A stretch of DNA of 33,349 nt, taken from contig JAUNGI010000031.1 of the NCBI GenBank assembly GCA_030524525.1, forward strand, positions 1 through 33,349, in the 5' to 3' direction. Shown one piece after another: positions 1 through 33,349 of this stretch (the first letter of the stretch is position 1; each line of letters starts with the position of its first letter). The notes under the pieces are model-generated. The model had not been told where the DNA came from. It ran no database searches and saw nothing but the letters and a program-made list of their open reading frames with translations. This DNA comes from Lachnospiraceae bacterium (GTDB lineage Bacteria; Bacillota; Clostridia; Lachnospirales; Lachnospiraceae). A program made the translations under genes and the position numbers.

Positions 1-83
1 TGTCTTAAGAGAATTTATGGCTGAGAGTGTAACACATGTTTGACAAACCTACAATGCAACTGCGGGAAAACTTGTGCAGCCAC
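1..83. other. Window edge; probable tail of an upstream gene
   Basis: No recognisable domain. One frame stays open from the window edge to a TGA at 41-43 and could be the C-terminus of an upstream + strand gene, but it is too short to identify. No terminator hairpin is visible before the apt promoter. Confidence 0.2.
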
Positions 84-112
84 TTGTTTTATGAAAACGA
101 TTGTGTTAAAAT
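84..112 (+). promoter_or_regulatory. Probable sigma-A promoter of apt
   Basis: A -35 box TTGTTT (84-89) is followed by a 17-bp spacer and a -10 box TAAAAT (107-112). Transcription would start near 119, about 30 nt before the ATG at 150. This argues against translation from the upstream in-frame ATG at 36, which would lie ahead of the transcript. Confidence 0.6.
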
Positions 113-149
113 TCTCCGTAATTATAGGCATTTTTTCATTATTCAAAGG

Positions 150-686
150 ATGGTGGAAGATTTGAAGAGGATTGAGGACTATGTGCGGACGATACCGGAC
201 TTTCCGGAACCGGGCATTTTATTTCGGGATATAACGACCGTTCTCCGGGACCCGGAGGGGTTCCGGCTGGCGGTGGACTCGATGGCGGAGCTGATCGGCG
301 ACACGCCCTACGACCTGATCGTGGGAGCCGAATCGCGGGGCTTTCTGTTCGGCGCGCCGATTGCGTACCGGCACCGCAAGGGCGTTGTGCTGGCGCGGAA
401 AAAGGGAAAGCTTCCCTGCGAGACCATTGAGGAAAGCTACGAGCTGGAATACGGCACGGCAAGTCTGGAAATGCATCGGGAGGATATCCTTCCCGGACAG
501 CGGGTCGTGATCGTTGACGATCTGATCGCCACCGGCGGCACCGTGGAGGCGATCGCGCATCTGGTGGAGCGGCTCGGCGGGAAGGTCGTAAAGATCGTAT
601 TTTTGATGGAGCTTGCGGGGCTTGAAGGAAAAAAGCGGCTTGCCGGGTACGACGTGGCTTCGGTCATTTCTTATCCGGGCAAGTAA
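150..686 (+). CDS. apt: Adenine phosphoribosyltransferase
   Basis: Apt makes AMP from adenine and PRPP in cytosolic purine salvage. From ATG 150 the product is 178 aa, the normal family length. It opens with residues like those of known Apt proteins (IEDYVRTIPDFPEPGILFRD), has the substrate region ESRGFLFG near residue 57 and the PRPP-binding loop VVIVDDLIATGGT near 120-132. An in-frame ATG at 36 would add 38 residues unlike any Apt N-terminus and lies upstream of the predicted promoter, so it was rejected. The chosen ATG has AAAGGA directly abutting it, a tight ribosome binding site, so the GTG at 153 is a minor alternative. relA/spoT follows 148 nt downstream, a common clostridial pairing linking purine salvage and (p)ppGpp metabolism. 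Confidence 0.95.
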   Translation: MVEDLKRIEDYVRTIPDFPEPGILFRDITTVLRDPEGFRLAVDSMAELIGDTPYDLIVGAESRGFLFGAPIAYRHRKGVVLARKKGKLPCETIEESYELEYGTASLEMHREDILPGQRVVIVDDLIATGGTVEAIAHLVERLGGKVVKIVFLMELAGLEGKKRLAGYDVASVISYPGK

Positions 687-715
687 CGCATGGATCGACG
701 ACAGAAGAAAGGAGC

Positions 716-834
716 GGTTAGATTGAAAAATCACACTGATGTGCTGATTTTTCAATCGGCTATTTGTTTCTGAACGAAAGCAAATAGCTCTGATTGTACA
801 TCTTCGCGACAAGGTCACTCAGAAAGGGGTTCGT
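716..834 (+). promoter_or_regulatory. Structured leader of relA/spoT, copy 1 of a duplicated element
   Basis: Bases 716-767 are identical to 7294-7345. Hairpin 1 pairs 721-736 with 741-757 (loop TGAT, one bulged C at 744). Hairpin 2 pairs GCTATTTG (759-766) with CAAATAGC (781-788). A weaker hairpin 3 (TGA-TTGT 791-797 with ACAA-TCA 809-817) carries CTTCGCGA (802-809), also found in hairpin 3 of copy 2. TTTCTGA at 767-773, in the hairpin 2 loop, is perfectly complementary to TCAGAAA at 819-825, which overlaps the start of the relA Shine-Dalgarno (AAAGGGG, 823-829). No T-run follows any hairpin, so this is not a simple terminator. A translation-level switch is the best guess. Confidence 0.55.
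723..773 (+). CDS. Possible 16-aa leader peptide in front of relA/spoT
   Basis: A TTG codon at 723 follows GGAG (711-714) at 8 nt and opens a 16-codon frame whose first 15 residues (MKNHTDVLIFQSAIC) equal those of the ORF at 7301. It ends at TGA 771-773, inside the loop of leader hairpin 2. With only two identical copies it cannot be decided whether the peptide or the RNA fold is what is conserved. Confidence 0.25.
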   Translation: MKNHTDVLIFQSAICF

Positions 835-3123
835 ATGGAAGAAAAAGATAACCTGCGCACGGAGGCGGATGCGCCGCAGAGGGCGCAGATCGGGCTGACG
901 CCCGAATTTGCCGATCCGGACGAGCTGTATCGGAAGCTGGAAGACAGCATCCGCAAGTATCGGCCGAATACGGATCTCTCCAATGTAAGAAAGGCGTACG
1001 AGCTGGCAAAGCAGGCGCACGGGGAACAGAAGCGCAAGAGCGGCGAGCCGTATATCAACCATCCGCTTTCGGTGGCGATCATCCTTGCGGAGCTGGAAAT
1101 GGACAAGGAAACCATCATCGCCGGACTGCTGCACGACGTGGTGGAGGACACGCCGATCACCGAGGAGGAGCTGACCGAGATGTTCGGCAGCGAGGTGACG
1201 CTGCTGGTGGACGGGGTAACCAAGCTGACCAAGCTGAATTATTCGCAGGACAAGGTGGAGATTCAGGCGGAGAATCTGCGGAAAATGTTCCTCGCAATGG
1301 CGAAGGATATCCGCGTCGTGGTCATCAAGCTGGCGGACCGCCTGCACAACATGCGCACGATGCAGTATCAGACGCCCAACAAGCAGCTGGAAAAGTCGCG
1401 GGAAACGCTGGATATTTATTCGCCCCTCGCCCAGCGTCTCGGTATCAGCAAGATCAAGACCGAGCTGGACGATCTGGCGCTCAAGTTTTTGGAACCGGAG
1501 GTCTATCGAAAGCTCTCCGAGGAGATCAAGGCGACGCGTTACGAACGCGAGGCGTTTATCCGCCGGATCATCGCCGAGGTGGAGGTGCAGCTCAAGGAAG
1601 CGGGCATCGAGGCGAAGCTCGACGGCCGCGCAAAGCACTTTTTCAGCATTTATCGGAAGATGGTCAATCAGAACAAGACGCTCGATCAGATCTACGATTT
1701 GTTTGCCGTGCGGATCATCGTCGCGTCGGTAAAGGACTGCTACGCGGCGCTGGGCGTCATCCACGAAATGTATAAGCCCATTCCGGGGCGTTTTAAGGAC
1801 TATATCGCGATGCCGAAGCCCAATATGTATCAGTCGCTGCATACGACGCTGATCGGGCCGGAGGGAACGCCGTTTGAGATCCAGATCCGAACCGAGGAAA
1901 TGCACCGCACCGCCGAATACGGTATCGCGGCGCACTGGAAGTACAAGGAGGCGCAGAACGGCATCCACACGTCCGCAAACGAGGAGCAGAAGCTGGCATG
2001 GCTGCGGGAGATCCTCGACTGGCAGCGGGAGATGTCGGACAACAAGGAGTTTCTGAACTCCTTAAAGAACGATCTCGACCTGTTCAACGACAGCGTTTAC
2101 TGCTTTACGCCCACGGGCGACGTGAAGACGCTTCCGGTCGGCTCCAATCCGGTGGACTTTGCCTACAGCATCCACAGCGCCGTCGGCAACAAGATGATCG
2201 GCGCGCGGGTCAACGGAAAGCTGGTCACGATCGACTACGAGATCCAGAACGGCGACCAGATCGAGATCATCACGTCCGCGAACTCCAAGGGTCCGAGCCG
2301 CGATTGGCTGAAGATCGTCAAATCGACGCAGGCAAAGTCGAAGATCTCCCAGTGGTTCAAGGCGGAGCTGAAGGAAGACAATATCCTGCGCGGGAAAAAC
2401 CTGCTGAACGCCTACGCGAAGGCAAAGGGCGTGAATATCAGCGATCTGCTGAAGCCCGAATATCAGGAAGTCTGTATGCGCAAATACGGCTTCCGGGACT
2501 GGGATTCCCTGCTTGCCGCCGTGGGACACGGCAGCCTCAAGGAGGGGCAGGTCATCAACCGCCTGAACGAGGAGTGGAGCAAGGCGCAGAAGCGGAACAT
2601 GACGGCGGAGAAGGCGATCGAGGAGGTGCTTTCCTCCTCCAAGGCGGCGTCCACCAAGCCGAAGGGCGGTATTTTGGTCAAGGGCGTGGACGATCTCGCG
2701 GTTCACTTCTCGCGCTGCTGCGCGCCGGTGCCGGGGGACGAGATCGTGGGCTTTGTGACCCGCGGCCGCGGGATCTCCATTCACCGGACCGACTGCGTCA
2801 ACATCCTGCATCTGCCGCGCGCCGACCAGCAGCGGCTGATCGAGGCGGAGTGGAGCATGGACGAGGAGGAAAAGACCGATCGTCTGTATAACGCGGAGAT
2901 CAAGATCTTTGCGCGGAACAATCCGGGCGTGCTGCTGGAGGTGACCCGGGTGCTGAGCGAGGATAAGGTGAACATCAGCTCGATCATTGCAAGACCGGGC
3001 AAAAACGATATCAGCACGATCGTCGTTGCGTTTGAGATCCGGGGAACCGGGCAGCTGAATTCCATTATCAATCGGCTGCGCCAGATCGACCAAGTGCTTG
3101 ACATTGAAAGAACCACGGGCTGA
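835..3123 (+). CDS. relA: Bifunctional (p)ppGpp synthetase/hydrolase (Rel/SpoT)
   Basis: Makes and degrades the stringent-response alarmone (p)ppGpp. The 762-aa length fits the long ribosome-associated RSH family. Domains in order: HD hydrolase (about 40-200) with an intact LLHDVVEDT near 97-105; synthetase (about 245-390) with RFKDYIAMPKPN and YQSLH near 318-335; TGS (about 415-480); a conserved-cysteine region with CCAPVPGD near 627; a C-terminal ACT domain from about 690. Both catalytic halves look complete, so it should be bifunctional. The ATG at 835 has the Shine-Dalgarno AAAGGGG at 5-nt spacing. The 148-nt leader holds a structured repeat whose loop can pair with bases at this Shine-Dalgarno. 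An MBL hydrolase starts 14 nt after the stop, so the two are probably co-transcribed. Confidence 0.97.
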   Translation: MEEKDNLRTEADAPQRAQIGLTPEFADPDELYRKLEDSIRKYRPNTDLSNVRKAYELAKQAHGEQKRKSGEPYINHPLSVAIILAELEMDKETIIAGLLHDVVEDTPITEEELTEMFGSEVTLLVDGVTKLTKLNYSQDKVEIQAENLRKMFLAMAKDIRVVVIKLADRLHNMRTMQYQTPNKQLEKSRETLDIYSPLAQRLGISKIKTELDDLALKFLEPEVYRKLSEEIKATRYEREAFIRRIIAEVEVQLKEAGIEAKLDGRAKHFFSIYRKMVNQNKTLDQIYDLFAVRIIVASVKDCYAALGVIHEMYKPIPGRFKDYIAMPKPNMYQSLHTTLIGPEGTPFEIQIRTEEMHRTAEYGIAAHWKYKEAQNGIHTSANEEQKLAWLREILDWQREMSDNKEFLNSLKNDLDLFNDSVYCFTPTGDVKTLPVGSNPVDFAYSIHSAVGNKMIGARVNGKLVTIDYEIQNGDQIEIITSANSKGPSRDWLKIVKSTQAKSKISQWFKAELKEDNILRGKNLLNAYAKAKGVNISDLLKPEYQEVCMRKYGFRDWDSLLAAVGHGSLKEGQVINRLNEEWSKAQKRNMTAEKAIEEVLSSSKAASTKPKGGILVKGVDDLAVHFSRCCAPVPGDEIVGFVTRGRGISIHRTDCVNILHLPRADQQRLIEAEWSMDEEEKTDRLYNAEIKIFARNNPGVLLEVTRVLSEDKVNISSIIARPGKNDISTIVVAFEIRGTGQLNSIINRLRQIDQVLDIERTTG

Positions 3124-3137
3124 AAGGGAGAGACGTT

Positions 3138-3794
3138 ATGATGCGGCTGAAAAAATGCGAGGTTGGCTCCATGGCGGTCAACTGTTATCTGCTGGGCAAT
3201 CCGGAGACCGGGGAAGCCCTGATCGTCGATCCGGGCGCGCGGGCGGAGAGGATCAAGCAGGAGCTTCGCGAGGAAAACTGGAGGCCTGTCGCCATTCTGC
3301 TGACGCACGGGCACTTCGATCACGTCGGAGCCGTGAAAAATCTGGTGACCGAATACCATATCGAGGTCTACGCCGGGGAGGCGGAGCGGGAGATCTTTTC
3401 CGATCTCCGCAAGGTGCTTCCCTCGCCCTTTTACGAGGTGACGAAAAAGCGGGAGCAGTATCTGATCTCCGTCGATCACTACGTTAAGGACGGCGAGCTG
3501 CTGGAGCTTGCGGGCATGTATGTGACCTGCATCGCGACGCCGGGGCATACGGTCGGCGGCATGTCCTATTTTCTGCCGGTGGAGACCTGCGTTTTCTGCG
3601 GCGATACGCTGTTTCTGGAAAACGTGGGGAACACCACGTTTCCCACCGGGGACGAGGAGACGCTGTACCGTTCGATCCGGGAAAAGCTGTACGCGCTTCC
3701 CGACGCGACCCGGGTGTTTCCGGGACACGGCCCCGCCACAAATATCGAATATGAGAAGCGTTACAATATGTTTTGCAGAGCTACGAAAAAATAA
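3138..3794 (+). CDS. MBL-fold metallo-hydrolase (glyoxalase II-like)
   Basis: A cytosolic metallo-beta-lactamase-fold hydrolase of 218 aa, the compact size usual for the YcbL/glyoxalase II-like branch. The metal-binding motif THGHFDHVGA is near residues 54-63, with further ligands in TPGHTVGG (about 133), GDTLF (about 154) and FPGHGP (about 193). The substrate is not determined by sequence; thioester hydrolysis is a family guess. It starts at ATG 3138 behind GGGAG (3126-3130); an ATG one codon later is equally possible. It lies between relA and hemZ with short gaps of 14 and 18 nt, an arrangement seen in many Clostridia and suggesting one transcript. Confidence 0.9.
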   Translation: MMRLKKCEVGSMAVNCYLLGNPETGEALIVDPGARAERIKQELREENWRPVAILLTHGHFDHVGAVKNLVTEYHIEVYAGEAEREIFSDLRKVLPSPFYEVTKKREQYLISVDHYVKDGELLELAGMYVTCIATPGHTVGGMSYFLPVETCVFCGDTLFLENVGNTTFPTGDEETLYRSIREKLYALPDATRVFPGHGPATNIEYEKRYNMFCRATKK

Positions 3795-3812
3795 CAGCAG
3801 AGGAAGCGGAGT

Positions 3813-5348
3813 ATGGAGCGGCCGATTGTTGAACTGAATATGTACGGAAGGGATTACGAGCAGGAGCTCCGCCCGCTGATCCGCGCCTTTGTGACCGACG
3901 CGGAGTTCGACGTGACCCACGAGGACGCGGACGAGGCTTCGATGCGGCTGATCTTCCAAAAGGAGGACGCGCCGCTGCTGCTTTCCGCAAACGGCGCCTA
4001 TACCTACTCCTTCTGTCTGCTTATGATGGAGGATTGGTACCGGCTGCGCATGTACCGGTACGGCGAGCTGATCGGCGAGGCGCAGGTGGAGCGGGTCGAT
4101 CCGGAGCGGAAGGCTTACCGGAACCGGATCGCGCGGGAGATCTACCGCGTGCTTGCAAAGGCGGAGGGAAAGACGCTGCCGTGGGGGATCCTGACCGGCG
4201 TCCGTCCCACGAAGCAGGTGTACGACGCGATCGCCGCGGGGGTCTCCGAGGAGGAGATCCGGGGGCATATGAAGGAGGAATACCTCTGCTCCGACGAAAA
4301 GCTGGACGTGAGCCTGACCGTATCGCGGCGCGAATATGAGCTGCTGACGCGGATGGACTACCAAAACGGCTACAGCGTCTACATCGGCATTCCGTTCTGT
4401 CCGACCACCTGTCACTACTGCTCGTTTACGTCCTATCCGCTTGCAAAGTTCGGCGGGATGGCGGACGCGTATCTGGACGCGCTGGAACGGGAGCTTCGCT
4501 TTGCGGGCGGCTGCTTCCCGGGGCGGAAGCTCAGCACGGTCTATATCGGCGGCGGCACGCCCACCGCCTTGAACGAGGCGCAGCTTGAGCGGCTGCTTGG
4601 GATGGTGCATCGCTATCTGCCGATGGCGGACTGCCGCGAGTTTACCGTGGAAGCCGGGCGGCCGGACAGCATTACCGAAGAAAAGCTGCGGCTTTTGAAG
4701 GCGCAGGGCGCGAGCCGCATCAGCATCAATCCGCAGACGATGCAGCAGCGGACGCTGGAGCTGATCGGCAGGCGGCACACGGTGGAGCAGATCCGCGAAG
4801 CCTTTTGGCTTGCCAGAGCGCTTGGACACGACAATATCAACATGGACATCATTATCGGGCTGACCGGAGAAGCGCCGGAGGATGTGGAAGGAACGCTGCG
4901 GGAGATCGCCAAGCTTTCGCCCGATTCCCTGACCGTTCACACCCTAGCCAGAAAACGGGCGGCGCGGCTTTCGACGGAGCGCGAGCGCTACGAGGGACTG
5001 GAAGCGGTGGGCGTGACCGAGATGCTGGAAAAGACCGTGCGCTTTGCGAAGGAGCAGAGCTATCTGCCGTATTATCTGTACCGACAGAAGAATATGGCGG
5101 AAAATTTGGAGAACGTAGGCTACGCCCGGTACGGCAAGGAAGGGCTTTACAATATTCTCATTATGGAGGAAAAACAGACGATCTTGGCGCTGGGCGCCGG
5201 AGCCACCTCCAAATTCGTCTTTCCGGCGGAGGGGCGGCTGGAACGGGTGGAAAACGTCAAGAGCCTGAAGGATTATATTGAGCGGATCGACGAAATGATC
5301 GCACGAAAGAAGAACTTTCTCGAAGGAGCGGAAAACCTATGGATCTGA
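3813..5348 (+). CDS. hemZ: Radical SAM coproporphyrinogen III oxidase-like protein
   Basis: The HemZ branch of the HemN/HemW family, 511 aa, close to the usual 500. A variable N-terminal region of about 170 residues precedes the radical SAM barrel, whose [4Fe-4S] motif reads CPTTCHYC (CxxxCxxC) at about 196-203, followed by IGGGTPTAL. HemN-type members oxidatively decarboxylate coproporphyrinogen III without oxygen; other members are haem chaperones, so the exact role is inferred. No other haem-biosynthesis gene lies nearby, so the substrate cannot be supported from context. The last 10 nt overlap the start of the next gene, indicating translational coupling. Confidence 0.9.
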   Translation: MERPIVELNMYGRDYEQELRPLIRAFVTDAEFDVTHEDADEASMRLIFQKEDAPLLLSANGAYTYSFCLLMMEDWYRLRMYRYGELIGEAQVERVDPERKAYRNRIAREIYRVLAKAEGKTLPWGILTGVRPTKQVYDAIAAGVSEEEIRGHMKEEYLCSDEKLDVSLTVSRREYELLTRMDYQNGYSVYIGIPFCPTTCHYCSFTSYPLAKFGGMADAYLDALERELRFAGGCFPGRKLSTVYIGGGTPTALNEAQLERLLGMVHRYLPMADCREFTVEAGRPDSITEEKLRLLKAQGASRISINPQTMQQRTLELIGRRHTVEQIREAFWLARALGHDNINMDIIIGLTGEAPEDVEGTLREIAKLSPDSLTVHTLARKRAARLSTERERYEGLEAVGVTEMLEKTVRFAKEQSYLPYYLYRQKNMAENLENVGYARYGKEGLYNILIMEEKQTILALGAGATSKFVFPAEGRLERVENVKSLKDYIERIDEMIARKKNFLEGAENLWI

Positions 5349-5971
5349 GCAGAGAGATCGGTCTGATCGAGCGGGTCAGCGCGGATATCAAGGAACGGCA
5401 GGATATGGTCGCCTTTATGAACCATGCCGTGATCGTCAGCCGGCTTGCCGGACGCGTCGCCAGAGAGCTTGGCGAGCCGGAGGAGTTTTGCCGGGAGATG
5501 GAGATCGCCGGGATGCTGCACGACATCGGCAAGCTGCGGGTCGCCGCATATATTTACGGCCCCCAGTCGGAGAGCATGCACGTTTCGCGCATCAAGCATG
5601 TGCGGATGCATCCGTCGCTTGGCAACGACCTGCTGCGCGGGGAGGGCGGCTATTCCGAGAAGCTCATCTCCTACATCGCCTGTCACCACGAAAACTACGA
5701 CGGAACCGGCTATCCGAACCATTTGGAGGGGGAGGAGATCCCTTACGGCGCGCGAATTCTGCGGGTCTGCGACATGTTTGCCGCGCTGGTCTCCAACCGC
5801 AATTACCGGGCGGCGTTCTCGGTGGACACGGCGATCGAAATGATGATCGACGAAGTGAAGAATTTTGATATGCGCGTTTTTCTGGCGTTTCTCTCGGTCG
5901 TTCACGCGGAGGATTTCGGAACGATCGAGGCGTACATCGCCAAGGCGCGCAGCTATGGAGGAATCAAATGA
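5339..5971 (+). CDS. HD-GYP-type phosphohydrolase
   Basis: A 210-aa stand-alone HD-GYP-like domain. HDIGK lies near residues 60-64 and HHENYDGTGYP near 115-125, so both the HD metal pair and the GYP signature are intact. HD-GYP proteins with these motifs usually hydrolyse cyclic-di-GMP or related cyclic dinucleotides. There is no attached sensor domain, which leaves substrate and input open. It starts inside the hemZ 3' end and its TGA overlaps the hisS ATG (ATGA at 5968-5971), so it is locked into the same operon. The tight coupling of a signalling phosphohydrolase to a tRNA synthetase is worth noting; no functional link is proven. Confidence 0.85.
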   Translation: MDLSREIGLIERVSADIKERQDMVAFMNHAVIVSRLAGRVARELGEPEEFCREMEIAGMLHDIGKLRVAAYIYGPQSESMHVSRIKHVRMHPSLGNDLLRGEGGYSEKLISYIACHHENYDGTGYPNHLEGEEIPYGARILRVCDMFAALVSNRNYRAAFSVDTAIEMMIDEVKNFDMRVFLAFLSVVHAEDFGTIEAYIAKARSYGGIK

Positions 5972-7284
5972 AAAATAAAGTTACCCCGAAAATTTTACCC
6001 GGTTTTCTGGAGCTTCTGCCGGAGGATCAGATCCAGTTCAATCGGATGTATCAGACCATTCGCTCGGTCTACGAGCGCTTCGGCTTTCTGCCGCAGGACA
6101 CGCCGATCATCGAATACTCGGACGTGCTTCTGGCAAAGGCGGGGGGCGAGACCGAAAAGCAGATCTACCGTTTTCAGAAGGGGGACAACGACCTTGCGCT
6201 CCGCTTCGATCTGACGGTGCCGCTTGCAAGATATGTGGCGCAGCACTATAATGAGCTTGTATTCCCGTTCAAGCGCTACCAGATGAACAAGGTGTTCCGG
6301 GGCGAGCGTCCGCAGAAGGGACGGTTCCGGGAGTTTTACCAGTGCGACATCGACGTGATCGGCGTGGATTCGCTCGATCTGGTCTTTGACGCGGAGATGC
6401 CCGCCGTCATTTATCAGGTCTTCAAGGAGCTGGCGTTCGGTTCGTTTACGATCCGCATGAACAATCGGAAGATCCTGAACGGCTTCTTTTCCGAGCTTGG
6501 GTTTGCCGACCGCATCGGGGATATCCTGCGGACGATCGACAAGCTGGAGAAGATCGGCGCGGAAAAGGTCACGGAGGAGCTTGCGGAGCTGGGCGTTTCC
6601 GAGGAAGCCGCGGGGCGCATCCTCTCGTTTATCGCCTGCAAGGGCACGAACGACGAATTGCTTTCGATGCTGGCCGCGCAGGACATTGCGGACGAGACGT
6701 ACCGGGAGGGCGTCCGGGAGCTGACGCAGGTGATCGGCTATCTGCGCCGCTTCGGCGTGGAGGAATCGGCGTTTGCCATCGACCTGACGATCGCGCGCGG
6801 ATTGGATTACTATACCGGCACCGTTTACGAGACGATGCTGAACGACTATCCGAGCATGGGCAGCGTCTGCTCCGGCGGCCGCTACGATAATCTGACCGAG
6901 TATTATACCGATCAGAAGCTGCCGGGCATCGGCATCAGCATCGGACTGACGCGGCTCTACTATCAGCTCAAGGAAAACGGACTGCTCGGCAATGCCCCCA
7001 AGAGCCTGACCCGCTGTCTGGTCATCCCCATGGGTGAGGAGACCACGGACGCGGCGCTGGAGGCTGCCGCCCTGCTTCGCGGAGCGGGCGTCAACACCGA
7101 CGTTTATTACCAGAACAAGGGCATGAAGCAGAAAATGAAGTATGCGAACCGCCTCGCGATCCCCTTTGTGGCGATCATTGGGGAGGACGAGAAGGCGGCG
7201 GGCTGCGCGACGGTGAAGAATATGGAGACCGGCGAGCAGTGCATGGTAAAGCTCGATGAGTTAGCAAATTATATAAAAAAGTAA
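5968..7284 (+). CDS. hisS: Histidyl-tRNA synthetase
   Basis: Class II synthetase charging tRNA-His, 438 aa, a typical length. Recognisable pieces are the N-terminal PGFLELLPEDQ, the motif 2 region VFRGERPQKGRFREF, the histidine-specific segment ARGLDYYTGTVYE near residue 277 and GGRYDNL near 303, then a C-terminal anticodon-binding domain (about 345-438). It has no leader of its own because its ATG overlaps the preceding stop; the T-box often found before hisS in Firmicutes is absent. aspS follows after a 156-nt leader. Confidence 0.97.
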   Translation: MKNKVTPKILPGFLELLPEDQIQFNRMYQTIRSVYERFGFLPQDTPIIEYSDVLLAKAGGETEKQIYRFQKGDNDLALRFDLTVPLARYVAQHYNELVFPFKRYQMNKVFRGERPQKGRFREFYQCDIDVIGVDSLDLVFDAEMPAVIYQVFKELAFGSFTIRMNNRKILNGFFSELGFADRIGDILRTIDKLEKIGAEKVTEELAELGVSEEAAGRILSFIACKGTNDELLSMLAAQDIADETYREGVRELTQVIGYLRRFGVEESAFAIDLTIARGLDYYTGTVYETMLNDYPSMGSVCSGGRYDNLTEYYTDQKLPGIGISIGLTRLYYQLKENGLLGNAPKSLTRCLVIPMGEETTDAALEAAALLRGAGVNTDVYYQNKGMKQKMKYANRLAIPFVAIIGEDEKAAGCATVKNMETGEQCMVKLDELANYIKK

Positions 7285-7293
7285 CGCTATGGA

Positions 7294-7440
7294 GGTTAGA
7301 TTGAAAAATCACACTGATGTGCTGATTTTTCAATCGGCTATTTGTGCCGGAGCATCACAAATAGCTTTGATGGCAGAAGAGAAATCGCCTTCGCGAATTT
7401 CTCTTCGCCCCGTCGCAAATGCTCCGGAATGGAGATTATT
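7294..7440 (+). promoter_or_regulatory. Structured leader of aspS, copy 2 of a duplicated element
   Basis: Shares a perfect 52-nt block (7294-7345) with 716-767. Hairpin 1 spans 7299-7335. Hairpin 2 has a 10-bp stem, GCTATTTGTG (7337-7346) with CACAAATAGC (7356-7365). Hairpin 3 pairs 7376-7388 with 7393-7406 (13 bp, one bulged A, loop CTTC). The hairpin 2 loop CCGGAGCAT (7347-7355) is perfectly complementary to ATGCTCCGG at 7419-7427, ending 3 nt before the aspS Shine-Dalgarno (GGAG 7431-7434). This would form a pseudoknot next to the ribosome site. No T-box hallmark and no T-run were found. It replaces the expected T-box position. Confidence 0.6.
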
Positions 7441-7444
7441 ATGA
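7301..7444 (+). CDS. Possible 47-aa leader peptide translationally coupled to aspS
   Basis: TTG 7301 lies 5 nt after a strong GGAGG (7291-7295) and opens a frame of 47 codons. It begins MKNHTDVLIFQSAIC and runs through all three leader hairpins to a TGA at 7442-7444 that overlaps the aspS start as ATGA. Good ribosome site and stop-start overlap support translation. The TTG start, the lack of any known domain and the fact that hairpins in the DNA could by chance leave a frame open argue for caution. It shares its first 15 codons with the short ORF in front of relA/spoT. Confidence 0.4.
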   Translation: MKNHTDVLIFQSAICAGASQIALMAEEKSPSRISLRPVANAPEWRLL

Positions 7445-9201
7445 CACAATCAAGAACACATACCTGCAACGAGCTTCGGCTTGCCAACGTGGGCGAGACC
7501 GTGACCTTGGCGGGCTGGTATGACAACATGCGCAAGGTAAGCCGCAATCTGGGCTTCCTGATCCTTCGCGACTTCTACGGGACGACGCAGTGCGTGGTGG
7601 AGACCGAAGAAATGATGGAGGCGCTGAACGGCGTGAACAACGAATCCACCCTTTCGGTTACCGGCGTGGTAAGAGAGCGCTCCAACAAAAACCCGCAGCT
7701 TGCCACCGGGGATATCGAGGTGGTTCCCACGGAGATCCGGGTATTGGGAAAGTGCATCCACAATGAGCTTCCCTTTGAGATCGCCCGTTCCAAGGAGGCG
7801 GACGAGGCGGTCCGGCTGAAATACCGTTATCTGGATCTGCGAAATCCCGCGGTAAAGGACAAGATCATCCTGCGCAGCAAGATCGTAGCGGAGCTTCGTC
7901 AAAGCATGATCGCCCACGATTTTATGGAGATCACCACGCCGATCCTGACCTGCTCCTCTCCCGAAGGGGCAAGAGACTATCTCGTGCCGGCAAGAAATCA
8001 TCCGGGCAGGTTTTACGCGCTTCCGCAGGCGCCCCAGCAGTTTAAGCAGATCCTGATGACCGCCGGCTTTGACCGCTATTTCCAGATCGCGCCCTGCTTC
8101 CGCGACGAGGACGCGCGTGCCGATCGTTCTCCCGGCGAGTTTTATCAGCTGGATATGGAGATGGCGTTCGCCTCGCAGGAGGACGTCTTTGCGGTCATTG
8201 AGGACGTGATCCCTCCGGTCTTTGCAAAATACGGTATTTACAAGAAAGCGTCCGCCGCGCCCTTCCGCCGCATCTCCTATCAGGACGCGCTTGCAGCCTA
8301 CGGCTCCGACAAGCCGGATCTGCGGATCGACCTGACCCTGACCGACGCTACGGATGCGCTTTCCGACTGCGGCTTCGCGCCGTTTGCGGGCAATTCCGTT
8401 CAGGCGATCGTTGTGGACGGCTTTACCGCAACGAGAAAGGTCATCGACAAGATCATGGCGGACTGCGAAATGATCTCCGGTCAGAAGGGCTACTGGTTCA
8501 AGCTGGATGAAAACGGCGAATTGGTGGGCGGCATTGCAAAATTCCTGCAGGAAAGCAAAGCGGAGGTCGTGGAAAAGCTTGGGCTCAAGCCCGGCGACTT
8601 CGTGGGCCTGACCGCAGGAAAGCGGCTGACCGCGCTGAAATCCGCCGGCGTTCTTCGGAAGCTGCTCGGAGAAAACTGCGAAAAGCATAAGAAGAACGAC
8701 TGCTATGAATTCTGCTGGATCGTGGATTTCCCGATGTACGAGATCGGCGAGGAATCCGGCGAGCTGGAGTTCTGCCACAATCCGTTCTCCATGCCGCAGG
8801 GCGGTATGGACGCTCTGAACAACCAGGACCCGCTTGAGATCAAGGCATACCAGTACGATCTGGTCTGCAACGGCGTGGAGCTTTCCTCCGGAGCCGTCCG
8901 TAACCACGATCCGGAGATCATGGTGCGCGCCTTTGACATCGTGGGTCTGAAGGAAGAGGACGTGAAGGCAAAATTCCCGGCAATGTACAACGCGTTCTGC
9001 TACGGCGCTCCGCCCCACGCGGGCATTGCGCCCGGCGTTGACCGCATGGTCATGCTGATCGCCGGCGAGGAAAGCATCCGCGAGATCATTCCGTTCCCGA
9101 TGAACAAGAACGCGCAGGACGTTATGATGGGAGCGCCGTCTCCGGTCAGCGCCAAGCAGCTTGCGGACGTGCATATTGCGATCGTTGAGGATGCGGAGTA
9201 A
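7441..9201 (+). CDS. aspS: Aspartyl-tRNA synthetase
   Basis: Class IIb synthetase of the bacterial type, 586 aa from ATG 7441. An N-terminal OB-fold anticodon domain (GETVTLAGWYDNMR) is followed by the catalytic core with motif 2 (CFRDEDARADRS, near 219), a GAD-type insertion (about 285-410) and motif 3 (GIAPGVDRMVML, near 527). The motif 2 region reads RADRSPGEFYQLD rather than the RADRQPEFTQID of the classic enzyme, a variant I believe is common in Clostridia. Whether it also charges tRNA-Asn cannot be read from the sequence. A longer in-frame start at 7342 adds leader-encoded residues and was rejected. Expression is probably set by the structured leader and the coupled leader ORF. Confidence 0.97.
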   Translation: MTQSRTHTCNELRLANVGETVTLAGWYDNMRKVSRNLGFLILRDFYGTTQCVVETEEMMEALNGVNNESTLSVTGVVRERSNKNPQLATGDIEVVPTEIRVLGKCIHNELPFEIARSKEADEAVRLKYRYLDLRNPAVKDKIILRSKIVAELRQSMIAHDFMEITTPILTCSSPEGARDYLVPARNHPGRFYALPQAPQQFKQILMTAGFDRYFQIAPCFRDEDARADRSPGEFYQLDMEMAFASQEDVFAVIEDVIPPVFAKYGIYKKASAAPFRRISYQDALAAYGSDKPDLRIDLTLTDATDALSDCGFAPFAGNSVQAIVVDGFTATRKVIDKIMADCEMISGQKGYWFKLDENGELVGGIAKFLQESKAEVVEKLGLKPGDFVGLTAGKRLTALKSAGVLRKLLGENCEKHKKNDCYEFCWIVDFPMYEIGEESGELEFCHNPFSMPQGGMDALNNQDPLEIKAYQYDLVCNGVELSSGAVRNHDPEIMVRAFDIVGLKEEDVKAKFPAMYNAFCYGAPPHAGIAPGVDRMVMLIAGEESIREIIPFPMNKNAQDVMMGAPSPVSAKQLADVHIAIVEDAE

Positions 9202-9486
9202 GTGGGTTCCGTATTTTACGTCCTGATCGCGCTTCTGATCGGGACGAATCTAAATGCGTTTGCGCTGATGGGGATCGACAAGCGCCGGGCGGAAAAACAC
9301 CGGTGGCGTATTCCCGAACGGACGCTGTTCCTGTCCGCCCTTTTGTTCGGCGGGCTGGGAGCGGTGCTTGGGATGCGCGTGTTCCGCCACAAAACGAAGC
9401 ATTGGTATTTTGCGGTGGGAATGCCGGTCATTCTGCTGGCGCAGTTGGCGCTTCTCGGCTTTTTGCTGAAAGAATTTGTTTTATAA
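9202..9486 (+). CDS. DUF1294 small membrane protein
   Basis: A 94-aa membrane protein with the DUF1294 signature: a first hydrophobic helix, then MGIDKRRA, RWRIPE, a glycine-rich second helix (LLFGGLGAVLGM), FRHKTKHWYF and a final hydrophobic stretch. The function of the family is unknown. The start is a GTG placed directly after the aspS TAA; no ATG would keep the first helix. The nearest GGAG ends only 3 nt before the GTG, so it is probably translated by coupling from aspS. Confidence 0.85.
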   Translation: MGSVFYVLIALLIGTNLNAFALMGIDKRRAEKHRWRIPERTLFLSALLFGGLGAVLGMRVFRHKTKHWYFAVGMPVILLAQLALLGFLLKEFVL

Positions 9487-9638
9487 GCGTTTCATAAAAC
9501 ATGCACCGCGAGGGCGGTATTCCCGCGCGAGGCAGCCTTGGCTTTGTGCGAAAAAACGAAGCCTGCGGGGGAAATTTAGCTCTGCGCGAAGCTTAAAACA
9601 TACTGCGGAGCAAAAATAAAAATCATTAGGAGGTCATT
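9487..9638. other. Intergenic gap before galM
   Basis: GC-rich at first, AT-rich in the last 40 nt. I found no convincing terminator or consensus promoter, only the galM ribosome site AGGAGG at about 9629. Confidence 0.4.
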
Positions 9639-10715
9639 ATGAGTGTAGTAAAATCAAATTTCGGTAAGACCAAGGACGGAAAGACCGCGACCTTGTACAC
9701 CATCGAAAACAAAAACGGAATGCGGGTGTCGTTCTGCGACTACGGCGCGGCGATCGTCAGCATCGTGGTTCCCGACCGCAACGGTCGTTTGGAGGACGTG
9801 GCGCTCGGCTACGACAGCGTTACGGGCTATGAGGAAAACGGAGCGGGCTACGGCTCCTTTATCGGCCGTCACGCGAACCGCATCGGCGGCGCCAAGTTCA
9901 CGATCAACGGCGTGGACTATGAGCTTGCCAAGAACGACAACGCCGTGAACAATCTGCACAGCGGCCCGGTCAGCTACAACAAGTATTTTTACGATGTGGA
10001 GGTGTTCACCGACGAGGACAGCACCAGCATTGAATTCAGCCGTCTGAGTCCCGACGGCGAGCAGGGCTTTCCGGGAAATCTGGATGTGTCCGTTACCTAC
10101 ACGCTGACCGACGACAACGATCTGGCAATCGAGTATTTCGCGGTCAGCGACAAGGACACCGTCATCAACCTGACGAACCACAGCTATTTTAATCTTGCCG
10201 GACAGGCGGCAGGCTCGATCGAAGATCACGAGGTCTGGGTCAAGAGCAAGGAGATCACCCCCACCGACGCGCTGCTGATCCCCACGGGCGAATTCATGGA
10301 CGTGACCGGAACGCCGATGGACTTCCGTACGCCGAAGAAGGTGGGACGGGATATCAACGCCGATTTTGAGCCTTTGAAGCTGGCGGGCGGCTACGATCAT
10401 AACTATGTGCTTGACCTCGATATCGACGAGGACGAGATGGATCTGGTTGCCAGCCTGTACGACGAAAAGAGCGGCCGCTATATGGAGGTCTATACCGACT
10501 GCCCCGGCATGCAGCTCTATACCGGCAATTTCATTGACGGCGCAAACAACCCGGCAAAGGGTAAGGGCGGCGTCGTTTATAAGAAGCGCGACGGTATCTG
10601 CTTTGAGACGCAGTTCTATCCGAACGCCTGCAACATCGAGGGCTTCCCCAGCAGCGTGTTTAAGGCAGGCGAGCCGTTTGATTATTGTACGGTTTACAGC
10701 TTTTCGGTGAAGTAG
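9639..10715 (+). CDS. galM: Aldose 1-epimerase (mutarotase)
   Basis: Interconverts the alpha and beta anomers of aldohexoses, chiefly galactose and glucose, at the entry to the Leloir pathway. The 358-aa product has GSFIGRHANRIGGA near residue 70, the catalytic histidine region NLTNHSYFNL near 177 and the catalytic glutamate in CFETQFYPN near 320. The ATG follows AGGAGG at good spacing. It appears to be a single-gene transcript, since a clear intrinsic terminator follows. Its last seven codons and 4 further bases are repeated 663 nt downstream, which marks the galM 3' end as a recombination or insertion point. Confidence 0.96.
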   Translation: MSVVKSNFGKTKDGKTATLYTIENKNGMRVSFCDYGAAIVSIVVPDRNGRLEDVALGYDSVTGYEENGAGYGSFIGRHANRIGGAKFTINGVDYELAKNDNAVNNLHSGPVSYNKYFYDVEVFTDEDSTSIEFSRLSPDGEQGFPGNLDVSVTYTLTDDNDLAIEYFAVSDKDTVINLTNHSYFNLAGQAAGSIEDHEVWVKSKEITPTDALLIPTGEFMDVTGTPMDFRTPKKVGRDINADFEPLKLAGGYDHNYVLDLDIDEDEMDLVASLYDEKSGRYMEVYTDCPGMQLYTGNFIDGANNPAKGKGGVVYKKRDGICFETQFYPNACNIEGFPSSVFKAGEPFDYCTVYSFSVK

Positions 10716-10719
10716 GAGA
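10695..10719 (+). repeat. Direct repeat, left copy (galM 3' tail)
   Basis: A 25-nt segment covering the last seven galM codons, the stop and 4 further bases matches 11358-11382 with two mismatches. The final 17 nt (TTCGGTGAAGTAGGAGA, 10703-10719) are identical. The two copies bracket about 640 nt that include a terminator and the unknown 126-aa gene. Confidence 0.75.
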
Positions 10720-10735
10720 AAGAGAAGAATTAAAA

Positions 10736-10778
10736 TTTTCCCCTATGTCTTTATGTAAGGACATGGGGGAAGTTTTTT
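10736..10778 (+). terminator. Rho-independent terminator of galM
   Basis: A long stem pairs 10738-10752 with 10757-10771 (TTCCCC...GGGGAA outside, ATGTC...GACAT inside, two G-T pairs) with a 4-nt loop, followed within two bases by six T residues (10773-10778). Confidence 0.85.
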
Positions 10779-10882
10779 AGAGGATTGTTTTGCGTACCGT
10801 TCCGGCAGAGAGATTTGAGAAAATGCCGTTGTAAATGTGAAATTGCAGATACGTGGCAGTTTTTTTGATATAGGAGGATTGT

Positions 10883-11263
10883 GTGAAGTACAAATACATG
10901 AGAATACAAGGCAGGGAGACTTCATGGATAACAAAGTATCCCAAAGGAATATTCAGCATGTGCTGGAGAATGATACAAGACGGTGTTATGAGCAAAGAAG
11001 ATGAAGAAATCTTTTGCAATATTGACCAATGGTTTAAGCGCAGACTTCCGGAACCGGAACCATGTAAAAATGGGGAACCGGTAATTACTTTTTTTAAGAC
11101 GGAGACAACGGAAGAAATGCAAAAGGTTATTGAACCAGCGATGCAGCTATTAGATAAATATGCACACGAGTATGATGTGGTATATACCAATTTTGTGGGT
11201 ACTGTTGTTTACGAGGATAAATGGCAGGTTGCAGTACGGGTCGAAAACGGCAAGATGGTATGA
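10883..11263 (+). CDS. Unknown 126-aa cytosolic protein
   Basis: I do not recognise this family. A GTG start has AGGAGG (10872-10877) at 5-nt spacing, which makes real translation likely. The product is soluble, without signal peptide or membrane helix, rich in Glu, Lys and aromatic residues, with a proline-rich stretch (RRLPEPEPCKNGEP) near residues 52-65. Codon use is AT-richer than the flanking housekeeping genes, which suggests acquisition. It sits alone between the galM terminator and the second galM-tail repeat. Its upstream leader (about 10833-10877) is imperfectly repeated after the gene (about 11306-11357), as if a second cassette of the same kind had been lost. Size and placement resemble small cargo such as immunity proteins, but this is speculation. 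Confidence 0.7.
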   Translation: MKYKYMRIQGRETSWITKYPKGIFSMCWRMIQDGVMSKEDEEIFCNIDQWFKRRLPEPEPCKNGEPVITFFKTETTEEMQKVIEPAMQLLDKYAHEYDVVYTNFVGTVVYEDKWQVAVRVENGKMV

Positions 11264-11305
11264 GAGGGCGAGAGGGATGGCTGCGGTCGGCGAGAGCTGG
11301 CTGCG

Positions 11306-11357
11306 ATTGTAACGTATCGTTGCGGTATTTGTGGCAGTGGCAGATATATTGAGGAGG
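11306..11357 (+). repeat. Degenerate second copy of the 126-aa gene's leader
   Basis: Resembles 10833-10877: both contain TTGTAA, TTGC-G, TGGCAGT, GATATA and a GAGG ribosome site in the same order with small indels. Here no long gene follows; instead the galM-tail repeat begins directly after the ribosome site. Confidence 0.45.
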
Positions 11358-11382
11358 TACAGATCTTCGGTGAAGTAGGAGA
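11358..11382 (+). repeat. Direct repeat, right copy (galM tail-like)
   Basis: Matches 10695-10719 with two mismatches and would encode YRSSVK-stop in place of galM's YSFSVK-stop. This is the right border of the segment carrying the 126-aa gene. Confidence 0.7.
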
Positions 11383-11438
11383 GCGGGAATAGAAGGATAT
11401 TCCGCTTGGCGTACGACACTGCTCCTAACAATAAGTTG

Positions 11439-11504
11439 AGGTGCGGATATTTTCTTGCAACAGCGAAGCTGCTGTGGCGGGAAAATGTCCGCACCTTGTT
11501 TTTG
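11439..11504 (+). terminator. Long hairpin with T-run, probable terminator
   Basis: AGGTGCGGATATTTTC (11439-11454) pairs with GAAAATGTCCGCACCT (11481-11496) through one G-T pair. The enclosed bases hold a second small stem (ACAGC/GCTGT). TTGTTTTTG follows. It is longer than most intrinsic terminators and could also be a stable small RNA. Confidence 0.5.
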
Positions 11505-11567
11505 TGGCATATTTTGCATATTAGTAAGCTCATGAGATACTCAATACCCTATTCACGAAAAAAAGTG

Positions 11568-11604
11568 TTGACATCCTAGCCTAGATGTGTTATATCTAGG
11601 TTAG
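11568..11604 (+). promoter_or_regulatory. Promoter with embedded palindromic operator
   Basis: A perfect -35 TTGACA (11568-11573), 17-bp spacer and -10 TATATC (11591-11596). Arms CTAGCCTAGAT (11576-11586) and ATCTAGGTTAG (11594-11604) form an 11-bp inverted repeat with one mismatch and a 7-nt centre that covers spacer and -10. This is typical of a repressor site. No sizeable gene follows; the next translatable unit is the 27-aa peptide near 11907. Confidence 0.6.
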
Positions 11605-11611
11605 ATCAAGT

Positions 11612-11667
11612 CATTGCATTTGCTTCTATAGTACTACTAGTACTAATATAGTGATAAAAATGCAATG
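11612..11667 (+). other. Inverted repeat in the 5' region of the putative transcript
   Basis: CATTGCATTT (11612-11621) and AAATGCAATG (11658-11667) are perfect inverted copies. Between them lies a further palindromic stretch with AGTACT-ACT-AGTACT. Any RNA from the 11568 promoter would begin with this large hairpin. Its role is unknown. Confidence 0.5.
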
Positions 11668-11894
11668 TGGATTGCAAAGTGAACAGGGTATGCACAAGTT
11701 TGATATGGGGCAATCTTTTTGGAACTGTTCTTAAAGGTTCCCCATCTTGTGCTCCTGCATAGTATTTTCTTGAATTGGATTATTGAACGCTTTTTGCTGG
11801 AATAAGGAAAACAGGGGAAAAGAAAAAAGGTTATTGCCATAGTCGTGTGGAACTAGTACATATATTGCATTGCCGCCCCTTAGATAGATATAAG
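11668..11894. other. AT-rich stretch without a supported gene
   Basis: Only very short frames are present. A possible weak promoter for the small peptide is TTGCCA (11834-11839), 17 bp, TACATA (11857-11862). Confidence 0.3.
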
Positions 11895-11906
11895 AAGGAG
11901 GTGTTT

Positions 11907-11990
11907 CTGGCGGGACTTTTTACATCATTTATCCTCTCTGTGGTGGCAAGCGTAGTTGCCTACTACATTTGCAAATGGTTAGACAGATGA
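11907..11990 (+). CDS. Small hydrophobic peptide, probable type I toxin
   Basis: A 27-residue frame, beginning MAGLFTSFILSV and ending ICKWLDR, forms a single membrane helix followed by a charged C-terminus. This is the plan of Fst/TxpA-like and other membrane toxins of type I toxin-antitoxin loci. A strong AAGGAGG (11895-11901) lies 5 nt before a CTG codon, the best-placed start. An in-frame GTG at 11901 overlaps the ribosome site and is less likely. A consensus promoter on the opposite strand (12116-12144) points at the 3' end of this gene, as expected for a convergent antisense antitoxin. The gene is too short for routine callers. Family assignment rests on architecture, not on a database match. 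Confidence 0.55.
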   Translation: MAGLFTSFILSVVASVVAYYICKWLDR

Positions 11991-11999
11991 GGAGAATTG

Positions 12000-12109
12000 G
12001 GAAATAGCCTAGGGTATAAGCCACCCTACCAAACGGAATAGACAAGCCCAAGAGTGGACTCTCTGGGGCTTGTCGCTGTCCCTGTGGGAACTTTTACATC
12101 CTTTTGCCT
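12000..12109 (-). ncRNA. Putative antisense antitoxin RNA
   Basis: Inferred from the minus-strand promoter at 12116-12144; transcription would start near 12109 and run towards the toxin mRNA 3' region. It contains a stable hairpin formed by GACAAGCCC and GGGCTTGTC (12041-12074). The 3' end is uncertain because no T-rich terminator is evident. The transcript would be complementary to the 3' untranslated part of the small-peptide mRNA. Confidence 0.4.
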
Positions 12110-12115
12110 ACAAGC

Positions 12116-12144
12116 ATTATAGCATATGCAATCAGCATTTGCAA
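12116..12144 (-). promoter_or_regulatory. Consensus minus-strand promoter of the antisense RNA
   Basis: Read on the minus strand: -35 TTGCAA (12144-12139), 17-bp spacer, -10 TATAAT (12121-12116). The -10 is a perfect consensus. The only ORF downstream on that strand is a 73-aa frame with no family resemblance, so an untranslated RNA is the better explanation. Confidence 0.65.
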
Positions 12145-12278
12145 GTTTTCTCTTCGACGAAAAACGGTATCTTGTGGGTGTTGCAATGTGCGTTGTAAAG
12201 TTTGCAAGAACCTTTTGCGTTTTCTGCCATTGTTCTTGTGCTTCCACAGGGGCAATATATTACCGAATGAAATTTTGA

Positions 12279-12434
12279 GTGGAGTGTAAGGGGGATATCG
12301 AAATATTGGAACTATGCGAAAAAGGCATTGTGATGGGGAATGCCGTCAATAAGGTTAAGGAAAAAGCTGATTGGATCATTGACAGTAACGATGAAGACGG
12401 CACTGCGGAACGCTTAAAAGAGCTATCTGAATAG
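12279..12434 (+). pseudogene. C-terminal remnant of a Cof-type HAD phosphatase
   Basis: A 51-codon frame (GTG at 12279 to TAG at 12434) encodes GDIEILELCEKGIVMGNA, then a KEKADWI segment and NDEDGTAERLKEL. This matches the C-terminal motif IV region of Cof/HAD-IIB sugar phosphatases (GD..EM...G..VAMGNA...VK..AD..). The remaining roughly 200 residues are missing and an in-frame stop lies just upstream. It is a decayed fragment left by rearrangement in the island. Confidence 0.75.
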
Positions 12435-12633
12435 AAGACAACATTGTAAGACATAGACTCAAGCGTATAGGTGCAACTTGTGAGCCTTGGAATGTGACAG
12501 CTGTAATCTAGCTCTACAGTGCTTACTTCCACCACTTTGTGTTTGGACAAGAAGATTGCCCAAACGACGACGGCAGAAAACAAATACTTCGGTACAATAT
12601 TTGTAAAAAACGGTCGAAAAGACAAAGATATTC
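12435..12633. other. Non-coding stretch before the cas promoter
   Basis: No supported gene. I looked for CRISPR repeats and a leader here and saw none. Confidence 0.4.
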
Positions 12634-12662
12634 TTGACAAGCTAAAACGAATGTGTTACTAT
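12634..12662 (+). promoter_or_regulatory. Promoter of the type I-C cas operon
   Basis: A perfect -35 TTGACA (12634-12639), 17-bp spacer and -10 TACTAT (12657-12662) lie about 58 nt before the start of the cas3 mRNA leader-coding junction, giving a short leader with the strong ribosome site GGGGGAG ahead of ATG 12728. Confidence 0.7.
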
Positions 12663-12727
12663 AAAAATATGAATGCAATGATATCCGAGTTGATTCCTTT
12701 GAACTGAGACGGTTATAAGGGGGAGCC

Positions 12728-15169
12728 ATGAACCTACTCGCACATCTCACCGAACAAAATCAAAAGCGTCTGGAACAGACCTTGGCGGAGCATTCGAAGG
12801 GAACCGCAGAACACGCTTCAAGGTGTTTGCAGTCCGTCGGCTTGTATCATACGGGCTATCTGGCGGGGCTGCTGCACGACATGGGAAAGGCGACCGCAAA
12901 ATACAACGCCTACTTGGAAGCCGCTTTCCGGAAAGAAAAGGTGGTCAGAGGTTCGGTGATCCATACATTTACCGGCGTGATCTGGCTGCTGGAGCAGTAT
13001 CATCAGCATGGGGCGGACAATTGGGAGAAATTGGCTTCCGAGGTGATCGGCTATGCGATCGGCGCGCATCATGGGCTGTTTGATTGTGTGGATCTGAGCC
13101 AAAACAATGGATTTATGTACCGTCTGCAAAAGAACCGGGACGAGCTTTGCTATGAGGAAGCCGTGACGAATTTTTTGGAGGCCGTTGCCGATCAAGAAAC
13201 CATAAAGCGGCAGTTCGCTCAGGCGGTTGTGGAAATACGAGACGTCTGTGAAAAATCTCGGGCAGTCTATCAAAAAATGCCCAAAAATATGTATCAAATG
13301 AGTATGCTGATCCGGCTGGTGCTTTCCGCCGTGATCTACGGCGACCGAAGAAATACGGCGGAGTTTATGGATCAGAAACGGCAGGAGGAAGACACCGCGT
13401 TTGACTGGACAGCCGCCGCAGCTTTTTGTGAGCGGAAAATACAGGCTTTTGACACCTCGTCGGAACTGAACCGTGTGCGGGGCGAAATTTCGCAAGCGTG
13501 TCTGCAGGCTGCCGCAGACCCGCCGGGAATCTACCGGCTGAACCTTCCGACCGGAGCGGGAAAAACGCTGGCTTCTCTGCGCTATGCTTTGGCGCATGCA
13601 AAAAAATACGAAAAAAAACGCATTGTCTTTCTGATCCCGCTTCTGAGTATTTTGGAGCAAAACGCGAAAGCGATCAAGGATTTTCTTCCGACAGAGCGAA
13701 TGGTGCTGGAGCATCATTCCAACGTGATTCGGGAAAAGACGCCAACAGAAGAAGCCGATCGCTGTGAACTGGCGGCGGTCAGCTGGAATGACAATCCGGT
13801 GATCATTTCCACGCTTGTGCAGTTCCTGAATCTGTTATTTTCGGGGGAAACCTCGGCCATTGCCAGAATGCAGGCGCTGTGCGACAGCGTTATTGTGATC
13901 GACGAGATCCAGTCTCTGCCAAAGAAAGTAACGTCGATGTTTAATATGGCGATCAATTTCCTGCAGCAGTTCTGTAATGCGACGGTGCTGCTGTGTTCGG
14001 CAACGCAGCCCTGCTGGGAAGAATTGGACTGGGGCGTGCGTTTGGCGGGAAAGAAGGATCTGGTCTGCCTGAGCGATGCGCAGAAGCGGCTGTTCGTGCG
14101 CGCCAAAATTATAAATAAAACAACTTGTCATGGCATCAGCCTGCAAGAGTGCGCGGCGTTTTGCGGCGATCTGATGGAGCAGCACGAGGCGCTTTTGATC
14201 ATCTGCAATACGAAGCGTGAGGCGCTGGAGCTTTATCTGAGGCTGAAAGCACAAAACGAGCGGGAAGCGCAGGGCTGGACGCTCTTCCATCTTTCGACGT
14301 CCATGTGTCCCAAGCATCGGACCGAGGTGATACAGGAGCTAAAGACACGCTTGGCGGCGCTTCAGGAGCAGCTTCGGGAGGGAAAGCAGCCGGGAAAGCT
14401 GATCTGTGTTTCCACACAGCTTGCCGAAGCGGGGATCGATTTTTCGTTTGACGCGGTCGTTCGGTTAATGGCGGGGATCGACAATCTGGCGCAGGCGGCG
14501 GGCAGATGCAACCGCGGCAATGAATACGGGTATCCGGGAACGGTATATCTGGTAAAGATTAAGGATAGCGACGAGAATCTGGGCATGCTCAAGGATATTC
14601 AGAAGGCGAAGGTTGCTGCCGATAAGGTTATCTATTCAAAAAAGAGCGGCTCCCTGATCGACGAGGAGGCAACGCAGGAATATTATCGGACCTTGTTTGG
14701 GGAGATGAAAAACGAGCTGGATTATCCGGAAGAAATTCAGGGAGAGCCATACAATCTGGCGCGGCTTTTGGCAAATGAGAACCCAAACGCCCAAAAGGGC
14801 GCGAAGGAGATCCATGCAAAATATATCTTCCATCAGCCCTTTGCCGCTGTCGGTCAGAACTTTCGGGTGTTTGACGACAATACGACGGACATCCTTGTTC
14901 CATACCAAGAAGGAAAAGATTGGATCGAAAGCTTGGCGGCGCTGGAAAACGGCAGCTTTTCGCCGGCGCAGTTGAAAAATTTAACCGAGAATTTGAAGCC
15001 GTTTTCCATCAGCGTTTTTGATTGGCAGGTAACAGAATTGGATCAGGCGGGATATCTTCGGAAGCTGTTCGACGGACGGATTCTTGTTTTGGATGAAAAG
15101 GCGTATGATGAAAAGGATTGCGGGCTGCTGTACGAAAAGGAGCAGCCGGTAGAAAATTACATTCGTTAA
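12728..15169 (+). CDS. cas3: CRISPR-associated helicase-nuclease Cas3 (type I-C)
   Basis: The single-strand nuclease and 3'-5' helicase recruited by Cascade to degrade target DNA. In 813 aa it carries an N-terminal HD nuclease domain (first His in AEHASRC, LLHDMGK near 48-54, GAHHGLFD near 112), Walker A LPTGAGKT near 272, DEIQ near 391 and helicase motif VI QAAGRCNRGN near 589. All key residues appear present, so it should be active. It is the first gene of the operon, followed by cas5c after 18 nt. Confidence 0.95.
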   Translation: MNLLAHLTEQNQKRLEQTLAEHSKGTAEHASRCLQSVGLYHTGYLAGLLHDMGKATAKYNAYLEAAFRKEKVVRGSVIHTFTGVIWLLEQYHQHGADNWEKLASEVIGYAIGAHHGLFDCVDLSQNNGFMYRLQKNRDELCYEEAVTNFLEAVADQETIKRQFAQAVVEIRDVCEKSRAVYQKMPKNMYQMSMLIRLVLSAVIYGDRRNTAEFMDQKRQEEDTAFDWTAAAAFCERKIQAFDTSSELNRVRGEISQACLQAAADPPGIYRLNLPTGAGKTLASLRYALAHAKKYEKKRIVFLIPLLSILEQNAKAIKDFLPTERMVLEHHSNVIREKTPTEEADRCELAAVSWNDNPVIISTLVQFLNLLFSGETSAIARMQALCDSVIVIDEIQSLPKKVTSMFNMAINFLQQFCNATVLLCSATQPCWEELDWGVRLAGKKDLVCLSDAQKRLFVRAKIINKTTCHGISLQECAAFCGDLMEQHEALLIICNTKREALELYLRLKAQNEREAQGWTLFHLSTSMCPKHRTEVIQELKTRLAALQEQLREGKQPGKLICVSTQLAEAGIDFSFDAVVRLMAGIDNLAQAAGRCNRGNEYGYPGTVYLVKIKDSDENLGMLKDIQKAKVAADKVIYSKKSGSLIDEEATQEYYRTLFGEMKNELDYPEEIQGEPYNLARLLANENPNAQKGAKEIHAKYIFHQPFAAVGQNFRVFDDNTTDILVPYQEGKDWIESLAALENGSFSPAQLKNLTENLKPFSISVFDWQVTELDQAGYLRKLFDGRILVLDEKAYDEKDCGLLYEKEQPVENYIR

Positions 15170-15187
15170 GAAGGGAGGCTGCAATGC

Positions 15188-15910
15188 ATGAACCATAGAA
15201 ATACGGTAGAGTTTGAGGTGACGGGAAAATACGCGCTGTTTTCCGATCCGGTGACTCGCGTGGGGGGAGAAAAATTCAGCTATCAGGTACCGACCTACGA
15301 AGCGCTCAAGGGAATTTTGCACTCGGTGTACTGGAAGCCGACGCTGATCTGGGTGATCGACTCGGTGCGCATTATGAATCCGATCCAGACGGAGACCAAG
15401 GGCATTCGTCCGATCCACTACGACAGCCCGAAAACGGACCTGTCCTATTATACTTATTTGAAAGATTGCCGATATCAGGTACGGGCGCATTTTGTTTGGA
15501 ACGAAAATCGTCCGGAGCTTTCGCACGATCGCGACGAGAATAAGCATCACAATATCGCAAAGCGAATGATCGAGCGGGGCGGCAGACGCGACGTTTTTCT
15601 GGGAACAAGGGAGTGTCAGGGCTATGTCAAGCCCTGTGTTTTCGGAGAAGACGAGAGCTTTTATCAGAATATTCCGGAGCTGGATTTCGGCATGATGTAT
15701 CATGGAATCACCTATGCGGACGAGGCCTATTCCGAGGAAACGCAGGGGAAAATGAGCGTGCGTCTGTGGGACGCCGTTATGAAAAACGGAGTGATCGACT
15801 TTCTGCCGCCGTGGGAATGTATTCACCGGGTAGTCCGGGAAATGGAGATCAAACCCTTTGGAGAGGACGAAGGGAATTTCTCGGTTTTGAAGGAGGAGGC
15901 GATATTCTGA
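15188..15910 (+). CDS. cas5c: Cas5c crRNA endonuclease and Cascade subunit
   Basis: In type I-C systems Cas5c replaces Cas6: it cuts the repeat RNA and stays bound to the 5' handle. The 240-aa length is typical. The N-terminus (VTGKYALFSDPVTRVGGEKFSY) and the following PTYEALKGILHSVYWKP are characteristic. The ATG at 15188 is downstream of GGGAGG. Its stop is directly followed by the cas8c ATG. Confidence 0.93.
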   Translation: MNHRNTVEFEVTGKYALFSDPVTRVGGEKFSYQVPTYEALKGILHSVYWKPTLIWVIDSVRIMNPIQTETKGIRPIHYDSPKTDLSYYTYLKDCRYQVRAHFVWNENRPELSHDRDENKHHNIAKRMIERGGRRDVFLGTRECQGYVKPCVFGEDESFYQNIPELDFGMMYHGITYADEAYSEETQGKMSVRLWDAVMKNGVIDFLPPWECIHRVVREMEIKPFGEDEGNFSVLKEEAIF

Positions 15911-17815
15911 ATGTCTTGTATGAGTCAGCTATTAAAAACCTATGAATGCAACGCCGGAAAATCCGCGGAGACAGAGCAGGCGCTTACTCCGATCGCCCAT
16001 ATGTACGCCAATGCACAGATCGAAGTGACGTTGAGCGAAACGGGAGAATTGAAAGGCGCCAAGCAGATCGAGAAAAAGGATCCGGAAAAGGCGACGCTGA
16101 TTCCGGTTACGGAGTCCTCCGCCGGCAGAAGCTCCGGCGTGGCGCCCCACGCCCTGTGCGAGATGCTGCCCTATTTGGCAGGGGATTTTGCTTCTCATTG
16201 CGAGGAGGAAAAGGCGAAAAAACTCGCTGCGAAAAAGTTTCAGGCGTACATGCAGAATCTGCAGAAGTGGAACGCTTCGGAATATGCGCATCCAAAGGCT
16301 CTGGCGGTTTATCAATATCTTTCCAAGGGGCAGGTGATCTCCGACCTGATCGACTGCGGCATTGTCAAGGTGCAGGAAAACGGTATGTTCGCAAACGAAA
16401 AGATCGCGGGTCAGCCCTATGACAAAGCACTGGTGCGCTTCCGTGTCTTGGAGGCGGGGAACCGAGTAAGCGCGGTCTGGAAGGACGCGTCGTTGATTCG
16501 GACGTATGAGAATTATTATCTTGCAGAGCAGCAGGGCAGAAGGGACGTCTGTTATCTCATCGGAAAAGAGGCGAGTATTTCCGACAACCATCCGAAAGGG
16601 ATCGTGGCAGCGGCCTACGGCGCGAAGCTGATCTCCGCAAACGACGCGCATGGCTTTGTTTACCGGGGAAGATTTCAGGACGCCGAGGAAGCCTTTGCGC
16701 TCAGCTATGAAGCGTCGCAGAAAATCCACAGCGCTCTGACATGGCTTGTAAAGACGCAGGGCGTTTCGATCGGAGCCCGGACGTTTCTTTGCTGGAATCC
16801 GGTGGGCAAGAAGGTACCGGGGGTCATTGACGAGTTCGACTTTGGGGAAGAGGAGTCGGAGACGATCGTATCGTATCGGTCGAATCTGCGCAAAACGCTG
16901 CAGGGCTATCAAAACCAATTTAAGGAGGGCGACGAGGTGATTGTCCTTGCCTTGGAGGCGGCAACCACCGGACGGCTCTCCATTACCTACTATCAGGATC
17001 TGTTCGAAAGAGAGTTTTTCCGGCGGGTGCGTGAATGGGGAGAGACCTGCAACTGGTGGTATTTGAAGTTCAACGCAGAGAAAAAGCCGTATTATGCGGT
17101 AGAAACCCCGCGTTTTCGCAGGATCGTGGAATGCGCATTCGGGAGAGAGAATGCGGCGAGGAATTATCTTGAGGTGGATGATAAGCTTCTGAAAGAGCAG
17201 ATGCAGCGTCTGCTGAAATGTATGCTGGATCAGCAGCCGATGCCGCAGGATATCGTTCAGGCGCTGACCTTAAGAGCCTCCACACCGTTGGCGTATCAAC
17301 GAGGAAATCGGGAAAGAGTCTTGTCTACGGCATGCGCTGTGATTATGAAATATTACAGAGATAAAGATGGAAATAACGTGAAAGGAGTGAAAGATCAAAT
17401 GGAACTGGATGTAACGAACAGAGACAGAAGCTATCTGTTTGGGCGGCTGCTGGCTATACTGGAAAGGGTGGAACGGGTCACCTTTTCTGAGGACGAAAAG
17501 CGGGAGCCGAATGCGATCCGCTATCAGACGGTTTACGTCAACCATCCGCTGAGCACGTGGAGAACCCTGACGGAGCTGGTGAATCCGTACCTTCAAAAGG
17601 TACGTCCGGGGTCAAGAAAGTTTTATCAGGATCTGATTTCAGAGATCACCGAGGGACTTGTAAGCGGAAAACCGGAGGAACTGGATCAACGGCTGGAGGC
17701 GACCTATTTGCTGGGGTATTATTTGCAGAGGGCTGCGTTGATCAGAAAAGACAAACACGAAAAAGACAACCAGGAAAATCAGGAGGAGAAGGATCATGAG
17801 TCAGCTGCAGAATAA
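15911..17815 (+). CDS. cas8c: Cas8c (Csd1), large subunit of type I-C Cascade
   Basis: Large subunit of the I-C Cascade, expected to recognise the PAM and hold the R-loop; 634 aa, within the Csd1 range. ATG 15911 lies 11 nt after AGGAGGAGG; ATG 15920 gives the more usual N-terminus MSQLLKTYE and is an alternative. The C-terminal part (from about residue 497) contains an internal ribosome site and in-frame ATG for a separate small subunit. The extreme C-terminus is a highly charged Lys/Glu/Asn tail (DKHEKDNQENQEEKD), and it overlaps cas7c by 20 nt. Confidence 0.93.
   Translation: MSCMSQLLKTYECNAGKSAETEQALTPIAHMYANAQIEVTLSETGELKGAKQIEKKDPEKATLIPVTESSAGRSSGVAPHALCEMLPYLAGDFASHCEEEKAKKLAAKKFQAYMQNLQKWNASEYAHPKALAVYQYLSKGQVISDLIDCGIVKVQENGMFANEKIAGQPYDKALVRFRVLEAGNRVSAVWKDASLIRTYENYYLAEQQGRRDVCYLIGKEASISDNHPKGIVAAAYGAKLISANDAHGFVYRGRFQDAEEAFALSYEASQKIHSALTWLVKTQGVSIGARTFLCWNPVGKKVPGVIDEFDFGEEESETIVSYRSNLRKTLQGYQNQFKEGDEVIVLALEAATTGRLSITYYQDLFEREFFRRVREWGETCNWWYLKFNAEKKPYYAVETPRFRRIVECAFGRENAARNYLEVDDKLLKEQMQRLLKCMLDQQPMPQDIVQALTLRASTPLAYQRGNRERVLSTACAVIMKYYRDKDGNNVKGVKDQMELDVTNRDRSYLFGRLLAILERVERVTFSEDEKREPNAIRYQTVYVNHPLSTWRTLTELVNPYLQKVRPGSRKFYQDLISEITEGLVSGKPEELDQRLEATYLLGYYLQRAALIRKDKHEKDNQENQEEKDHESAAE
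17399..17815 (+). CDS. cas11c: Cas11c small subunit by internal initiation in cas8c
   Basis: Type I-C systems are known to make the small subunit Cas11c from an internal start within cas8c. Here AAAGGAG (17381-17387) precedes an in-frame ATG at 17399 by 11 nt, giving 138 aa that begin MELDVTNRDRSYLFGRLLA, which is the usual C-terminal Csd1 block. The spacing is slightly long. The position and helical character fit the known arrangement. Confidence 0.65.
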   Translation: MELDVTNRDRSYLFGRLLAILERVERVTFSEDEKREPNAIRYQTVYVNHPLSTWRTLTELVNPYLQKVRPGSRKFYQDLISEITEGLVSGKPEELDQRLEATYLLGYYLQRAALIRKDKHEKDNQENQEEKDHESAAE

Positions 17816-18650
17816 AATCGACTTTGTTGTGTTGGTAAAGGTGGAAAATGCCAATCCGAACGGCGATCCGTTAAGCGGAAACCGTCCGAGAACCGTACAG
17901 AACGGCTTGGGCGAAATTTCGGACGTATGCATCAAGCGGAAGCTCCGCAACCGTTTGCAGGATATGGGCGAGCGCATTTTTGTACAGTCGGAGGATCGCT
18001 GTGAGGACGGGTGCGGCTCTTTGAAGGAAAGAGCCGCTGCAGCGATAACCGGGGCTTCTTCAAAGCAGGATTACGCGAAACAGGCCTGCGAAACGTGGAT
18101 CGACGTGCGTTCGTTCGGACAGGTCTTTGCTTATAAGGGCGCCGAAGACAAGAAGGGGGACGGCGTATCGGTCGGCGTTCGGGGACCGGTGACGCTCCAT
18201 CAGGCGCTCAGCTGTTCTCCGGTGGATATCAACAGCATGCAGATCACAAAGAGCGTGAACGGAGAGCCGGGAGAAAAGCGAAGCTCCGACACAATGGGAA
18301 CCAAGCATTACGTTGAGTTTGGCTTATACAAGATCAAAGGCTCCATCAATGTTCAGCTTGCGGAGAAAACCGGCTTTTCGGAGGAAGACGCGGAGAAGAT
18401 CAAGGAGGCGCTGCGCACGCTGTTTGTAAACGACGCTTCGGCGGCAAGACCGGACGGCAGTATGGAAGTTTTCCGGATCTACTGGTGGAAGCATAACAAT
18501 AAAGTTGGGCAGTATTCGAGCGCCAAGGTACATCGCTCCGTACGGGTTTCCTTGAAGGAGGGCATTTCTTTTCCGGCTTCGGTAGAGGATTATGTCATTG
18601 AAGAGGACAAGCTGGACGGTTTAGTACCGGAAGTGATCGAGGGAATCTGA
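17796..18650 (+). CDS. cas7c: Cas7c (Csd2), crRNA backbone subunit
   Basis: The RAMP protein that polymerises along the crRNA to form the Cascade backbone. It is 284 aa with the typical opening of Csd2 (ENANPNGDPLSGNRPR, near residues 16-31) and the central VRGPVTLHQALS. It starts inside the cas8c 3' end behind AGGAGAAGG. In complete I-C loci cas4, cas1, cas2 and the array follow; here the next 180 nt hold none of these and the next genes are on the other strand. Confidence 0.94.
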   Translation: MSQLQNKIDFVVLVKVENANPNGDPLSGNRPRTVQNGLGEISDVCIKRKLRNRLQDMGERIFVQSEDRCEDGCGSLKERAAAAITGASSKQDYAKQACETWIDVRSFGQVFAYKGAEDKKGDGVSVGVRGPVTLHQALSCSPVDINSMQITKSVNGEPGEKRSSDTMGTKHYVEFGLYKIKGSINVQLAEKTGFSEEDAEKIKEALRTLFVNDASAARPDGSMEVFRIYWWKHNNKVGQYSSAKVHRSVRVSLKEGISFPASVEDYVIEEDKLDGLVPEVIEGI

Positions 18651-18767
18651 TCAAGGTGCGGGGAACCAACGCGCTTCTCGGCTTCCGGCCGGTACTTTCC
18701 AGCGGGATACTCCTTTTCAAAACGTATGCGCACTATGTTTCTTCTTGCACCTGCCGCGATTAAGAAT
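18651..18767. other. Gap where cas4-cas1-cas2 and the array would be expected
   Basis: No ORF with Cas4 features, no repeat-spacer pattern and no terminator T-run. I see no recognisable adaptation-gene remnant in either strand. Confidence 0.5.
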
Positions 18768-18802
18768 CGGAGGGCAAAGCCAAAAGCTGACTTTGCCCTC
18801 CG
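18768..18802 (-). terminator. Hairpin between cas7c and the minus-strand genes
   Basis: CGGAGGGCAAAG (18768-18779) and CTTTGCCCTCCG (18791-18802) form a perfect 12-bp stem with an 11-nt loop. Strong stem at the junction of convergent operons, but neither side has a good T-run, so termination is likely but not certain. Confidence 0.5.
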
Positions 18803-18829
18803 AAAGCCGGCGGCGCAATTTACCGCGCC

Positions 18830-19042
18830 TTATTTTCCGAATTTTCCAAGCAGACCGCTCAGCTTATCTGCGCCGAGCTTTGCTTTCACGCCGTCCACGA
18901 CCTTGTCCACGACGCCGTCCGGGATATCGACGCCGAGCACGTTCTCGACGGTCTTTACCGGGTCTTTTTTGAATTGCGCCTGAAGCTCCTTGTCCTTCGT
19001 GATCTTCTCCACGGCGCCGGTGATCTGTTCTTTAATGTCCAT
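18830..19042 (-). CDS. Small conserved-looking 70-aa protein
   Basis: A soluble helical protein of 70 aa. The pattern AQFKKDPVKTVENVLGVDIP followed by VVDGVKAKL and a glycine/lysine-rich end (LSGLLGKFGK) is one I have seen in small Clostridia proteins of unknown function; a resemblance to Nif11-like leader helices is faint. It lies 24 nt downstream of the YegP-like gene and probably shares its transcript, ending at the 18768 hairpin. No function can be assigned. Confidence 0.7.
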   Translation of the reverse strand: MDIKEQITGAVEKITKDKELQAQFKKDPVKTVENVLGVDIPDGVVDKVVDGVKAKLGADKLSGLLGKFGK

Positions 19043-19066
19043 TGGTGCGTTCCTTGCCTTTCTGAA

Positions 19067-19438
19067 TTATTCCTCTTCTACGATCTCGGCGTCCGCAGCG
19101 TTCTTCTTTACGGATTCGATCCCGTTTTTACAGCCGGCAATAGCCTTGTAGCCCTCGCTGACCGCAATGATCTGACCGTTTGTTGCCTTTAAGCGGAAGC
19201 GATACTCGCCGGATTTGTCCTCATAGATCTCAAACTTCGGATTTTTCTCGGCAGCGCAGCCTTCTGCGGTTTGATCCTCCACGGCGGCGATCGGCGCATT
19301 CTTCTGAACGCTGGCGATTCCGTTTTTGCAGGCGGAAAGAGAGTTGTAGACCTCGGAGGTCGCGATGACCTCGCCGTTGCCTGCCTTCAGATCAAATTTG
19401 ACGCCGGTTTTCGTACTGCGAATAACAAATTTTCCCAT
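19067..19438 (-). CDS. YegP-like protein with two DUF1508 repeats
   Basis: A 123-aa protein made of two tandem DUF1508 (UPF0339) units: residues about 1-50 (FVIRSTKTGVKFDLKAGNGE...SACKNGIASVQKNA) and 68-117 (FEIYEDKSGEYRFRLKATNG...AGCKNGIESVKKNA). Family function is unknown. The ATG follows AAAGGAGG at about 9 nt, and a strong promoter lies upstream at 19480-19508. First gene of a two-gene minus-strand unit. Confidence 0.9.
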   Translation of the reverse strand: MGKFVIRSTKTGVKFDLKAGNGEVIATSEVYNSLSACKNGIASVQKNAPIAAVEDQTAEGCAAEKNPKFEIYEDKSGEYRFRLKATNGQIIAVSEGYKAIAGCKNGIESVKKNAADAEIVEEE

Positions 19439-19479
19439 AGCCTAAAGCCTCCTTTGATATGTCATAAAAAGATAATTTA

Positions 19480-19508
19480 AGTATAAGTAAAAAAGGCGCG
19501 GCTGTCAA
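19480..19508 (-). promoter_or_regulatory. Promoter of the YegP-like operon
   Basis: On the minus strand: -35 TTGACA (19508-19503), 17-bp spacer, -10 TATACT (19485-19480). Near-perfect sigma-A consensus, so this small-protein operon is probably well expressed. Confidence 0.75.
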
Positions 19509-19561
19509 TGCGAATATTTCCTTTCGAGGGGCGCATACTGAAAAAAACAGGAGGTATCGTT

Positions 19562-19996
19562 ATGATAGAGAAAGATACGATCCGGCTGCTGCGGGAATGC
19601 GACGCAGGCATAAAAATGGGCGTCAGCGCCATTTCCGAGGTACTCGACTATACGCACGATGAAAATTTGAAGAAAAGTTTGGAGGGAAACCGTCGGGAGC
19701 ATGAGGCGTTACAGGAGGAGATCACGGAACTCCTGCATGCGTATCACGACGAAGGCAAGGAGCCGGGCGCAATGGCAAAGGGCATGTCATGGATGAAGAC
19801 GAATATCAAGCTGACGCTTGACGACTCGGACAAGGTCGTGGCGGATCTGATCACCGACGGCTGCGATATGGGGACAAAAAATCTGCGCCGTTATCTGAAT
19901 CAGTATCAGGCAGCCGACGAGCGTTCAAAGGACTTTGCAAAGCGGCTGATCGAGCTGGAGGAACGGCTGCGCGCCGACATGCGGGAATACCTGTAG
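19562..19996 (+). CDS. Ferritin-like four-helix protein of unknown function
   Basis: A 144-aa helical protein. ATG 19562 follows AGGAGG (19549-19554) at 7 nt; an upstream in-frame ATG at 19508 has no ribosome site and was rejected. Heptad-like helices with acidic and His residues (YTHDENL, NRREHEALQEEI, LLHAYHDEG) recall ferritin-like or DUF2383-type bundles, but a full set of di-iron ligands is not clear. It is divergent from the YegP-like operon. Function not assigned. Confidence 0.75.
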   Translation: MIEKDTIRLLRECDAGIKMGVSAISEVLDYTHDENLKKSLEGNRREHEALQEEITELLHAYHDEGKEPGAMAKGMSWMKTNIKLTLDDSDKVVADLITDGCDMGTKNLRRYLNQYQAADERSKDFAKRLIELEERLRADMREYL

Positions 19997-20013
19997 CGAA
20001 CGGGGAAAAAATG

Positions 20014-20022
20014 TGCTATACT
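20014..20022 (+). promoter_or_regulatory. Possible extended -10 promoter of the GNAT gene
   Basis: TGC-TATACT (20014-20022) is an extended -10 without a good -35, about 90 nt before the gene start. Confidence 0.35.
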
Positions 20023-20118
20023 TGTATGCGAGGGCAGGGCGGGGCGTCATGCGGCTTTGCCCAAGCAGATGCAGAACGATGCATACGACACAAAGGATTG
20101 AGGGGAGAGCAAAACAAT

Positions 20119-20964
20119 ATGTCGATCTATTCCTTATATCAGCGCTGTTTTCCGAATTATCCGCTGGAGAAAGCGGCGTTTTCCGACCTGCTGGGTCTGT
20201 CCGAGGCGACGGTTCTTTTGCGTCGGCGGGGAGAGGCGTGCATCGGCTGCGCCGTGCTATGGAAAAATTCGCTTTCGCTTCTGATGGTCGCTCCGGAGGA
20301 GCGCGGAAAGGGCGTTGGCTCCGATCTGCTTCGGGAAGCAGAGGAGCGGGTTCGGGAGAGCGGCGCGGACGCCGTGATCCTTGGGGCGGGCGACCGCTAT
20401 CTGTTTCAGGGCGTTCCGCTGGATCAGCCGCAGATGCCCGATTTTTTTGAAAAGCGGGGGTATCGGGCGGAATGGAGCAGCGTAAACATGCGGCTTTCGC
20501 TTGCCGGTTTTTCCACGGAGCGGCAGAAGCTTCCGCCGGTGGACGGAGCGGTTTCGTTTCGCTTTGCCGAAGCCTCGGAGGAGGCGGAGCTGCTTGCGGC
20601 GGTGAAAGCGACCGAACCTTCTTGGACGCCGTATTTTGAGGGCGCGTCCTCCAACGTTTGGATCGCGGCGTTCCCCGAAGGGATCGCGGGCTTCCTGATG
20701 GCGGAGCCGGACGGCGGAAGATTTTGCACGCCGGGAGAGAAGGTCGGCAGCATCGGGTGCGTGGGCGTCGTCCCGTGGGCGCGCAAGCGCGGCATCGGCA
20801 GGCGGCTCGTTGCAAGCGCGGCGGAATGGCTGGGCAGGCAGGGGTGCGAATATGCGGAAGCCCTGTACATCGAGCTGGAGGACTGGTACGGCGCGATCGG
20901 TTTCAGGACGGTCAGCCGACAGTGGATGGGAGAGAAGGAACTGAAAAAACATTTGGAAGGGTGA
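20119..20964 (+). CDS. Tandem GNAT N-acetyltransferase
   Basis: A 281-aa protein with two GNAT folds. The first has the acetyl-CoA loop PEERGKGVGSDLL near residue 60; the second has PWARKRGIGRRLV near 220, then YIELEDWYGAIGFR at the end. Such tandem proteins acetylate small amines, peptides or antibiotics; the substrate is unknown. The ATG at 20119 has GGGGAG 11 nt upstream; the longer in-frame start at 20011 precedes or overlaps the likely promoter and was rejected. The aldo/keto reductase starts 7 nt after its stop. Confidence 0.85.
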   Translation: MSIYSLYQRCFPNYPLEKAAFSDLLGLSEATVLLRRRGEACIGCAVLWKNSLSLLMVAPEERGKGVGSDLLREAEERVRESGADAVILGAGDRYLFQGVPLDQPQMPDFFEKRGYRAEWSSVNMRLSLAGFSTERQKLPPVDGAVSFRFAEASEEAELLAAVKATEPSWTPYFEGASSNVWIAAFPEGIAGFLMAEPDGGRFCTPGEKVGSIGCVGVVPWARKRGIGRRLVASAAEWLGRQGCEYAEALYIELEDWYGAIGFRTVSRQWMGEKELKKHLEG

Positions 20965-20971
20965 GAAGGCT

Positions 20972-22087
20972 ATGAGTACATATTTTCCGGAGATCAAGAA
21001 AACGTTTGGGTTTGGGTGCATGCGTCTTCCGATGCGGGACGGAGACGTGATCTACGAGCAGTTTATCCCGATGGTCGATCGCTTTTTGGAGGAAGGCTTC
21101 AACTATTTCGATACGGCGCACGGCTATTTGGGCGGCAAAAGCGAGACGGCGCTGCGCGACTGCTTGGCAAAGCGCCATCCGCGGGAGGCGTTTGTGCTGA
21201 CCGACAAGCTGACCGAGCCGTATTTTGAGCGGGAAGAGGATATTCGTCCGTTCTTTGAAAGCCAGTTAAAGGCGTGCGGCGTGGACTATTTCGATTTTTA
21301 TCTGATGCATGCGCAGAACGCATCCAATTACAAGAAGTTTCAGGCGTGCCGCGCATACGAGACGGCGGCGGAGCTGAAAAAAGAGGGGAAGATCCGCCAT
21401 GTCGGGCTGTCCTTCCATGACCGCGCGGCGGTGCTTGATCAGATCTTGACGGAGCATCCGGAGGTGGAGGTCGTGCAGATCCAGTTCAATTATGTGGATT
21501 ATGAGTACGAGGGCGTGGAAAGCCGTCTTTGCTATGAGGTGTGCAGAAAGCACGGAAAGCCGGTCATCGTGATGGAACCGGTCAAGGGAGGCAGTCTTGT
21601 GAATCTTCCGGCAAACGCCGCGGCGGTGCTTTCCGCTTTGGGCGGAGGCAGTCCCGCCAGCTACGCGATCCGCTACGCCGCAAGCTTTGAAGGCATGTGT
21701 ATGGTGCTTTCCGGCATGAGCAATATGGAGCAGATGGAAGACAACCTTAGCTATATGAAGGAGTTCGAGCCGCTTTCCGAACGGGAATTTGCGGCGATCG
21801 CCGAGGTGCGCGATATCATCCTGAATCAGGGGCTGATCCCGTGCACCGCCTGTCGCTACTGTACCGACGGCTGTCCGGCAAAGATCGAAATTCCGGCGGT
21901 GCTTGCCAGCATGAACAAGCGGAAGCAGCTGCAGGAGTGGGGCGCCGTTTCGGCGTACCGCGGGGCGGTAACGGGTCGGGGACGGGCGTCCGACTGCATC
22001 CGCTGCGGCAAATGTGAAAAGGCGTGCCCGCAGCACCTGCCGATCCGAGATCTGCTGGCGGAGATCGGGGAGATATTCGACAAATGA
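20972..22087 (+). CDS. Aldo/keto reductase with C-terminal 2x[4Fe-4S] ferredoxin domain
   Basis: A 371-aa fusion common in anaerobes. The TIM-barrel aldo/keto reductase part (about 1-280) starts FGFGCMRLP and includes YFDTAHGYLGG (catalytic Asp/Tyr region) and HVGLSFHD. The C-terminal part has two cysteine clusters, CTACRYCTDGCP near 290 and CIRCGKCEKACPQ near 341, for iron-sulfur clusters. This suggests electron transfer to or from ferredoxin-like carriers. The substrate is unknown. Its TGA overlaps the next ATG (ATGA 22084-22087). Confidence 0.93.
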   Translation: MSTYFPEIKKTFGFGCMRLPMRDGDVIYEQFIPMVDRFLEEGFNYFDTAHGYLGGKSETALRDCLAKRHPREAFVLTDKLTEPYFEREEDIRPFFESQLKACGVDYFDFYLMHAQNASNYKKFQACRAYETAAELKKEGKIRHVGLSFHDRAAVLDQILTEHPEVEVVQIQFNYVDYEYEGVESRLCYEVCRKHGKPVIVMEPVKGGSLVNLPANAAAVLSALGGGSPASYAIRYAASFEGMCMVLSGMSNMEQMEDNLSYMKEFEPLSEREFAAIAEVRDIILNQGLIPCTACRYCTDGCPAKIEIPAVLASMNKRKQLQEWGAVSAYRGAVTGRGRASDCIRCGKCEKACPQHLPIRDLLAEIGEIFDK

Positions 22088-22695
22088 TAGAAGCGGAATT
22101 TGGCGACTTCGTTCTCCGGCTGGAAACGAGCCCGCGGCTGTTTTCCCCCGCCGCCGTCGATCGGGGAACGCTTGCCATGCTTTCGCTCGTGGAGCTTCGT
22201 CCGGAGGATCGGGTGCTGGATCTGGGCTGCGGCTGCGGCGTGGTGGGAATTTGGGCTGCGCGGCGGCTTTCGCCCGATCAGGTCGTGCTGTGCGACGTGC
22301 TGCCGGAGGCGGCGGAGCTTGCGAGGGCGAACGCCGTACGGAACGGCGTCGGGGCGTGCAGGGTCTATGAGAGCGACGGCTTCCGGGGCTTTTCGGAGCG
22401 CGATTTTACGCTGATCCTGTCGAATCCGCCGTACCATACCGATTTTTCCGTGGCGAAGCACTTTATTGAAGAAGGCTTTCGGCGGCTGCAAACCGGCGGA
22501 AGGATGTTTCTTGTAACGAAACGGCGCGCATGGTACGAAAATAAGCTGACGGCGGTATTCGGCGGCTGCCGGGTGCGGGAGAAGGACGGATATTTCGTAT
22601 TCTGCGCCGAGAAGCGTCCGAAGGGCGCAGGGCGGCAGGAAAAGAAGCCGGAGCGGAAGCTTTCGAAAAAGCTGGCGCGCAGGTATGGAAAATAA
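22084..22695 (+). CDS. RsmC-like class I SAM methyltransferase
   Basis: A 203-aa protein with the SAM-binding loop VLDLGCGCGVVGI near residues 43-55 and the catalytic NPPYHTDF near 114, followed by HFIEEGFRRLQTGG and VTKRRAWYENKL. This combination is that of the RsmC/YbxB group, which methylates guanine N2 in 16S rRNA; a tRNA substrate is possible. The C-terminus is strongly basic (RKLSKKLARRYGK), fitting RNA binding. It is coupled by an ATGA overlap to the upstream gene, and its 3' end overlaps the longest possible reading of the CCA enzyme. Confidence 0.88.
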   Translation: MIEAEFGDFVLRLETSPRLFSPAAVDRGTLAMLSLVELRPEDRVLDLGCGCGVVGIWAARRLSPDQVVLCDVLPEAAELARANAVRNGVGACRVYESDGFRGFSERDFTLILSNPPYHTDFSVAKHFIEEGFRRLQTGGRMFLVTKRRAWYENKLTAVFGGCRVREKDGYFVFCAEKRPKGAGRQEKKPERKLSKKLARRYGK

Positions 22696-22744
22696 CGGGC
22701 GGCGCACGCAGAAACCGAAGGAAGGGGAAAAGGCGGAGGAAGTC

Positions 22745-24181
22745 ATGCGGACAGAACCGTTAAAAACAGAGAATTTCCGGATCGAGCTGCCGACGGCGGT
22801 GCGGGAGATCATCGAAGCGCTTGCGCGCGCGGGCTTTGAGGCATACGCGGTGGGCGGCTGCGTGCGCGACAGCCTGCTTGGAAGGGAGCCGGAGGATTGG
22901 GATATCACGACCTCGGCAAGCCCGCAGGAGGTCAAAGCCCTGTTCCCGCGCACGGTGGACACCGGGATCGAACACGGTACGGTGACCGTGCTGCGCAGGC
23001 AGAAGGGCTATGAGGTGACGACCTATCGGCTGGACGGCGCGTACGAGGATCACCGGCATCCCAGCTCGGTCACGTTTACGCGCGAGCTGGCGGAGGATCT
23101 GCGGCGGCGGGATTTTACGATCAACGCAATGGCGTACAGCGAACAAAACGGTCTGATCGACCTGTTCGGCGGGCGGGAGGACTTGAAAAACCGCGTGATC
23201 CGCTCGGTCGGGAAGCCCATGGAACGCTTCTCCGAGGACGCGCTTCGCATTTTCCGCGCCGTGCGTTTTTCGGCGCAGCTGGATTTTACTGTGGAGACGG
23301 AGACGCTTGCCGCGATGAAAGCGCTGGCGGGGGATCTGCGGCGGGTAAGCGCGGAGCGGATCCGGGTGGAGCTTACAAAGCTTTTGCTGTCGGAGCATCC
23401 CGACCGGCTTCTGTTGATGCAGGAGACCGGGATCTCCGCCGTGGTGCTTCCGGAATGGGACCGAATGCTTGCGACCGAACAGAACAACCCCTACCATTGC
23501 TGGGACGTGGGAATGCATACGTTAAAGGCGCTGCAGGCGCTGCAGGGGCTCCCCGCATATGAGGCGGAGGGAAAAAAGGGACGGCAGATCTTGGCGTATT
23601 CCGTTCTGCTGCACGACTGCGCAAAGCCCGACTGCCGCAGGTTGGACGAGAACGGCGCCGCGCACTTTCACGGACATCAGAAAAAAAGCGCCGAGCTTGC
23701 CAAGCGGATTCTGGAACGGCTGAAATTTGACAACGAGACGATCGCGGCGGTCACGAAGCTGGTGCGGTTTCACGACAGCCGACATACCGTGGAGATGGAG
23801 AAGGGCGGCGCCGGGCTCCGCCGTCTTACGAACCGGGTGGGAAGCGAGTGGATGCCGTTTCTCTTTGCCGTGCAGCGGGCGGATATTTACGGGCATAAGC
23901 CGGAATTGGTTCCGCGGATGCTCCGCGAGGTCGATCGGATGGAGGAGGGCTTTCGCGGGATCGTGGCAAGGCGGGAGTGCGTGTCGCTGAAGCAGCTTGC
24001 GGTGACCGGAAGGGATCTGCTGGCGATCGGCTATTCGTCGGGGCCCGCTCTGGGACAGGCGCTGCGGGCGCTCCTTGCGGAGGTGCTGAACGAGCCGGAA
24101 AAAAACGAACGCGAAACGCTTCTGGCGCTTGCGGAGAGTTATCTGCGGGAAGACAGGATTCCCGAAAATCCTCTGGAATGA
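22745..24181 (+). CDS. cca: CCA tRNA nucleotidyltransferase
   Basis: Adds or repairs the 3' CCA end of tRNAs. The class II nucleotidyltransferase head has VGGCVRDSLLG near residue 35 and EDWDITT near 52, with RRDFTINAMAY near 120. A C-terminal HD domain (LLHDCAKPD near 288) is present. From ATG 22745 the product is 478 aa; GGAGG (22735-22739) at 5-nt spacing picks this start over ATG 22685, which has a poor ribosome site and would overlap the methyltransferase. Poly(A) polymerase is the alternative within the family, but the HD-bearing type in Firmicutes is usually CCA-adding. A strong terminator follows. Confidence 0.92.
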   Translation: MRTEPLKTENFRIELPTAVREIIEALARAGFEAYAVGGCVRDSLLGREPEDWDITTSASPQEVKALFPRTVDTGIEHGTVTVLRRQKGYEVTTYRLDGAYEDHRHPSSVTFTRELAEDLRRRDFTINAMAYSEQNGLIDLFGGREDLKNRVIRSVGKPMERFSEDALRIFRAVRFSAQLDFTVETETLAAMKALAGDLRRVSAERIRVELTKLLLSEHPDRLLLMQETGISAVVLPEWDRMLATEQNNPYHCWDVGMHTLKALQALQGLPAYEAEGKKGRQILAYSVLLHDCAKPDCRRLDENGAAHFHGHQKKSAELAKRILERLKFDNETIAAVTKLVRFHDSRHTVEMEKGGAGLRRLTNRVGSEWMPFLFAVQRADIYGHKPELVPRMLREVDRMEEGFRGIVARRECVSLKQLAVTGRDLLAIGYSSGPALGQALRALLAEVLNEPEKNERETLLALAESYLREDRIPENPLE

Positions 24182-24205
24182 ATTGAAAAAAGACCGCATA
24201 CATTG

Positions 24206-24240
24206 AGTGTGAACATGAAAACCATGTTCACACTTTTTTT
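24206..24240 (+). terminator. Rho-independent terminator after cca
   Basis: A perfect 12-bp stem AGTGTGAACATG (24206-24217) / CATGTTCACACT (24223-24234) with a 5-nt loop, running into seven T residues (24234-24240). Confidence 0.93.
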
Positions 24241-24261
24241 CTGGATGGGAGCGTGAATCAC

Positions 24262-25278
24262 ATGGGGTTGGATGAAAAAAGTGCGGTGGTTCTGGCACAG
24301 TACGACGTCTCCATAAGGGGATATTACCGTCAGAAGGGCGCCGGCTTTCTGGAAACGGAGCAGGGGCTTCTGATGCTTCGCGGCCGCGAGGTCAAGGAGG
24401 GGCGCGCCGTTTGGGAGGAAGAAGTCAAAAAACAGATCGTCGCCCAAGGATTTTCGCTGGTGGATATCGGCGTGCCGAACCGGGAGGGCAGGTACGTGAC
24501 CGAAGGGGATTACGGGGAGACCTTTCTGCTGCGGCACTGGAAACAGGGAGAGGAGATGGATCTGCGCCTTTCCGAGCATCGGCTCCGGGCGGTGGAAACG
24601 CTGGCGCGCCTGCACCGCGCCATGCGGGGGCTGCCCGTCCGATCCGAATACATACGTGAATCCACAAAGGAGATCTTTGAAAAGCGGATCCGCGAGATGC
24701 GCCGTCTGGCGACCTATCTTTATAAGCGAAAGCAGAAAAATCCGTTTGAGCTGAAGCTTTTGGAGCTGCTGCCCGTCTATCTGAAAAAGGCGGAGGCGGC
24801 GCTTTCCTGCCTGCTGGCGGGCGACTGGCAGCAGGTGCACCGGGAGGCGGAGGAGCAGGGCGTGGGCTGCCACGGGAATTACGGAAATCACTCTCTTTTG
24901 CTGCTGGACGGCGGCAGGGTGTTCGTCGGTAATTTTGAACATGCGGGCATCGGTCCGCAGGCGGAGGACATCTATTATCTGCTGCGGAAGTCGCTGGAAA
25001 AAAACGGCTGGGACGAGGAGATCTATACGCAGATGCTCTCCGCTTATCAGAAGGAGCGCCCCCTGCCCCGTCAGGAGCTTCGGCTGCTTTTGTGCCTGCT
25101 GCTGTTCCCGGAAAAGTTTTATCGGGTCTGCAATCAGTATTTCAATGCGCGAAAAGCGTGGATCCCCGCCAAGAACGCGCAGAAGCTGATGCTTGTTTTG
25201 GAGCAGCAGGAGCCGAAAAGCCGCTTCGACGAGAAAATCAACAAGCTGCTTGCCTGTCCCGGGCTGTTTATGTTATAA
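24262..25278 (+). CDS. CotS-family spore coat protein (kinase-like fold)
   Basis: A 338-aa member of the CotS/CotI/YutH family, whose fold resembles aminoglycoside/choline kinases and whose members occur in the spore coat. The region CHGNYGNHSLLLLDGG near residue 202 corresponds to the kinase catalytic loop (HxDxxxxN), but the expected Asp is Asn here, as in several coat members, so catalytic activity is doubtful. GGGAG (24247-24251) favours ATG 24262 over GTG 24253. It stands alone after the cca terminator. The presence of such a gene is the best sign that the organism forms spores. No sporulation promoter was identified with confidence. Confidence 0.82.
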   Translation: MGLDEKSAVVLAQYDVSIRGYYRQKGAGFLETEQGLLMLRGREVKEGRAVWEEEVKKQIVAQGFSLVDIGVPNREGRYVTEGDYGETFLLRHWKQGEEMDLRLSEHRLRAVETLARLHRAMRGLPVRSEYIRESTKEIFEKRIREMRRLATYLYKRKQKNPFELKLLELLPVYLKKAEAALSCLLAGDWQQVHREAEEQGVGCHGNYGNHSLLLLDGGRVFVGNFEHAGIGPQAEDIYYLLRKSLEKNGWDEEIYTQMLSAYQKERPLPRQELRLLLCLLLFPEKFYRVCNQYFNARKAWIPAKNAQKLMLVLEQQEPKSRFDEKINKLLACPGLFML

Positions 25279-25279
25279 T
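25250..25279 (+). promoter_or_regulatory. Promoter of the HAD phosphatase gene
   Basis: -35 TTGCCT (25250-25255), 18-bp spacer, perfect -10 TATAAT (25274-25279). It overlaps the stop codon of the CotS-like gene and would give a leader of about 95 nt. Confidence 0.6.
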
Positions 25280-25379
25280 GCGCGAATAAGAAAACGGGCA
25301 GCCAACGGGCAAAGCGCGGCGCCGAGCGGCACGAAAGGCGCGGGGCTGCGCGTCGGATAAAACCAAGGAGGGAACTGCT

Positions 25380-26021
25380 ATGAAATACGTTTTTCTCGAT
25401 CTGGACGGTACGATCTCCGATTCCTCCGAGGGGATCACGAACTGCATTGCGGAAGCGCTTGAGACGATGGGCGTTCGGGTCGAAGATAAAAATACGCTGA
25501 AAAAATATATCGGACCGCCCCTGTCGGTCTCGTTCCGGGATTACTTTGAAGGAGAGGATATTGAGCGCGCGATCGGACTGTACCGCGCACGCTACCGCGA
25601 AAGCGGCTGGAAGGAAAACCGGATGTATCCGGGAATCCCGGAGGCGCTTGCCGCCCTCAGGAAGGGAGGAAAGCAGATCGTGATGGCGACCTCCAAGCCG
25701 GAGGAATTTGCCCGGAGGATCGCGGAATATTTTGGGATCGCGTCGTATTTTACGGCGATCTGCGGCGCCAGTCTGGATCAAAGGATCAACACCAAGGCGG
25801 AGGTCATTGCCTACGCAATGAAAACCCTCGGTCTTTCCGACCCGAAGGAGATCGTCATGGTGGGGGACCGCTATCACGACGTGGAAGGAGCCGCCGAGTT
25901 TGGGATCGCCGCGCTCGGCGTGACCTACGGCTTCGGAACGGCGGAGGAGCTTTTGCAGGCGGGAGCGTTTGCGGTGGCGGACAGCCCCGAGGAAATGAGC
26001 CGAAGCCTGTTGGCAATGTGA
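25380..26021 (+). CDS. HAD phosphatase, phosphoglycolate phosphatase-like
   Basis: A 213-aa HAD hydrolase of the Gph/PgmB-like subfamily with an alpha-helical cap. Motif I DLDGTISD is near residue 7, motif II ATSKPEE near 103, motif IV VGDRYHDVEGA near 161. All catalytic residues are present. Natural substrates of such proteins are diverse small phosphates, so phosphoglycolate is only the family default. ATG follows AAGGAGGG. The membrane-protein gene begins 10 nt downstream. Confidence 0.88.
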   Translation: MKYVFLDLDGTISDSSEGITNCIAEALETMGVRVEDKNTLKKYIGPPLSVSFRDYFEGEDIERAIGLYRARYRESGWKENRMYPGIPEALAALRKGGKQIVMATSKPEEFARRIAEYFGIASYFTAICGASLDQRINTKAEVIAYAMKTLGLSDPKEIVMVGDRYHDVEGAAEFGIAALGVTYGFGTAEELLQAGAFAVADSPEEMSRSLLAM

Positions 26022-26031
26022 GAGGAACGTT

Positions 26032-26661
26032 ATGAAAAAATACATTCTGATAATTTTGGGGATCTTATTTCTGCTTGTGGACGTGACGGTTTCCACGGGC
26101 GTTCGCTACCCGGAATATGAGCTTCTGGAGAACTACGCCGCCGACACGCAGCGCATGGTCATGGACGACGTGGTTTCCGACCATATGAAGCTGGACATGG
26201 TGCCCGATGCGGTGGGCTATGTGCTGCTTGCCGTCGGAGCGCTGCTCGTGCTTCCGTCGGACAAGGCGCGAAGACGCGCCCTGACGGTCTGCGCGGCTGC
26301 CTTTGCCGTGGACCTGCTCTGCCCGCTGCTGCCGCTGTTTGCAGACGGAGTGACGGTGTACGGGGGCGAATATTTCCTTCACTGGGGCAAGGCGTTTCTG
26401 GAGGCGGCTGCCGTGATTCTGATCGTGCGGTGCTGCGTCGCCTCGCTGGAAAGCAAGATCAATCACAAGGATAACGTGCTGATCTGGATCTTTGTTATGC
26501 TTGCCGCCGCCTGCGGCTTCTTCCGGGAGCTGGCGGGCTTTTACGGTCTGCTCAAAACCTCTCTTGTCTATACGGTCGTGCAGGCGCTGCTGACGCTTGC
26601 TTATTTGTGGAAGCTTTGCGGCAACGCCCAGACGTCGGAGACGCTGCCCGAAAGCCGCTAA
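26032..26661 (+). CDS. Multi-pass membrane protein of unknown function
   Basis: A 209-aa protein with about five hydrophobic helices: residues 3-22, 60-78, 85-104, 122-140 and 146-164, with another near 172-190. The loop after the first helix (about 25-58) is polar and probably outside. No conserved motif that I recognise. Its TAA overlaps the stop codon of the convergent araC-type gene by 2 nt and no terminator separates them, so read-through in both directions is possible. Confidence 0.75.
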   Translation: MKKYILIILGILFLLVDVTVSTGVRYPEYELLENYAADTQRMVMDDVVSDHMKLDMVPDAVGYVLLAVGALLVLPSDKARRRALTVCAAAFAVDLLCPLLPLFADGVTVYGGEYFLHWGKAFLEAAAVILIVRCCVASLESKINHKDNVLIWIFVMLAAACGFFRELAGFYGLLKTSLVYTVVQALLTLAYLWKLCGNAQTSETLPESR

Positions 26662-27545
26662 AACATTTTGATCTTTTTGCCCTGATGCTGATGATACGCC
26701 TTATATTCCGACGGCGTGCATTCCTTTGCGGCGCGAAAGACCCGGTTGAACGTGGAGATCGAGGAAAATCCGGATTGCAGCGCCACGTCCGTGACCGAAA
26801 TATTGGGATTCAGCAGCAGGGTTTCCGCCGCCTTGACCCGGCGCTGATTCAGGTAGGCGTAAAAGGAGTGATCGGTAAACTGCTTGAACAGCCGGGAAAA
26901 ATGAAACTTGCTGAACCCGGCAAGGCTCGCCATCTTTTCCAGAGAAATATCTTCCGTATAGTTGTTATTGATATAGTTCACGACAGTGTTCATCTTGTCA
27001 AAATATTCCATTTGCTTATTGGTCCGCACATCCGGAAACAACAGATCCGTCCGGATATGCAGCCGTCCGATCTGGACAAAAAATTGGATCAGGTAGGAGT
27101 AGATCATGGACTGACGCAGCGGCAGCGTCGAGTTGTTGTATTCTTCGATGATCCGGTTCAGCAGCCGCACCGAGGAATCGTGAATTTCTCCGTAACGGCT
27201 GGGAGAAATCAGAATGGGCTGGGAAAGCACCGGCGTAATGGCGGAGAAATCCTGCATCGTGCTGATGAGGGCGATATCGAACATAAGGATCAGGCGCAGT
27301 CCGCTCGGCCGCGAAATAAGCTGGTGCAGTTCGCCCGGGGGAATAAAAAAGATGTCCCGCTCCTGCAGCTCGTAGGTCTGTCCGCTGACGACGACCGAAT
27401 AGCTGTTTTCGATCGGCATGATGATCTCTCCGGCGGCGTGCCAATGCGTATCGTAGGATTCCGGCTCCCGGTTCAGATAAAGCAGAATGGATTGGTTCTC
27501 CTCAAAGGAAACCTTCTCGTGAATTCCGGACAGCTCTCTAACCAT
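26658..27545 (-). CDS. AraC-family transcriptional regulator
   Basis: A 295-aa regulator. The N-terminal cupin-like sensor region (about 10-150; HWHAAGEIIMPIEN, RDIFFIPPGELHQL) probably binds a sugar. The C-terminal double helix-turn-helix (about 190-285) includes SLEKMASLAGFSKFHFSRLF and VTDVALQSGFSSISTFNRVF. The start at 27545 has GGGGAGGT at about 9 nt on the minus strand; a longer start at 27614 lacks this. It is divergent from a sugar ABC transporter and is most likely its activator. Confidence 0.93.
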   Translation of the reverse strand: MVRELSGIHEKVSFEENQSILLYLNREPESYDTHWHAAGEIIMPIENSYSVVVSGQTYELQERDIFFIPPGELHQLISRPSGLRLILMFDIALISTMQDFSAITPVLSQPILISPSRYGEIHDSSVRLLNRIIEEYNNSTLPLRQSMIYSYLIQFFVQIGRLHIRTDLLFPDVRTNKQMEYFDKMNTVVNYINNNYTEDISLEKMASLAGFSKFHFSRLFKQFTDHSFYAYLNQRRVKAAETLLLNPNISVTDVALQSGFSSISTFNRVFRAAKECTPSEYKAYHQHQGKKIKMF

Positions 27546-27947
27546 ATAATAATGACCTCCCCCTGAAAACGGTGGTTTTTTCGCAATGCAGTTTTGCAGA
27601 AAATGACCGTTCAAAAATTGCTAGGAATTTCCCCTTGACAAATATGTACAAAAGTGCGAAAAATGAATTAGAAAAATTGTGCAAATAACCGTGGTTATGC
27701 AAGGATATCTTGAAAAATCGCAAAAAGCTCTTATGTATTTTTCGCTAAAAAAGTAGGTTGGAAATTCGCGCTTTCTTGCAAAATGGATAACAATAGCAAG
27801 ATTTGAGTTAAATATAGCAAAAACTGATATGCAAATGCAAGGGGATTTTATTAAAATATAGGATATCTATTTGTGATTTTGCTGAACTTTTTATGAAATA
27901 TAGGTAAAAATCGAGGGCAAGTTTATAAAAGAAGGAGAAAAGAAGCA
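27546..27947. promoter_or_regulatory. AT-rich divergent regulatory region
   Basis: 402 nt of very AT-rich DNA between the AraC-type regulator and the ABC operon. An inverted repeat ATAACC-GT-GGTTAT (27685-27698), flanked by TGCA on each side at slightly unequal distances, is a candidate operator. Several TGCAA motifs recur (27699, 27775, 27831, 27837). I found no consensus sigma-A promoter for the ABC genes, consistent with activator dependence. The ribosome site AAGGAG precedes ATG 27948. Confidence 0.45.
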
Positions 27948-30900
27948 ATGAGTAAGGTCAAGAATGTCTTGAAAAAGAAGTATGTCTACTGGCCGCTGAT
28001 CATCATCGCCGTTGTTGCGGTGCTTGTTGTCTGGAGCTCTCTGTCGAGTGTGGAAAGCTACGAAGACAAGTACGCCGGCTTTGATTTTTCAAAGGTCGAG
28101 GGAGAAGGACGGGAAGACTCCTATACCGCTTATCTGCTCAGACACGGCGGAGCGGACGGAACCGCGGTCTATCCTTCGGAAACCCTTTCGGTGCCTCTGA
28201 CGAAGGACTCCATCACGGCGGGGGAAAACTATTCCTTTATTGATTACGGCGGAGAAAAAAACGTTCTGGCCTCTTACGAGGGCGGCTATGTGGAATTTAA
28301 GGTAAACGTGAAGCAGGCCGGTCTTTATAACATCTATCTGACCTACTATCCCGATCAGGAGGAGGATACCTCCCGCGGCATCGAGATCGAGCGCGCGCTC
28401 TACATCAACGGCGAGATCCCGTTCTCCGGCGCGGACGCGCTGACCTTCAACCGCATCTTTACGGACGACGGCGAATCCACCTTTGACAATCAGGGAAACG
28501 AGATCCGGCCGAGCCAGATCGAAGCTCCCCGTTGGGAAACTACATATCTTTACGACGATCTCGGCTACATTACCGAGCCCTATTGCTTCTATTTTGAAGA
28601 AGGCGAAAACACCATCCGTCTTGAAGCAAGCCAAGAAACCCTGATCCTGAAAGAATTTGTCGTTGCGGAGAGACTGGAAACCCCGGACTACGCATCCTAT
28701 ATCGAGGGCGCGGATACGAGCCTGAGCGACAGCAAGTTCCATGTGCAGATCCAAGGCGAGGACGCGGAGTACCGCTCTTCCCAGTCCCTGTATCCGACCT
28801 ATGACCGCACCTCCGCTTCCACCACGCCTTACAGCGTAACGACCCAGCGGCTGAACATGATCGGCGGCAACAACTGGAAGGTGTCCGGACAGTGGATCGA
28901 GTGGGAGGTCGAGGTACCGGAGGACGGCTACTACGAACTGACTCTGAAGGCGAGACAGAATTATAACCGCGGCTTTGTTTCCTGCCGTTCCCTGTACATA
29001 AACGGCCAGATCCCCTTTGAGGAGGTCTCCGCCATTAAGTTTGACTTTTCGAACGACTGGAAGATGATGACCCTTTCCGACGGCGACGGCAATCCGTATC
29101 TGTTCCATTTGAATGCCGGCAAGAACCGAATCCGCCTTGAGGTCACCTTGGGCGAGGTCGGCGATATCCTGAACCGGATGAACGACAGCGTGTACCGTCT
29201 GAATCAGATCTACCGCAAGATCCTCGTTGTGACCGGAACCGAGCCGGACGAAAACCGCGACTACAACCTTGACGAGAAATATCCCGACGTTATCGAGGGC
29301 ATGGGAGACGAGTACAAGGTTCTTTATAAGATCATCGACGACCTGATCGACTACACCGGCGAGGCGGGAACGCAGGTCTCCGCTTCTCTGACGCTGGCAA
29401 ATCAGCTGGAGCGTTTTTATGACGATCCGGACAACATTACGTCCAGCCTGCAGAACTTCAAGGATAATGTCAGCGCGCTTGGTTCCTCCATCCTGACGCT
29501 GAGCCAGTCCAATCTGGATATCGACTATATCATCGTTTCCGGCGCGGATTACAAGGTGCCGGACGACACGCCCTCTTGGTTTGACAACGCGCTGCATGAG
29601 GTCAAGGCGTTTATCTCGACCTTTACGGTGGATTACAACGCCATCGGCAACGTATATGGCGACGATATGGAAACGATCACGGTGTGGATCTTTGCGGGCC
29701 GTGACCAGTGTACCATCCTGAAGACAATGATCGACGATACGTTTGTGGAAAAATACGGCATCGGCGTCAATGTGGACCTGATCACCGCCGACGTGCTGCT
29801 TCCGGCGACCGTGGCGGGAACGGGACCGGACGTCGCGCTGAACGCGAACAACGGCGAGCCCGTCAACTACGCGCTGCGTGGAGCCGCCACCGACCTGACG
29901 CAGTTTAAGGGCAACGGTTCGGACGTGCGCGGCTTTGAGGAGGTCATTTCCGAATATAAGCCGTCCTCGTATGTTCCTTATCAATACGACGGCGGAGTTT
30001 ACGCAATACCGGAAACGCAGTATTACAACGTTATGTTTTACCGAACCGATATCATGGAAGAGCTTGGGCTTGAGATCCCGCAGACATGGGACGACCTGAT
30101 CGCCATGCTGCCGACCATTCAGAAGTCGAACATGAACATCGGCGTACCTTCGACCGAGCGTAAGATCAACAACGTTGCCAATCCGGATCTGTCGGGCTTC
30201 TTCGCTCAGTACTATCAGAACGGCGGCTCGCTGTACAATGAGGAGGGCTCCGCAACGATGCTCGACAGTGAGGAAGCGGTAGCGGCGTTTGAACAGTTTA
30301 CGATGTTCTTTACGCATTATAAATGCCCGAAGGAGTATACCTTCGTAGACCGGTTCCGTACCGGTGAAATGCCGCTCGGATTTGTCGATTACAACAACTA
30401 CAACACGCTTGTCGTATCTGCACCGGAGATTCGCGGACTGTGGGCAATGGCTCCGATCCCGGGAACCTACATCACCGATGAAAACGGCAACTATGTGGAT
30501 GCGGACGGCGACGGCGAGTGGGATATCGACCGCAGCGTATCGTGCTGGGGAACCTGCTCGATGCTGCTGGGAACCTCGGAAAAGAAGGAAGAGGCATGGA
30601 CGTTCCTGCAATGGTGGGCAAGCGCCGACGTGCAGGCTCGTTACGGCAGAGAGCTGGAGGCGGTCATGGGAGAATCCGCCCGTTATGCGACCGCAAATGT
30701 AGAGGCGTTTGACCAGCTTTCGTGGAGCTCTGCAGAGCGTGCGGTTCTGGAAGAACAGTGGGATTGGGTCGTAGGTACCCCGGAGGTTCCGGGAGGCTAC
30801 TACACCTCAAGACATATCGTAAACGCAGTCCGTAAGGTCATCAACGACAACGAGGACCCGCGGGAGACGCTGCTTGACTACAAGCGGGACATCGACGACG

Positions 30901-30950
30901 AGATCGCGAAGAAGAGAAAAGAATTCGGTTTGTCGGTAAGCGCAAATTAA
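27948..30950 (+). CDS. Membrane-anchored solute-binding protein with N-terminal carbohydrate-binding-like domains
   Basis: A 1000-aa protein, more than twice the usual size of a sugar-binding ABC component. Residues 13-32 form one membrane anchor; there is no lipobox cysteine, so it is not a lipoprotein. Two similar beta-rich modules follow (about 90-245 and 262-425), both with a VEFKV/IEWEVEV strand, a GLYNIYL/GYYELTL strand, an ALYING/SLYING motif and an ENTIRLE/KNRIRLE motif, like galactose-binding or CBM-type domains. A helical linker (about 430-560) leads to the type 1 solute-binding domain (from about 572; ITVWIFAGRD, TGPDVALNA, AIPETQYYNVMFYRTDIMEELG). It probably collects oligosaccharides at the cell surface and passes them to the two permeases encoded next. 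Confidence 0.9.
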   Translation: MSKVKNVLKKKYVYWPLIIIAVVAVLVVWSSLSSVESYEDKYAGFDFSKVEGEGREDSYTAYLLRHGGADGTAVYPSETLSVPLTKDSITAGENYSFIDYGGEKNVLASYEGGYVEFKVNVKQAGLYNIYLTYYPDQEEDTSRGIEIERALYINGEIPFSGADALTFNRIFTDDGESTFDNQGNEIRPSQIEAPRWETTYLYDDLGYITEPYCFYFEEGENTIRLEASQETLILKEFVVAERLETPDYASYIEGADTSLSDSKFHVQIQGEDAEYRSSQSLYPTYDRTSASTTPYSVTTQRLNMIGGNNWKVSGQWIEWEVEVPEDGYYELTLKARQNYNRGFVSCRSLYINGQIPFEEVSAIKFDFSNDWKMMTLSDGDGNPYLFHLNAGKNRIRLEVTLGEVGDILNRMNDSVYRLNQIYRKILVVTGTEPDENRDYNLDEKYPDVIEGMGDEYKVLYKIIDDLIDYTGEAGTQVSASLTLANQLERFYDDPDNITSSLQNFKDNVSALGSSILTLSQSNLDIDYIIVSGADYKVPDDTPSWFDNALHEVKAFISTFTVDYNAIGNVYGDDMETITVWIFAGRDQCTILKTMIDDTFVEKYGIGVNVDLITADVLLPATVAGTGPDVALNANNGEPVNYALRGAATDLTQFKGNGSDVRGFEEVISEYKPSSYVPYQYDGGVYAIPETQYYNVMFYRTDIMEELGLEIPQTWDDLIAMLPTIQKSNMNIGVPSTERKINNVANPDLSGFFAQYYQNGGSLYNEEGSATMLDSEEAVAAFEQFTMFFTHYKCPKEYTFVDRFRTGEMPLGFVDYNNYNTLVVSAPEIRGLWAMAPIPGTYITDENGNYVDADGDGEWDIDRSVSCWGTCSMLLGTSEKKEEAWTFLQWWASADVQARYGRELEAVMGESARYATANVEAFDQLSWSSAERAVLEEQWDWVVGTPEVPGGYYTSRHIVNAVRKVINDNEDPRETLLDYKRDIDDEIAKKRKEFGLSVSAN

Positions 30951-30969
30951 GAGAGGAGGAGACGACAAT

Positions 30970-31902
30970 ATGAGTTATGCAAACTGGAAAGTAGCAAAGA
31001 AACGTCAGGCTCGTTACCTTCTCAAGGACATTAAGCAAAACAAGACCTGCTACGGCTTCTTGGCTCCGTATGCGATTATCTTCATCACGTTTTATGTAAT
31101 TCCGGTAGTGATTTCAATCTACCTGAGCTTTACCTACTACAACGTATTGCAGCCGGCAAGATTTATCGGTCTGACAAACTACATCAACCTGATCTTGGCG
31201 GACGACGTATTCCTGACGGCGGTAAAAAACACGTTCCTGATCGCCGCCGTTACCGGTCCGATCGGTTACATCATGGCGTTTCTGTTCGCTTGGCTGATCC
31301 ACGAGCTGCCAAGAGGCATCCGCGCCTTTGCCGTGCTTGTCTTTTACGCGCCGACCATTTCCGGTCAGGTATACGTTATGTGGGCGCTGATCTTCTCCGG
31401 CGACTCGCTCGGCTACGCAAACGCGTGGCTAACGGAGCTGGGGCTGATCGACTCGCCGATCCTCTGGCTGACCAATCCGGACTATATGATGGGCGTCGTG
31501 CTGCTGGTTACTTTGTGGATGTCGCTCGGTACCGGCTTCCTTTCCTTCGTCGCCGGTCTGAATACGATCCCGACCGACCAGTATGAGGCGGGCTATGTGG
31601 ACGGCATTAAGAACCGCTGGCAGGAGCTTTGGTACATCACGCTCCCGAACATGAAGTCGATGCTGATGTTCGGCGCGGTCATGGCGATTACCCAGACCTT
31701 CAACACGGCGGACGTAACGATGGCGCTCTGCGGCTTCCCGAGTACGGACTACGCGGCGCGGACCGTGGTAACGCACCTGATCGACTACGGCTCGTACCGA
31801 TTTGAAATGGGATATGCGTCGGCGATCGCAACGGTTCTTTTCCTGACGATGTTCTTGTGCAACAAGTTCATTCAGAAGGCATTGAGCAAAATCGGAACTT
31901 GA
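30970..31902 (+). CDS. Sugar ABC transporter permease (MalF/UgpA type)
   Basis: A 310-aa inner-membrane permease with a basic cytosolic N-terminus and six hydrophobic segments. The ATPase-docking EAA loop reads EAGYVDGIKNRWQELWYITLP near residues 208-228. It starts 19 nt after the binding protein gene with a good ribosome site (GAGAGGAGG). The partner permease follows after 15 nt. No ATPase is encoded nearby, which is normal for this class because a shared MsmX-like ATPase serves many transporters. Confidence 0.95.
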   Translation: MSYANWKVAKKRQARYLLKDIKQNKTCYGFLAPYAIIFITFYVIPVVISIYLSFTYYNVLQPARFIGLTNYINLILADDVFLTAVKNTFLIAAVTGPIGYIMAFLFAWLIHELPRGIRAFAVLVFYAPTISGQVYVMWALIFSGDSLGYANAWLTELGLIDSPILWLTNPDYMMGVVLLVTLWMSLGTGFLSFVAGLNTIPTDQYEAGYVDGIKNRWQELWYITLPNMKSMLMFGAVMAITQTFNTADVTMALCGFPSTDYAARTVVTHLIDYGSYRFEMGYASAIATVLFLTMFLCNKFIQKALSKIGT

Positions 31903-31917
31903 TGAGGGGGAGATATC

Positions 31918-32784
31918 ATGAAGAAAATAAAAGCTGGTAGACAACCGAATCGTTCCCGTGCCGGAGACGTTGGCGTAGGCATTTTTCTGGTGATTTTCGG
32001 ATGCTTCTTCGCCTTTCCGCTCGTATTTGCGATCAACAATGCGTTTAAGCCCCTGAACGAGCTGTTCGTGTTCCCGCCCAACCTGTTTGTGAAGAACCCG
32101 ACGCTCAGCAACTTCAACGACCTGTTCCTTTTGATGAACAAGTCGGGCGTCGTGACCTTTACGCGATATCTGTTCAACTCGCTGTTCATCACGTTTGTCG
32201 GGACGGTGGGACACATCATTATTGCGTCGATGGCGGCGTATGTGCTTGCCAAGTATAAGTTTCCGGGCGGGAAGTTCTTCTTTACGATGGTAACCGTTGC
32301 CCTGATGTTTTCCGGATACGTTCTGGCGATCCCGAACTACCTCATCATGGCGAAGCTGCACTGGGTGGATACCTATTTCGCGATCATCATTCCGGCGTTC
32401 GCGCTTCCGATGGGCTTGTTCCTGATGAAGCAGTTTATGGAATCGAGTATTCCGGACGTGCTGATCGAGGCAGCCAAGATCGACGGGGCAAAGGAAGGGA
32501 CCATCTTTTTCCGGATCGTTATGCCGCTCGTTAAGCCTGCGACTCTGACGCTGATGATCTTCTCCATTCAGAGCCTGTGGAACAATGTGGCGACTACATA
32601 TATTTACTCGGAAGAAAAGAAAACTCTGCCGTTCGCATTGAAGACCGTTGCAGCCGGAGGCGTTGCAAGAACCGGCGTCAGCGCGGCGACCACCGTATTC
32701 GTTATGATCGTGCCGCTCGTCAGCTTCCTGCTTGCGCAGAGCAACATCGTAGAAACCATGGCAAGTTCGGGTATTAAAGAGTAG
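31918..32784 (+). CDS. Sugar ABC transporter permease (MalG/UgpE type)
   Basis: The second permease, 288 aa, six hydrophobic segments after a basic N-terminus. The EAA loop reads EAAKIDGAKEGTIFFRIVMP near residues 183-202. It is followed after 13 nt by a gene for a secreted protein. Permease of the carbohydrate-uptake CUT1 type by similarity in layout; the sugar is unknown. Confidence 0.95.
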   Translation: MKKIKAGRQPNRSRAGDVGVGIFLVIFGCFFAFPLVFAINNAFKPLNELFVFPPNLFVKNPTLSNFNDLFLLMNKSGVVTFTRYLFNSLFITFVGTVGHIIIASMAAYVLAKYKFPGGKFFFTMVTVALMFSGYVLAIPNYLIMAKLHWVDTYFAIIIPAFALPMGLFLMKQFMESSIPDVLIEAAKIDGAKEGTIFFRIVMPLVKPATLTLMIFSIQSLWNNVATTYIYSEEKKTLPFALKTVAAGGVARTGVSAATTVFVMIVPLVSFLLAQSNIVETMASSGIKE

Positions 32785-32797
32785 GAGGGAAAGAAAG

Positions 32798-33349
32798 ATG
32801 AGAACAAAACGAATCGCAGCAGTCTTTCTTCTTATGTGCCTGCTTCTCTCCACGGTTCAGGCGGCGTTTGCAAGCGACTGGTATACCTACACTTACAATT
32901 TCTGGGGAGAAGAAGTGGAGTCCCCGGACGCCTATTCGGTAACGAACGTTTTGTACGGGACCGATTGGGAGGAGGTCGGAGCCTTAAAGGATCCTGAGGG
33001 GCTTTTTACGGTGGACGACAGCGTGTTCATCTGCGATACCGGAAATAACCGGATCATTGAGCTTCTGCGGAAGGACGGCGCATACGAGTTTGTCAGGGTG
33101 ATCTACACGGTGCAGGTTGCAGAGCAGCTTGCGGAGCAGCTCAAGGTCAAGGACGAAGTCACCCTGACCCTTAATACGCCCACCGACATTTTTGTCATGC
33201 CGATCACCGACGAAGAACGTCTGGATATCTTCGGCGAATATACCGGCGAGCTGTATGAGGTTCCTGTTCAGCAGCCGGAGGAAGGCGACGAGACGGGGAC
33301 CGAAACCGGAGATGATGCCGGGACCGAGACGGGCGATGAGACCGGAACC
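32798..33349 (+). CDS. Secreted NHL-repeat-like protein (partial, runs off the window)
   Basis: The frame is open from ATG 32798 (ribosome site GGAGGG) to the window end, 184 codons. A signal peptide covers about residues 1-26 (cleavage after AFA). The mature start is rich in Tyr and Trp (DWYTYTYNFWGEE). An NHL-type beta-propeller blade, PEGLFTVDDSVFICDTGNNRI, lies near residues 68-88. The last 30 visible residues are a low-complexity Glu/Thr/Gly/Asp run built of ETGT/TGDE units. Position in the transporter operon suggests that it acts outside the cell with the binding protein. Confidence 0.85.
   Translation, partial: MRTKRIAAVFLLMCLLLSTVQAAFASDWYTYTYNFWGEEVESPDAYSVTNVLYGTDWEEVGALKDPEGLFTVDDSVFICDTGNNRIIELLRKDGAYEFVRVIYTVQVAEQLAEQLKVKDEVTLTLNTPTDIFVMPITDEERLDIFGEYTGELYEVPVQQPEEGDETGTETGDDAGTETGDETGT

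What the first reader, a model, noticed from the sequence alone, without database searches (positions are those of the whole stretch)
716..834. Leader element before relA/spoT with a loop complementary to the ribosome-site region
Bases 716-767 are identical to 7294-7345, far from it and in front of another translation-related gene. The fold is hairpin 1, hairpin 2 and a weaker hairpin 3. TTTCTGA (767-773), in the hairpin 2 loop, pairs perfectly with TCAGAAA (819-825), overlapping the relA Shine-Dalgarno. In copy 2 both loop and target have different sequences but are again perfectly complementary. Shared AAATAGCT-TGAT, CTTCGCGA and GTC-C motifs occur in the same order. Two compensatory pairs on a fixed scaffold is the mark of a real tertiary RNA interaction. 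I know no described RNA family with this outline; a hidden known family or mobile repeat cannot be excluded.
Basis: partly seen in the sequence, partly recalled or inferred. Interest (0 to 1): 0.88.

Follow-up and report, generated by a model that had tools for sequence, protein, structure and literature searches.

The report
Mobile repeat targeting ribosome-binding sites
The folded stretch in front of relA is one of dozens of copies of a small, apparently mobile DNA repeat of gut bacteria that settles between a gene's ribosome-binding site and its start codon and leaves the gene with an intact-looking start signal.

Summary
It is not a relA leader but one copy of a small dispersed repeat: 67 places here; 69 matches at E<=1e-3 here, one each in two sister species, none in 19. 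Twelve of 150 family genomes, own included, have 5 or more matches (Lachnospiraceae judging by titles); two genomes of another family carry it. A start codon lies exactly 9 nt after the 3' motif in 115 of 182 distinct copies, against 49 of 3640 random positions. Left flanks resemble their own right ends beyond permutation, and sister relA sites are empty. Loop and 3' end covary: 345 of 378 cells paired, at most 323 in 1000 permutations. No Rfam match. Reverse transcriptase, Y1 transposase and IS110 are each missing from several copy-rich genomes; the mover is unknown. Best reading: a ribosome-site-targeting miniature mobile element, folded so that the invaded gene stays translatable.

The parts
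710..720 (+). left target flank of copy 1: the stranded original Shine-Dalgarno (AGGAGCGGTTA)
   Evidence: Sister species without the element read AAAGGAGAGGTTCGTT-ATG (G155) and AAAGGAGCGATTCGAG-ATG (G165) here
721..757 (+). hairpin 1 of copy 1, long near-perfect palindrome at the 5' end of the element
   Evidence: fold; identical or covarying in other copies
759..788 (+). hairpin 2 of copy 1 (GCTATTTG/CAAATAGC stem)
   Evidence: stem variants keep pairing in relatives
767..773 (+). variable loop of hairpin 2 (type a), complementary to 819-825
   Evidence: covariation
819..825 (+). 3'-end segment (anti-loop) of copy 1, overlapping the SD stretch
   Evidence: 7 Watson-Crick pairs
823..834 (+). 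right-hand SD and spacer (AAAGGGGTTCGT) before the relA start at 835; TTCG is shared with the empty sites
835..3120 (+). downstream gene: RelA/SpoT family protein
   Evidence: NCBIfam TIGR00691, 808.9 bits
7290..7298 (+). left target flank of copy 2 with the stranded SD (TGGAGGTTA)
   Evidence: sister G165 reads TTTGGAGGTAACCACAATG at this place
7299..7335 (+). hairpin 1 of copy 2, identical to copy 1
7337..7365 (+). hairpin 2 of copy 2 with type b loop; CCGGAGCAT at 7347-7355
7376..7406 (+). optional hairpin 3 (GAAGAGA..TCTCTTC), absent in copy 1
7419..7427 (+). 3'-end segment (anti-loop) of copy 2, ATGCTCCGG, complementary to 7347-7355
7430..7434 (+). SD at the element's right end (TGGAG), 6 nt before the aspS start at 7441
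   Evidence: fixed distance of start codon from the 3' motif over copies
7441..9198 (+). downstream gene: aspartate--tRNA ligase
   Evidence: NCBIfam NF001750, 706.1 bits

Best explanation
A non-autonomous miniature mobile element (about 110-150 bp, too short to encode a transposase) that inserts between a Shine-Dalgarno sequence and its start codon, pointing towards the gene. Shown: dispersed copies, abundance in one species of the genus, fixed place before start codons, empty sites in sisters, left flank resembling the copy's own right end, covarying pairing between the hairpin-2 loop and the element's 3' end. Inferred: (1) the target is recognised through the SD-like motif (GGAGG..TTA), which also forms the element's right border, so an insertion leaves an SD at the native distance from the start codon; (2) the transcribed insert folds into hairpins plus a loop/3'-end pseudoknot, packing away a stretch (CUCC or CUCA) that could otherwise pair with the SD, so the invaded gene stays translatable; (3) movement depends on a factor supplied in trans that I could not identify.
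For: 67 places in the 2.65-Mb genome; 52 of 67 followed by an SD and the start of an ORF in a permissive scan, against 209 of 1340 (15.6%) random windows by the same scan. Start codon exactly 9 nt after the 3' motif in 115 of 182 distinct copies and 6-14 nt after in 144; random positions 49 and 462 of 3640. Genus: 69 matches here, 1 each in two sisters, none in 19. Empty relA sites in G155 and G165. Left flank shares 9 nt or more with its own right end in 28 of 156 non-tandem copies against 12.4 expected (maximum 22 in 5000 permutations); with same-genome controls only, 19 of 103 against 10.1 (maximum 18 of 500). Pairing covariation. Ten of 12 copies without an intact hairpin 1, picked by eye, keep loop/3'-end pairing at a level reached by under 5% of shuffles. 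Near-identical copies before different genes in a genome of another family. Tandem copies, the second set into the first one's right end.
Against: No mover found: RVT_1, Y1_Tnp and IS110 are each absent from several copy-rich genomes. No terminal inverted repeats seen. Many right ends keep the family sequence rather than the target's, so simple target-site duplication does not explain all copies. Predicted SD openness rises only from 0.27 to 0.37 when loop and 3' end are masked as paired, and in only 37 of 67 copies: weak support for step 2. Three own copies with an a/b mismatch of loop and 3' end (L021, L341, L035) still precede reading frames. Stem mismatches show no G-U excess (HP1 5 GT to 9 AC, HP2 45 to 42; pairing 30 to 21).
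Confidence: 0.6

Rival explanations
1. The same mobile element, but the loop/3'-end pairing acts on single-stranded DNA (or on a guide RNA) during excision or insertion, marking the element's 3' terminus, and has no role in translation.
For: No G-U over A-C excess in stems, only 30 to 21 in the pairing; matched loop/3'-end types a, b, c are each multi-copy, while the mismatched chimeras L021, L341, L035 were seen once each; the 3' segment ends at the insertion border; weak predicted effect on the SD.
Against: Pairing is kept in 10 of 12 by-eye-picked copies without an intact hairpin 1; no Y1 or IS110 enzyme in many copy-rich genomes.
Confidence: 0.35
2. A cis-regulatory leader RNA (riboswitch-like switch) that controls relA and other genes, spread by duplication because it is useful.
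For: Position before start codons; covarying pairing next to the SD; in the fold of copy 2 the 3' segment pairs with the SD, so it could alternate between loop and SD.
Against: The ten downstream genes checked share no pathway; not upstream of relA in G155 and G165; no match in 19 of 21 sister species; no Rfam match; tandem and 5'-truncated copies.
Confidence: 0.12
3. Insertion is random, and selection leaves mostly copies that kept a ribosome site at the start codon.
For: The 5'-truncated copies read keep the 3' end with its SD (L036 is a partial exception); insertions that break genes would be lost.
Against: Only a few of the 67 own places (for example L020, L033, L345) show no following gene in the stretch read, although neutral places should be common; the start codon is exactly 9 nt from the 3' motif in 115 of 182 copies, which selection alone need not fix.
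Confidence: 0.1
4. A chance or assembly artefact.
For: Contigs C20 and C23 share two copies with identical flanks; some contigs end in the element.
Against: Copies with different flanks in one genome, in 12 of 150 family genomes with 5 or more, and in 80 loci of named records.
Confidence: 0.01

Closest known systems
YPAL / RU-2 of Yersinia (passages of review PMC2229807 seen)
   Same: Small (168 bp) dispersed repeat, inverted repeats internal, target duplications of variable size (3-26 bp), recent mobility judged from empty and filled sites.
   Different: By those passages YPAL targets sit at or beside dyad symmetry and it holds a contiguous reading frame; ours targets the Shine-Dalgarno before a start codon and has a covarying loop/3'-end pairing. 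Sequence similarity not tested.
BOX and RUP of Streptococcus pneumoniae (passages of PMC3049150 seen; RUP)
   Same: Folded repeats with many copies per genome; BOX is modular and its boxA and boxC can stimulate the next gene.
   Different: By the passages they have terminal inverted repeats like those of an IS; nothing in the passages ties them to the SD-start interval. Sequence similarity not tested.
Rickettsia palindromic elements (recalled; papers only listed)
   Same: Small palindromic repeats that enter genes without destroying them (recalled).
   Different: They lie inside reading frames (recalled); ours lies in the ribosome-binding site.
REP/RAYT and IS200/IS605 end hairpins (recalled)
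   Same: Hairpin at the 5' border beside a short target motif; pairing of an internal segment with an end recalls their guide/cleavage-site pairing.
   Different: Y1 transposase (PF01797) not found in 8 of 12 copy-rich genomes of the family.
Pseudoknot translational switches such as SAM-II and preQ1-II (recalled)
   Same: Loop pairing to the stretch around the SD.
   Different: No Rfam match; no fixed gene class.

Membership tests
MITE (miniature inverted-repeat transposable element) | Under about 200 bp, many copies, encodes no transposase | tested here: met
   110-150 bp, too short for a transposase; 67 places in one genome
MITE (miniature inverted-repeat transposable element) | Terminal inverted repeats | tested here: not met
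   By eye: start TAGATTG/TAGTGTG and end GCTCCGGAATGGAG are not inverted copies; inverted repeats are internal hairpins
MITE (miniature inverted-repeat transposable element) | Target-site duplication | tested here: inconclusive
   Own-flank resemblance beyond permutation and the relA site support it; many copies keep the family right end instead
MITE (miniature inverted-repeat transposable element) | Parent transposon with matching ends | tested here: inconclusive
   No copy with an internal gene among the partial and contig-end copies read; not searched exhaustively
IS200/IS605 or REP/RAYT element | Y1 (HUH) transposase in the genome | tested here: not met
   PF01797 not found in G000, G006, G042, G060, G094, G098, G125, G130 = 8 of 12 copy-rich family genomes; present in G012 (weak), G014, G024, G061, G177, G223
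Group II intron or other RT-moved element | Reverse transcriptase in the genome; intron family match | tested here: not met
   PF00078 not found in G006, G014, G042, G060, G094 and G177, but found in G000 and G223; no Rfam intron family at gathering, one plastid intron at 10.7 bits against 55.2 on the other strand
IS110 with bridge RNA | DEDD recombinase in the genome | tested here: not met
   No match over cut-off in G042, G061, G094, G098, G125, G223; present in G000, G012, G014, G024, G060, G177
Known Rfam RNA family | Match at gathering score | tested here: not met
   0 in the window; best sub-threshold match in 650-900 is 14.7 bits against 44
Riboswitch / leader RNA | Recurs before one class of genes, conserved at orthologous genes | tested here: not met
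Riboswitch / leader RNA | Ligand- or condition-dependent switching | not testable with these tools
   needs experiment
Phage- or plasmid-borne element | Found in phage or plasmid records | tested here: not met
   0 in viral contigs by exact hairpin-1 pattern; no blastn match of the relA copy in phages or plasmids

The most novel reading that the evidence does not exclude
A new class of bacterial mobile element, moved by an unidentified mechanism, whose target is the ribosome-binding site itself: it reads the Shine-Dalgarno, inserts at a fixed distance before the start codon, rebuilds the SD, and recognises its own 3' end by pairing with an internal loop, so that new loop/end pairs arise as matched subfamilies. 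Dozens of genes in one gut bacterium, housekeeping genes among them, are thereby translated from element-supplied start regions.
Probability: 0.4. Interest if true: 0.9.

Novelty: new variant of a known kind. Interest (0 to 1): 0.77.

Why it matters
This repeat goes to one of the most sensitive spots of a bacterial gene, the gap between Shine-Dalgarno and start codon, including that of enolase, GMP synthase, aspartyl-tRNA synthetase and RelA, and those reading frames look intact. If true it shows how a selfish element can target translation signals safely, gives a natural set of swapped 5' leaders for studying translation initiation in these gut bacteria, and points to an unknown mobilising mechanism that has crossed family borders.

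Tried and rejected
Rfam at gathering (window) and at E<=10 (650-900): nothing relevant. Reverse transcriptase, Y1 transposase and IS110 as movers: none was found in every copy-rich genome searched; other transposase families were not searched. Autonomous copies: the CM-partial and contig-end copies read were truncated, divergent or contig-broken copies. Strand test by G-U against A-C mismatches: no clear bias, so it does not decide between RNA and DNA. SD release by the pairing: only a small predicted effect. The first parse of loop/3'-end pairs used a motif that matched too early in many copies; redone. The first attempt to read the aspS empty sites failed by script and was redone. Phages, plasmids, viral contigs: no match. 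Literature: seven searches listed no paper on a repeat that inserts at Shine-Dalgarno sites; two papers were seen by passages only. A local hairpin whose 3' arm overlaps the anti-loop (GCGTAAACGC, GCGACAAGGTCGC and the like) was seen by eye as a possible competitor of the loop pairing, not tested.

Rows dropped or doubled: one search took 67 of the 78 matches (11 overlapping, opposite-strand, partial or weak ones left out); contigs C20 and C23 probably double two of them. One search parsed 103 of 106 rows. One search took 80 of the 85 matches (three cut at contig ends, one hairpin-1-only, one overlapping opposite-strand match left out); its permissive scan found a start in 71 of 80. One search used the 69 of 103 copies that fit the core pattern, 42 distinct. 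Searches counted four copies twice, because family genomes and named records overlap; redone without them (182 of 186 rows, of which 31 are own copies), whose numbers I give. In some searches all named records form one permutation group across genomes, which can inflate the flank test; one search is the same-genome version. The 12 copies were picked by eye; the degraded L035 and L036 were not included and would not pair.

Full report
Observation. Both fold far better than shuffles. No Rfam family reaches its gathering score in the window, and nothing relevant appears around copy 1 with relaxed limits. ARAGORN finds no tRNA.

It is a dispersed repeat. blastn with the relA copy finds 44 places in the same genome. 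A covariance model built from 14 copies finds 78 matches at E<=0.01; leaving out 11 overlapping, opposite-strand, partial or weak ones I worked with 67 places, two of which are probably doubled by contigs C20 and C23. The copies are modular: at least three loop/3'-end types (a: TTTCTGAGCGA with TCGCTCAGAAA; b: CCGGAGC(A/G)T with A(T/C)GCTCCGG; c: GCGGAGC with GCTCCGC, by eye), several hairpin-1 and hairpin-2 stems, and an optional hairpin 3.

It lies at ribosome-binding sites. In most copies an SD-like GGAGG stands just to the left, the element follows in the direction of the gene, and its right end carries an SD and then the start codon. Of 67 places in this genome, 52 have an SD and the start of a reading frame after the element in a permissive scan; random windows in the same loci give 209 of 1340 (15.6%). 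Of the 15 without, six stand before another copy or remnant, one is cut by a contig end, and by eye several others have a later or shorter frame. Over 182 distinct copies from this genome (31 of them), the family and named records, the start codon is exactly 9 nt after the 3' motif in 115 and 6-14 nt after it in 144; 14 lack a recognisable 3' motif and 14 have it but no qualifying frame nearby. Random positions in the same sequences give 49 and 462 of 3640. Ten downstream proteins checked are RelA, AspS, an XTP diphosphatase (RdgB/HAM1 family), LeuA, pyruvate kinase, KDPG aldolase, ProA, GMP synthase, enolase and RimM (pyruvate kinase and ProA only as fragments, below the curated cut-offs): no common pathway.

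It is mobile and recent here. Among 22 genomes of the genus only this one has the element in numbers (69 matches at E<=1e-3; one match in each of two others, of which L201 looks like a real copy before a resolvase-like gene and L202 does not, by eye; none in 19). In sister species G155 and G165 the relA site is empty and reads AAAGGAGAGGTTCGTT-ATG or AAAGGAGCGATTCGAG-ATG; here it reads AAAGGAGCGGTTA, element, CACTCAGAAAGGGGTTCGT-ATG, so an SD stands on both sides. The aspS site in G165 and G155 is empty too. In the family, 26 of 150 genomes match, own included, and 12 have five or more matches. In the order, 3 of 116 genomes match at E<=1e-5: this one and two genomes of one genus of another family, one of them with near-identical copies before many different genes.

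Borders. The left flank resembles the copy's own right end more than that of other copies of its group: 28 of 156 non-tandem copies share 9 nt or more, against 12.4 expected and a maximum of 22 in 5000 permutations. Named records form one group across genomes there; with same-genome controls only, 19 of 103 against 10.1, maximum 18 of 500, so the effect is smaller but stays. Private variants are shared, for instance AACGGAGGTTA in L104 and AACGGAGAATA in L097. But many copies keep a family-specific right end (GGAATGGAGATTA), and in the second family right ends are nearly constant up to GGAATGGAGGAT. I read this as insertion at a motif shared by element end and target, with the right border partly taken from the target; whether this is a true staggered-cut duplication is open.

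The pairing. Over 103 parsed copies, loops pair with their own 3' end far better than with others' or when shuffled. In a fixed register, five of nine positions show two or more Watson-Crick pair types, and observed pairing (345 of 378) and covariation (3.13) exceed all 1000 permutations (maximum 323 and 2.20); permuting within genomes never reaches the pairing count either. Other types pair as well (CCGCAGGCAC/GTGCCTGCGG in L106, CGAGAACGC/GCGTTCTCG in L148, GTCGGAGC/GCTCCGAC in L146). Against: some copies pair poorly (for example L051, L055, L073, L112, L147), and three own copies are a/b chimeras (L021, the same place as L051; L341; L035). Ten of twelve own copies without an intact hairpin 1, picked by eye, keep the pairing at a level reached by under 5% of shuffles; L341 and L039 do not, and the more degraded L035 and L036 were not included.

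What the pairing does. Two readings stand. In place: the 3' segment (CTCC or CTCA) can pair with the SD (GGAG or TGAG) next to it, as the fold of copy 2 shows, so loop pairing could free the SD; masking loop and 3' end raises predicted SD openness only from 0.27 to 0.37, and in only 37 of 67 copies. During movement: stems show no excess of G-U over A-C mismatches and the pairing only 30 to 21, whereas RNA-only selection should favour G-U, and matched types are the ones that multiplied. I give the in-place reading a small lead because the pairing outlives hairpin 1, and mark it as inferred.

The mover. Reverse transcriptases (PF00078), Y1 transposases (PF01797) and IS110 recombinases (PF01548) are each missing from several copy-rich genomes; this genome itself has one RVT_1 match, one IS110 match over cut-off and no Y1 match. 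Other transposase families were not searched. The element is absent from viral contigs by exact pattern and from phage and plasmid records by blastn. No copy with an internal gene was found among those read. The mover is unknown.

Known relatives. By passages seen, the Yersinia YPAL repeats (PMC2229807) are the nearest kind: small, internal palindromes, variable target duplications, empty and filled sites. BOX and RUP (PMC3049150) share copy number, and BOX modularity. None of the seven literature searches listed a repeat that targets Shine-Dalgarno sites; the library lacks most subscription papers, so this is no proof of novelty.

Verdict. It is a ribosome-site-targeting miniature mobile element with a covarying internal loop/3'-end pairing, a new variant of the small bacterial repeat elements, and possibly a new class if the mover proves new.

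Noticed in passing
L010 (G000:C44:32058-32181) and L201 (G155:C7:78916-79016): The only convincing copy in a sister species stands before the same gene as a copy here: a protein starting MERYGYIRVSAKDQ that looks like a serine recombinase (recalled motif, not scanned). It may mark the vehicle by which the element or its mover arrived.
   Followed up: no
G000 contigs C20 and C23 (L007/L008, L017/L018): Two copies with identical flanks occur on both contigs, which suggests assembly redundancy or strain mixture; counts of places in this genome may be slightly too high.
   Followed up: no
element 3' regions, e.g. GCGTAAACGC in G012 copies, GGCACTAAAGTGCC in L106, GCGACAAGGTCGC in type a: A small local hairpin whose 3' arm is the first half of the anti-loop, so it would compete with the loop pairing; a possible two-state switch.
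   Followed up: no
L040, L339, L346, L349 and the more divergent L340: A third subfamily (type c) in this genome, partly in arrays, with its own hairpin 3 (GCCGAAAATTTGAGATTTTCGGC) and, by eye, a matched loop/3' end.
   Followed up: partly
L033 (G000:C7:29869-29972): A copy whose hairpin-2 loop is inverted (TGATGCTCTGGCA), so it cannot pair with its 3' end; looks like an inversion of the hairpin.
   Followed up: no
L013 (G000:C56, after 3160): The reading frame after this copy runs into a stretch of N in the held genome.
   Followed up: no
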